NCBI GenBank assembly: GCA_015501585.1
Contig: JADNRY010000165.1
Location: forward strand, 80,292 to 144,291
Length of the DNA stretch: 64,000 bases
Source of the DNA: Rhodocollybia butyracea
Lineage: Eukaryota; Basidiomycota; Agaricomycetes; Agaricales; Omphalotaceae
Direction: 5' to 3'
Part shown: piece by piece, positions 1 to 64,000 of the stretch
Numbering within the stretch: the stretch's first letter is position 1
Layout of the letters: the number at the start of each line of letters is the position of its first letter
Made by a program: the position numbers and the translations under genes
Notes under the pieces: model-generated
What the model was told of the DNA's origin: nothing
Database searches by the model: none
Seen by the model: only the letters and a program-made list of their open reading frames with translations

Positions 1-1224
1 TGTAATGTAGCCCAAACAACCTTCCACGTCTAACGTCGTCACATTCCATGATGACAAGCCCAGACAAGTCATAGCAAATGGCCTGATTCAAACAACGTTA
101 ACGAACGCGACATCACAATCAACAAGGTACGTACGTTTCATAAATTTTAGAGCGGGTACCAGAAGCCTACTACGCAAACAACAGCGAAATAGCAGCGCAA
201 AAAGTGTCGGCACGCAGAGATTATTCAAATGAATTTGAGAAAGCCAGATATGTGAGTCTTGTCATCTATTAGTTTGAGCAAGTAAGCATCAATGTGAGCC
301 TGCCTCATGATGTTAGTGAGATGGTAGCGCAGAAGTTGTGGAGCACATACCTTGTACAATAAATCTAAGAGCCAGTTGTGCGAGAGAATGAGAAGTGGGG
401 CGGGAGAATATGCGTGGTCGCACGGAGGTGTAGCCCGCTTCATACGAACTTTGCGGTGAGAAAAGTTTAAGCCTACTACACAATGAACAGAGGAAGTTAC
501 AACACACACATACGCGCAACAATTTTTAAAAAAAACAAGCGTTGCCTAATGCTCTGAAACTTGCTATACAGTGTGAGAGACGATGGATGTTCTTTCAAAG
601 ATATTGAAGGCGATTCAAAGAGATCTATAGTGGAGTGTCCTGAGACTTGAAGCTTGAGGCCTTGAGGCATAGACAGAATGAACATTGAAGACTCAAGAAG
701 AAAGTGGTTGAGGAAAGAAAATGTTCTGATTCGAAAAAAAATGAACAATAACGAACGATAACGTGACTGGAGTTTAGGGCAGGTGCCGGCACTCGGCCAT
801 ACGACATGGTTTCATCTGGTTCCGCTCTTTCCGCCCTTGTTTCCGCCAACATAAACTCTTGAGCGATAATAACTGATGATAGCCTAATATCAGGTTTGTT
901 AATACTTACACAGGTAGCGAGAAGTAGCGGCGGCCTTAATTAGCCTTAATTTCAACCTCAAATGATTTCCCTGTACCTATGTTTTGCCTCCCTGTGTACT
1001 TAATGTAATATTGTACAAATCCCTCACTGCCGTATACTAATTGTAAATAAGTCTGCGTACCCTTGCGTACCCTGATGACACTGATACAGATCATCTGTAT
1101 TGATCCACTTTTGTACAGATAGTAGGGTCAATAGTACATATGATACGAAGTATACAGGATGCTACATACACATCAGTGGGGGATACACATCATTTCACTG
1201 TTTCCTGATGCAACAGTCGGTACA
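1..1224. other. No supported gene
   Basis: Only short frames without recognisable domains or convincing exon structure are present on either strand. Nothing here could be assigned to a family. Confidence 0.6.
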
Positions 1225-1311
1225 ACAGTCCCTTGATTCTAGTCAAGTACCACCCGGACTCGTCACTCAGAGTACCACACCACCACCTGACTTGGTGGTG
1301 ATCATCAGGTG
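1225..1311 (+). repeat. Fragment of dispersed module
   Basis: The stretch beginning CCCTTGATTCTA and containing GAGTACCACAC closely resembles 15744-15815, at the downstream edge of the repeated modules. A related inverted motif (ACTCCGACTGGTAACAG) is near 7296 and 15667. It looks like a scattered fragment rather than a gene. Confidence 0.5.
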
Positions 1312-1478
1312 TTACTTTTATACGTATATCTACAATTTATTGATACCCTGTTACTAAAGAGTGAAACTTGAACACTGATTCGGTGCAAATTCGGTGAAGA
1401 ATGGCGTGTTATGTTCGGTCGGAAGCAGCAGACGCATTGAAAATGCTACTAGTTAGATCTTGTATCATTATGTACTCA

Positions 1479-2573
1479 CTACTCAGTAGCATACCAATTT
1501 GAATCGAGGAAATCAAAGGAAGAAATATTGTCAAAGAGAGACACCACAGCAATGATTCCACTCCAATCCAGTCCTTCTGTCATGGCTGAGTCACAGAAGA
1601 GTTCACTTGAAATGACAATCATAGCACTGGTAAGGAATCCGATCCATTACACCTTCAAGGGCAGTGAAAGTCAAGACCAGACAGAAGATATAAGTGAAAA
1701 TCTGTATTTTTTCCCCAAATCAATTAAGATAAGTAACTGAAATATTAGACGTACCATGTATGTCTTGTGGTCATAATAAGATCCTGCGTCATGCATAACC
1801 CGATATCCTAGAAATGCATGGACTGCCATGAGGGAGACTGGAGCGATGGACAAGATCCCGCCCATCCAGAGCACCAGCAAAGATACAGGTATAAGAAAAA
1901 ATGTAATAATCCATCTGCATCCTGAACTCCCAAAGACAAGAGGCAGAGTCCTTCGACCGATCGCTGCATCACCCTTCATATCCCGCAGATCTTGTATTTG
2001 TATCAACAAGCCCAGCCATACTGATACAGTTGGGATAGAGAGCTCAGCGCGTGATGTCAGAGGTGCAATGACCTTCCAGGATGCACCAAGGAGGGCCCAT
2101 GTACCAGCTGTCATCGCAACACAGTTTTTGACAAACCAGTGTTTTCCGAGGGGCGTTGCACAAAGCAACGCAACAGTAAGCAGCCAGCATATTGTCTCCG
2201 GCTGCAGAGTGGGTTCATACACGGCAAGAGAAATCAATGCCATCAGTGCAAGTGCCCATCGCAATTTCGCCCTGAGAATCGTAACTTTTCGAGAAGGGAT
2301 AGGACGATCAGGTTTGTTGATAAGATCCTCTTCGACGCCCGTGATCTGGTTCAAGAGATTAAACCAATAGATGAAGAGCGTGAGCCATAGGAGGAGGAAA
2401 AGGTAGCTTTTGAGGATCCTCGATGAGGGCGGTAGAGTCCTCATCGCTCCAATGGAGAATATCGAGCCTGCGATGATTGTCGTGGACCAGTCTCTCCAAG
2501 AAAACCCGAGAAAGATAATAAACTCATGAGTGAGAGCATCGAATGTAGCCTTTACTATCAAATTCGGAGACAT
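1479..2573 (-). CDS. UbiA-family prenyltransferase / terpene cyclase-like membrane protein, paralog 1
   Basis: This is probably an integral-membrane enzyme of the UbiA superfamily, which transfers or cyclises prenyl diphosphates. Two Asp-rich metal/diphosphate sites are visible: N-x-x-N-Q-I-x-G-V-E-E-D-L-I-N-K-P-D-R-P near residue 70, and D-L-R-D-M-K-G-D near residue 200. Several hydrophobic helices follow. The start at 2573 matches the conserved start of the paralog at 28733. The single frame ends soon after the first intron, but splicing 1702-1754 (GTACGT...TACAG) and 1577-1652 (GTGTAA...GACAG) gives an in-frame end at 1479. Exon phases agree (49-nt exon, then 98 nt). The C-terminus differs from the paralog. 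In fungi, such proteins include UbiA-type terpene cyclases; the substrate cannot be read from sequence, and no biosynthetic cluster is visible nearby. Confidence 0.8.
1577..1652 (-). other. Paralog-specific intron-like insertion
   Basis: In the paralog at 27.8 kb the coding DNA reads straight through CTTGAAGGACTGG. Here about 78 bp are inserted between two GAAG copies. The insert starts GTGTAA and ends GACAG on the minus strand, so it can be spliced. Splicing adds one Glu and keeps frame. Confidence 0.55.
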
Positions 2574-2603
2574 CTTTCTGCAGACCTCACCAATACTAAA
2601 AAT

Positions 2604-2616
2604 GGTTTAAATACTT
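2604..2616 (-). promoter_or_regulatory. TATA-like box of UbiA paralog 1
   Basis: AAGTATTTAAACC (minus strand) lies 31 bp before the start codon. The identical 13-mer lies 29 bp before the start of paralog 2, inside otherwise diverged flanks. Confidence 0.5.
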
Positions 2617-2894
2617 TGGGGGACCTACTACAAAGTGACAATAGCGGAGACGCTAGAGCGGTGTGCTTCAAATTAGGTTTGGATGTGAGGAATTCCCTTA
2701 CGCAGGCCTGTGCCCACCAATCATGGCTGATTGCTCCTTTCTTGATTGGCTTTTGTAGTTCGTATGGCTTTTTGCAGTTTGCAGGAGCCTGGGACTCGAA
2801 CTTTCCGGGTGTCTCGAACCCGGCCAGAAATAACCCAGCAGTGGTCGACTACAACAAGCAAACTTCTCCTTTGGGCCAACTTCATGCCAAACTG

Positions 2895-3950
2895 TAGGTG
2901 AGGCCTCTTGACGTCCCCCACCACTACATTTCTGTCTTCTTTGCCCCCTCTCCCATTTTCGGTCTCCATTCATCCATCCACCCTTGTTCCCCCGTTTCCC
3001 CATCGCTTGTCCCCTGTCTTGTCTCTCAGATCCCTCATATCTCATATCTTACTGTGCTTGTCTGCCTCTTATGCCTCGCGTCCTGTGTTTTCTCGGTTTC
3101 TCAGTTTCTGATCCTCGGGTTCCCCCCCCCCCCCTTTTCTTCTCCTTATTCTATCTATTTGCTGTTCCTGTATCATAAATATTCTCACCATGTTGTCCCT
3201 TCAACTTCCTTCAACCTTCTTGTTGCATACTTGTTGCATATGCACATACTTTGTACACATACATATTAGTTTTTCATTATTCTATCTATTCGCCGTTTCT
3301 GTATCATTCGTATCCCCGTTACATGTCCCAATTTCCGTGTCCCTTTAACCTTCTTGTTCCAACCATACATATATTACCCTTATTACCCCTGCCTACGAGT
3401 TCCTTACCTCTACGCGTTCCTTCCCTCTTCCTTACTCCTTCCTTCCTTTTGCGCGCGCTCCTTACTAAGTTACTGCCGGTGTGGATGTGTAGAGCGGATG
3501 TGTGCGGGAGTTCTTGGGGGTTTGTTTGCTTTATTTTACCTTTATGTGTTTTTTATGATTCTTTTTTTTTGATTGTGTGTTCTGAAACGTCTTTTTTCAT
3601 TCTGTGATGTCGTTTGGGTTGATGATGTTGTCCTTGTGCGGTTGTCGTGCGGCTGTAGTGCTGGGCTATTTTGACTGGAAGATGGGATGGAAGATGAAAG
3701 AGGGCGGCTCGTTGTCTTTTACCCCCCCCCCCCCACGATCGTTATTCCTCCCTCTCGCATCGCATTACTCACCATCGAACCAGTTGAACTCTACTACAAC
3801 AACGAAAACTAAAAAACTACCACTTTTATCAAAAGGCCTGGTTTGCCTATATTTCTGATATCCTATTTCTGATATCCCGTATCCCATATTATACTTTTTG
3901 CAGAGGATGGTTGCACCAGGGTGTTACCTTTTTATAACATATGTTGGAGT
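2895..3950 (+). repeat. Downstream module of the membrane-protein family, copy without its gene
   Basis: This is pyrimidine-rich DNA with landmarks repeated elsewhere in the window: TTGTGTGTTCTGAAACGTC, GGGCTATTTTGACTGGAAGA, TATCAAAAGGCCTGG, TTCTGATATCCCGTATCCCA and TTTTTGCAGAG..GGTTGCACCAGGG. The same order occurs after 6490, 7800, 14780, 18580 and partly 27300. Frames crossing it are not conserved between copies, so I do not call genes here. Confidence 0.75.
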
Positions 3951-4080
3951 AGTACTTCATACAATCAATATTTCACGCTTTGGCCTTACTATTCTCGCCT
4001 ATCATGTCTATCTTTGCTCCATGCTTACACATACATATGAGACTTCGATACTTATATTAGCTAGTTTGTAGTTTTTCCTC

Positions 4081-4222
4081 CCTCAGTTGTACCATTATAC
4101 GAACAACTGAGGTGAGCTCTCCTTTCTTACTGATACTTTATTTATACTTACATATTGTACTTTGTAGATTCACGTTCGTCTACAGGTATTGTATTAGTTG
4201 TACCGTTATACGAACAACTGAG
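4081..4222 (+). repeat. Hairpin-bearing LTR/leader remnant
   Basis: CCTCAGTTGT and ACAACTGAGG form a 10-bp-arm hairpin at 4081-4112. A second, partly eroded version is at 4195-4222. The same arms with another loop occur at 36145-36173. They lie just before a copia gag fragment, so they are probably part of the element's LTR or leader. Confidence 0.45.
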
Positions 4223-4299
4223 ATTCATGTTTGTCTACAGATTATGAGACTCGCTGTTCTACGAGCATCGAAAACGTAAATCCCAGCCCTTTGAATACA

Positions 4300-4619
4300 A
4301 GCAAACATGACATCAGGGAATTCTGTCCTGACAGTACCTACATTTCCCGAAGCATCGCAGCTATCGGGAAAAGAGACATGGCGACCCTTCAAAAGCCGAG
4401 TCCAGCTAAATGTACAGCTGAGAGGTCTACTCGGATATCTGAATGGAACCATTCCTAAACCAACTAGAGATCCATTGCTATTTGTAACAGGTACTCAAGC
4501 ACTTTCCTCTACATCTCCAGACAGCCCATCTCCTTCTCCGGGAGAGTGGTATCAACGCGAGTGGATGGTTGCATCCATCATATGCTTGAACTGTACTGAC
4601 CCTGTCGGTATCGGAAGGG
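4300..4619 (+). pseudogene. Ty1/copia gag fragment
   Basis: The frame from about 4307 reads like the N-terminal part of an Agaricomycete copia-type Gag (UBN2-like). It has a Leu-rich lead (SQLSGKETWRPFKSRV), then the RGLLGYLNGTIP motif, a Pro/Ser linker, and EWYQREWMVASIICLNCTDP. No integrase, reverse transcriptase or 3' LTR follows. At 4619/4620 the sequence changes abruptly to the small secreted-protein family, at the donor of that family's intron. The fragment is a truncated retroelement, or the 5' part of a chimera. Confidence 0.6.
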
Positions 4620-5538
4620 GTAAATCTTTTCCTAGGTTACACGATGATACTTTATAAGTTAACTGGTGTATTACAGCCGAAAGACAATACGGTACCTAGT
4701 CTTCCGTCTGAGCCGAATAAAGCGAAGAAGCCCAGGAAAAAAACCGAGAGTGAAAGATTTCCCTGAATCGGTAAATGTTTTATTGGGTTACAAGGTTGTA
4801 CCACACCTAATACATATTGCCAGCCAACGGGAATCCTCATTTCCCGACTGAACAAGCCTTTACTGAGTAGGGAGGATCTGAGCAAGAGCATCAAAGGAAC
4901 CCTCAGCATGGCTATCTTCAACACAGGCTTCGGGGATATGGATGTCCGCTGGCTAAAACCAAAGTACACAGGTCGCTATGAGCCAGACCCGATCGGCCCA
5001 ACCCTGGAGACAGCATGGATTTACTTACAGTTCTTCAATTACAAACACGGAACCTTGGAGTGTACTGAGGCTAATAGATGTTGGGTGTGGATAGCACAAG
5101 GTGACGGCTGTGAGTTTCGGTTTGGATCTTATTTTCCTTCCGGTCCTCACATATACTTTGTTAGATGGAACAAGGACGTCGACGGCTAACGGGAAGAGCT
5201 TATTGAGGCCGAGGCCTCTGATCACGAAGGGCGAGGGTAAGAGGGGCAATGGTAAGAAAGGCAAGGGTAAGAAAGGCAGTAATAAAGGCAAGGGTAAGAG
5301 CGGTGAGGAAAATAGCAAGGAGGGGAAGAGGGGGGTGCCGTATGTTTGCATTGGCCAAGGCCATCCACAGACCTGGAAAAGGGATGAAGTATACGGCAGA
5401 CCTGTTGAAAAACCGGAAGAGGAATCATTTGTGACGAGGGCAAAGCAGGGGGTATGGGACGAGCTTTGGGATGAATTCAACGCACGATTTGATGATGAAG
5501 ACTTCAATCCAGTGAAGTATGGACAGCATAAAATTTGA
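4620..5538 (+). pseudogene. Small putatively secreted protein family, copy 1 (5' end replaced)
   Basis: I do not recognise a named family. Comparison with the copy at 16.2-17.5 kb gives introns 4620-4676, 4771-4823 and 5110-5164, all GT-AG. Exon 4824-5109 holds the best conserved domain (starting SMAIFNTGFGDMDVR, with YLQFFNYKHG and CWVWIAQGDG). The last exon, 5165-5538, joins it in frame and encodes a Lys/Gly-rich low-complexity stretch, then VYGRPVEK and LWDEFNARFDDEDF. The signal-peptide exon of the other copy is missing; a copia gag fragment takes its place. Exon 4677-4770 is 2 nt shorter than its partner and shifts frame. The conserved C-terminal two thirds stays open, but expression as the original protein is doubtful. 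Confidence 0.6.
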
Positions 5539-5774
5539 AAAGCTTCATCTGAAATGACCCCAGTCCTAGGAATATCTGGCCCTCTATGTAGATCTATATC
5601 ACTATTTTGCTATCCCCACAGTGTATGAGAATCATATCGGCTTTAGAGTAAACATTTAACACCTCTCGTAAATATGCTTCCAAACAAACTTCTTTCATAT
5701 CAGTGTACGTTCCTTCCCGTCCACTCCTCTTCTTCAAACACCCAGGCCACCAAAGCATTGCACTTGGCTTTCAG

Positions 5775-6494
5775 AACAGCTCATTTTTCCGTTTTCGTGT
5801 CTGTTTTTGTCTATGTGTTTTCTGACTAATTTATTTTATTTTCCTTCGTCTAGCGATGTGCATCCAAGAACAAGAACAGGAACAGCAAAATTATCATGCT
5901 CATACCGCCTCAGCGGCGTTTGCTGCTGGAGCAAGCGAGACGCTGTTTATGGCGTCGCCAAGCCCGTATCAGACTTCGTTTACTTCCTCTGAGCCCTCCT
6001 CCCTTAACTCTTTTAACGCCACCTCCGCCACCTCACTCAATGCCCCCTCACCTATAACCACCGCCTCCCCTCAAGAAGATGGCGCAGTCTTCACTGGAAT
6101 GGCCCCTCCTAAGGACGGCTCGAGCCCTGATGATATGCTGCGTGCGTATGCGGAGCGCAAGGCTGCTGCCGCTGCTTCCTCCGGTGCTTCTTCACCCATC
6201 TCACCCGCGTCCCCTGTTTCTGGTGGGCTTGGAGGTAAATTGAAGACGCTGAAGGGGAAGATGTCGGTGCCGTCGCCTTTGGGGGGAGGTTCTCAACTGA
6301 GGCGAGGGAGGTTAGGGGGAGAGGGGGAAAGGGGAGAAAGAGAAAGGGATGGGGTGGGAGTGGGCATGGGCATGCTATGTAAGAGGATGTGTCCTAACCA
6401 CGACCTTTCCTTGTCCCCTATTTACATGACTTGTGAGATCTTGTGGGGTTTGCTTTACTTTACCTTTATCTTTACCTTTATGTGTTTCTTATGA
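5775..6494 (+). pseudogene. Membrane-protein family, 3' exon only (copy A)
   Basis: The last exon of the family seen more fully at 12.9-14.5 kb is preceded here only by the end of its intron (ATTTTCCTTCGTCTAG). It encodes a Gln/Glu/His-rich lead, then AAFAAGASETLF, PSPYQTSF, FTGMAPPKDGSSPDDMLRAY, an Ala-rich stretch and LKTLKGKMSVPSPLG. SPDDMLRAYAER is, to my knowledge, typical of the cytosolic tail of an Agaricomycete single-pass membrane protein family. The frame runs past the stop used in copy B. The upstream exons are absent; the DNA before about 5775 belongs to the secreted-protein module. Confidence 0.6.
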
Positions 6495-7330
6495 TTCTTT
6501 TTTTTTCTTTTTCAATTGTGATTGTGTGTTCCGAAACGTCTTTTTTCATTATGTGATGTCGTCATCGTTGGGGTTGTCATGCGGCTGTAGTGCTGGGCTA
6601 TTTTGACTGGAAGATGGGATGGAAGGATGAGAGAGGGCGGCTCGTTGTCTTCCCCCCATTGATTGTTAGTCCCCTGCCCCATCGCACATACCACTTCCCC
6701 CCTTCGTCGATCCAGTTGAACTTGAAAACTACAGCTTTTATCGAAGGGCCTGGCTTGCCCCATTTCCGATATCCTATTTCTGATATCCCGTATCCCATAT
6801 TATACTTTTTGCAGAGAATGGGTTGCACCAGGGTGTTACCTTTTTATAACGTATATACAATTTTATTGATAGCCGTTATTACAAGTGTAAAAGCAGAGTG
6901 TAAGCAAAGTGTAAGAGTGAAATGTGAAAGATGTGAAAGGGCTAGGACAGGGCTAGGATGTGCATTAGAGGTGCATTAGTTTTGGGTAGAAGAGTCTGCG
7001 TATTTTATATTCTCCCTATACTCCCTATATCCTCAACAGATCACGCTGGTAGACTCCACCATTTCAAGGGCCCAAGCTGGCCCCCCCGGGGTGCATGTGA
7101 TTGAAAAGGAAAGGAAATCGCTCTTTAAAGTTTTAGGGACACAACTTGTGGGGCTGCCGCGGGGAGCAAATTTTGCTGGTCCGGCTGGAGTGAAAAAAAA
7201 AGTTAAAACTCTCCTCTCAAGTAATGTGGTCTGACCTGGTCTGACCGTCGATGCTGCGACAATCACCACCAAGGCAGGTGGCGGGGACAGGGGCGGTTAC
7301 TCCGACTGGTAACAGGTGGTAACTGTGCGT
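6400..7330 (+). repeat. Downstream module, copy after membrane-protein copy A
   Basis: The landmarks are the same as at 2895-3950, extended by GTGAAAGATGTGAAAGGGCTAGG, CTCCCTATATCCTCAACAGA, TGGTAGACTCCACC and CTCCGACTGGTAACAG. These match 15240-15690 in order. No conserved frame. Confidence 0.75.
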
Positions 7331-7379
7331 ATGAAAGAATCGAAAGACCAATTGAGGCCTCAGAGTAGCCCTAAAACAT

Positions 7380-8290
7380 CATATCCCTTATATCCTTCAC
7401 GTCTCACGTATCTCAACTGTACTCATCCGCGGCGCATCCCCCGCGTTCCTGTGTTTTCTTGGTTTCTCGGTTTTTCTGAATCTCGATTTTTCATTATTCT
7501 TATCTATTTGCTGTTTCTGTATCATTCAGTATTCCTGCTACATGTCCCGATTTCCATGTCCCTTTAACTTTTTCAACTTCTTGTTCCAACTGTACATATT
7601 ACCATTATTACCCCTGCCTACAAGTTCTTACTTGTTCCTTTTGTGCTTGTTCCTTATGCAGTCTTACGTGTTCCTTTTGTGCTTGTTCCTTACGTGTTCC
7701 TTACTGTCGCTGTGTAGAGTGGGTTTTACGCGTGAGTTCTTGTGGTTTTGTTTGCTTTATTTCACCTTGATGTGTTTCTTTTATTATGATTCTGTTTTTT
7801 TTCTTTTTTGTTTGGTTGTGTGTTCTGAAACGTCTCTTCATTATGTCGTTACCGATGTCGTCGTTGGGGTTGTCATTGTCGGAGGTTGTAGTGAGGTTGT
7901 AGAAGAGGGAAGACAGCAGAAAGAGGAAGGCTTGTTGTCTTTTACCCCTACCCCTCCCCCCACTCGATTGTTATTCCTTCACCCCTCATCCCTCATCGAT
8001 CCAGTTAAACTCTACAATGAATCTATCAAAGGGCCTGGCTTGCCCCATTTCTGATATCCCGTATCCCATATATTATACTTTTTGCAGAGAATGGTTGCAC
8101 CAGGGTGCTACCTTTTATAACGTATATACAATTTGTTGATACCCATTAACATACGCCTCATTAAGAGTGTAAGAGTGAAAACGTAAAGATGTGAAAGTTG
8201 AAGTTGGAGTTGGGCAAGGATGGGGCTAGGATCTGCTAGGATGTGCAAAGATGTGCATTGGTTTTGGGTAGAGGTGAGATGGGTCCGCAT
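7380..8290 (+). repeat. Downstream module, second tandem copy
   Basis: This repeats the module order again (TTCCTTTTGTGCTTGTTCC duplicated locally, TGTGTGTTCTGAAACGTC, GGGCCTGGCTTGCCCCA, GCACCAGGGTGCTACC). It ends against the decayed ankyrin array of the NACHT gene, at about 8290-8320. Confidence 0.7.
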
Positions 8291-8516
8291 ATCCTATATA
8301 CTCCCTATAGTATCCTCTGCAGAGGCTGCCTGGAGTGCATGCCCATAGTGTCAGAAGAAGCTGGACAATATCTTTGTTACCTATCTGGGAAGCCGCCTGG
8401 AGTGCATTCCCATAGTATCCTCCTTGGGCATTAACATCTGCTTTGTGATCCAGAAGAAGCCGGACAATATCCTCCTTTCCTTTACTAATAGCTGCCTGGA
8501 GTGCATTCCCATAGTA

Positions 8517-8761
8517 CTGTATAATTACGACCAGATGATCTCAGGGGGTCATGCGTTATGCATTGATTTTGGTGAACATGATGATCGCGTCCCAAAATTA
8601 TGCGTTACGCATTGCCCTTTGAATTGGGCCCGCCCGAATTTTTAGATGTTTTCACTGTTACATGATGATCAAACCCCTCTGTTACGCGTTACGATTGCCA
8701 AATGGCAAAGATCGTCGGGTTGCGCTATGCGTTACACAATCATCTGGTCGTAATTATACAG
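8517..8761. mobile_element. Tc1/mariner-type MITE in ankyrin array
   Basis: The 245-bp element starts CTGTATAATTACGACCAGAT and ends with the reverse complement; the terminal repeats are 23 bp and perfect. It is flanked by TA on both sides (8515-8516, 8762-8763). There is no reading frame of its own. Removing it restores CCCATAGTATCCCCC, the spacing seen in neighbouring ankyrin units. Confidence 0.85.
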
Positions 8762-9026
8762 TATCCCCCTTGGGCATTCACATCTACTTTGTGTTCCAGA
8801 AGAAGCCAGACAATATCCATGTTTCCCTTCTTGGAAGCAGCCTGCAGTGCATTCCCATACTGTCCCCCTTTGGCATTTACATCTGCTTTGTGCTCCAGAA
8901 GAAGCTCAAGAATATCCTTCCTGCCCTGACTGATAGCTGCAAGCAGTGCATTCACACAGTATCCCCCTTGGGCATTTACATCTGCTTTACATTTCAGCAG
9001 CAGAAGCTGACAAACTCCCTTATTTC

Positions 9027-9682
9027 TAGGGATCTGCACCGTAACCGTATACGGTTACGGCCGTATAATTTACGGTCACTTACGGTATACGGTAGGACCG
9101 TAACCGTAACCGTAAAGAGATCCAAAAAGCCTCTTACGGTTACGGTTACGGGTATTATACGGTAATTGTACGGTATACGGCCATATAAAAATTACTAAGA
9201 CCTAAAACTTGAACTTTGCGCATATATACTCGCTTTGAATACAAGCTCAAGAGTCTCATGTTGATTCTGGTATAGTATCACCACACAAACGGTCTCTGCA
9301 TTCAAACAGAGGACCACCTCAACAACAAGTATATTAATTCCCACAGTGATCTGATGTGGTGATGAAAGCTTATACCATTTTTCCTGACATTGAGGGCTCG
9401 ATTTCAGAAAGCAAGCAATTCTTTCCAACGGAAATACCATTGGTGGTATCCATATGAATAGAAAAGCAGTCAGATAACCTCCTTGCCGTTGTTGGCTCCT
9501 GGGTAATTTTACGGGCCGTATGGTACCCGTATACGGCCGTACATATACGGTCAGTATACGGTATACGGGAGTACCGTAACCGTAACCGTAAACTAGCTTT
9601 GCAAGCCTTATACGGTACGGTTACGGGTACCCATAAAACCGTAACCGTAAACCGTATTATACGGTTACGGTGCGGATCCCTA
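9027..9682. mobile_element. hAT-type non-autonomous element in ankyrin exon
   Basis: The 656-bp element starts TAGGGATCTGCACCGTAACC and ends with its near-perfect inverse (GGTTACGGTGCGGATCCCTA). The 8-bp duplication CTTATTTC flanks it at 9019-9026 and 9683-9690. Both ends are packed with CCGTAACCGTA-like subterminal repeats in both orientations, as hAT transposase-binding regions often are. There is no transposase frame. Excision together with one duplication would join ...RGNK to GVCQLL... in frame within an ankyrin unit. Confidence 0.9.
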
Positions 9683-10012
9683 CTTATTTCCCCTCCAGCA
9701 AGCTACCTGTAGTGCATTCCCATACTCTCCCCCTTGGGCATTTACATCTGCTTTATGCTCCAGAAAAAGGTGGACCATATCCTTGTTTCCTTGCTTGACA
9801 GCTTCCTGAAGTGCACTTCCATATTGAGCATTCACATCCACATGGTACTCCAAAAAAAGCTGGACAAAATCCATGTTTCCTGCATCAACCGCTGCCTGGA
9901 ATGCACTCCCATACTGCTCCCCTTGACCATTTACATATGCATGACCTTTGACCATTTACATATGCATGACCTTTGACCAATAAATGCTCAGCAATGCATT
10001 GCTGTCACGATA

Positions 10013-10352
10013 CACCCTCGTAGGTATAAGCACAGCATCCTCTCATATGTATCATGTATTTGTTATTCTTCTTACAAGTTTCACTTGAGTTCTTACATGT
10101 TTTACTCGTACTTTACATAGCTTTTCATTACACATTTCAACTAGAGTTTCATGAGTATTTCATAATTACTTACAGTATTTAAGCACTTAGAGATATCTAG
10201 ATTCCCCAGTTAAATCAACTCTCTTCCCTCTCCTACAACTCTTACTCTACTCGTATCCACTCTTATTCCCTCTTCTCCTCCTAAGACGAAGTTCTCGCCA
10301 TCTCTCCGGCTTGACCTTCACAATCGCATGCTCAACCTAACCATGTAATACA
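10013..10352 (-). mobile_element. LTR-like insertion in NACHT gene
   Basis: On the minus strand this block runs from TGTATTACATGG to ATCGTGACA (TG...CA ends). It separates the NACHT C-terminal exon from the ankyrin exon. It contains no coding. I see no clear 5-bp target duplication (flanks TCAAC / GCAAT), so a solo LTR is only a suggestion. Confidence 0.35.
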
Positions 10353-11995
10353 GTTGATTTGGTATTTGCCTTGCCCTAGATCTGGACAATAGTCAAACAG
10401 GCCGGCCCAGGCCGCCCTACTACTTGGATCATGAATTCTAATCCAATTTACATATGTGAGTCGACTGCTGTCTTTCAAAAGTAATATGGCGAGGTCCTCA
10501 GTGGTAGGTTTATGTTCAAAGACTTCATCATCTATCCTTTTCATATGTGATGGCCAATACTGAGCAGCATATAATCCTAAAGGATATAACACCTCAAAGG
10601 CATTTTTGTCTTCAGGCAACATTCCCTCCTTGTTGAACTGGAGCAGATAAATTAGGCATGTTTGACATATTGTGGAATGGGCCAAGTTCTCATTGAGTTC
10701 AAACAATTTGCCTATATGCACTTCAGCATGAGTTTGAGTAAGAAACTCTTTCACTGAATTGTGTGCAAGCTTCACTACTTTCCTCATATCCACAGTTATC
10801 AAAGTGGAATCTAAGATCTCATAAACCCCATTCTCAAGCTCCAATGATCGCATTTCAGGATCAAATGTTTGAGCTTCTAGGTCTACAGCAAGAATATCTG
10901 TGACCTGTGCAATTGAGAGTGGATTAAATGCATAGGTCAACCACATCAGAAGTTTTTCCGCATCGTGTACATGTTCGCCTTCTCTCATTCTTTCAATGGC
11001 CAGAGTGTATGTTTCCTCGAGGGTCTTTGGTAACTTTTTCATTGCCTCACGCAAGGCTTTGGGTGTCTTGCACCGTTGCAGCACAGTTACCTGGCAGTCA
11101 ACCCAACGGAACCTTAAAACATCAAGTCAGTTACAAGGCAGCTCAATATTTTAGAGTAAGTACTTACTGTCCCTGGGAAACTCGACTTAAATAATTGACT
11201 ATTTCGGTAAACAGTTCAGGCTTAAGTTTTCGATGGCCAAGTTTGTCCTCCAGGTATTTAGCAACATCCTGATGAAAACATTGTGTATCATCAAGGTGAA
11301 TATACCAAGAACCAGTGTAACCTGTCTCAGCCAAATATCGACTGGTTACAGCTATGGAGAGGTTCTTCTTGAGATGCCCAAGATGTTTGAGAACATCAGT
11401 TCCCTCACTGCATTCATCCATGGCATCCAGCACGAGGTATACTGGGTACAGTTCTTTAGAAACAACTTCCAAAGTGGCCCTTAGTTCTGCTGTAGTAGGC
11501 TCCATAAGGCCCTCTGTGCACATTACATACAGCTCATGAAGGGCAGGATGAACTCCACCACTCCTTGTAGCCATTTGAAGTAAAAGTGATTGAAAGAGGC
11601 CCCGAGCATTGGTCTTAGTCTGTGAATTATCCCGGTTGTCAAAGTAGTAGTAGCAGCACAGTAAAGCTGGATCATCTCTTAGTTGCTGTATCATACCCGT
11701 CCTGAAGAATCACATGAGAAATATGAAAATAACATGATACTACCAATGTTGTGTGCATACGAAAGGAATGTTTTGCCTGAACCCACTACACACAATGATT
11801 AGATTCAAGATCACTGTACAAAATAGTATTACCTTTGCCCTGGATCCATAAAACTCCAGATGCAGCCTGTCTCCATTTGATAAACTGAGGATCAGAGAAT
11901 ATCCAGTCTCCAGTTCCAGGTGTTCTCTTATCACATGCTGCCACAAAATTTGTAGAGGGATCAGGTGCTTTTAACCATTTCCGAATATCCGACAC

Positions 11996-12361
11996 ATCAT
12001 TGGTCTCTTCAATGAAGGGTTAATTGAAACCATTAATAAGAGTAGTGATGCACCCACTCCAGGTATGATAATTATTCTGGATAGTGGTTGCTGCTTGAAA
12101 ATGCGGGTTTACTAAATTGAAGTTGGAAGCACCAGTAAACATGCTATCAGAAGTGTCAAGCTGGAATTATGAAATGAGAAGCAATACTTGATACTCACCT
12201 GCCTGTGCTATATGCACCAACCTGAGGTTTGCCTTGCTCCTCTCTGATCATGACAATCAGCACTGGACTTGTGAGGTGATCTTGAATTCTTACCTGGAAT
12301 ATCTGGACAAAGGTTCGGACATGGGGGTACAATGTCAAACGGGCACACGTGTGAGTAGGTA
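11996..12361. other. Upstream region of NACHT gene, no clear exon
   Basis: An N-terminal effector exon may lie here on the minus strand, but no frame has a recognisable domain. Confidence 0.4.
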
Positions 12362-12615
12362 CAGTGGCCGCTAAAACTGATGTCGCCCCCCAAATCGGGA
12401 AAGTAGCTCCGGAGTAGACTTAACTTCATTTTACTGCGTCGATACAATGTTTTAGGATGTATTATGGTCAGCTACATAGTTTAAAGTAAAAAAATCCATG
12501 TATATACGATGCTGCTACTGTTTCAACGTCGGTTTGATGAGCTCGAACAGAGTTGAACAAGCTTGCGGAGCTGCCTTCCCGATTTGGGGGGTGACATCAG
12601 TTTTAGCGGCCACTG
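12362..12615. mobile_element. Tc1/mariner-like MITE
   Basis: The 254-bp element starts CAGTGGCCGCTAAAACTGAT and ends with the inverse. Its terminal repeats are about 40 bp, nearly perfect, and extend through the CCCCCCAAATCGGGAA region. TA flanks both ends (12360-12361, 12616-12617). There is no internal gene. It is unrelated in sequence to the MITE at 8517. Confidence 0.9.
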
Positions 12616-12947
12616 TATGCACAAAGTTACCTAAGTTCTTTATCGGGCCAGGTCCGATTTCACCGGTGGAGCCCTGAGCCCCGTGACTTGAAGCAAAAGT
12701 GCTTGCAGGCCCATTCTTAAAATTATCGGTATTTCTCTATATATCTCTGCTGCAGAAAGAAGCACCCTAGTGCAATCAGATTGTATGCCCATCATGAGGC
12801 GTGCATCGCAGCAACAGCGGACTATTTAGTGTATGCCGGCACGCCAGAAAATGATAGCAGAAGCGCCTAATTTGCCAAATTTTTCATCCGCACTCCTCTA
12901 GACATTACCTGGGGATACGACTTGCCTTACTCCTACATCTAAGTTCG
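12616..12947. other. No supported gene
   Basis: A CTATATATCTC stretch near 12738 could be a TATA-like element for the next gene. Nothing else was recognised. Confidence 0.4.
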
Positions 12948-14505
12948 TTGACATATACCTCTATCTTCCTTCTGCCGCTACATCTCCTCGTCTTCACCTA
13001 TGGGAAAATTGTCAACTACAAACCAGGGTTCTACGTCGCAGACCTTGTGCCGCGGTGGTGGAACTCGACTGCCTCAGAGCAGCTTCAGTTACTCATAATC
13101 CAAGCTGGCGATGCCCCGTTCCTCGCAACACTCCCCGCTGGCCCCGTCCTCACTGCGACATACGCTGCGCCTTCTACTGGCGTTCCCGCTTCTTCAAATT
13201 CTGTAACCAACATCCAACAGTCCACTGTGTCGTCGTCGTCCAGCCATCTCCCAGGGGCAAAGTCGCCGCAGCAGTCATCGTGCCGCTGCTCGTCGTCGCT
13301 GCGCTCGCCGCGTTCTTCTGGATCCGCCGCAGCCGCGCGAAAGGAAAGGAGAAGAGCCATCACAGTTCTATATGCTTGTATGTGGTGTTGGGTTGGGTGC
13401 GGGTACGGGGTCGGCTGCTGGACATATGAATATCTCCACCTCTATCCTCAACTCGAATAATTCCGGTAGTTTGGGTGCACAAGAAGCCTCTCGGCTCTCA
13501 CGCTCCGAAGAGGTATATGGAGAATATGGGTTTGCTGTTGAAGGACCGGAGTATGTATATGAGGCCTTGAGGCACAGGAAGTGTATGCGTATACTTCGCC
13601 TGAGCCGTCTCCTGCCTACCCCTCCTACCTCGTAGAGGATTAGTATGCGCAGCGCGAGTCGCAATGGGAGTGGATGGGGAAGTGTGAGTGCCGGAAAGAC
13701 GAGCTTTGAGAGTGGTGGGTTTGAGGATGTCGGGCCTGCGTTGACTAGTGAGTGTGCGGTTCCTTTCTAATATCCTTTCTGTTTTTTTTTTCTTTTTTCA
13801 TCCCCTGTTTCCGTCTCCCGTTTGCGTTATACCGTTTTCGTGTCCATTTTCCCCGTTTTCTGACTCAACTCGTTTTCTCCAGTGATGCGTGTCCAAGGAC
13901 AAGAACAGGAGCAGCAAAACTACCACGCGCACCGCGCCTCCGTGGCGTCAGCGGCGTTTGCCGCTGGCGCGAGCGAGACGCTGTTTACGGCGTCGCCGAG
14001 CCCGTATCAGACTTCGTTCAGCTCTGCCGTTCCTTCTACCCTTTCCAATGACTCTTCTCCTACCTTCCTTAACTCCCATAATTCCCATAACGCCAACTCC
14101 GCCGCCTCCTCCCTTTCTTCTAACGACACCGGTCTAAATAAAGAAGACGACGCGGTCTTCACGGGCATGGCGCCACCTAAGAACGGCTCGAGCCCTGACG
14201 ACATGCTGCGTGCGTATGCGGAGCGCAAGGCTGCTGCTGCTGCGTCTGCGGGTTCTTCCTCCATCTCACCTGCCTCACCTGCGTCCCCTGTTTCTGGTCC
14301 AGGTGGGAATGGGCATGGGCATGGGAGAGGGATTGGAGGGATTGGAGGTAAATTGAAGACGTTAAAAGGAAAGATGTCGGTGCCGTCGCCATTGGGGAGG
14401 AGATTCCTGACTGAGGCGCGGGAGGTTAGGGGAGAGAGGGGCGAGAGAGAAAGGGGGGAGAAGGAGAGGGATGGGAGTGAGAGTGGGCATGGGCATGCTA
14501 TGTGA
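12948..14505 (+). pseudogene. Single-pass membrane protein family (copy B), frame-disrupted
   Basis: This is the fullest copy in the window. Pieces in order: an ectodomain fragment (WWNSTASEQLQLLIIQAGD, then AGPVLTATYAAPSTGVP), a Ser-rich linker, and a transmembrane helix in another frame (VAAAVIVPLLVVAALAAFFW, followed by basic RRSRAKGKEK). Then come a cytosolic tail with EVYAYT-like DNA near 13580 and SAGKTSFESGGFEDVGPALT. An intron, 13751-13882 (GTGAGT...CTCCAG), gives the last exon with AAFAAGASETLF, SPDDMLRAYAER, Ala/Ser/Pro-rich DNA and LKTLKGKMSVPSPLG. The stop is at 14505. I know this architecture from Agaricomycete membrane proteins of unknown role. The frame changes at least twice, so the copy is probably dead, although the final exon is intact. 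Confidence 0.6.
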
Positions 14506-15830
14506 GATGTAGGAGGTTAGCTACCTGCTATCTCCTCTTTTTACGCTGTACACTCTTTACGGTCCCTCATTACCCTTATTACTCCCTGCCTACGAGTTTT
14601 TTACTATACGTTTCTTACGCGTTCCTTACCTGTTCCTCTTCCACTCGGTCCTCACGTGGTCCTACGCGTTCCTTACTTGTCCGATGTCGTTGTGGAGAGC
14701 AGATGTGTGCGTGAGTTCTTGTGGGTTTTGATTGCTTTACTTTACCTTGATGTGTTTCTTATGATTACTTTTTTTCTTTTCTTTTTTTGATTGTGTGTTC
14801 TGAAACGTCTTTTTTCATTCTGTCGTTACCGATGTCGTCGTCAATGATACCATTGGGGTTGGCGTTGTAGTGAGTTGTGTGGGGTTGTTTTGATTCTCGT
14901 TGGGGGATGGAAGGATGGAAGAGTTGTTACCCCTGCTCTCGCATTTCACAGCACATCATTCACTCACCCCCAACCCTTGCTCCATCAATCTAATCGAACT
15001 CTACAACGAAAACTAAAAACTACCACGTTTATCAAAAGGCCTGGTTTGCCTATATTTCTGATATCCTATTTCTGATATCCTATTTCTGATATCCCGTATC
15101 CCATATTATGGGTATTACCTTTTTATAATGTATATACCGATTCTGTCCTGCTCAACGTGTCTCAAATACTGATAAATGCAAAAAGAAGCCCGAATTAATC
15201 CTATTGTTGATAGGCTTTGTACAGTTTTATTGATACCCGTTAAGATACGATTTAACTTGAACTAAGAGTGAAAACGTGAAAATGTGAGGATGTGAAAGCC
15301 GGAGTTGGGCTAGGATACGCTAGGATGTGCAAGGATGTGCGTTGGTTTTGGGGAAAGGTGCGATGAGGTGAGAAGAGTCTGTGTATTCTATATACTCCCT
15401 ATACTCCCTATATCCTCAACAGACCATGCTGGTAGACTCCACCGTTTCAAGGGCCCAAGATGGCCCGGGGTGCATGTGATCGAAAAGGAAAGGAAATCGC
15501 TCTTTAAAGTTCAAGGGACACAATTTGTGGGGCTGCCGTGGGGGAGCGAATTTTGCTGGTCCAGCTGGAGTGAAAAAAAGTTAAAACTCTCCTCTTAAGT
15601 AATGTGGTCTGACCGTCGACGCTGCGATGATCACCACCAAGGCAGGTGGCGGGGCGGGGGCGGTACTCCGACTGGTAACAGTTATATCTGTGCGTATGAA
15701 AGAATCGAAAAGATGAGCATCTTCGAAAGACAAGGAGTCGCGGAAAATGTCCCTTGATTCTACTTACCAGTCGGACTCGGAGTACCACACTACCACCAGA
15801 CCTCGCTGATGATCATTGTATATCGAGGGT
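14506..15830 (+). repeat. Downstream module after copy B
   Basis: This is the most complete version of the module. It includes a tandem TTTCTGATATCC triplication near 15053-15090, then CTAGGATGTGCAAGGATGTGC, CTCCCTATACTCCC, CAGACCATGCTGGTAGACTC and the inverted pair GTACTCCGACTGGTAA / TTACCAGTCGGACTCGG at 15668 and 15769. Confidence 0.75.
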
Positions 15831-16240
15831 CAGATCACATTAGGGAGAGAGTTTTTTAGGTGATTTTCAGCATCACCAATCATGAGTCACACAATCTGGG
15901 ACTATCTGGGATTATACTTGCTTAGTGTATGCGACGAGAAGTTTTCTGAAGAATTACAATCTGTTGCTAATTTCAAGCTAATTTGACGTCGGGGCGGCCT
16001 CAACCGAATATCACCCCGGTAAGCAGTTACTGAGGCAGTTTCAATGAGGCAGTTTCATTGTAAGGACACTCGGGGGGGTCTCCCGATATTTGCAATTTTT
16101 AGTCTGTCCTTATAAAACGCGAGCGGATCGATATGTTCCCGTCGTTCTGCCGGTCCAGTCCCCCGCACTCCCCCACTCAAATACAGCTTGCTGGTCAATC
16201 TGTATTCTTTTTTTTACTCTGGGCTTATAATTCCCAAAAC
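15831..16240. other. Upstream region of secreted-protein copy 2
   Basis: CTTATAAAACGCGAGC near 16110 is a TATA-like element about 130 bp before the start codon. No gene was recognised. Confidence 0.4.
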
Positions 16241-17527
16241 ATGCGTTCTACCACTCTTCTTCTTCTTTTTACGCTCCTAGTGGCAAGCTCCATACTTGCT
16301 GTGTTTCCGATGCCAGTGCCAGGAGACAAGCCGGTAAACAGGTTTTTTTATATTGGTTCTACAGAATTAGGTTGACTTGAGTATTACAGCAAACGTCGAG
16401 TCGACCCGGTGTGGTACTTCCCAAGGCAGGACGCCTCTTCCGTCTGCGCCTCCTCCGTCTCGAAAGAGGCTACCAGAGTCCAAGCCAGAGTCCGAGCAAG
16501 AGTCCGAGCAGCCTGCTGCAAAGAAATTGAAAAATGAAGGGGTAAATCTTTTACTAGTTTACATGATTGTACTTTATAAGTTAACTGGTGTATTACAGCC
16601 GAAAGGTCAAGACGATACGGTACCTAGTCCTCCGTCTAAGCCGGACGAAGCGAGGACCAGGGGACCAGCGAGAGTGAAAGATTTCCCTGGCCCGGTAAAT
16701 GTTTTATTGGGTTACATGATTGTACTACGCCTAATACATATTGCCAGCCAACGGGAAGGAAGGAAGGAAGGAAGTGAATTACTCGGCATGGTCCAAGATC
16801 TGAACGGGAATCCTCATTTCCCGACTGAATCAGCCTTTACTGGGTGATAAGGATCTGAACGATAGCATCAGAACAACCCTCAGCATGGCTATCTTCAATA
16901 AAGGCTTCGGGTATATGGATGTCCGCCCGCTAAAACCAAAGTACACAGGTAGCTACGAGCCAGACATGATCGGCCCAACTCCGGAGATGGCATGGATCTA
17001 CTTACAGTTCTTCAATTACAAACACGAAAACTTGGTGTGCACTGAGGCTAAGAAATGTTGGGTGTGGATAGCACAAGGTGACAGTTGTGAGTTTTTCGGT
17101 TTTGGATCTGATTTTCCTTCCGTTCCTCACGTATACTTTGTTAGATAGAACAAGGACTAGTAGAACCAAAAAGATCTCATTGAGGATCGTACCTCTGGTC
17201 TTGGAGGAGAAAGGCGAGGGTAAGGGGGGCAAGCGTAAGAGCAGCGAGGGTCAGAGCGGTGAGAAAAAGAGCGAGGAGAAGAGGGGTACGCCGTATGTTT
17301 GCATTGGCCAAGGCCCTCCAGAGACCTGGGAAAGGGATAAAGTATACGGCAGACCTGCTGAAAAAGAAGGGGAGAAAGATTTTGTGACGAAGGCAAAGCA
17401 GGATGAATGGGACAGGCTTTGGGATGAATTCAACGCACGATTTAATAATACAAACTTCGATCCGGGCGAGTATGCCTTGAAGGCCCTAAAAAAAGCTTCA
17501 TCCGAAACGACCACTCAGGCTCCCTAG
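16241..17527 (+). pseudogene. Small putatively secreted protein family, copy 2
   Basis: Exon 1 (16241-16333) encodes a clear signal peptide: MRSTT, then a Leu-rich core ending SSILAVFPMP. The next exon continues in frame only if the intron is 16334-16370 (37 bp); the better-looking acceptor at 16389 shifts frame. Introns 16542-16598, 16695-16747 and 17087-17144 are GT-AG and match copy 1. Exon 16748 carries about 53 extra bp, starting with GGAA repeats, and meets a stop at 16775. Beyond it the conserved part (SMAIFNKGFGYMDVR, YLQFFNYKHE, CWVWIAQGDS) and the last exon (Lys-rich, then VYGRPAEK and LWDEFNARFNN) are open. Either an unseen exon choice skips the insert, or the gene is broken. Function unknown. 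Confidence 0.6.
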
Positions 17528-19030
17528 GAATATCCGATGTGTTTCACTATTTTGCTATCCCCGTGTATGAAAATTATATCAGCTTTAGAGTAAACATATT
17601 TAACACATCTCGTAAATGTGCTTCCGTACGAAATTCTTTCATATCGGTGTACGTTCCTTCCCGTCTACTACTCTTCTTCAAACACCTGGCAGGCCACCAA
17701 AGCATCGCGCTTGGATTTCCTTTCCACCTTGTCGGCATCATCCATGCGCGCAAATCCATTATCATTATCAATATTGCTCACACAACGTTCATCTATGGCT
17801 AGTCACTGCCTGAGTCGCAACACGGTATGCATATATGCACATGCAACCTTGGGCCACTAGGTACTTGATCTCATTCAACATATGGGTAACCAGGAATCTG
17901 AGTCACGGCCCGAGTCCGAGTCCGAGTCCGAGTCAGTGAGAGTATTTGAGTGAATACCGTGATTCTGAAGAGCTGGGACATATGCGAGAGGGAGGGATGT
18001 TTTACCTGAGCCGTGGCTTGCTCTCTTCATCTCCTGCTCTCGCATTTCACAATACTTCTCCCACTCGCTCATCGATCCACTTGAACTCCACATGAACTCC
18101 ACAATGAAAACCAAAAACTACCACTTTTATCAAAGGGCCTGGCTTGCCTATTTCCGATATCCCATATTATACTTTTTACACAGAATGTTATCCCAGGGTG
18201 TTACCTTCTATAACGTATGTATATACAATTTATTGATATCCGTTAAGACTCAACTTAACTAAGAGTGAAAAACGTGAAAATGTGAAAGTTGTTGGAGTTG
18301 GGATCTGCAAGGATGCAATTGGTTTTGGGTAGAGGCGAGAAGAGGTGGGAAGAGTTTGCGTCCCTTACTGTCCCCTATGTATCGTCCACTACATCACTTT
18401 GTATGCGTTTTCATTCACTCCCCTGTGTTCTTCCTTCCTTGGTCCTACCCGCTCCTTAATCGCCGTTGTGTCGAGTGGATGTGGGCTTGTGTGTGTACTA
18501 TGGGGAGTTACGTGTGCGTGAGTTCTTGTGGGTTTCGTTTGCTTTACTTTTATTTGTTTCTTATGATCATTCTTTTTTTTGATTGCATATATGTGTTCCG
18601 AAGCATTTTTTTCATTATGCGATTCATCGTCGTCGTCAGGTGGTTGTGTGGTTGCAGTGGAGTTGTAAGTAGTATACATGGGGTGTTTTGATTCTCATTG
18701 GGGGATGGAAGATGGAAGAGCTGTTACCCCCACTTGATTGTTATTCTTTGGCCTTACCCCTCGCATCACATATCACAGTATGTTCCTCATCCCCTGCTTC
18801 CCATATTGATCCCGTTGAAGACTTCGACGAAAACTAAAAATCACAACTTTTATCAAAGGCCTGGCTCAGGCTTGCCTAGTTCTTTTACTTTTGCAGAGAA
18901 TGTTGCACCAGGGTCAAAGATTCACAGTTTGATACTTACTTACTTGTTACATTATGTACATATATATGTAAATCTATTGATATCTGTTACATAGTAAGAG
19001 TACAATATTTCAAAAATATTTAGCTTTGTA
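17528..19030 (+). repeat. Secreted-family 3' flank plus downstream module
   Basis: 17560-17710 repeats 5600-5765 (TTTAGAGTAAACAT, TGTACGTTCCTTCCCGTC, CCACCAAAGCAT). A GAGTCC tandem lies at 17905-17930. The membrane-family module follows from about 18050, shortened and ending near 19000. No conserved frame was seen. Confidence 0.65.
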
Positions 19031-19276
19031 TGAAGGTTGTGGTTTGGTGAAGAACGGCTCGTTATGTTTGTTAGCAGTAGATGAAAATAGTGTCACTGTT
19101 GTGTTGCTGCTATATCTACGTACTCACTGGTATACCAATACTGGAGACTACTTGACTACTTATTTGACTGTCTTGTACCTGTTTCCATTTTTTATGACCA
19201 ATTTTCTGTCTGATTTTTCTTATGTTTCTTATTGACGTTGTCAACACTTCAAAAAGGAAAGTTAGGTAAAATATCA

Positions 19277-22057
19277 TTAGGGTATAGGGAGACAGAGAAA
19301 GGAGTAAGGCTTACCATTTCTGGATTTAGTTGGCGATTTAGCCACGGTAGTCAAGCTTTGAAGGCATTGTGTGTACTCCAACAGGTTTCCAATCAATTCA
19401 AATTGAATTCCGGCCTCTTTCAGCAGCTCAGTAGCATCATTGTAATCATTTTGCATCTTAGAAATATTGCCCAAGCTTCGGAGGCATTGTGCATAACCCG
19501 ATTGGTTTCCAATTGTTTTAAATTGAATTTTGGCCTCTTTCAACAACTGTTTGGCATCATCATAATCATTTTGCATCTTGGAAATATTCCCCAAGCTTTG
19601 GAGGCATTGTGCAGAACCCAACTGCAATCCAATTGATTCAAATTGCATTTTGGCCTCTTTAAGCAGCTGTTTAGCATCATCATAAATTCATAATCATTTT
19701 GCATGATGCAAATATCTCCCATGCTTTGGAGGCACTGTGCAGAACCCAACTGGGATCCAATTGAATTGAAATGAATTTTAGCCTCTGTCAACAGCTGTTT
19801 GACATCATTGTAGTCATCTTGCATCCTGGATATTTCCCCCAGGCTGTGGAGGCATTGTGCATAACCCAACCAGTTACCAAGCATTTCAAATTGAATTTTG
19901 GCCTCTTTCAACAGCTGTTTGGCATCATCATAACTATTTTGCGCACTAGAAATAGTCCCCAAGCTTTGGAGGCATTGTGTAGAAGCCAGCGGGTGCCCAG
20001 GTGATTGAAATTGAATTTTGGCCTCTTTCGGCAAATGTTTAGCATCATCGTAATCACTTTGCATCCTGCAAATATTCCCCAAGCTTTGAAGGCATTGCGC
20101 ACAACCCAACTGGGATCCAATTGACTCAAATCAAATTTTAGCCTCTCTCAGCAGCTGCTTGGCATCATTATAGTCATTTTTCATATTGGAAATATCCCCC
20201 AAGCTTTGGAGGCATTGTGCAGAGCCCAATTGGTTTCCGATTAGTTCAAATTGAATTTTGGCCTCTTCTAGCATCTGTTTGGCACCAACATAATCATTTT
20301 TGCATGCTTGAAAATATCTCCCAAGCTTCGTAGGCACTGTGCAGAACCCAACTGGGATCCAATTGATTCGGATTGTTTCTTTGGCCTCTTTCAACAGCTG
20401 TCTGGCATCATTATAATCATTTTTCATTTTAGAAATATTCCCCAAGCTTCGGAGGCATTGTGCAGAACCCAACTCTGATCCAATTGATTCAAATTGCATT
20501 TTGGCCTCTTCCAGTAGCTGTTTAGCATCATCAAAATCATTTTGTATCCTGGAAATATCCCCCAAGCTTTGGAGGCATTGTGCAGAACCCCGCCGGTTAC
20601 CAATTGATTCAAATTGCATTTTAGCCTCTTTCAGCAGCTGTTTGGCATCAGCATAATTATTTTGTGCACTGGAAATATGTGCCATCCTTTGGAGGCATTG
20701 TGCAGAACCCAACTGGTGTCCAAATGACTCGAACTCTGCTTTGGCCTCTATCAATAGTTGTTTGGCATCATCATATTTATCTTGTATCCAGGCAATCTCA
20801 CATAATCTTTGGAGGCACTGTGCATTTGTCTTACTTTTTCGGTCCCTGTTGATAAGCTCATTGAATATTCCTTCCCTTCTCATAATTGATTGGATTGTTT
20901 CAATCTCTGATACTGCTCCTTCATAAGCTGCCAACCATCTCAATGCCTCTTCCTTCCTAAACCTGAGTTTGATTTCTTCCTCAAATGTTTCATCCCACTC
21001 CTGCGTTAATGCGGCATCAATCAAACTTACGGTCATGGAAAAGAACCAGGCTCGTATGCTCCAACAATTGCCGAAGAGCATTCAAATATCTTCTGTCTGT
21101 TTCCTTGGCCAGCTGGACTCCAAAAACCTTTGTAATGTTTGGCATATGCATTTCAAGCACCTTTTGGTCCTTACCATCGGTCCCATGATCATATGTAGAT
21201 AGTAGTCTCCCAGTTGCATTAAATGAATGGTGCTGGCCGGGTATCACAACAGTAAATGTTCACGGATTGGTGATAGCATCCTCAATGCTTCATTCTGTTG
21301 ATACACCAAGGCTGAGTTGATCATTGCAACCACTGAGTGTATATTTTGCCCCGGGACAAACTCTTGGATATTCTTCTGCCAAAAGGGTATGCCACTTGGA
21401 AGGAAAGATATTGTTGCTAGGAGATCTCGAAAGTCCATGTTTTGTCTTTCAAGCAGTTGAACAGACAAGTCCACAGACACAGCAACACTAGTTAACCTAG
21501 TTTGATGTGGGCCACATTCTAACACTGCTGTTTTTGTCTGCTTCCATTGTTTGATCAAAGGTTCTAAGCTTAGATGTTTTTGGATGAGGCTAGAAGTCTC
21601 TGAGAGAATCTCACAAGGAATAAAATAAATCTTATCCCTAAAGTATCCTTGAACACTTAGATTCTTCATGATGTGCAAAGCAAGAGCTGTTTTGCCTATT
21701 CCTCCTGCTCCTAAGATGGCTAGATGGACATTTGATTCCTGAGTCAATTTAGTAACCGCCTCAGTGACCAAGTGATCTCTGCCAGTAAATACTGTGGGAG
21801 CACTGGGTGTGAACAACTTGATAATCCTAGATGGAATCAAATGAATACAGGGCCCAGTCATAATGGACCACTTACTCGTAGGCTTCACGGACACCTTTCT
21901 TCTTTAAATTTAAACTACCAGAATCGATAACTTGAATGAACTGGGAGTTGGTGATAGTGAAATCCCGAGAGCAACTAAACATCGACACTGGACTAGTGAT
22001 TGTTAATGATGGTTTAGGTTCAAGAGGCAATTCTCCCAAGTGCCTGGCACCTGACAT
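19277..22057 (-). pseudogene. NB-ARC-TPR STAND (NLR-like) gene, decayed
   Basis: The upstream frame (to 22057) has SRDFTITNSQFIQV, resembling the short N-terminal motif before fungal NLRs. Frame 21244-21894 contains TVFTGRDHLV, Walker A LGAGGIGKTALALH, and, near its end, LRMLSPIREHLLL, as in Agaricomycete NB-ARC proteins. A TGA follows at about 21244. The linker and TPR part resume at 21081 and run to 20131 with units like SAQCLQSLGDISRIQNDFDD. Damage: CAA-to-TGA at 20131-20133; two offsetting indels around 20290-20370; an 8-bp insertion near 19682-19690 that shifts frame; and a final frame ending at 19277. Such genes sense non-self or damage signals in fungi by analogy with plant and animal NLRs; that role is inference. 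Confidence 0.8.
19330..20850 (-). repeat. Tandem TPR-coding array, about 13 units of 120 bp
   Basis: The motif GGAGGCATTGTGC (plus strand) or a close variant recurs at about 19365, 19485, 19605, 19728, 19850, 19970, 20090, 20210, 20331, 20451, 20571, 20691 and 20811. Each 40-codon unit carries the TPR pattern A-Q-C-L-Q-S-L-G...D-D-A-K-Q-L-L-x-E-A-K. Confidence 0.9.
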
Positions 22058-23127
22058 TGGGCTCTAGCACATGCACACCAAAAGTACAAAAAAAATTCCC
22101 AAGGGTGAAACAAGAGTGAAAAATGCTGATCCAACCAAAAAAAATCACTTGGTATTGAATGCTTGAGTGAAAGCTCTTCATTCAGTGTACTTAGTCTCGC
22201 GAGCCAGAATCCACGAGAGTGAAGAAAAATTCTCCACTCCAGGGGTAGGGGTCGCAGGATAGCCTCAAAGTTTGAAAAAAAAAAAAAAGATTGCCGGGCT
22301 AACCGAGAGGTCATGCGATCACGTCTCATCACGTATCTACAGCATCACTCGACGCGTTTGTTTACTTATTCACTTCCGTTCATCATCGCATAGCAAGCTA
22401 CGCGCCAACCATTGGCGGCCGGCTCTCCTGATAACATTACATCTTTGATTGATCCCCTCACATCCTGGATGAGGGCTCTGTAACATGCTCCAACTGAGAA
22501 TGTTATCCCAATGAATATTTTGCTTCCATACCTTCGTGATTTCGGGTTTGGCGATCAAGGAATCGGCCTCATTCTCGCTCCACAGTAAGTTGTACAGCCC
22601 AATCTAAGATTGCATTCCGAGTTGTATTCTGATGGGGCGAGTTGAATACTGAAGTAGAAAGGAGTCGTAAGGCTGAAGATGGTAGTGCATATCAAGGACT
22701 CAATGAAAAACTGAGGAGACTCCATCCTACCATCTGAGTATAACATTTGGGATTTTGGATGGTAATAGATGAGCTCAATGATGGAAAAGTGGGTCTTCCT
22801 CCTGATTTTTGCTCGTGGTACCTTAGACCTAGGAAATTTGATATTTTCTTCGATATAGCTGAGAGTTATGAAGTATAGTTTTGGTCTGAAAAACCACAAA
22901 GAGAAATGCACTGAGTCCCGTAAAACCAGCAATGTAGATACAGTTGAATATCACGATAAACTTGGCTTCTAGTCCTAGGTCCTGTGGCCATCGAAACTGA
23001 CCGTGCGATTTACGCGTACCTTGCCCTTTTTGTCCTTTTTCTGAGTCCTCGGATACACTCCATAAAATAGTCCACGTGAAAACTCTATTTCAATCTCAGT
23101 AGTACGCGATTTGGGCTCGGTATAGTA
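22058..23127. other. No supported gene
   Basis: The region includes a 14-A run at 22275-22289. Two minus-strand frames (22003-22332, 22555-22932) show no family features. Confidence 0.5.
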
Positions 23128-23135
23128 GTAGCGTG

Positions 23136-24880
23136 TAAAACAAGACTAGCCTGGTTTAAACTAGAGGGATGAAGTAGAAATTTGGTTAAACCACTGTTAA
23201 GCAGTCAAACCATAATTTAATGGTTAAACCTGTTTAAACTGTGGGTAGATGAGTTAAAAATTATGTTTACTGTGGTTAAACTGAGATAAACCTGGTTTAA
23301 CCTGGTTTAACCAGAGAATTAATACACATTTCAGCTCTTAGTTAAGATACTGTAGTAGTGGTGAGTACCCATGAGGAGTGTATGGATTGTAGACAATTGA
23401 CGGAGATTTTTAATTTCCTTTTTGGCATATTAAGCAATGTCGAAGGCAGCTCTCGTTAGGGTTAGCACTTCGCCTAACATTAGAGAGCTGTCTGAGACAT
23501 GCCAAACCTGGGGAGCACTGATACGGCCCAGAATTGTTTGGGCATAAACATGCAGTATATGCGTGTTTTTGGCACCAAGTCATGCTGTATTAGACATATG
23601 CACTGTACAAAGTATTCCAGAATCCGCCGTTACCGCACGGCATCATTAAAAGACACAGATGTTAATTGTTGATGACATCAAAACTGAGTCTCGGCAACAG
23701 AACACAGTTGTAATCAATGATAGTGCAAAGAATACTGAAACCCACCACAAATATGACTTATATTCAGACTATTGAAGCGATCCAAAGGGTATCTTATTAC
23801 AACTAGAAGACTACTAGACAGAAGGAACAAGTATCAACGTTAAACGGTCCAAGTGGGACTTCCCATCAGAAATTGATGTGAGGAGATTAATGTATCGCCG
23901 ACCCCGAGGAGATTGATGCGAGGAGATTGATGTGCCGAGGTTCCGGGATCATATCAAGATCATGCCGCGGCGTCCCGCAGATTTAAGACAGCGCGTGAAA
24001 TAAATATTTCATGAGCTGTTTATTGAATAACAAGAGCATATGTACTCCCACACAACTCATATGGTGTATTTACACTGTGATATTGAAATACAGTATATAA
24101 GAAGGTGTTCCAGACGAAATGGAGGCAAGCACTTTCCTCCCCCCATTCCTGTTACAGGGTTGGTGTGGTTGGTTTGTGTCTTCTAGTGACAAGTGCACAT
24201 TAAACAAGAGTACAAGTTAAATGAAATAAGAAAGTATAAAGAAAGAAAACCAAAGTCCTCAGTAACTACCTTATGCTCCAGAAAGTTAATAGCAGTGAGA
24301 GTGTTGTGAGTAGCGCATACTCTCTCTGCATCATATGTACTTGCAATAAGAATTCTGATTTGTTCAATGATAACCCCCTTGAACTCATGTTAGTCTTTGG
24401 TGTGTGTTGGTGTTGGTGTGAGGTATTCAGCTTCATAGTAGCATTTTATGCATAGCCCAGAGTCGGCATATCAGCACTTAGTTAGGGGTTAGGGTTAGGG
24501 GTTAGGTTTAGGGTTTAGGTTTAGGGTTTAGGTTTAGGGTTAGGGTTGAGAATATATATGGGGTGCAGGGCTTGCCCCTGCTATTCTGGGGACTAAAAAG
24601 GAAACCTGAAATCTCCGTGACCTGTCTACAATCCATAAACTTTTCATGGGTACTCATCACTACTACAGTATGTTAATCAAGTAATAAAATGTAGATTCAA
24701 ATGCACTTCAAGGTTAAACCAGGTTTATATCAGTTTAACCAGGTTAAACCCAGTTTAACCAGGTTAAACTCAATTTTTAACTCATTCAACCTGGTTTAAC
24801 TGTAGCTTGAGTGCTTTACAATGGTTTAACCAGATTTCTACTTTATGTCTCTGGTTTAAACCAGGCTAATCGGGTTACTG
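23136..24880. mobile_element. hAT-like element with long terminal inverted repeats
   Basis: The 1745-bp element is bounded by the 8-bp duplication GTAGCGTG (23128-23135, 24881-24888). Its left and right ~290 bp are imperfect inverses, rich in TGGTTTAAACCA-type palindromic words. The inverse similarity reaches inward through GGTGAGTACCCATGA and GATTGTAGACA. The centre (about 23430-24590) has no transposase frame but holds a telomere-like tract. The 8-bp duplication suggests a non-autonomous hAT element; the outer few bases match poorly. Confidence 0.7.
24478..24549 (+). repeat. Interstitial telomere-like tract
   Basis: About 70 bp of TTAGGG / TTTAGGG / TTAGGGG repeats lie between unique sequences inside the element at 23136-24880. 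The tract is therefore not a chromosome end. Confidence 0.9.
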
Positions 24881-24888
24881 GTAGCGTG

Positions 24889-25480
24889 TGTCACATAGAA
24901 GTGGGAGTGACAGCATTAAGTACATGAGTGGTGCGCATGTTGCAGAGCTGTATACTGAGAAAAAGGAGATGCTGTGGGAAGATATGGGAGGTAATATGGG
25001 CTGGAAGGAGTGTAGTGTGGCTGAAGTGGGCTTGGAAGAGCAGGATGGGTAATTGAGCGAGGAAGAGACATAAAGGGACCAGGCTTCACGGGAACTGTTC
25101 AAAACCTTGAAGTTTAAAGCAAATAGGACTCAAAGTGAGGCATAAGTCATAATTCACGACTTATGCTACATGTTCTCTGGACTGTTACAGGAAGATCCTT
25201 GCCCATCGCCTTCTTGACCTTGAGATTCGGCGCATTCGTGTGTATCTGGCTCTCGATCAACGGATTCACACGTTTGATTAGCGATAAAGGGATTATTAAT
25301 TCCGATTTCAGTAAATTTATTGCTGACCATGATGAAGTCGCGTTCAATCCAATAATCAGACGCGACGTGAGAGACGTGAGGGAAGAACAAAAAAATTACG
25401 CAATAGGCGCCTCGGCCGTTGGGCGTCCATCAGATTTTTCACTCTCCTTTGTGCGTCTTAGACTACATCCAGTGCATTTT
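24889..25480. other. No confident gene
   Basis: A plus-strand frame (25163-25486) is open for about 108 codons but shows no domain. Nothing else was seen. Confidence 0.35.
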
Positions 25481-25489
25481 CACTAATAG

Positions 25490-26720
25490 TACCAAGTGAT
25501 TCAGCTGCAGTTCCTCGTTATCGATATCCAAGCCGGCGATGTGCTCCATTCCTTGCAACATTCCCCACTGGCCCGTCTTCACCGCAACATACGCTGCTCC
25601 TTCCACCGGCGTTCCCACCTCACTAGCGGTGTATCTGCTCACAAAACGCCCGCGGGTCCCATGCATTCCACTACGCAAATGACAAAGATGAAGAGATGCC
25701 GCCTATCTTTGAACGCGCGTTACAGTTCTACATGTTTGGAAGCGGCGTTGGGTTGGGCGCAGGCACCAGTACAAGGTCAGTTGCTAGTGGATTGGGTGGG
25801 AATATGAACATCTGGATGTCTACCCTCAACGTTCAACGTTCAACTATAGCAATAGCTCTGGCGTGCAGGATGCCTCGCGCCTCTCCCGCTTTGAGGAGGT
25901 ATATGGATGTGGGTTTGCTGTTGAAGGACCTGAGCATGCCGCCCAGGAAGCATACGCGTATACGCCACGTGAACCGTCTCCTGGATATTCTTCTCCTACC
26001 TATCCTGTATCACCCCCGTCGTTCCCAGCTGCACTCTCTACCTCGTCCTACTGCGTTCCCTACTGTGTATGCCCCGTCGCAGTCTCTGATCGTGACGGAT
26101 GTCGCGCGCGCTGAAGGGGGTGCGATGTCCCCGATGCAGAGGCTGGGCTGAGTGCAGATGATATCAAGAGGACGATTTCAATCAGTATGCGGAGTGCGAG
26201 TCTGAATGGGAGCGTAGGCAAGACGAGCTTTGAGAGTACTAGTGAGTTTGAGGATGTTGTGCCTGCGTTGACGCGTGACGAGCGAGTTTTCGGCTCCCTT
26301 TTGACCGTTTTTGCCTTCATTTCCGATTTCCGTCTCTTTCGTCTTGTTCTACTGTTTTTCACCTGACTTTTCTGACCTCCCTCCAGTGATGCGCGCCCAA
26401 GGACACCACAAAACCACCATGCCCATGCGGCTTCAGCGGCGTTTGCCGCTGGCGCGAGCAAGACGCTCTTCACTGCGTCGGCTAGCCGGTATCAGAATTC
26501 CTTCACTTCCACCATTCCTTCCAATGGCTCCGCCGCCTCCTCCCTTAACATCAACTCCTCCGCATCCACCAAAGACAAAGACGACGGCTCCGTCTTCACG
26601 GCATGGCCCCACCCAAGGACGGCTCGAGCCCCGATGACATGCTGCATGCGTATGTGGAGCGTAAGGCTGGGAAAGGGAGAGGGAGAGGGATGGGAGTGAT
26701 AGTGGGTATGGACAGGCTAT
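25490..26720 (+). pseudogene. Membrane-protein family, decayed copy C
   Basis: Fragments in family order but changing frames: QLQFLVIDIQAGDVLHSL (ectodomain), a TYAAPSTGVP-like stretch, AQEAYAYTPREPSPGY, PTVYAPSQSLIVTDVARAEG and KTSFESTSEFEDVVPALT. An intron follows, ending CTCCAG at 26387, and a last exon with AAFAAGASKTLF and SPDDMLHAY-like DNA. The membrane helix exon seen in copy B is missing. Several frame changes make a product unlikely. Confidence 0.6.
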
Positions 26721-26724
26721 GTGA

Positions 26725-27350
26725 GATGTAGGAGGTTATGGGGAAGAGATTTAAGATCTTCTTTCTTCCCTTACTGTTTCTATGTCATGTCTTGACGTCC
26801 CTCCATTGTACCGTCTCTCGTTCGGTCATTCGTTATTTCCTGTCTCTATGTTTTAACGTCCCCTACTGCATCACTGTTTCCCATTCCTCATCTCCCATCT
26901 CCCATCCCCAATACTGCCCGATCTTCCGTCCCCTCAATCTTCCTCCATTCTCCATCCTCATATCCCTTGGCATATCCCACTCACTTATCTCATCCGCGGC
27001 GCCCGGTTTCTCGGTTTCTGAATCTCGGGTTTCTCCTTTTTTTCCCTCTTTTTTAAAAATTCTATCTATTCCCTGGTTGACCGTTTCTGTATCATTCGTA
27101 TCCCCGCTACGTGTCCCTTCAGCCTTCTTGTTGCATACTTGTCGAACATATTACCCTGCCTACGAGTTCTTTACTTGATACTACGTACGGTGTTCTTACT
27201 TGGTTCTACGCGTTCCTTACTCGTTTGTTAGTCCTACCCGTTCCCTACTGCCGTTGTGAACAGTCGATGTGGGCTTTATGTGAGCGTGAGCGTGAGTTCT
27301 TGTGGGTTTTGTTTGCTTTACTTTACCGTTATGTATTTCTTTTCTTTTAA
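26725..27350 (+). repeat. Downstream module after copy C
   Basis: This pyrimidine-rich stretch has the same opening (GAGATGTAGGAGGTTA), CTGTATCATTCGTATCCC and TTGTGGGTTTTGTTTGCTTTA landmarks as the other copies. It is truncated near 27350. Confidence 0.65.
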
Positions 27351-27755
27351 CCCTCCCTTTTTTCGATTTACCTTCAGTCGTCACTCCACACGCGGCATAC
27401 TATCTGTGCACTGAGGGTATATTTCTTTTGATATTTCCTTACTTATCTTCAAGCTAACGAACTCTTTTAGTTTATAATTTGTTCAACATGTATTTACTAA
27501 ACTTAATACAGAGTTCAATACAGAGTTGTTGGTTGGTTGTTTGACGTCTGCATGTTGTACTGAAGATTTTTGCAAATATAATATTTGGTTTTGAGGAAAG
27601 GTGATCATGAGATGAGGGTGAAAGTTACAATTCATGAAGAACGAAGTTTGGTCGGAAGCAGCAGACGAATATAGTGTTGCTACTCAGGCTATATCTATGT
27701 ACCCACTGGCATACCAATAACCTTGAAGGAAAATCATAGAAAGAAATAAGTATGG

Positions 27756-28733
27756 TCAAGCGAAAACACTACTGGCATATGCCAGCACAGAGGCAATAAT
27801 TGCATTCCAATCCAGTCCTTCAAGGGCAGTGAAAGCCAAGACCAGACAGAAGATATAGGTGAAAATCTGTTCTTTTTCACAGATCAGTTTGGATAAGTAA
27901 GAGGATATTAGACGTACCATGAATGTCTTGTGGTCATAATAAGATCCTGTGTCATGCATAACCCGATATCCTAGAAATGCATGGACTGCTACGAGGGAGA
28001 CAGGAGCAATAGACAGGATCCCGCCCTTCCAGAGTACCAACAAAGACACAGGTATAAGAAAAAATGTGATAATCCATCTGGATCCTGAACTCCCAACAAC
28101 AAGAGGTAGAGTCCTTCGACCGATCGCTGCATCACCCTTCATATCCCGCAGATCTTGTATATGTATCGCCAAGCCCACCCATAATGATACAGTCAGGATG
28201 GAAAGCTCAGCGCGCGGTGTCAAAGGTGCAATGGCCTTCCAGGATGCACCCAGGAGGGCCCATGTGCCAGCTGTCATCGCAACACAGTTTTTGACAAACC
28301 AATGTTTTCCGAGGGGCGTTGCACAAAGCAACGCAACAGTAAAAATCCAGCATATGGTCTCTGGCCGCAGAGTGGGCTTATACACAGCAAGGGAGATAAA
28401 TGCCGTCAGCGCAAGTGCCCATCGCAACTTCGCCTCGAAAATCGTAATTTTTTGAGAAGGGATGGGACGATCGGGTTTGTTGATAAGATCCTCTTCGACG
28501 CCCGCGATCTGGTTCGAGAGATTAAACCAATAGACGAAGAGCGTGAGCCATAGGATAAGGAAAAGGTAGCTGTGGAGGATGGCCGATGAGGGAGGTAGAG
28601 TCCTCATGGCACCAATGGAGAATATTGAACCTGGGATGATTGTCGTGGACCAGTCTCTCCAAGAAAATCCGAGAAAGATAATAAACTCGTGGGTGAGAGC
28701 ATCGAAGGCGGCTTTTATCAAATTCGAAGACAT
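27756..28733 (-). CDS. UbiA-family prenyltransferase / terpene cyclase-like membrane protein, paralog 2
   Basis: This paralog of the gene at 1479-2573 looks intact. The start at 28733 (MSSNLIKAAFDALTHEF) is chosen because it aligns with the paralog; the same frame is open about 50 codons further upstream, to 28880. The first Asp-rich site (NQIAGVEEDLINKPDRP) and the second (QDLRDMKGDAAIGRR) are both present, with hydrophobic helices between and after. A 51-bp intron, 27867-27917 (GTACGT...AACAG), sits exactly where intron 1 of the paralog lies. The last exon encodes IFTYIFCLVLAFTALEGLDW and ends at 27756 without the extra insertion of paralog 1. Likely substrate: a prenyl diphosphate (inference). 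Confidence 0.85.
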   Translation of the reverse strand: MSSNLIKAAFDALTHEFIIFLGFSWRDWSTTIIPGSIFSIGAMRTLPPSSAILHSYLFLILWLTLFVYWFNLSNQIAGVEEDLINKPDRPIPSQKITIFEAKLRWALALTAFISLAVYKPTLRPETICWIFTVALLCATPLGKHWFVKNCVAMTAGTWALLGASWKAIAPLTPRAELSILTVSLWVGLAIHIQDLRDMKGDAAIGRRTLPLVVGSSGSRWIITFFLIPVSLLVLWKGGILSIAPVSLVAVHAFLGYRVMHDTGSYYDHKTFMVRLISSYLSKLICEKEQIFTYIFCLVLAFTALEGLDWNAIIASVLAYASSVFA

Positions 28734-28761
28734 CTTTCTGCAGACCCACCACAATGAAATT

Positions 28762-28774
28762 GGTTTAAATACTT
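28762..28774 (-). promoter_or_regulatory. TATA-like box of UbiA paralog 2
   Basis: AAGTATTTAAACC, identical to the box before paralog 1 and 29 bp from the start codon. Confidence 0.5.
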
Positions 28775-29090
28775 CAGTGGGCGACCGACCAAGTGACGAT
28801 ATCGGAGGTGCTGAGGCGGTCTGCTGCAAGTTATCGGCTCGGATGTGAGAAATCCCCATGCGCGGTTGCTCGCCAGCCATTGCCGACTACCCCTTCCTTG
28901 ATTGGCTTTTGTACTTCTCGGGAGCCCAGAACAACTTTCAAGTTTGAGTGTGGCATGGCAGCGAAGAACTCTGGTGAGGTGTCTCGGATCCAACCTCGGC
29001 CGTCTCCGACAACCGGAAATAACTCAGCGATGGTCAACTACAGCAAGCAAACTTCTCCATCAAGCCAACTTCGAGCCGAACTGTAGGTAT

Positions 29091-29902
29091 TTCCTTCAGG
29101 ATTGCGGCCTGCGTGGTGCTTAAAGCGAGGATGCTAGCTGCATATACTCAACCTCGAATGAAGGCACCCTGTACACGCGCATCGTGCAAAGATACGAAAC
29201 GAAACACCGGATCCAACTAGTGCCCGAGTCTGATTACTCTGCGACAGAGAGTGAGAAGACTTCTAGACCGCTTGAGCCAAGATTCAGAGCCACGTAAGGG
29301 CCACAATGGTGGGGCCATAAGGGCTGAGGAAGTTGCTCTGGGAGACCAGATTCCAATTATTGAGAGGAAAATACATTGAGTTTCAGTCTGGGTAACCAAG
29401 AGCCTGTTACTCCCTATAAGCTAGCCGATGTCATTCAAGTGGCAGTTAAGATAAAAGTTTGCAGAAATGGGAGTTTTCCATCCAAGCACCATGTGCTGCG
29501 ATAACTGAGTGATGCTATGCTCCCATTGAGGGAAGATTACACACAATTCTGGCCCCGACTATTCCTAAGTGGGACCCATTAGGGCCCTCGCTTAGTGGAC
29601 CAGCTTTGGCGTCCACTTTGGGTATCTAAGTATACACCAGTGGTGCACATTAAGTTGGTGCACATTAACTTCCCAGCCAGCATATCTGGAGACTAGTTGA
29701 CTACTTATTTTAGTGTCTTCCGATAACATGGGAGGGTTAACACCATTATATAGCGCACACAGATTATAGGACAAGCAAAGGACAAGTAGACACAATTACA
29801 CATTCGAAATCCCGGGCAACTTGAAAGAGAAGATCAAGAAGGTCATGAGAAGCTTAGAGAAGAATGTAACAACTTTGTGAAAACTAAAGCACTGGACAGC
29901 CT
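29091..29902. other. No supported gene
   Basis: Nothing recognised. Confidence 0.5.
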
Positions 29903-32900
29903 AGTAATATCTGTTATTAGTTGGTTATTAGGCACCTATGGCTGCAATTATACATCTATCTAGAGTTCAGATGAATTACTGATGCTCTTTGTTGTTCCTT
30001 ATGCATCATGTGCCCAAGGTTCCAACACTGTGCTCTCAGTCTGCTGTGACTACTGGCGGGAGAAGCAGATGAGCGCCAGGACCTTGGATGTTAAAATACT
30101 ACTGTGGGACTCAGGAACCATCAACTGCATGAGTTTTGCCATAGCGAAAGTACCAAGGAAAGCGCCATAAATCTACCAATCTCTTCAGATGAGTTTATTT
30201 TACTCCGCTGTAAGGTGTGTCTTACTAATATACCTAGGTATTTCGGTTTGAGCTTGTAATTGCTACTTTCTCACCTTCCTATAAGATCTCAAACTTTAGT
30301 GGCTTGTGAGCTTAAATGGCTCATGCTGCGAATTTAGACACAGCCCAAATACCTATAAAAGAAAGACCATGCTTACATTGACAATGGGCACTGGGTTCCT
30401 CAGTTTAGAGCTGTCCCAAATTGACGACTAGTAACTAGTAATATCTTGTTACTTTGTTCCCTTCTGGGTGATTTGAAATTTCCCAGGAAAAGTGACCGCA
30501 GTCACAAAAGTTATGGACTACTTAGTAACTGTTTAGTAAACCAAATGAAGCATGTCGTCAGCCTGATGTTACTAATGTTACATCTCTCAGACTTTGACCC
30601 TATGATAGTAAGCGCAAGGAGTTCCGGAGTGACAATTTAGAGCGGGTTCCTTGAACGTTTGCAAGAGTCCTAATTTGGAGTAAAGAAAATTAAACAAGCA
30701 AGGAATAAGCTAAAGATATCATCTAGAAAGCTTTAAGTAACAAGTGAGAACTGCACATTATATCAGTATTAGATACACCCCATGTACACCTTTTCAAATA
30801 CCTTCATCTGGCCCTCTCATCTACACCATTTTGGTGCTGTTAGGGTGGTCTCAGTTTCATGTGAAGGTGAAGCAGTTGGATATTGAATAATGTTCTTTAT
30901 AGATCTAAATTCAAAGCAATTGGAGAAGAAGCGGATCCAAGATTTAATCATTCTGACTGCCGGTGAGGTTTCTGCATGCGGACAGGGGGGTGTGATTCAT
31001 AACAATGAAAAAATGTTTGCATCTACATTGAGACTTTTGGGAGCACAATGTCATCCTGGGAACACAAACTACTAAGGAAACGTAGATGGATGTGACCAAC
31101 AGGTTAGTAACTTGCAGCTAAATATAAGTATAATGAGCTGTAGTCATAGCCCATAGCAGTATACATTGCCATTTTAATTTTTTTGTGTGCCATGCTCCAG
31201 CCGGCGTTGAGGTAAACAATCGGCATACTTAGTGCCTGACTTAGCACCTGAGGCACATTATACACATGTATTACTAAGGTTACTAAGTACACATGAGGTA
31301 TAATCTGTACTTTCGGGCAGGTAGTTAATTTGGTGTTCACTGTTGAGAACGGACCGCCGGTCCGACGACGGTTGTTTCGGGCTCAAGTAGCACCACCGGC
31401 ATGATATCCGCCACCCCGTGCTTTACAGTATTTGTTATTGATTTACTATTTATATTAAACTACCATACTTCCAAATAAAGGGATCGTTTGCGCCCCCCGT
31501 TTCCGCGCCCCCATAAATCCCGCTGATAAGGTTATTGCTTGTATTGGTTTCAAAATCTATCACTCCCATTTGAGCTCTCCGAGTTTGGATTTCCAAGACG
31601 GTATTGCTGTTTCAAGTTGCACAAGAACTAAGCTCCTAAAATTATAGTAGTGACTCTTCAATGTAAGGTTTGAGTTACCCACCATTGGCAATGTAAACTG
31701 CTATGGGCCACTTATACCCATGGGCTATGATTCAGCCTATGAATATAGTTCATTGTACTTATGTTTAGCTGCAAGTCACTAACCTGTTAAGTAATCGCAT
31801 CCATCTAAGTTTCCTTGTTCCCGCAAGTCTCAATGTAGATGCAAAGATTTTTGTCATTGTTATGAATCACCCCCTGTCCGCATGCAGAAACTTTAACGGC
31901 AGTCGGAATGATCAATTCTGAACCCGTTTCTTCTCCAATCTCGTTGAATTTAGATTTAAAAAGAACATTATTCAATGTCAAACTGCTTTATCTTCACTAG
32001 ACCACCCTAACAGCACTCGAATGGTGCGGATGAGAGGGCCAGAAGATGAAGGTATAGTACTTGAAAAGGTATACATTAGGTCCATCTAAATACTATTCTC
32101 GCTAGTTACATAAAACTTTCTAGATGATATCTCCAGCTTATCCCCTTTCTTGTTTAATTTTCTTTACTCCAAATTAGGACTCAGTGAAAACGTTCAAGGT
32201 ACCCGCTTTAAATGGTGACTCTGGAACTTGTTGTGCTTATTATAGGCTCAAAGTTTGTGAGATGTAGCATTAGGCTGAAGACATGCTTCAGGTTTACTAA
32301 ACGGCCAGTGGTTACTAGTCCCACAACTTTTGTGACCGCGGTCAATTTTCCTGGGAAATCACCCAGAGGGGAACAAAGTGACAAGATATTCCTAGTCTCC
32401 GATGATGACTCCAAGTTATTCCAATCTGAGACAGTAATGCAAAGAACTATCGCAATATAATATATCAATTTGGGACAGCTGCAAACTGAGGAATCCAGTG
32501 CCCATTGTCAATGTTAGCATGGTCTTTCTCTCATAGTAGGTGTTTGGCCTGTGTCTAATTTGCACTATTGGATGGACCCAAGATGGACCAGTTAGGCTCA
32601 CAATGTACTAACATTCCAATACTACTAGAGTTTGAAAGTTTATAGGAAGGTGAGAAAGAAATAGTAAGTCAGAAGTAAGTACAAGCTCAAACTGAAATAC
32701 CTAGATAGATTTAGTAAAACACGCTTTCAAGCACGCTTTACAGCAGAGCAAAATAAACTCAAGAGATCGAGGCACTTTCCTTGGCACTTTTACTATGGCA
32801 AAACTCAGTTGACAGTTCCTGAGTCCCACAGTAGTATTTCAACATCCAAAGTCCTGGCGCTCATCTGCTCATCTGCTTCTCCCGCCAATGGTCGTAGTGG

Positions 32901-33140
32901 ACCGCTGTTGGTACTGGCTCTTGACTCTGAATCACGAATCAAGAATCATAGCAAATACTTTATCGCTATATACAATATACACCGGCAAAGTTGCAAGAGC
33001 ACAATAATGGAACAAGCTTGGGCACACGATGCATGAGGAACTACGAAGAGCATCAGTAATTCATCTGAACAACAGCTCGGTCACTTGAATCTAGATAGAT
33101 GTATAATTGCGGCCATAGGTGCGCCTAATAACAGTAACAT
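29903..33140. repeat. Large imperfect inverted repeat
   Basis: The left arm (about 29903-31180) and right arm (about 31680-33140) are inverse copies. Matching landmarks from outside in: CTGTTATTAG with CTAATAACAG; GGCTGCAATTATACATCTA with its inverse near 33105; the CTGTGGGACTCAGGAAC region with 32815-32835; CTCACCTTCCTATA with 32640-32655; TTTGGAGTAAAGAAAATTAA with 32155-32175; and GTAACTTGCAGCTAAATATAAG with 31755-31785. The arms have diverged by substitutions and small indels. I find no conserved reading frame in them. Confidence 0.8.
31341..31535 (+). repeat. Dispersed repeat, copy 1
   Basis: Begins TGTTGAGAACGGACCGCCGG (containing the near-palindrome GGACCGCCGGTCC). It continues through GGGCTCAAGTAGCACCACCGG and GCGCCCCCATAAATCCC. 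The inverse copy is at 45924-46118. It forms the centre of the large inverted repeat. Confidence 0.75.
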
Positions 33141-33302
33141 TCCCTATGAACTGAGCCATTTGTAATACAAACAATTTACACGGGGCTTTCAGATTGTCTT
33201 GTAGAATAAGTTTTGCCATCTTTGCCAACTTCCATTCCCCAAATAGGGAATCAAACTCCGCATCTGAGAGTGTAACGCCTCGTAGTCACACTACTTGCTG
33301 AA

Positions 33303-33309
33303 GTATAAA
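33303..33309 (+). promoter_or_regulatory. TATA box of cysteine-rich protein gene
   Basis: TATAAAT lies 49-55 bp before the start codon. Confidence 0.55.
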
Positions 33310-33357
33310 TGTGAGCAGAAAACCGAAATTATCTTCCGGAATACAGTGTCTTCAACA

Positions 33358-33938
33358 ATGTACTTCTTAAGCTTTACTATGCTCCTTGTCTTCGCGTGCA
33401 CTGCTATGACCAGTGCTGGGAGCCTTCTCGAAGCCAGGGTATGCAATCAACACCTATGATAGTAACAACACTCATGATTACCTCCAATTCTGCAGAACAC
33501 CCCTGATGTTGCGGTATGTTATTTTCTTCAGTCTCAAGTTCCTCTGCAACGAACACTCATATCTATTGACAGAGTAAATTGGCTTCAATGAAAGAGTTTC
33601 TTGCAACAATTGATCCCTCTGAGATCACTTACACTGGCAACAGCAAGAACATCATAGATGGGCTCGAGCCTCTTGCTCCAGACACCATCACAGTCGTCTA
33701 CTGCAGCATTGTCTCCAGTGGTCTCTGTGGTGGACCTTGCACCACTTATGTTGGTGGCCCAACATGCCTCGCAGCACCTAGTACCAATTGCCTCAGTGCG
33801 ACTGAGAATGTTGCATTTTGCGATCGCGGCGGCTGTGGGGGAAGCTGCAACAACTTTGCTTCGTGTGGAACACACTTGCAGGGAAATTTCTGCAGTACAC
33901 CTGGAACGGCGTCAATTCTTGTTCCTAACGGTGACTAA
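33358..33938 (+). CDS. Small secreted cysteine-rich protein
   Basis: Predicted extracellular protein of 154 residues. Exon 1 (33358-33438) encodes a signal peptide (MYFLSFTMLLVFACTAMTSA). Intron 33439-33495 (GTATGC...TGCAG) is followed by an 18-nt exon, 33496-33513 (NTPDVA). Intron 33514-33572 (GTATGT...GACAG) leads to exon 33573-33938. All joins are in phase 0. The mature part has ten cysteines, clustered in VVYCSIVSSGLCGGPC, CDRGGCGGSC and SCGTHLQGNFC. The Gly-Gly-Cys repeats suggest a compact disulfide-bonded fold. No catalytic motif was recognised; similar small secreted proteins are common in Agaricomycetes, some with host-interaction roles. This is one of the cleanest gene models in the window. 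Confidence 0.85.
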
Positions 33939-34388
33939 ACTAGTCGAGGAATAGTTGAAGGGGTTTGGGCGTGCTGTTCATGGGCAGTCTTATAGTATAG
34001 TTCTATCGATATGATATGCCAAGCGGTCCACAACTCTAGTTTTGCCTTGTTACATTCTTCTTCAAACTTCGGATAACATTCGTTGTGCTCTCTTGAAATT
34101 TCAAATATCTGCTTGTACTACTGTAGTTGTTATATCGATTTGTGGCCCGTTTTCCATTCCATGTTATCGAATTTCGCAAGACGCTAAAACAAGTTGGACC
34201 TTTGAGTTTGCACCTTGCCTGCCAAATGAGTCCTGATATAGGTCAATACTGTTATCCTGTGTTGGATGGGTTGTTTTCCCCCGTTGTCGCATGCCTGTGT
34301 CTCTTATAAGTTTTCTACAACAAATTCAGCTTCAGCAGACACTTGGCAAAATGAAGTACCATGGGGGAGCCCTCCAAGACTGTAGTAG

Positions 34389-34700
34389 TCACTGTGACGG
34401 CAATAAGCCAACAGAAAGCTCACAACCAAATCTTCGGTAAGGGCGCGGTCTGTGGAAGCTTTCGATACCGTCTCCAGTTTCATAACATGTGATGGTGAGC
34501 CCGTGAAACTTGAAAGCCATTGTCAAACCACGATTATCTTTCACTAGCAAGAGAAGAGTCCAACTTCTATAGCTTGAACTATGATACTCTGGATGACTTG
34601 AACCGTCACAGTACAGAATTACATAGAAAATAGGAACAGTTGTTATAGTAGAGGGGAAGAGGAAAGAAAAAATAAAGAGTGAAAGAACTTGAAAATTCAA
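34389..34700 (-). CDS. Hypothetical protein, possibly partial
   Basis: One open frame of 103 codons. After a hydrophobic lead it contains PEYHSSSYRSWTLLLLVKDN and a C-terminal part with YRRFGCELSVGLLPS. The composition looks protein-like, but I recognise no family and cannot find flanking exons. It could be a gene remnant. Confidence 0.35.
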   Translation of the reverse strand: MNFQVLSLFIFSFLFPSTITTVPIFYVILYCDGSSHPEYHSSSYRSWTLLLLVKDNRGLTMAFKFHGLTITCYETGDGIESFHRPRPYRRFGCELSVGLLPSQ

Positions 34701-35280
34701 AACAGCTCGAAAGTGAAAGTAGATGCGTCCAGACAGGGCAGGCTAGTTGGAGCATGATGAAACTTATACATCCTTAATAATCCGCACCATACAGAGAAAC
34801 GGAAGATCCGCTGCAAGAGTGCACACTCGAAGTTCCCATACTCCTACTTGAACAACAAATCTGCGGCCACGCATTGAAGTTACCTCCGAGCACACCCTAT
34901 AACATGAGCAGTATAATATGACGAGCGGTGTCATCTAATTCCAGTTCCAGTTTTTAGGTGAGCAGAACCTCTCAAGGGAAAAACAAAGAGTATGTGATGA
35001 TATGAGAGTTAGATAAGATAAGAAGAGCGGTCTTCTGCATGTGGTAGATTGCTTTTTAAGCGCTTATCCTTCCATGCAGCGTTGAATCCAGAGCCTTGAA
35101 CATAATGACAACCTTGTGCTACAATGGCGAACACTCTGCAAACTGCCATTTGAAAATCCATCCTAACGCATAGCCAGTCTCAGTGGCTCTGCGAGGAGCA
35201 GCAATTCTCAGTCAACCTCAGTTCAACAAAGGCACAGCGTTCAACATGGCTAAAGAACAAGAAATTTTTGGTCTTCATGG

Positions 35281-35470
35281 TCATCTTCCCTCTTGAGTCA
35301 ACTCTCTTGATAAGCAATGTGAGTGTATGCACAACTCAAGACGCGGGACACTCCTATCCGCATTACCGGCGATAATATGGAAAGCAAGAAGGGCCTGCCA
35401 CGTCGGATCATGATTTTTGACATAGCCGAACTGATGGAGCCAAATCGAGACATGGACCTCGGGCACCCGT
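35281..35470 (-). pseudogene. Gene fragment shared with 50.06 kb
   Basis: The minus-strand frame contains EVHVSIWLHQFGYVKNHDPT and WQALLAFHIIAG. The same stretch occurs in opposite orientation at 50062-50152, where it is interrupted by a stop. The family is not recognised; it may belong to a transposon-encoded protein. Confidence 0.45.
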
Positions 35471-35929
35471 TATTATTATGTAAATCTCTTACTATTTATT
35501 CATATTCTCGTTTGTCAAGATGATAGGCTTTGTGAGCGGGAGGTGATTATGTTCGCTCTGCCACAGCAAAGTCATGTGGGTGCATCTGCGGCACGGGTCC
35601 CGGCTGTTCTTTGTAGAACGAGAACCTCATGTTGAAACTAGATTACCGCTTATGAGTCGTATCTAATCAGTAATGTGAGTCGACTAGACACACTTGCTAT
35701 ATGATCGATGAACTGTCGATATATGCTATGTTGAAACTCACCCTCAAACACTAGACGCAGCCTCTACGCAGGTTCGTATAGATGTAGTCAATTATGCCAT
35801 TCGCTATTAGTCTTATGATACATAGCTTGTACGCTGACTTGCAGTACCTATGAACATTACCTATAGAATTACCATACGGACTCCATCTTCTAGGGTACAT
35901 TATGCACATGTATATGCACTATGTTTAGC

Positions 35930-36420
35930 AGTACGACTCAAGTAGACTCATACATTGTTATAGGGTTTATTATATTCTGTAGTATAAATACTGTAGATAT
36001 TTTCCTGTAACAATAACCAAGAATCCTACTATTCGTCTGGACACTTGTTCTGCTCTCACAGCATCCTTACAACTCCTATAACATCCCTAACACTCTCAGG
36101 TGAGTAGGCTGTCGACCTTGTGTTGACTGACCGCTGTTTCTACACCTCAGTTGTAGTGTAGGAACAACTGAGGGGGACGATTCTGGGAGCTCGAGTATAT
36201 AAGTATCGGTAAGTAATACTAAGTATTGAACTGGAGAATCATTGAGCCTGTAGCTATGCAGAAGCAACTAGCGGGTAAACAGAAAGATGAAACAAAGAAT
36301 ATAGATGGGAAGTCAAAGCAGTATAGTATGGAGAACAAATACCTTTTCCTAACATTCCTCAATGCGACCGCGCCGGTGAGTTACTTCCTTCCTAAAGGCA
36401 TACTATATCCCATTTAGCGG
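35930..36420 (+). mobile_element. Possible copia LTR/leader remnant
   Basis: AGTATAAATACTG (TATA-like) near 35980 is followed by a transcribed-looking stretch. The CCTCAGTTGT...ACAACTGAGG hairpin (36145-36173), also found before the copia gag fragment at 4.3 kb, comes next, then a short open frame. No LTR pair was found. Confidence 0.35.
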
Positions 36421-36589
36421 TTTTTGGGGCGCCTAATGCGACCATAAAACAGCCTACACAGTTAAGCTACATTACTAGTGCTCACAACCATGGTTGGCTA
36501 CCATGCTCCTATTTAAACCATCTCTTTTTTGATTTTCTCCAAGACTCAGGTATCAAATCCTGGCTCCATGGCTCGTTCTTAATGATTGC

Positions 36590-38590
36590 ATCATCAGGAA
36601 AACCGCCCACAGGAAATATTTGCTAATTTCAGCAAAAATATCGAAAATTTGTAATAATTATTGTAATTTCGGAGATTTCTGTCATTTTAGTAATTACACT
36701 AATTCCACAGTCCCCTTGCGTCTTTGCAAAACTTTCCCCAGCTTTTCTGCCTTTGCTCAATTCTGTGAATAAGCTTTCAAAAATTAGAGCATCATTCTTA
36801 CAAAATCTGCATATTTCATAACCTTAGAACATACTTAATGGTTATGTCACAAGAGTCAAAAGTCGAAAAAGCATTACATTGCATTCACTAGAAGTATTAC
36901 AACGAGTACTACCATGAGTACCACTACTATCTACTACCATATAATACAGAAGACGTTATGAGAAAACAAGTGGTCACAGAGTGTCATCACATCTGACACG
37001 GCCCCAACACATCGTCAATAAACAAGGAAATGGTCACAGTGCATGAGGGCAGGAATGGTTGCGAGTGTCGTTAGTGCATATGGAGCTATAGAAATGTTGT
37101 CAGTAGGGGGAAGCGGCGATGAAAGTATAGTACGTACATTAGCAGCAAAAATAAACGATGGGGCTATAGCGACTCCAGCGAGGACTGTCAAATATGGTCT
37201 GAGAAATGAGACACATGTAGAAGAGTATTACCATACCTGAAGATGTCCATTAGTTGAAGTGAGCCACATGAGCTTGAGCTATGAGATATGAGAGGCGCAG
37301 CTATGAGCAAATAAGAGAAAACATACACGCCAAGGCCCAAAAGGTTCTAACAAGCAGCGAGATCCATTCCCAGCATTAAGTAGCGCAAAGTCAACTTTAG
37401 GTACAACAAGTTGGCAGCAGCAATGAGAAATTTGAGTGATGATGACTTATGTAGAGAGATAGAGCCTGAGTACTGAGTGGATGGGGGATGGGGGAATGGA
37501 AAAAGAGGGAGTCGTACAACATTTATTTTGATACCATGGGATCATGTGATCTCCCACGCATGAGCCAAGCATTGAATTTTCGACTTGTGCTGCGTGCACG
37601 TTTAATGGTACCGCGCCGGTTCTTCCTTCCTTCCTCTGTAATTCTTTTGGCTGTTCCTCGCTACTGGGACCGCGCTGGTTTTCCTTCTTTCCTTTTTCCA
37701 TGTTTGATGCTGAGCAGCTGGATGCTACTGAGTGGCGAGCAAATTAGGCATGCAAATTGACACATCAGAGAGCTGGTGATGGTGAATGATGATGGCAAGC
37801 TGGAGAGTGGGCAATGACGACTCCAACAGGTGACGACCTGTAACGACAATCAAGCTCAGGCTTGCCGTTAGTGTATGTAATGCATTCGAACATCCAAACT
37901 GAGTCGGCAACTTTCTTGCCCATCTGTTCCTGCTTTTAAGGTGCATGTACTAATATTCTCATTTGGACTGCCTAGCTCAGAAGCATCATCAGGAAAAGCC
38001 GTTTTTGCCTGGGTGACCCCAGAGTGGCCTAAAGTAAACTAGGTGACCTATGAATCCTATGGCATCCTAGGAATTTGGGCTCGTCCCTTGCCAGTCAAGG
38101 CTCTTGAGGATTCCCTAGGGTATCCTAGGCAAACCCATGCCCAGGTTTGCCCAGGTGCTCCCCAGGTGTTCCCCAGGAGCACCTGGGCAAACCTAGGCTT
38201 GCCTAGGGAATCCTCAAGAGCCTTGACTGGCAAGGGACAAGCCCAAATTCCTAGGATGCCATAGGATTCATAGGTCACCTAGTTTGCTTTAGGTTACTCT
38301 GGGGTCACCTAGGCAAAAACGGCTTTTCCTGATGATTACTACTCTGCCTCAGATGTGTGACTCTAATTATGAACAGACAGTGAAAATTGCCAAAAGTTCA
38401 TGAAACATTCCGAAAATTTTGAGATGCTTTCTGAAAATGTTTAATAATTATTTGAGGGGTTGAAAGTTGTGGAAATAATTGAAATCTACAGTATTTTTTA
38501 TAATTACCATAAGCCTAGACACGTTTACATTCTTTTTAGATTCTTTTTACAAATTATTGAATATTTTGTGTGGGAGGTTTTCCTGATGAT
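36590..38590. mobile_element. Possible terminal-inverted-repeat element
   Basis: The left end ATCATCAGGAAAACCGCCCA and right-end inverse ATCATCAGGAAAACCTCCCA match over about 22 bp, followed by AT-rich subterminal DNA. The interior has no transposase and contains a foldback element (37985-38336) whose own ends also start ATCATCAGGAAAA. No target duplication is evident. Confidence 0.45.
37985..38336. mobile_element. Foldback element, copy 1
   Basis: This 352-bp near-perfect palindrome has arms of about 165 bp starting ATCATCAGGAAAAGCCGTTT and a short centre at about 38160. Because the arms are inverse, the same frame (MTYESYGILGIW...) appears on both strands; it is not a gene. A second copy lies at 46869-47213. 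Confidence 0.9.
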
Positions 38591-39423
38591 CCAGTACACT
38601 CTTCAATGCAGGATTGATCTTCCATTGAAGTAGCACATCTGCACAATCTTAGGAGCTCTGGGTTGCTCTGCAGCACTCCAGTAGGTTACTTGAGGACTGC
38701 CCTTCAAATTCCTGCATAATTTGATATTTGAGCCTTCTACTGCATAGTACGTACTGTACAGGTTGCTTAAATGGACTTTCCACCATAATATGATAAATCT
38801 ATGTACAATAACAATTTATCCGTGCCCAACTACATCTTCTGCACTGACATATCGCTTTACTTGGGCATGAGGATGGATATTCAATTCAAAGTTTACACTT
38901 CAAATTGGACTAACTTCAACTTGTTGATTACTTGTGGGCAGAGATATCCTCATATTGGGCTATTTACAGATTGTTCAACTATTTCTGTTACTTAACTCTA
39001 GGCTAGTATGAACTTGGCAAGCTCACTCCTTGATAGTACTTACTACATGAGTGTCCAACAACTCTTATTAATAAATGCAAAATAAATGTAAGTACCTGTG
39101 AACTCTTTAAGGTAGATAAAACAAAGGGAGCAAAAGCAGTCAGGCAAAGAGTGAAGGAGAGGAAGAGTATTTGTCAGTGGAGAACACCTTCCCTCCGGAA
39201 TACAGAAACAGATCTGAGAAGCGGGACTCCCAGCACAATGTGTTTCACTTTGACACCAGAATGCGCAACTGAGTCCGGATATGGTGTCGGTAATTATTAC
39301 ACTCCGTATTTTCTTACTAATTATCTGTTGAGAACGGGTATGATAGAGGAGGACAAAACCTCACAGATAGCAACAAGCGTGATAGGCATGACTCCGAAGG
39401 AATGACAACAAAGATGAACGAAG
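38591..39423. other. No supported gene
   Basis: Short frames only; none is recognised. Confidence 0.5.
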
Positions 39424-39785
39424 TAGTACATCAGCAGTTTCACAACCCCATGGGAGGCATGGGAGGTGTGGACGATGTGGGGGGGTTTCACCTCCCATAC
39501 CTCCAACCACATCTCAATCTTCTCCCAGCCGCCCACACCAATAGTACTTACTATGGGATGGCCCTCCCGGGCCTAAACCCAGCGATGGGTACGTGTCTCA
39601 GTGGGGCAGACCTAGGTAAGAATTGACCCAGGTGAGAATTGATCTGCAGTGAGCACCTGTCGATGGGCGGCCCATGCCGATCTGGGTGTCCAAAGTAGCA
39701 GAGAACCAAACTCTTCAACTCAGATCCTTATAGTACTCAGATACTACTACTGTAGTATTTCAAGTTCAAACAAAGTGGGCTGCGA

Positions 39786-42700
39786 CTAGTGGATAATTTC
39801 ATTCATTTGATGGTCAGCATATTTACTAACATAAAACGCAGTGAAAACATCTAATGACTGTGAGAAATGAAGTTTCTTGGGTATAGCAGTCAGCCCAAAA
39901 ACTGGAAGAAGATGAGCGCCTCGGAGGATAGTGTCTAGATGTATCACAGCCATGAATGGCTCTTCGTTGTGGTAATGTGGCTCCACAACCCACATACCTG
40001 TCTTCACATCCGATGGTGTACGACTGTGACGCTTGTACCAATGTACCAGAGCACATTGGTACTCAACATTGTCATACTGAAAGGAAAAAAAGAGGCGGAT
40101 GCATGCAGCATTTATACCACGGAACCCTTTCTCTTCACTCTCAACTGAAAGTACACAGTCATAGCGAGGATACCCATACCACTGCGGCGTTGCTTGGATT
40201 CGTTCCCGGCGCATACCGTGAGTTCCGGAAATATCACTTGGTGCGTGAAAAGTTGCAACAGCTGAATGAAAAACTCGAACTATTGACCCAATAGCTGGAA
40301 GGTCTTCGTTGCGATAGTCCGGCGGCGGCGGCTCTCCATTGAGCTGTTCATAAAGGAAAAAACATGCCAGAGACTCCAGATTGGGTTGATTAAGATATCG
40401 ACTTAGCAAAGATATATCTGTGGGATAGGAACGCTCTGAGATGATTTTCATTAGTAGTACTACTACATGAGTATTGAAAACCTACCATATGTCTTTGCAA
40501 GCTTTACTTCTCCAAGTAGAGACTCCTCATCACCGGCCGCACCCATGTCCTCAACCCCCGCATCGAATGGATCTAGTGCGGGAGTCACATCCTGGTGACT
40601 GGGGGGTAAAAAACCCCGAGCAACAAGGTCAACTCAAAGTGCAACAAGCTTGTCCAGCCGTTGATTAATAAGTAGCATTTGACTAAGTGCGTTGTAACGA
40701 TTAGATCGCCGCCAAGGTTTCTTGACAGCTGTAATGTGACAAGATTCAGTGATAGTAGAGCAGAGGCCGTTTGGAGCCCAAATTTGATGATATGGATTGG
40801 ATAATGGAGTACAGAATGTTGTCGGGGCAGGGAAAAATGTTCTCGTACACCAGACATGTGAAAAGCCTCGCGGTAATGATGGTATCGGTCAATCAAAGTT
40901 TGGACCTCTTTAAAGGTAGTTTCATCAAGAGTAGGGCGTTGAACAAGATAACAGAAGTCCATGAATGTGCTGAGGCACTTCATGATAGACTCAGGCATAT
41001 AATCGGCAATGGCAGATAAATAAACCTATGCTCACATATCAAATTTGTTTGGCAATGAACACCTAAGCTGTACACACACCTTCATAAGAGCTTTGGAATC
41101 ATCCCCTGTCCACTGCTTAAATCGCCGGCCTTGTGGGAATTGACGAAGTCCTGGAAAAGGGGGAGTTACGGCGATTTGGGCATCAATGTCATCCATGATT
41201 TCATCTGCGCGAGTTTTGCCCTCTTTCAAGACGAGATACTCATAAACCACTTGACAAGGTGGTCTTTGAAAGTTCCTTTAATAATTTGGTGGAGAAGGTC
41301 AGGGAAAGCATCTCATGGATATCTGCTCTTGGGAAGTGAGCTGTAAAGGGCTATGCAAGGAGTTGATTGAAAATGAGAAGGATTGGGCTAAAAGCAGTCG
41401 ACTTACCTGAACGTTCTGATTGGCAATGCCATAGTTGTTCCATAAAACATCATTGTCTGCAGAGAATTGTTCAATGAGCACCGCTGTATGCTCACAAGAT
41501 CTTCGTGGGGAGATTTGGTCCAGATTTGACGGCTGCGAAGTACACCTACAGCTCACATAAAAGTTAAGCTGATAGTTGAGTTGGTACTAATTGATAATCC
41601 ACATACTTAGGACACCAACTGCTCACACTGATCCCAGCAAGTAGAACTTTCTCTGGATAGTCTGCAATAAATGCGGCGAGATCATAGATACAGCGCCGGA
41701 AGTGACCATCTGGGCAATGACAAATAACAGGGATAGTCATCCCTGGAGTGAGTGAACAAAGGATTGCGGCGATGGAGCTGTTTCTTCTTAAAAAAGTCGA
41801 AATGCTTCATCGTTGTCATATTTATGGTCAGCTTGGAGGTACAATCAGGACTGGTAAGCTTAACCAAACAAGTCAAAGTCTTGTACCTTTAGGGATTGCA
41901 AGAAAGCCAATAGGAATTACTCCATTCCGGTGACCTTGTTGTGCAGAATTTCGCAAATTTCCGATAGATAAATATAACAGATGATATTCCGCATTCCCAG
42001 TGGCAACCGAAACTGTGGTTTTATCGGCACCGAGAATAATGGGAACTAACATTGATCCCTCAGTTGATGGGTCATCCTCGTAGATTTTTGTCTGCAAAAT
42101 CAAACTCAGTACACAACTTGAAAGCAGGATGAGTGAAATGAAAGATAATCATACGGCATGCCTCCAGGAGAGATTTCCTGACATGAAATTGCTCCAGCGT
42201 CGAGTATCATTGGAGTCCAGAGGGACAAAAGGAGCGGTGTCAAATTCTTGAGCGAAGTCAGGATTATCAAGGATATTACGAATGACAGTATTGGGGTCAT
42301 GAAACCAGACCTGATATGACCGGGAAAGCCATTCTGGAGCGTTGGGACCAGGATTGTCAGGTACAGCAGTCTCAAAACATTGCCATGGAGCATCCCCGAC
42401 ACGAATATTATCTATCTCTGCAAACATATGGTTATGATCAGAGAATGGGGAACTACTTTCGGATTGAGCAGCTGCAAGAGCCCAGAGCTCCATCAGAAGG
42501 TCAATGTCCGACTGTGACATTTGAACTTTACAGTAGAGAAAATCTGCAAGTTGAAGTTGAACCTCTGTCTGAAACAGATTCCAGACATTAGGAAGAGGGC
42601 CTCGTGGGGGTGGAGGTGTATCTGGGGTAACGGGCCTTCCTTCTGCATCGCAGTGCTCTCCTATAGGTATCTGATTGTGAGCGCAAGAACAAAAAGCATG

Positions 42701-42995
42701 AAAATTATCATACCAGTCAGAAAAGGGTGGTAGTTTCGCGTTTTGCGTTTCCTTTGGTTTGAAGGTTCAGGTGGAATGTCTTGGTTGAGATAATTAGGAG
42801 GAGGGGAATGACCCGGAGATGGCGATGGCAGATTTCCTACAGCTGGAAAGAGCTAGTTTGACTTGGAGTTGAAGCAACACTTTGACCAGCCTTCCAATGC
42901 ATCATTGTAACATGCCATGTGAGATCTCCTTCACGCTTAAACCTCCGGATGCACCCCGAGTCTTGGTATGGGCAAGGGATTTGACGGGTGGACAT
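39786..42995 (-). CDS. Plavaka-type DNA transposase (multi-exon)
   Basis: This cut-and-paste transposase belongs to the CACTA-related Plavaka group of basidiomycetes. The first exon starts MSTRQIPCPYQDSGC and holds one C2H2 finger (C-x6-C-x12-H-x4-H). Later pieces match my memory of the family: WSNFMSGNLSW (about 42170), GADKTTVSVATGNAEYHLLY and HRNGVIPIGFLAIPK (41880-42060), CHCPDGHFRRCIYDLAAFIADY (41650-41720), LLHQIIKGTFKDH (41250-41310), FSLPRQHSVLHY (40810-40850), and the C-terminal TGMWVVEPHYHNEEP and VIHLDTILRGAHLLPVFG. The exons change frame as expected for short introns. I did not trace every splice site, so intactness is unproven. It diverges from the gene at 43170. Confidence 0.8.
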
Positions 42996-43169
42996 TAGAA
43001 AAATAAGAAGTAAAGTCACAGTGCAGCATGAAAGGCAACAAGATTGGATAATCCGATGAAGTGGAGCGGATAATTAAAAATCATACACATTTCAAATTTA
43101 TTTGTTTCAGGGTTTCAGCCTTGAACTTGAACAACAAATGACTTTTATTATCTTTTACCTTCAAAAATG

Positions 43170-45520
43170 TCCAGCTCCAAGAAATTCCGGCTTGCACCAT
43201 TTCCACCCGCAACAAACCTTTTACTCTTCCTCCAGAGCTTCAATGGCAAACCCAAGCAGAGATTACCAAGTCTGCACAAGCCAAAAAACTCGCAAAGGAG
43301 GAGCAACTAGCCACCAAGCAGCGGAAGGCAGAGGAGGTCAGGACCAAAAGGACCTCCAGAGCCCGAGTTGTTGCTGCATTTGAAGATAAACACCTCTCTT
43401 CGGCCAGATCTTACACTGAAAAAGAAAAAAAACATACCAGCACGAAAAAGGAGTATGCCACCCCTGTCATTGGGTTGCCTACACAAAACACAATAGGAGA
43501 TACACCAACCTGGGATGCACACCTTTGAATTTTCCAACACAGCTCAATCCTGGAGTGACAAACCCAACATCTCCCACAAAGACCATAGTGAGAGTGAGAG
43601 CAATGGCCTTGGACCTCCAAAGATCAACAATGAACCCGGTGATGGCATGTCTGATATGGATTTTCCACCCGAGAGTCTTGCCCAAACATCAGATTCCGAA
43701 GGGCTCAGCAATAGAGGTCTTGAATCCTACTTCACCAACGATCCTGCTGGGTCCATTTCAGAGGTTGACATTGATACCGAAAGCGGTTTCCCAGAATTTG
43801 CCAGTACCTCTGACCCAACTACATTGAATCAGAGGGTAGTCAGGCCGATGTTGAATCCGAACCAGACATGGATGAGCTAATGAGACAGGTCAAGGAGGAA
43901 ATGTCAAAGAAGAAAGGCAAAGCTACTGCAAATAAACCAGTAGGTTGAAAGGGGAGAGAAAAACAGCCAAAAGCAGTGAGTATTACCATTATCTGCAATA
44001 CTTGTGCTAATCTACCTTCAATAGGAAAGGACGGCTGTCTGAAACGAGGTCAACAGTTTCCGTAAGATCTCTGATACGAGTGCGGCCCATTTGAAGCCCA
44101 AAAAGCGCAGGTTAGCTCCGGAAATAACGACTTCACAGTAAGCCTTCTCATCAATGATCAGATATCAGCGATGATTAATTTTCTGGCAAAGGCTTGAGGT
44201 TGAAGCACCCAGAAAGCGGGCAAAGAGTACACTCGGAGGGATTGCACTGGACTGGCAAAAGCATCTCACTGTGACTACAAGAGTTCATAGTGATGCAATA
44301 TACTCAGCCCAACGCAGCTTCCTCTCAAGCCTCACTGTCATCTAATGCTCCAATGGACGATGGGGAATTTGACCACCAGATTGAAGAAGTGCTGGCTCAG
44401 AAGATCCGAGGAAGAGCCAGTGTTGCCGATGCAGTAAGTGTTTTTTTGTCTAGTTGTTCAAGTTCTGAACAAGACCTAGAGAATGCTTGATCCAGTCCTG
44501 GAGGTTGTCAACATTGCATCCATCGACAAGAAAGAACGTGGGAGTCAATCATCACTCTGAGGTCACAAGACTGAAGACCTTCCTTTCACTGCTCTGCCGA
44601 CTTCAAGCTTTTCAAGACTCATATCACTATTCCTATTCTCGAATTTATTGGTACACTTGATCATCAATTTTCTACAAACAGCCACTCCGAAATTCCTGCC
44701 AAAATATCTCAACGTTGGGCTGAGACCTATCCACATCTTCCTCCTTCTCTTGATGTTACAGCCTCAGATGGAACAAAAATTCTGCGTCAAGATCATCCAG
44801 TGGTCCTTTGTGTGGTACATGTCATTTGCTCTGTCCTAACTTCATTGTCGCTCAAAGATTTTCTAGATCCAAGCCATGGTCGTAGCAAAATGGGTAAACG
44901 AGGCATTAATATCATCAACAAGGTCTTCCGTACAAGTCTGAAGGACTGTACAACATCTCAGCAGCGCGGAGAATGGGCAAAGAGCATGCTCAAGGGTAAT
45001 GCATGGCTATATGAGGATCCCTGGGCCGAGGTAAGTGCCCTCTTCATCCAACTTTCACGCAGTGCTAACACGAACTCAGGGCCAACCAAAAGGTGCTTTT
45101 TATGGCCCGCTACTTGTCGCAACGTTTGCATACCATGTTCAGCGCATCAAATCCTCGCCAGCAGCAAATTATTGTACATCAGTGAGTTTTTTTTTGCCTT
45201 TTGTAGCTGCGGTCTTGACTTTGATTATATAACAGGTAAAATGTGCTCTACTTGGATGGAAAAGTGGAGTCAATGTGTACGCTCCTAAAAGCAAGAAGAA
45301 GGTCGGAGATTCCACCAACTTCGGCTCCAGCAAGGACAAAGTGCAGTTCAATACATTCTATAAAACGGTACAGTCAATTTCGGACAAACAGTGGAATGAG
45401 ATATGGCTCCGGAGCCTCAAATATATCACCCAGAATGGTGACGGCGGTGATTCCGGCAGCAACGGGGCTGATTCCGATGACGGGAGATATGATAATGCCA
45501 ATATTATCATGTCTGACTAG
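43170..45520 (+). CDS. Plavaka-associated second gene, unknown function
   Basis: The first part encodes a Lys/Glu/Ala-rich, probably coiled-coil stretch (SAQAKKLAKEEQLATKQRKA) and an acidic Ser-rich region. The 3' part is convincing: exon to 45030 (RGINIINKVFRTSLKDC, then GEWAKSMLKGNAWLYED), intron 45031-45079 (GTAAGT...CTCAG), exon GQPKGAFYGPLLVATFAYHV, intron 45181-45235 (GTGAGT...ACAG), and exon VKCALLGWKSGVNVY to the stop at 45520. The fold resembles a hypothetical-protein family that I associate with mobile DNA in Agaricomycetes; no enzymatic motif was seen. Exons between about 43900 and 44640 are unclear, and some may be broken. Confidence 0.5.
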
Positions 45521-45923
45521 GTTCATTGCCGTGAATTTCTCAGTACTTTTACTAATTAATATTTGACATCTAAGTCTCTTCCCTTTGGTGCCACATAATA
45601 GTCTTCGTCCAATCTTATACTTAGTATGGAGTTCTCAGACGAGGTTTTTCTTTGGTCAGATGGTATGGGTCCTCGTATCATAGTGTATCAAAGCTTTCCT
45701 GTTGCTGTTATGTCATAAATAAACATGTTCTACTACTCATTCTGCATGGCCATTAATGCAAATTACTGTTATCATTACTACAAGTAGTAATGCCATATGG
45801 AGCATATAGGGATAGTATGTTGTGGGAGGTATGGGTATGAGAGGTGTGGGAGGTCGAAAAATACCAGTGTGGGTTTACGCATGTACCTTGTTGTGAGCAA
45901 TAGGCTTTGATGGGATAGAAGTC

Positions 45924-46118
45924 GATAACTCTATCTGAGGGATTTATGGGGGCGCAGAAATGGGGGGCGCAAACAATCCCTCTATTGGAAGTACGGTAGT
46001 CAATATAAATAGTAAAGTAATAACAAATACAGTAAGACATGGGGTGGTGGGTATCATGCCGGTGGTGCTACTTGAGCCCAAAACAACCGTTGTTGGACCG
46101 GCGGTCCATTCTCAACAC
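45924..46118 (-). repeat. Dispersed repeat, copy 2
   Basis: Inverse copy of 31341-31535. It ends TCTCAACA after the near-palindrome GGACCGGCGGTCC. It lies at the right end of the candidate Plavaka span. Confidence 0.75.
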
Positions 46119-46203
46119 TTGTAGCCACACGCCAGTTTGTGGGAAGTGGGAGGGTGTGGGTCTCGTAGGCCTATGCCCTCCCACAGGGTTGTGAAACTGA
46201 TGT

Positions 46204-46868
46204 ATTGGATAAAGAAGGATGATGAGTAGTTACAAGAGACAACAAGGTACTACATGTACATACTATGTAACATACAGAGAAAGGACTGAACAGCCAAAAT
46301 CCAACATTATCTACCTAATACTTACTCATTTACTTACTATTGAAGTGCTTACAGACCCAGTAGATATCTTGTAAGTATATAAGGCCTGGTACCAAGGCCA
46401 AGGCCCAAGCACTATAGAACTAGTATCCACCTATCCTGAAGTTGTACGAGCCTCACAGTTCTGGCGAGTCCCCATTGCACCAATTACCCAGAAACACCGA
46501 AACAGTAAACGGAATGGTAAATATCACCACCGTACAGTTGAATGTTTACTTTGAGAACATGAATATCGACTTGTAAACTTGTAAACATTAATAAGTAGCA
46601 ATAGATTTACATAATAATAACTGTTATGACCTATATCCAAATTCTATGCCCCCACCTTTTTTCTGTTATTAACCAACTCCCACTCTCATTAATATTTCTA
46701 CTTATCCCACTATACTTACACTCATTACCTCGGATACTGCTGGAAACATTGCTGCACTTTGCTATGGAAACAGTTACATAGCCTATCATGACATTGACTC
46801 ATTATTGTTCTTGTATTTCACATGAACAGCCCACATCAATCATGCACAGCCATCTTGATGTCTACATC
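46204..46868. other. No supported gene
   Basis: AT-rich; TATATAAGG at about 46376 looks promoter-like. No coding was recognised. Confidence 0.45.
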
Positions 46869-47213
46869 AACATTAGGAAAAGCCATTTTTGCCTAGGTGA
46901 CCCCAGAGTGGCCTAAAGCAAACTAGGTGACCTATGAATCCTATGGCATCCTAGGAATTTGGGCTCGTCCCTTGCCAGTCAAGGCTCTTGAGGATTCCCT
47001 AGGGTATCCTAGGCAAACCCAGGGCAAGCCTAGAACCTGGGCAAACCTAGGCTTGCCCTGGGTTTGCCTAGGATACCCTAGGGAATCCTCAAGAGCCTTG
47101 ACTGGCAAGGGACGAGCCCAAATTCCTAGGATGCCATAGGATTCATAGGTCACCTAGTTTGCTTTAGGCCACTCCGATGGGGTCACCTAGGCAAAAACGG
47201 CTTTTCCTGATGA
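46869..47213. mobile_element. Foldback element, copy 2
   Basis: Same palindromic element as 37985-38336, about 345 bp. Its arms differ slightly and its left terminus is eroded (CATTAGGAAAAGCC). The two-strand mirror frames are again an artefact of the palindrome. Confidence 0.9.
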
Positions 47214-47414
47214 ATGACTTACAGCTGATTAGGATATTCTAGCACATTTTCAAAAAAAACACTCAGTAGTGATTTTATTTACAACCAAACAAAGTGATGT
47301 CAGCATATTCCATTCAAAGCTCCATTCGCTCCGCTTCGCCAACACTTCACCCGTACTTGCATTACTCTCAGTATGTTCTTCAGTAGCCCAAGAAATGAGT
47401 CTACAGCACCCTAT

Positions 47415-47569
47415 TGTTGGTTAATAAAGACTCCTAGACTCTTAGATGGCTCTGAGATGGCGGTTCAAGACTACTATTAGATTGTTATCAAGGGTTGTAG
47501 TTACACATCATTTGTATATATGTGTTTGTCCACAGCCTCGATTGAGCAGCCCAGGATAAATATCCAACA
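47415..47569 (-). repeat. 3' LTR of gag-only copy 1
   Basis: Identical in plan to the other LTRs but lacks one 11-bp GAGATGGCTCT repeat. Confidence 0.9.
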
Positions 47570-47617
47570 CTCCCCCTCTGCGAAACAAAGAGAGCTCCCC
47601 CTAAGCTATAAATATAA

Positions 47618-48715
47618 TCAAGCATGAAAATCAATATACTCCTCCTCTTCAAAGGGTGGACAAGTAGGATGAGCAGAAAAACCATAAGTATCAATAGGAG
47701 CAATGAAATGTGAAGAGATGTTATTGGGAGGATTGTGAGTGATGTGCGCAGTGTCATATGTGCGGTTAAGACACCAGTGCTTGACTTCCTCTGGCATGTC
47801 CTTGACACAGTTAGAAGCCTTGTGCGACATACCTCCACAACGGTGACAGCCATCCATAGACATATCGCACCAGCGATTTCCGCGACTGTCTATAAATCCT
47901 TGTCCATCTTCATGGCCGCTTCCATTGGAAGCTCCCCCTCTTCCTCCCCCTCTACCACTAAAACTTTCCCTAGTACCAGATCCATTCTGACTTCCTCCTT
48001 TACTTCCCTTTCGGAAAGCTGTAGCATAAGCATGAGCAGCCTCTACACGGGAGGATGGTTCAGATGGGTTATTAATCCCATCTAAAATTTCATCGGCTCT
48101 CTTCTCAGGGTCAAATGAAACCATAGCACTCTCAAGAACAGTGCGGCAGGTTTTAAGATTGGGCTCGCCAGTAGGTTGGGCGAGAAGAGATGTTTTCCAG
48201 GCCTCGAATGATGAATGAAGGTTCTGGAGCATGATATCCTTGTGATAACTATCAGAGATTGTTTCACCGGAAGGGAGTAGTGCCTGAAGACGAGCACGCA
48301 TATCATCCAAAGCATCAAGATAGACTTTGGTTGGTTTAAGCGGATCATGCGTAATGCGGTGATAGGCAGCACGTGTAGCTGAACGTGAGGAAAATGATGA
48401 TTTTTCAAAATAGGAGACAAGTGCACTCCAGATTTCGGAAGCATTTGTCTTATCCTTGTAGATGTTTCGGCAGTCTCGATTAGTGAGGGATTTAATGATG
48501 GACGCAGCCTGTGAGTTGAGTCGATCCCATTCCTTGGCATCAGCAGCCTCTGATGGACGTGAAGTCAACCCTGTGGCAATCTTGGCGCTCTGACCATCTG
48601 CACTAAGCACCATTTGCAGAACATCCTCTTTCCAGTTGCTCCAGTCATCAGCATTTGTAGTGGAAAGTAGGGGAATGTTCCTTCCAAGATTAAGAAGAGC
48701 TGAAAGTGTGGCCAT
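47618..48715 (-). CDS. Copia-type Gag (copy 1)
   Basis: Uninterrupted 365-residue frame encoding the capsid-like protein of the gag-only element. An N-terminal UBN2-like region runs from NADDWSNWKEDVLQMVLSAD through EWDRLNSQAASIIKSL and SEIWSALVSYFEKSS to about residue 220. It is followed by a Gly/Ser/Arg-rich linker (GRGGGRGGASNGSG) and a zinc knuckle CHRCGGMSHKASNC (C-x2-C-x4-H-x4-C) near residue 295, then an acidic C-terminus. The stop is near the purine tract and 3' LTR. It should bind and package element RNA (known for Gag proteins). Movement would need enzymes supplied by a full-length relative, which is not in this window. Confidence 0.9.
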   Translation of the reverse strand: MATLSALLNLGRNIPLLSTTNADDWSNWKEDVLQMVLSADGQSAKIATGLTSRPSEAADAKEWDRLNSQAASIIKSLTNRDCRNIYKDKTNASEIWSALVSYFEKSSFSSRSATRAAYHRITHDPLKPTKVYLDALDDMRARLQALLPSGETISDSYHKDIMLQNLHSSFEAWKTSLLAQPTGEPNLKTCRTVLESAMVSFDPEKRADEILDGINNPSEPSSRVEAAHAYATAFRKGSKGGSQNGSGTRESFSGRGGGRGGASNGSGHEDGQGFIDSRGNRWCDMSMDGCHRCGGMSHKASNCVKDMPEEVKHWCLNRTYDTAHITHNPPNNISSHFIAPIDTYGFSAHPTCPPFEEEEYIDFHA

Positions 48716-48843
48716 AGTGAATGAATATGAGTCGTTGAAAAGGGATTGGGGATGGGATGATGAAATGAGTGAGATTGAGTGATTGGGTGAAAAGTAAAGC
48801 TCCTAGATGATGAATAAAACTCCTAGATGTATAGTGTGGACAC

Positions 48844-48856
48844 GGGGCCCATAACC
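48844..48856 (-). other. Primer-binding site, copy 1
   Basis: GGTTATGGGCCCC directly follows the 5' LTR. It is complementary to the anticodon stem-loop of initiator tRNA-Met. Confidence 0.75.
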
Positions 48857-49022
48857 TGTTGGTTAATAAAGACTCCTAGACTCTTAGATGGCTCTGAGAT
48901 GGCTCTGAGATGGCGGTTCAAGACTACTATTAGATTGTTATCAAGGGTTGTAGTTACACATCATTTGTATATATGTGTTTGTCCACAGCCTCGATTGAGC
49001 AGCCCAGGATAAATATCCAACA
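48857..49022 (-). repeat. 5' LTR of gag-only copy 1
   Basis: 166 bp, TGTTGG...CCAACA. Confidence 0.9.
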
Positions 49023-49208
49023 CCTATGATGTATGTCTCATGTAAAGACGGCAATATTGAAAGAAAAAAGTTGCATTTGAAGTCAACGCGTATGGTAAGA
49101 TGCGGCCAGTACGCGTGTGAGTCACCTACATCAATGTCACCTTTGTTTGGTTGTAAACAAAATCACTCATGAGTATTTTTTCGAAAATGTGCTAGAATTT
49201 CCTAATCA

Positions 49209-49440
49209 GCTGTAATATCAATTATTGCACAGCCACCTTACATCAATGACTCGATATCAATCATTGCACAGCCGCCTTACATCAATGACTCAATATCAAT
49301 CATTGCACAGCATTCCGCAGTCAGGCTGACTGATCCACAGCATTTCCGCAGTTATGACTCAAAACTAGTCATTCCGCAGCATTTCCTAACTAGTACATAT
49401 CAAACAGTATATAAGAAGGCTAGATTTACCAATGTATGGT
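49209..49440 (+). promoter_or_regulatory. Repeat-rich promoter-like region
   Basis: Two and a half copies of a 39-bp unit (ATATCAATCATTGCACAGCC...TTACATCAATGACTC) are followed by CATTCCGCAG-type repeats and TATATAAG at 49408. This resembles the U3 part of an LTR driving transcription rightward into the hairpin array. A matching LTR was not found. Confidence 0.45.
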
Positions 49441-49515
49441 AAATGTATTATTTTTCTTAAATCCAAACCCCCACTTGTTTGCTGTTATCACTTGTGTGAA
49501 TCACCAGACCAACTC

Positions 49516-49873
49516 ATTGTATCTTGTTGAGCTATCTCCAAGCTACAATACACATTTATACATCTTGTTGAGCTAACTCCAAGTTGTATCCACTAACATT
49601 CACCTGTTGAGCTATCTCCTAGTGAATACTTCTCTAATTGCCACTTGTTGAGCTATCTCCGAGTTGCAACTTCCTATTACTTGTTGAGCTATCTCTGAGT
49701 ATTAGACATCACACTCACTACTACTTGTTGAGCTATCTCTGAGTATTAGACACCACACTCACTACTACTTGTCGAGCCATCTCCGAGTATTAGTTCTGAT
49801 TCACATTACTGCTTGTTGAGCCATCTCCAAGGGTAATCTTATTATTATTTGTTGAGCTATCTCCAAATAATAA
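49516..49873 (+). repeat. Array of nine hairpins with conserved loop
   Basis: Units at 49516-49549, 49558-49589, 49598-49627, 49638-49669, 49674-49705, 49718-49749, 49762-49793, 49805-49837 and 49842-49873. Each has a 12-nt loop close to TTGAGCTATCTC, closed by CTTG/CAAG or wobble variants (CTTG/CGAG, CTTG/TGAG). Outer stems differ between units yet pair within each: ATTGTA/TACAAT, ATACA/TGTAT, ATTCAC/GTGAAT, TTGC/GCAA, ATTAC/GTAAT, TTATTAT/ATAATAA. The G-T pairs are compatible with RNA pairing only for a plus-strand transcript. No coding frame crosses the array. Confidence 0.85.
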
Positions 49874-50061
49874 CTTCTGATTACAAACTAGTTACTAACT
49901 TTACTTGAGCCTAGTTGTTTGAGTATATATTTTTTGCCTAGCGGTTTCATTGAACAGAAAGGCTTGCTCTATAATCTCCATTAATTTCTCTTATCATTGT
50001 TACCACTGAGTTATGTACTGTGAAGGTTTGGACAAGACTATTGATTGAGTCATAACAATAA

Positions 50062-50152
50062 CAGGTGCCCGAGGTCCATATCCCGATTTGGCTCCATCAG
50101 TTTGGCTACATCAAAAATCATGATCCAACATGATAGCAGGCCCTTCTTGCTT
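50062..50152 (+). pseudogene. Second copy of the 35.4-kb gene fragment
   Basis: Inverse to 35385-35470. It reads EVHIPIWLHQFGYIKNHDPT and then a stop. Most differences from the other copy are CG-to-TG or CG-to-CA changes. Confidence 0.5.
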
Positions 50153-51351
50153 TCCATACGATAATGCATCCGCCATCCCGCGATGTTTGAGGAACTTGCA
50201 GGGATTATTCCAACATTTCCAGGACTCAATCCCAGGGAAAATTGCATTGGGCCAGATATAGTGAAATCGAGTAAGATCGTGGAATGTGTCAGGAGATGTC
50301 AATAAACTACCACGACAGATTAGGTCCGAAATATGAGCGGTTTCAGATATTTTTTCTGCTCACATCGGCTTCCATTGTGCCCCGTCTGTAAATACAATAC
50401 ATTATTCTTGTGATATCGGTTGCGATCATCTGCCATTGACCAGATGCAATAGGTGGGCCAGTATCCAGTTTCTCACTGCACTAAATTGGTTCAAATTTTG
50501 GAATATTTATATTTTTGAGATATGTACTCTACGTAGTGGCTAGCGAGTCTAATAAAGGTAGAGTATATGTATGAGAAGGGTCATTTAAAAGGCCAGCAAC
50601 TAATTGAAAAGATGTCTGTGGAATAAGGGAATAAAGCTAGATAGGACACACATGGCGCTGTAGTACGTTGCATCCAAAATGTACTCTCTGTGACATTTTT
50701 CAGTTGAGATGACCAGTCCTGTTAAGAAAATAACTTACGGGATGCACCAAACGTAGCAGGCTCGCTGAAATAGTACAGTCTAGAGGTCATGGAAAAGTAT
50801 ATGTCAGTTAAAGAAAAACAAAAAGAGTTGATTGATGTCCATACCTCCTTGAAGCCGAACTCATGCTCGCCCATGTTCGTCGAACTCAGCCCACGCTCAC
50901 CCACATTTGTTACTAATTGCACGTCTGTCTTCAATCTGAAGAGCACATGTTGACACATACAGCAAATACTCCAGAAAAAGTTTAAAGGAAAACATGGCGG
51001 GAAAGAAGAAGCAGAGTTGACCTGACAAAACATCAAGCCACTTTATATCTCACAGAGTCACACCATTTGGACCAATTAATCTTGTTGCCATGCTTGTTGC
51101 TCATTTGAGCAGAGAATGTATTGAAAGTAGATGTTGCACACTCTGACCAGAGCAGAACAGATGTATACACATAGCCATATCAGACGAGATATGACTGATA
51201 CCTATTTTGCTTACCTCACTCAGACCTCATTATATTTCAGCATATCTGACCCAAGGCGTTTTTCACTGAGACTCAATGCTGTTAAAAGTTGATGATCTTA
51301 TCATCATTGTGTTATCTATACATTCATGGATTAATGCCGTAACGCAAGCGC

Positions 51352-51377
51352 AAAAACCAGGAAGCTTCCTGGTTTTT
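51352..51377. repeat. Perfect 26-bp palindrome
   Basis: Arms AAAAACCAGGAAG and its inverse meet without a spacer. As RNA it would form a hairpin followed by a U run. Confidence 0.8.
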
Positions 51378-52869
51378 TATATTGACCTTTACATATGTCA
51401 CACGTGACACATTCTTTTACTGTACTGTTTCGACCAAGTGTTCACTTATGGGTCATTTTAGCCTGAAACAAACTGTTCACATCACGCACTCACATGTCAC
51501 TTTTGCTTGTGAACACCATGATGATGACCGAGTTAAAAAATGCGGTAAAATTGCCTAAAATTGCTCCTGTGGTCTGTGGACTGCATTATGGGTAGTATAT
51601 TAAACTTGTCAATAACATTAAGATATCCCTTGGATTCAGTAAAAGGTTTGAAGATCCTTGAAATAATATTTCTCTAAAATCAATAGCTACCGTGGTAAGT
51701 ATGTGGATTGATCATTTGTTTGCCTTTCCCTGCTTCCTCTTGGTAGAGATGTCCACGAGTCCGAGTCCAAGTAGACTCAGATCTGTTGTCCAAGTACTTG
51801 GGACCAAATTAGTGCTACTTGTGACCCGTGAGGATCCGTGGGAAACAAGTACTTACAAGTACTCACAGATCCAAATTTCACAAGTACTCACAAGTAACCC
51901 ATTGATACTAACTGTATTACTCAGTGGTAAGTAAAAAGATACAGTATAAAATATAAAGTAGTTCATGTTTTTGCCTCCTGTCAGAAGATTTTTGCCTGGA
52001 GGTAGGCCTTATATACTACAACACAGTTATTCCTACCTCTGTAAGTATTAGTAAGTACATCAGGATTCAGTAAGCAATGTCCAAGGAGAATCAGTTCTGG
52101 ATTGCCATGACATCATCATCAGATTGGCAACTACAACAGTAAGGGCCTGTTCGGCAACATGAATCTGGATTTTGTTGAAGGATTTTGTCAAAGGATTTTG
52201 TCAGGATTTGCCACCATATAAAAAGCCATCAGAAATTTGTAAGTATCACTGAGATCTGCCAATTGAGTGCTCCGTGTAAGTGCACATGTTGTCAGACATT
52301 TCTTCATGTTGACCTCAACAACCCGCTCGACGTCCAGGTCATGCCCGCCGCCATTAAATATGGCTTCTTCTTCAGGATCATTTAGTAAAGTCATTATGTT
52401 ACTCTACATTCTCTAAGCAATTATACACAAGTGAAATACACAAGTGAAATAACCTTAAAATAAGCTTGAGGGATGATGACCAGCAAGTGTTGGTCACTGT
52501 TGAGAGTGTTTTCTCTGTGTTCTAAGTTACAGGTACCTGTTCTGGAGATTATGATCTACCTGTTTTATGTCATGACCTGCCTTGCCTTATATCAGGGTAC
52601 ACTGTCACAGAAGCCTGAGGCCCACCCTTGCCTGGATACTATGATACTTATCATCCAATTTCGAAAAAATGAGGGTTTTTGATGGCAAAGTTTAAAGATC
52701 AATGAAGACTGATCTCCCAGGGGCTATCTAAATATATCTGAGACTCAGAATGAGTAGAGAACATATTAGGGTATCAGGGAATGAAAAGGATCAGCCTGAT
52801 CCATTGCAATCTGCATGTTATATCAAGCAATCTTTAGACTCAATGCTTTTCATTGACTTCCTTTTATGG

Positions 52870-53175
52870 ACATACAGCTTTGGCCTCATCCACTGCAATC
52901 AAAGGTCATCCAAAAAATATTTTGCAATCCAACCCCTTCCCACCACAGGATTGGCTTCATTTGTGGTGAGCAACCTATTCTATGTATAGAGAGGAGATAT
53001 GAATGCTTACCACATGTTATTGTGACAACCTCATGGAAAGGGTACAACCATTTTCTGTGTTCACTTTAGTCATTTCCCAGTTAGGTAGTAAAAACAGCTT
53101 TGACCTCATCCACTGCTAAATATTTGACACTTCTTAATTAGGAAATGAAAACAGCTTTGGCCTCATCCACCACTG
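52870..53175 (+). repeat. Three dispersed copies of a 22-bp word
   Basis: ACAGCTTTGGCCTCATCCAC (or a close variant) occurs near 52873, 53095 and 53151. The meaning is unknown. Confidence 0.6.
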
Positions 53176-53490
53176 CGAGGAATTGACCATTTGCACAGCC
53201 CGAAAATGCGAGGATTATGCTGAGTAAAGGTACAAATTACTCAGCATACACTCACATTTTTCCCAGGTAGAAAATGCTGCGTTTTTATTAAATTATCAGA
53301 CCGCGAAAGAGGCGCGAATCTTTATCAATTGCTCAGTTCAATTGCAATTGTAAAATTTTGTATAATCCCGGGCAGATGTTGTTAAAAATCCTCAACTCAT
53401 ACTCAACGCTGAAATTTTAAATATTCCTGACTTATACACAGTGCGAAAAATATGAGAAGTTATTAAAAAAGCCCACTGAGAAAATTTATG

Positions 53491-53590
53491 CCGACATCGC
53501 GATGTCACGACGAGGTGCCGTCGCACAGTCAAGGCGTCACGTCGTCGTGACGTCGCGACGTCAAGACAGTCACTGGCGTGATGTCGTGAT
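53491..53590. repeat. CpG-rich palindromic cluster
   Basis: This is a dense run of ACGTC/GACGT words, including the perfect palindrome TGACGTCGCGACGTCA at 53538-53553. It is an island of CpG in AT-rich DNA. Confidence 0.7.
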
Positions 53591-54431
53591 GTCTGTTGCG
53601 CACGGGCCTCCTGTTCCTGTGGAAGTTCCACAGTCACAAACTGAGAGCAAGTCTTGTCTCTGAACTTCTGTAATACTTAGACATGTTTGTAAAGTAAGAG
53701 CTCGCAGTGTGATTTATACAGACAGCAGAATTTTGCTGTCGGACACCAGGCACATTCCAGCATTCCTCCGCTGGCTGGATTTATAATCCAGATTGCAAAT
53801 GTCTGCAGGTGGACTCACGTCCTGGGCTGGTCAGGGACCGCTAAAGATTGGACTAAAGATTGGAAGAGCACTGAAGTAGGGCTTCCCCAATTTGAGCACA
53901 GTCTTGGAGTCATTGACGCGTTCGCCTCACCCCCCTTTACGAACATGAGGAACTACATAGATGAAGATATTTGTCTTTCAGGCATATTAACTTGAGGATA
54001 AATACATGATTCTTCTATAGCAAAATACATGCAAATCGAAGCGGATTCTTCCAGCCTTTCCTTCGCGTGGGTATCATGGTGTGTTGATAGGCTCACACCT
54101 GCTGGGTCGTCAAAGACGGTTTTTTCTTGCTATTGTACTATTGAAAGTGACCAGAAAGTGGCCGAATGTTGACGACAGACCTACCGCGTTTACCTTTCTC
54201 AAGAATGGAACCTCGCAGCGTAGCCTCATCGTTATTTCTCAGAACATTTCATTCTTGCATCCTAGCCACACCACGATCTACAGTTTCCCAACAAAAGATC
54301 TTCTCGCAGGCCCAGTTTCATTGAATTTCTACTCATAACTCATCCAACCTGCAAATCCACTTCGCTATTTGCCATCTCTCTTATCCATCCAATCTTACTC
54401 AATCAAGTAATTTGCCCACCTGCTAATCCCC

Positions 54432-54492
54432 CTTAATGGGACCTGTTAGACCCATTAATTGACTGTTTCTGGGTCTAACAGGTCTTATTAAG
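54432..54492. repeat. Hairpin with 23-bp arms
   Basis: CTTAATGGGACCTGTTAGAC... (54432-54454) pairs with 54470-54492 with two mismatches and a 15-bp loop. Confidence 0.8.
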
Positions 54493-54507
54493 ATGCTTGG
54501 CCGTACT

Positions 54508-54630
54508 ATGGCTAAATATCATAGAATATATCAGTAACTTCATATATTTCTTCATATTTCTCATTATAATTGGAGAATATGGCTAGATATCATAGAATAT
54601 ACGAGTAACTTTGTATATTTCATCAGTAAT
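54508..54630 (+). repeat. Direct repeat, 71-bp period
   Basis: ATGGCTAAATATCATAGAAT at 54508 recurs at 54579 as ATGGCTAGATATCATAGAAT, with similar downstream DNA. Confidence 0.75.
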
Positions 54631-54795
54631 AGGTACACCTACTCAGTAATCAGATCAGAACATCAATAGAACGATGTATTAAGACAAAGCAGTCTATATA
54701 TAGTAAGGTACTACAAGATAACAAGATGTAGAGCGCAGCACAAGTCCAAAAGTAGTAAAATACATGGTGCAGGACAATAACAAAACAAAAAATGC

Positions 54796-57180
54796 TTAAA
54801 CATCAGCATCGATATAGTCATCGGAGTCACCATCATCAAAGTCAGCAATTCCATCGGAAATAAAACCCTTCCCAGCCTTAGCAGCGCGACCAATAGTGGG
54901 GCGTTTCGACGATGATGCAACAGACTCAGAGTGTTTTGACGACGATGCAACAGGCTCTGCCCCTTTACCTTTCATGCTCCCTGTTTTTTCTACCCTCCTC
55001 TTCGATTTCTTCTTACCTGCATCCCTCTCATCCACCCCCTTCCCCTTGGATTTTTTCTTAACTGGAGCTCCTTCCATCTCGTCACTATTGTCATCATTGC
55101 CATCGCTCACAAGGCGTTTTCGTTTGTGAGTACCACCAGCGTCGCTCCGGCGTTTTTGAGACTTAGCGCTTGACTCTTCGTCGGCCTTACGAGCTGCGGC
55201 CCGATGTTCAGACGCTGTCAGTTTGCGCCAGTAAGCTGTGCCGCTCTTCCATGCCTCATAGAGAATCTTGGCAGGCTCCGCCTTCGTGATAGTCTGAGGA
55301 GAGGCAAAGTCGACACCAACAGGCCACCCTACAATTTTAACCTTGTGAGCCACTACGATTTTCACATCAAACTGGCTGTAAGACATGAGGACGTTGTGCA
55401 ACCCTGTGATTTCCCCTGCAAAATCAAGCACTAAATTAGCAGTTAAGTGAAGGCGAAAAATTCGCTTACGAAGTGAACGCAAAATTAACTGAACTGATTC
55501 CGAATTCATTTTTGAGACTGAAAGAAACTTCTTGCCCACTGCAGGCTTGATCGGTACTATGAATGAGGTAGAGAGAAAAGCGACCACTTACATTCCTCTT
55601 TCTCGCAGACATATGAGTCCCATAAGTTCATGAAACCCTGAATACTAACACCGGATTTCTCGCGAAGAAAGCCATCGGCAGGCCCACATCCGAAGAAGGC
55701 AGGCTGAGCTTTAGAATCGAAAAACCCTCGGCCCATGATGCCAAAGGTGTTGACACGGCTGCGTTCATAAGCATATTCACACTGGATAAAGATTATTAGT
55801 ATCAAAACAAGCACGTAACCAACAGACGCACCTGGTTCTGCAAGAGAACCAACGACTTTGAAGCCGCCTGTGTTGCCGCTTTGGTGGAGACGCGGCCCAC
55901 TACATCAGCTGCGTCTTCAGCTTTCTCATCGTCAAATTTATCACGCCAGATTTGCATCCGCTCGGGTGACTTGAGAGCTTCCTGCCAAACCTCATCCTCC
56001 CGGAGTGCTTCTCGAACTTCATCAGGCATTAGGCGTCGATTTTTTGGTAAGCCTGTAAAATGATAAAAACAAATGTTAGAAATACCCTCATAAAGAGAAA
56101 AAAAGTGGAAGCCATACCGCCGTTCAGCTCTAAACTCTTGAAATGCATGGCGATGTTGTAGTCAGAGGTTCTCCTGTTATCCTTAATCGGCGCTTTGTGA
56201 AGCGCCAGCTGCTTAACGCGTTCAAGGCCGACTTCATGTTCTTCTGCCAATGCCTCAAATTTTTCTTCCTGCTCGTCTAACGCTTCAGTGATAGCCTGTA
56301 GCAACGCCTGTTGCTTCTCCAGCGATTGCTTCCTGGCTGACTTTCGTTCAGCAGGACCCATAGGAGCCCGCTTTTGCTTTTGCTTTTGCTTTTGCTTGTC
56401 GACCTCAATGCTTGCATCTCGTGCTGAAGATGGAATCCGAGATGGAACAGGGGAAGGGGCCGGGGATATACTCTGGTGACGAGGAGGTTGGCGGAGTGGG
56501 ATGCGGCCAGGGGACAGACTCTGGCGATGAGCAGAAGATTGGCGATTATTGTTGGGCGTTGGAGATTTATTTCGATGTTCTGCTTGGGGAGAAGCGGGGC
56601 GAGAAAGAGCAGTCTGGGAGTCCTGCGGTGTGTCTTGAGATTGGCGGTTCAGCGATGTGGGGCGCATGAGGCCACAAGTACGAGTTACATCCACGCCGTT
56701 ATCAAGTTTGTCAAGAAAGTCTTCCACGCCGGTACTCTCAGTTGAACGAGCCGGGACGCGTCGACTTTCCTGGGTGCACTGATCTGTGCAGAAAGAATAA
56801 ATATTGTAGCATTATGGGGAGGAAGAATACCTACCAATCAATGCCTGAGTGGACGCAGAAACTTCGACAGCTTTCCGAGCTGCAGCAGACTGAGCATCCA
56901 CTGGATTGTTTAACACTGGGGTTTGCCAACTAAGTTCAGGCATATGAGCTTGGGAGAGAAAAGCGCTGGATTTGTGGAATTCTGCAGTGCCAAAGTTGAT
57001 ACAGATGAAGCGACGTGATGGAAACCTGGTTGCAAAAGTTTGAAAAGCGAAAAAATGAAAGCGCAGGTGGCGTGAACTAAGACTCGTGGTTAGAACCTCT
57101 GTTACGTGTAACAGACTTTCAGCTTACCTTTGAGCTTTTCTGTCACCTTCGACATCGCTGTAGTCGATATCCAGCACCAT
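54796..57180 (-). CDS. Agaricomycete lineage-expanded nuclear-type protein, unknown function
   Basis: Seven exons join in consistent phase: 57128-57180, 56835-57025, 56118-56783, 55832-56052, 55592-55781, about 55486-55556, then to 54796 (the intron near 55415-55485 is my reading of GTAAGC...TTGCAG). The start MVLDIDYSDVEGDRKAQR leads to FPSRRFICINFGTAEFHK and VDAQSAAARKAVEVSAS. A Pro/Ser/Gln-rich disordered region and a coiled coil (EEKFEALAEEHEVGLERVK) follow. Then NIAMHFKSLELNGGLPKNRR with an HMG-box-like feel, ADGFLREKSGVSIQGFMNLW, VGWPVGVDFASP and LYEAWKSGTAYWRKLTASEH. A Lys/Ser-rich acidic tail with KKKSKGKG and KKKSKRR is probably nuclear. I recognise this layout from many Agaricomycete genomes near mobile DNA, but know no function. 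Confidence 0.75.
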
Positions 57181-57463
57181 AACTTGCGGAATGGATGAAG
57201 ATCCCAGCATCGAAGAAGAGCGTAAGTCATATGACATGTCATATGTTCGTGACATACAACAATATAAATAACGGAAATTTCAGGGCCGTATACCCGCCAT
57301 CTTCTCTCACTACGAGTCGATGCTGCAGAGAAGGTATTAGCTGGGGAAGAACCCGCCGATGGTATGTTTTACTCTCTACTTCATCCTATGTCATTCCCAC
57401 AAAATAGTATTAGCATTACAAGAATTTTATGTTGCTTCGCGGGCACTAATTTTACCGGAAATC

Positions 57464-57629
57464 TGTTGGATATTTATCCTGGGCTGCTCAATCGAGGCTG
57501 TGGATAAACACATATATACAAATGATGTGTAACTACAACCCTTGATAACAATCTAATAGTAGTCTTGAACCGCCATCTCAGAGCCATCTCAGAGCCATCT
57601 AAGAGTCTAGGAGTCTTTATTAACCAACA
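57464..57629 (+). repeat. 5' LTR of gag-only copy 2
   Basis: 166 bp, TGTTGG...CCAACA. Confidence 0.95.
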
Positions 57630-57642
57630 GGTTATGGGCCCC
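57630..57642 (+). other. Primer-binding site, copy 2
   Basis: GGTTATGGGCCCC, complementary to the anticodon half of initiator tRNA-Met. Confidence 0.75.
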
Positions 57643-57770
57643 GTGTCCACACTATACATCTAGGAGTTTTATTCATCATCTAGGAGCTTTACTTTTCACC
57701 CAATCACTCAATCTCACTCATTTCATCATCCCATCCCCAATCCCTTTTCAACGACTCATATTCATTCACT

Positions 57771-58868
57771 ATGGCCACACTTTCAGCTCTTCTTAATCTT
57801 GGAAGGAACATTCCCCTACTTTCCACTACAAATGCTGATGACTGGAGCAACTGGAAAGAGGATGTTCTGCAAATGGTGCTTAGTGCAGATGGTCAGAGCG
57901 CCAAGATTGCCACAGGGTTGACTTCACGTCCATCAGAGGCTGCTGATGCCAAGGAATGGGATCGACTCAACTCACAGGCTGCGTCCATCATTAAATCCCT
58001 CACTAATCGAGACTGCCGAAACATCTACAAGGATAAGACAAATGCTTCCGAAATCTGGAGTGCACTTGTCTCCTATTTTGAAAAATCATCATTTTCCTCA
58101 CGTTCAGCTACACGTGCTGCCTATCACCGCATTACGCATGATCCACTTAAACCAACCAAAGTCTATCTTGATGCTTTGGATGATATGCGTGCTCGTCTTC
58201 AGGCACTACTCCCTTCCGGTGAAACAATCTCTGATAGTTATCACAAGGATATCATGCTCCAGAACCTTCATTCATCATTCGAGGCCTGGAAAACATCTCT
58301 TCTCGCCCAACCTACTGGCGAGCCCAATCTTAAAACCTGCCGCACTGTTCTTGAGAGTGCTATGGTTTCATTTGACCCTGAGAAGAGAGCCGATGAAATT
58401 TTAGATGGGATTAATAACCCATCTGAACCATCCTCCCGTGTAGAGGCTGCTCATGCTTATGCTACAGCTTTCCGAAAGGGAAGTAAAGGAGGAAGTCGGA
58501 ATGGATCTGGTACTAGGGAAAGTTTTAGTGGTAGAGGGGGAGGAAGAGGGGGAGCTTCCAATGGAAGCGGCCATGAAGATGGACAAGGATTTATAGACAG
58601 TCGCGGAAATCGCTGGTGCGATATGTCTATGGATGGCTGTCACCGTTGTGGAGGTATGTCGCACAAGGCTTCTAACTGTGTCAAGGACATGCCAGAGGAA
58701 GTCAAGCACTGGTGTCTTAACCGCACATATGACACTGCGCACATCACTCACAATCCTCCCAATAACATCTCTTCACATTTCATTGCTCCTATTGATACTT
58801 ATGGTTTTTCTGCTCATCCTACTTGTCCACCCTTTGAAGAGGAGGAGTATATTGATTTTCATGCTTGA
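57771..58868 (+). CDS. Copia-type Gag (copy 2)
   Basis: Intact 365-residue frame. The only difference I see from copy 1 is Arg for Gln in the Gly/Ser linker (GGSRNGSG versus GGSQNGSG). The UBN2-like region and the CHRCGGMSHKASNC zinc knuckle are unchanged. The start at 57771 lies about 140 bp after the LTR. Conservation of the frame in two independent insertions indicates that Gag coding is maintained, so this is not simply a deletion derivative that happened to keep gag. Confidence 0.9.
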   Translation: MATLSALLNLGRNIPLLSTTNADDWSNWKEDVLQMVLSADGQSAKIATGLTSRPSEAADAKEWDRLNSQAASIIKSLTNRDCRNIYKDKTNASEIWSALVSYFEKSSFSSRSATRAAYHRITHDPLKPTKVYLDALDDMRARLQALLPSGETISDSYHKDIMLQNLHSSFEAWKTSLLAQPTGEPNLKTCRTVLESAMVSFDPEKRADEILDGINNPSEPSSRVEAAHAYATAFRKGSKGGSRNGSGTRESFSGRGGGRGGASNGSGHEDGQGFIDSRGNRWCDMSMDGCHRCGGMSHKASNCVKDMPEEVKHWCLNRTYDTAHITHNPPNNISSHFIAPIDTYGFSAHPTCPPFEEEEYIDFHA

Positions 58869-58916
58869 TTATATTTATAGCTTAGGGGGAGCTCTCTTTG
58901 TTTCGCAGAGGGGGAG

Positions 58917-59082
58917 TGTTGGATATTTATCCTGGGCTGCTCAATCGAGGCTGTGGATAAACACATATATACAAATGATGTGTAACTACAACCCTTGATA
59001 ACAATCTAATAGTAGTCTTGAACCGCCATCTCAGAGCCATCTCAGAGCCATCTAAGAGTCTAGGAGTCTTTATTAACCAACA
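58917..59082 (+). repeat. 3' LTR of gag-only copy 2
   Basis: Identical to the 5' LTR at 57464-57629. Confidence 0.95.
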
Positions 59083-60397
59083 AAATCAAACAGATTCAAG
59101 AACATCTCGATGACCTTCAAGAAGCCGTTCAGGTAGCCTTTCGTATGTGATCATCTAGTTATCCTATAAGCCTTGCTTAGCTTTACGTTTAATATCAGAA
59201 TTTCTCAGTGAAGATCAAGTTCACAAACCGCCACCTGTCATTACACCCTCTATGTCCATCTCTAATCCCAACCGTTTTCTTCCTGTTGACAAACCAGACT
59301 TCACTCTTGGTGAGCTTCAGCTACTCTTGTTTTCCTTCTACATACCTGACGTATCCAGACGAAATCCGCAATGCGTTTGCGTCTCCAGATATGTTTATGC
59401 ACCCAGCAACAGCCGCCTCCACTATCTACGCTCAGGCATCAGAGCCTCACACCATCAACTCATGCGCTCCCAAGCTAGAGCCTCTGGACCCGGGCCTATC
59501 CATCATCCCTGCCATCAACTCGTACGCTCCTGAGTCAAAGCCTCTTGCCGCCGGGGTAGCTTCTAGGCCGGGTTCAAGAGCAATGGTTGGAGGGCTTAAG
59601 GCAAAGCAAGTTTCTTATCCTCAAACCATCCCCCAAATTACACCCGGTGGTCGATTTGAAATGCCAGAGTTCCGACCACCCATTCCGCCACAAGCCTCAG
59701 ATAGCATCCCCACCCTTCCTTCTACCACCGCTCCTGTATCTTCTACAGATGCCTTCGTTGTCTTCCTCGGGATTAACAACTCGTCTGGCGTTTTTCGGCA
59801 CTACCAGTCAACCAGCAACTGCGTCGGTGCCGATTCGTTGGTTCCGCTCACCTTTAAAGGCGGAATTATGATGGGCTTCATGAACTTTGATGCTGCCGTG
59901 AAGCACTTCCAGGAGTGCCTTGCGAGCGGCGTTATCAAGCTCTTGAAAGCCCCAGAGACTGCAAAGACGGTGTATATCGTAACAAAGGGGCGTCAGCCAG
60001 GCGTTTATAGGAGACGGTGAGCTACAAGTTTTCCGTTTGCACACGAGTTTTCAAGTCGTTTCTCTTTCCAGAAGGCATCTGCTTGAAGAAGGTTTGGGCT
60101 ATTGAGGAGGTGAGGGTACGTGGTCTGAGGGAGGCGTTGCTGAGGCTATCGCAGTATTCAAACTCTGGGAAGCAATGGGGCTTGTTGAGCGGCTGGCGTG
60201 GAATAGACCTTTTGTCAAAGAAGAGTTTGTTATGTAGGACGCCCCATATGGGCAAATGCAGTTGAATTGTCTTGCCTTGTATCTGAGAAATAAAACCAAC
60301 GCTGATATCTGAACCAAAATTTTCAATTTTTAGAAGATAGAAACTCCAGCGCGTAAGCTGAGTTGCACCGTACGATCGCACACAATCGCCATACTGA

Positions 60398-61052
60398 CTA
60401 TTCCCTACAACTGCTTTTATCGCTACCCAAACTTCCTGCTCCATTCTCTTCTGCTCCGTTCCCTTCAGCATCACCCAGCCCATACTTTCCTTTGCGACAT
60501 TTGTATACCCTTGGCGCGTGAACCCCGCTTGAAATCCAGTGGTCTTGCCATTTCCCAATACGATCCCAGCGGGCTTTGTTCGATCGAGACTCACAATTTC
60601 TACAACAGCTTTTAGTGAACAACGCAGCTTCAATGATCAAGCACACACCTGATATAGTACTTAGCATCCGCAGGCTTTCGACTGTCTTTCGCTTTGGACA
60701 CTTCATCATCAGTCATGGAGGCTCGTTTCCTAGCAGTCGTTATTAAACCTGAGCTCTGAAATGAAGTGAAATGAAGCTGTTTGACTTACGCCGCCATACG
60801 GAGCCGCGCTGCCTCTTGACCTTTTTCACCTTGGCTAAGATTTGTGACAGAGAAGGAGAAGCGATGGTGGGAGTAGACATACATTAGAATACGCCTTTAC
60901 TTTGAATGATAACATGTTTTGAAGGACTGAAGGACATACCGCTGACGATAAATGCGATTGCGGACAGAAGCCTGAACCTTCCGAATTTCAGCCTTTTCCT
61001 GAGATGTAAGTTTGGCTTTCGCAATTGCTGACGCAGTCCGACGTCGAGGCAT
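60398..61052 (-). CDS. Small basic protein, KDZ-neighbourhood type
   Basis: Four exons join in phase: 60940-61052 (starting MPRRRTASAIAKAKLTSQEK), 60790-60834 (GEKGQEAARLRMAA), 60649-60729 (KRASMTDDEVSKAKDSRKPA) and 60398-60599 (NCESRSNKARWDRIGKWQDH, ending SDKSSCRE). Phases decide the frame: another long frame over the last exon (60022-60633) does not fit the upstream exons. The protein is about 146 residues, rich in Arg/Lys with helical segments (EIRKVQASVRNRIYRQR). Repeated basic A-R-Y-R-x-type helices like these occur in Agaricomycete genes near KDZ transposons, from my memory. DNA or RNA binding is a guess. Confidence 0.6.
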
Positions 61053-61457
61053 TGTTGAAAGTTGATGTGTGGACAAAATAGAGGTAATCGGATAGAAATT
61101 GAACTTGGGATAGTGAAAGTCGGGATGAAAGTTAGGTAGGATCAAACGGTGATCGACAGCGCAAATCTGTGTGATCTTTGCCAATTTTATGAATATTTTG
61201 AAAACATTTTTATTGAATCACTCCTTCATCCTCACAGTAAAAATGGTAGAGATGAACTGTAGCTATATGTCTATAAGATGCATCCACAAAATTACAGACT
61301 TCTTACACGCCAGGTGAGACAACTCGCAAGACCATGAGCTCGAGTATGGCTATTGTACGAGTTCGTGAAATTATGTACCTGACCTTGTAACTCAACTTGC
61401 GATGACCACAGGCAAAGAATTTATAGTATTAAATTGACGTTGAACACTACTCGAATG

Positions 61458-63141
61458 CTATGGATCATAATTCAGCAATTCTAAACCAGCCTTCCACATA
61501 TCCTTGCGATAGTCAAGCCACGCCTTAAGCTGTTTGGGATTAGCACACTCTCTAAAGTCCTTGTCTGAACGAAAGCCGTTGTGATACCAGCGAACGTTAC
61601 CTGCAGGAAGAAAGAACGAGAGAGAGTGCCTAACTTCTCCATTTGCAAGCGCTGTGTTGGAGTGCGGGATAGCTGCAGAGGGAACATAGAGAGCGCACCC
61701 GGGAGGAAACTCGATGGCAAGCCTCAGGCTCCAGGCAATAAAGTGGGCACTTCAAGTATGGTCGAACCGTCCACCATTGAAGATAGAACACACCGAACAG
61801 AGCCAATTAGCCCAGTCATAGTGGTAGACAGTTGAGCTGCTATGTAGGTTGAAATGTGCGGCTGGATAGCAGCAGCGATCAAAGGAACGTTGTATTTCGG
61901 GATTATCAACGTCGATAAGTTGCTTATCCAGGTTGCTGTAGACAGTATGGAGTTTGGGGAACAGTGCAAGTAAGCCTCCTACAAACTGGGTGAGGAATGG
62001 TCAGCGGATGAGGAACGGGTCACTCATGGTCAACGTATCGTGCAATTTGTTTGACAACAGGGCTCTCGAGGGCCTTCTTTAGCAGAACAGAGTTGTGAGA
62101 TGACTGCACGTAAGCTCCGGGGTATTTTCGACCGCCGCCAAAGGCATACCCGACTCCGATAGTAGCGTAGCGGCCTCGACGATGGTGAAGAAGAGCTGTA
62201 GTGAGGGCAAGGTTTTGGTAAAGCCATTCCATAAGGCTATGATACTCCTGCATAAGTATATCCCAATCGGAACCTTCAGGAGCAGCGTACAGCCCCATGA
62301 GTCTGTAACCCTCCTTAGTTCTAACGATCCGCGTATGCCTGCGGTATGATTAGCGGTGTTTGAGCAATGCAGAGCTGAATACCTACTTTCCATCCCACTT
62401 AACCAGCTCCAGTCCAGATAATCGGAACACGTCGGGACTAGCAATGATTTTTGGGGAAAAAGACTGGCTGGGGCCGGTCCAGCTATTCTGGCGTTGGAAG
62501 ATGCGAGCGCTAACAACGATGGTAGCAGCCTCCTCGATCCGGCGGCGAACATAGCCCTTGAGAGGAGAGCCAACGGCTTCCATGTTCTCCAGGCGTGCTG
62601 CTGAGCGATTTCGGCGATACGCACTTCGACTCTTTAGCTTGGCCTTTTCTTTTGAAGAGAGACCGATAAAATCCTGGGCCATAGGAATGTGCCGCAAGCT
62701 GAATTGGGTAGTGAGTTCCACGGATAGGTTAGAGAGAGGCAGCAGCACAGGTAGGGCCGACTGAGCACAAGTGATGGCCCGAGGGTTTGAGAGTAACGAC
62801 GGCTGGCTGGCATCGTTGTCATCAACAGGATCAGAAGGCTCAGAATCAAGATAAGCGCTCTGGGCGATGCAAGCTGTAGAAAAAAGGATGGGCGGCTCAA
62901 TATTTTGAAGAACGATATCTGGCGCCCAGGAGTGCGGGCTGTACTCCTTTTTGTTCCTAAGTGTTCGAGGCACCAGCACTGTAAAGCAAAGCGCAGCGTT
63001 AGTTAGTGTGAGTGGCGCAACATACAAACTTCGTGGCCTTAATAAACTTGCCGCCTCCCCACAGCCAAGGTGGCGTTGAGCAAAAGAATGGAAATTTAGA
63101 GACTGACCCAGGTTACTTTCAAAAGACCTTTTTCTCTTCAT
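61458..63141 (-). pseudogene. TET/JBP-like 2-oxoglutarate/Fe(II) dioxygenase with one internal stop
   Basis: Exons: 63030-63141 (MKRKRSFESNLGQ), 62387-62978 (includes SKEKAKLKSRSAYRRNRSAA and VFRLSGLELVKWDG), from 62338 (RTKEGYRLMGLYAAPEGSDW, LLHHRRGRYATIGVGYAFGG), then about 61991-61458. The last exon carries the catalytic pattern: TVYHYDWANW (H-x-D iron ligands, codons at 61815-61823), then AIEFPPGCALYVPSAAIPHS (distal His) and GEVRHSLSFFLPAGNVRWYH (Arg for 2-oxoglutarate). Basidiomycete members of this family oxidise methyl-cytosine or related bases. A TGA at 61752-61754, between the H-x-D and FPPG parts, breaks the frame; a single C-to-T change of CGA would explain it. The intron before the last exon has a weak donor (GTTGAC). 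Confidence 0.75.
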
Positions 63142-63267
63142 GGCAGAAAGCAGAAATAGAAATGAAAGTTTCGAGAGCAACGGGCATCGGCTTTTAAAGT
63201 CACACACAAATTGGATCTCGTGATGCGTGAGATGTGGCTCATCAGCGCTTATCGTGCTCACGCATCA

Positions 63268-64000
63268 ATGTCCAACACAGCGCGAATAAATCGCATTGCT
63301 GCATCTCGTGCTGGTCGTTCTCGCGGCCTTTCCACTCAGGATAGTATTCTCACCAGTCGCCGTCGAATACGTGGACCAGCGCATGGGCTCCAAGGAAGTG
63401 CCAGAGAGCAGCGCAACTCCCGTTCTAGCCGCCCCCGAATTCTTCAAGGGTCCGATATTCGACGCCTGGAACGTCAAGGAGACATCGCGCAAGCAGAATC
63501 TCATGTACTTAGCACGCCGGATGTCATTCTTCAACAGACGTTCGGCACCGGCCACCATAACTATGATATGCCTATGGGCCAAGATTTTGGAGATAGTCGG
63601 CCGGGCGGCGTTTCGGATGATGATGAGGGCTGGGAGGATGAGGTGATGACCCAGGCTGAGCAGCTGCGGGAGGCAATGAGCGAGCAGGGTGGTAAGAAGT
63701 CTGGGCACCGGGACTATAGGACTCGGCGGGATAGGACAGATCTCACATGGAAGAATTTTGAGCAGCAAAAGGCACCCATGGTCCAAGCTTTCATGGCGTG
63801 GCAATATGACCCAAATCCCGCAAACTCCAATGCCGGTACCAGTACAATAGGCGTCACTGCTATTGACATCTTCGGTGCGTTTTAATTAACTCAACAGTGG
63901 CTTCCTCTGCTGATAATAATGATTTCACAGATGGCATGAGCTATCGAGAAATTCCCTGCAGCTCAGAGCAAACCTGGCAGTCAGAGGCACTTCTGAAGGC
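63268..64000 (+). CDS. KDZ-like transposase, N-terminal part (runs off edge)
   Basis: The open frame starts at 63268 (MSNTARINRIAASRAGRSRG; an upstream ATG at 63211 is also possible). It has a basic lead, SGHRDYRTRRDRTDLTWKNF and QQKAPMVQAFMAWQYDP, then an intron, 63875-63930 (GTGCGT...CACAG), joining IDIFDGMSYREIPCSSEQTW in phase. A conserved WxxxxxxLxxxFLxW-type segment followed by DIF/DLF is, from memory, how KDZ transposases of Agaricomycetes begin before their cysteine cluster. The divergent TET/JBP-like gene supports this. The catalytic core would lie beyond 64000. Confidence 0.6.

Follow-up and report, generated by a model that had tools for sequence, protein, structure and literature searches.

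Results

A hairpin array within a solo LTR

An earlier note on this DNA had reported nine consecutive hairpins at 49516-49873 of the window (the whole 64,000-nt stretch that was analysed), and all nine are present there, in an array of 358 nt. The array lies within an LTR that runs from 46622 to 50057 and has ATAAC at both sides; it is a solo LTR with other elements inserted in its U3. BLAST searches with LTRs of the family described below matched the U3 at 46622-46706 (copy L104) and 46622-46728 (copy L106). The features are listed in their order along the window.

46617..46621, no strand: target-site duplication ATAAC, left copy
46622..46860, plus strand: U3 at the 5' side of the solo LTR, with TGTTATGACC at its start; right edge approximate, at the start of the nested insertion
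49216..50057, plus strand: remainder of the solo LTR 3' of the nested insertion, with GAGTCATAACA at its end; left edge approximate (BLAST match 49221-50057)
49408..49415, plus strand: TATATAAG box (TATA) of the LTR promoter, which recurs in family LTRs
49441..49452, plus strand: decayed 12-nt copy of the self-primer, at the putative RNA 5' end; two bases differ from the family sequence AGACGTATTATT
49462..49469, plus strand: TCCAAACC, 5' arm of a long-range duplex around the array
49516..49549, plus strand: hairpin unit 1, stem ATTGTA/TACAAT
49558..49589, plus strand: hairpin unit 2, stem ATACA/TGTAT
49598..49627, plus strand: hairpin unit 3, stem ATTCAC/GTGAAT
49638..49669, plus strand: hairpin unit 4, stem TTGC/GCAA and inner pairs
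49674..49705, plus strand: hairpin unit 5, stem type CTAyTAC/GTAyTAG
49718..49749, plus strand: hairpin unit 6, stem type as unit 5 (CTAyTAC/GTAyTAG)
49762..49793, plus strand: hairpin unit 7, stem type as unit 5 (CTAyTAC/GTAyTAG)
49805..49837, plus strand: hairpin unit 8, stem ATTAC/GTAAT with a one-base bulge
49842..49873, plus strand: hairpin unit 9, stem TTATTATTTG/CAAATAATAA
50025..50032, plus strand: GGTTTGGA, 3' arm of the enclosing duplex, starting 33 nt before the LTR end
50058..50062, no strand: target-site duplication ATAAC, right copy

The loop sequence TTGAGCTATCTC is exact in six of the nine units, with one mismatch in two units and two mismatches in one; three more two-mismatch sites elsewhere in the window are at chance level. 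Units 5-7 are near-copies of a single unit. The constant 12-nt loop of the earlier note holds as a core common to all nine units, but the loop itself is probably not open, as its internal GAG can pair with CTC to leave, in the predicted folds, a UU bulge, a short helix and a four-base loop, although these folds often draw only two of the three GAG/CTC pairs. The pairs are invariant among the nine units, and covariation speaks neither for nor against them. The placement of the array downstream of a TATA-like box in promoter-like DNA was correct: the box belongs to the LTR promoter and recurs in family LTRs, on which ground a host-gene promoter was rejected.

Several other features were observed around the array. 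Upstream of the TATA box, the U3 carries repeated TGACTCA, TGACATCA and TGATGTCA sites in different mixes, 8-9 per LTR in five copies (L104, L105, L106, L107, and L111) and 3 in the window (49216-49407); we take them to be bZIP/CRE-like. Two 99% identical element copies lie in opposite orientation at 47414-49022, inside the solo LTR, and at 57464-59083; the element, possibly Copia-like, has a gag-like frame with a zinc knuckle, and its terminal repeats of 166 bp contain an 11-bp tandem repeat. A palindrome of about 342 bp (46871-47212; 94% self-complementary), with a relative at 37985-38336, and a pair of inverted stretches of about 75 bp (47219-47294 and 49141-49215; 91%) that flank the nested insertion resemble DNA-transposon ends. 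The 3' flank of the solo LTR (50051-50158) is an inverted copy, 89% identical, of a repeat at 35376-35480, and a 120-bp tandem repeat with 12 copies at 19352-20824 may, at a guess, encode a repeat-domain protein.

Arm complementarity among the units of the window

The stems had been described as different between units and yet complementary within each. We permuted the right arms of the seven distinct units, leaving out units 5 and 7 as near-copies of unit 6, and the true arm pairing is the single best of 5040 permutations, whether scored by in-register pairs (35; permutation mean 20.9), with bulges tolerated (31; mean 11.9), or by folding energy (57.0; mean 34.5). This result confirms the description and rules out a tandem satellite with unchanged stems, as the earlier note had argued. 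Across all nine units, 88.9% of the pairing cells are paired, compared to 77.6 after shuffling; the covariation score of 0.374 (0.179 shuffled) is reached in 0 of 500 shuffles, and both-side changes occur in 6 of 13 pairs (shuffled mean 3.4; 10 of 500 shuffles as high). Since the units are related, these counts should not be read as probabilities. The covariation score falls to at most 0.145 when the partner is shifted by 1-3 columns.

A covariance model of the nine units, which the earlier note had proposed together with a covariation test, recovered seven of them, missing units 5 and 8 at default filters, and found no other match in the window up to E=10. The covariation was borne out, but the number of further pair types was not exceptional (172 of 500 shuffles). 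Whole-leader folding in the window beats shuffles only mildly (z of -1.96 on the plus strand and -1.80 on the minus strand), which counts against a selected RNA structure. There were 0 Rfam matches in the window at gathering score, and a tRNA search gave nothing of use for the array. The noted drift toward G-U pairs that form only in plus-strand RNA is there, but we set it aside as evidence, because CAAG, CGAG, and TGAG are linked by CpG transitions: among 317 right arms of types 4-8 in the genomic copies, 232 begin with CG, 65 with CA, and 20 with TG.

The host element is a high-copy chromovirus

A 16-base core of the array (at most one mismatch) has 1373 forward and 1158 reverse matches in the assembly (95.6 Mb, 1381 contigs), 2531 in all, while the reversed core pattern, used as a control, gives 4 and 3 matches, 7 in all. 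This count suggests several hundred arrays in the genome. Three full copies (L104, L105, and L106) carry the core in both LTRs, in agreement with the suggestion that the array belongs to a retroelement leader; the earlier note had proposed to look for full-length elements with the array after an LTR, and here it lies inside the LTR. The LTRs are 99.8% identical in L104 (700-1923 and 5363-6586, the first 8 bases of the match lying outside the LTR) and in L105, and 100% identical in L106 (885-2136 and 6359-7610).

Family LTRs start with TGTTATGACC and end with GAGTCATAACA (TG...CA). Target duplications of 5 bp are found in eight of the nine copies with both outer ends (L104, L106, L107, L110, L111, L114, L115, and the window), the exception being L105, in which both outer ends were read and no duplication was found. 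The stems are not duplicated target sites, as the target duplications are 5 bp long and lie at the LTR ends. Repeated insertion of a tiny foldback is not supported either: in the copies read, the array is an integral piece of the LTR with its units in fixed order, on which ground an independently mobile foldback was rejected.

The element on contig C481 (L139-L140) scores above the Pfam cut-offs for Retrotrans_gag, zf-CCHC, RVT_1, RT_RNaseH, Integrase_H2C2, rve, SH3_Tf2-1, and Chromo, and protease families fall just below their cut-offs (E of 2e-4 to 5e-4). Its domain order, gag, PR, RT, RNase H, integrase, and a terminal chromodomain, is that of a Ty3/Gypsy chromovirus (Metaviridae). These comparisons place the array in the LTR of a high-copy Ty3/Gypsy chromovirus. 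Measured from the primer-binding site (PBS) to the 3' junction, the elements form several size classes (about 3.4 to about 9.5 kb), and the shorter and the autonomous-size forms have the array-bearing LTR in common. Among the shorter forms, L104 has one long frame without a Pfam match, which we named Gag from an N-terminus in common with the C481 Gag and from a CCHC motif seen by eye, and L106 has Retrotrans_gag in one frame, the frame scanned. A search with Gag residues 760-1148 found five proteins, each from Dendrothele bispora, with 44-52% identity, which makes an agaricomycete fungus the likely host. Searches of prokaryote and viral collections were of no help: two of them returned 73 and 21 stretches, each matching exactly once and taken as chance, and a third returned one stretch and no relative.

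Some copies show unusual arrangements. Shorter elements (C180:173062 and C136:116608, for example) have a second PBS-like sequence of TCATAAAATAATAATACATCTC type (2-3 mismatches), which lies about 2.9 kb downstream of the PBS and about 0.6 kb upstream of the 3' LTR. L112 (C118), a small derivative that lacks internal genes, consists of an LTR, a PBS, and then part of another LTR, which begins within the array. In one autonomous-size element (L121/L148, on C591), the LTRs at the two ends fall in different groups: the 3' LTR has a fused unit 4/5 and resembles L117, and the 5' array is identical to those of C1012, which suggests recombination between elements.

The leader is self-complementary and poor in ATG

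The sequence TAATAATACGTCTC lies directly 3' of the 5' LTR, in the position of the PBS. In L105, L106, L112, and L137 the complementary AGACGTATTATT begins 33 nt downstream of the first base of the TATATAAG box, and the same 33-nt spacing from box to self-primer is found in L113 and L104. The 12-nt complementarity between primer and PBS is exact in five of the six elements whose PBS was read. In L113 there are matched changes on both sides, while in L104 the complementarity is broken, which stands against self-priming; L134, missed by the PBS-reading script, shows both sequences. Because 12 nt near the TATA box are the exact complement of the PBS, self-priming of reverse transcription in the manner of Tf1 is very probable for this element. 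In the predicted fold of the L106 leader, the 5' 12 nt are paired with the PBS and the unit hairpins lie inside.

Leaders were scanned in 36 sequences (the window and L104-L138), of which 22 had the motifs used to mark both leader ends. They yielded 25 rows, among them three LTR pairs and, under two names (W and L109), the window. The TCCAAACC/GGTTTGGA duplex encloses the array and is intact in 23 of these rows, and of the three duplexes of the Tf1-type 'pretzel' the central one and one flanking duplex were identified in the family. A duplex of this type has a shuffle P of 0.027 in L106, and of 0.36, 0.41, 0.90, and 0.80 in the sister families on C567, C1038, C441, and C507. In C567, C1038, and C441 (with a wobble pair) the best complement lies at nearly the same places, each being short and not significant alone; in C507 no complement was found at the corresponding places.

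From the self-primer to the LTR end, the leader measures 505-762 nt and lacks ATG in 17 of the 25 rows, the other 8 having one or two. Shuffled leaders average 8.0-11.4 ATG, and in every row (25/25) 0 of 300 shuffles had as few. The reverse complement, CAT, occurs 8-12 times per leader by direct count. In L106 the first ATG of the leader is the Gag ATG, which in L104 and L105 is preceded by another ATG 4 nt upstream. Local hairpins are in excess in the leaders of L106, L137, C567, and C1038 (0 of 60 shuffles each). The antisense strands are also rich in local hairpins, C567 more so on the antisense than on the sense strand, which weakens the case for a sense-strand RNA structure.

Paired positions are constrained among genomic copies

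We compared 80 arrays, 70 of them distinct, taken from the first contigs and from those most like the window or L117, which is not a random sample. The 70 arrays hold 612 loop-like sites, comprising 585 units with arms of one type, 18 chimeras, and 9 diverged or shifted sites that were dropped. As the copies are related, sites and not copies were the units of evidence. Outside CpG, variants common to at least two arrays are found at 2 of the 122 paired sites in the arms and at 14 of the 40 unpaired ones (Fisher P 3.5e-8), and the mean minor frequency is 0.0027 at paired and 0.073 at unpaired sites, a difference that holds at the ten positions nearest the loop (P 2e-4). Selection for an RNA structure, as the earlier note had proposed, is upheld by this far greater constancy of paired positions.

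Variant cells were counted separately, in alignments of the 5' and 3' parts with 44 and 28 distinct rows and some chimeras kept. Outside CpG, variants occupy 35 of 4056 paired cells, 54 of 1136 in the unpaired arm, 89 of 1816 in the spacer, 18 of 928 in the four-base loop, and 59 of 3124 in the upstream leader, with only 4 of 1336 in GAG/CTC and 1 of 408 in the UU bulge. CpG columns vary more (paired, 20/144 cells; second base of the bulge, 16/56; GAG/CTC, 2/56; upstream, 33/176). Two imperfections of the stems persist: the right arm starts with CG opposite TG, a T-G wobble, in 232 of the 317 units of types 4-8, and stem position 7 holds a Y-Y mismatch in 193 of 195 units. Both fit plus-strand RNA and argue against DNA-level correction of the arms.

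Other observations run against selection on the structure. Compensatory substitution between copies of the window's family is almost absent, the covariation being between units, and one common variant (unit 1 left C to A, 9 of 67) breaks a pair. The 18 chimeric units among 612 have a mean fold of -5.0 kcal/mol, compared to -6.9 to -9.9 by type, and since such units with poorer stems occur, single units are dispensable. As to unit number, 79 of the 80 arrays have 6-12 units, and one fragment has 4. Losses arise mostly by fusion of units 4 and 5, with other types affected too; 44-bp duplications and tandem copies occur, and where the listed arrays are longer, the additional units are of the repeated stem type (units 5-7).

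Sister families carry other hairpins at the corresponding place

Sister loci have an RT 60-70% identical to that of the family. Four of them (C567, C1038, C441, and C507) have primer/PBS complements of their own, of 12-13 nt, and leaders without ATG. In the stretches taken, which may miss the leader, C463 and C1309 show no convincing primer/PBS pair and C1149 shows neither an LTR nor such a pair. The sister hairpins occupy the corresponding leader position with unrelated loops, which fits either family-specific recognition or a pure scaffold. The leaders of C1038 and C441 are 80.7% identical. Between them, 8 of the 112 paired sites in six local hairpins of C1038 differ, as do 18 of the 56 loop sites and 59 of 231 sites outside (paired against the rest, Fisher P 5e-6). 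Of the five pairs that changed, two show double compensation, one stays paired after a single change, and two are broken.

Discussion

In Tf1, Tj1, and their fission-yeast relatives the PBS is complementary to the presumed RNA 5' end, and in the Tf1/sushi 'pretzel' a further duplex joins the PBS-adjoining sequence to LTR sequence just after the self-primer (PMC7175516, PMC4600332, PMC10085805). The Tf1/sushi group (Tf1, Tf2, Tj1, and Tosmo1-3), like the present family, combines a chromodomain Ty3/Gypsy pol with a self-complementary PBS and a flanking duplex. In the present family the PBS complements the element's putative own 5' end, a likeness at the sequence level only, with a self-primer of 12 nt where that of Tf1 has 11 nt. 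A 505-762 nt leader with a tandem hairpin array sets the family apart, none being described for the Tf1/sushi group in the parts of these sources covered (PMC10085805, PMC4600332, PMC7175516). In searches of the open-licence literature, no paper among those listed dealt, judging by title and start of abstract, with tandem covarying hairpins in the leader of an LTR element, which is weak evidence of absence.

The 5' stem-loops of retroviruses and Ty1 are few and unlike each other. The FIV and MMTV packaging signals and the Ty1 kissing loops are structured 5' RNA motifs for packaging and reverse transcription (PMC10726167, PMC8096270, PMC5454406). These systems resemble the present leader in having several structured motifs in the 5' RNA, but they come with Gag-binding, packaging, or structure data, whereas here near-identical tandem cores with different stems are known from sequence alone. 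Long R regions of retroviral LTRs conserve both parts of a stem inside the LTR (PMC3601003), where the conservation is residual, in contrast to tandem copies of one core with exchanged stems. Fungal mitochondrial double-hairpin elements are likewise small foldbacks in a fungal genome (PMC10085805), but they are GC-rich and potentially mobile, whereas the hairpins here are part of a nuclear LTR.

We consider it probable that the array is a set of selected RNA hairpins in a self-priming leader, likely a multivalent motif for Gag or RT. The location, self-complementarity, ATG depletion, and pairing constraint of the array are established by the comparisons of copies above. In the plus-strand RNA, the 5' end would pair with the PBS and TCCAAACC with GGTTTGGA, and the array would fold within this closed primer/PBS domain as about 6-12 independent hairpins, shortening the path from primer to PBS and compacting the leader. 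Each hairpin would display the repeated motif, a UU bulge, a GAG/CUC helix, and a four-base loop, whose most likely use would be multivalent recognition of the genomic RNA, during packaging and formation of the primer, by a putative binder, the element's Gag or RT. Avoidance of cross-pairing and recombination between identical neighbours may be why the stems differ. As for pairing of the loop with distant parts of the element, no complement of at least 8 nt was found in four internal regions. A tentative origin would be the duplication of one protein-binding hairpin, after which selection drove the stems apart while the bulged core was held, so that neighbours neither mispair nor recombine. 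The stem type of units 5-7, the sole type still duplicated, is the one expanded in longer arrays.

The selected hairpins could instead serve as scaffold only, compacting the leader and keeping it off the primer and PBS with the loop unread by any protein, an alternative that we hold to be possible but rather doubtful. Such a role would suit the unrelated loops at the corresponding place in sister families, the 6-12 units that nearly all arrays have, as a spacer would, and a four-base loop no more constant than the upstream leader (0.0194 against 0.0189 per cell). However, the UU bulge and GAG/CTC are the most constant non-CpG parts of the array, beyond what a scaffold needs. That the array tunes translation of Gag, through scanning of weak hairpins or as an internal entry or shunt element, is unlikely: the leader is long and poor in ATG, and in L106 it leads to Gag as the first ATG, but any scanned leader is expected to be ATG-depleted, and hairpins with means of -6.9 to -9.9 kcal/mol would hardly stop scanning.

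Readings without selection on RNA fare worse. Hairpin-templated correction of the arms during reverse transcription would erase the T-G wobbles and Y-Y mismatches that persist, and a neutral satellite would be expected to vary equally at paired and unpaired sites; we regard an origin of either kind as very improbable, even though tandem copies and 44-bp duplications exist and the chimeric units show recombination inside the core. A function at the DNA level, as a palindromic protein-binding site or a cruciform in the promoter, is hardly credible. The core is roughly palindromic by eye and lies near the TATA box, but the array is downstream of the inferred start site, its stem sequences vary between units in a way that sequence-specific binding would not tolerate, and the commonest state, T-G, is a mismatch in DNA; in addition, it is ATG that is depleted, and CAT, by its unshuffled count, is not rare.

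Read as selected hairpins of a self-priming leader, the array ties a high-copy structure to a definite place in the life cycle, between the self-primer and the PBS of a chromovirus. To our knowledge, RNA recognition and priming in self-priming elements have been worked out mainly for Tf1. The many copies provide natural variants with which both processes can be tested, and the family offers a clear case in which paired and unpaired sites among repeat copies separate structural from sequence constraint.
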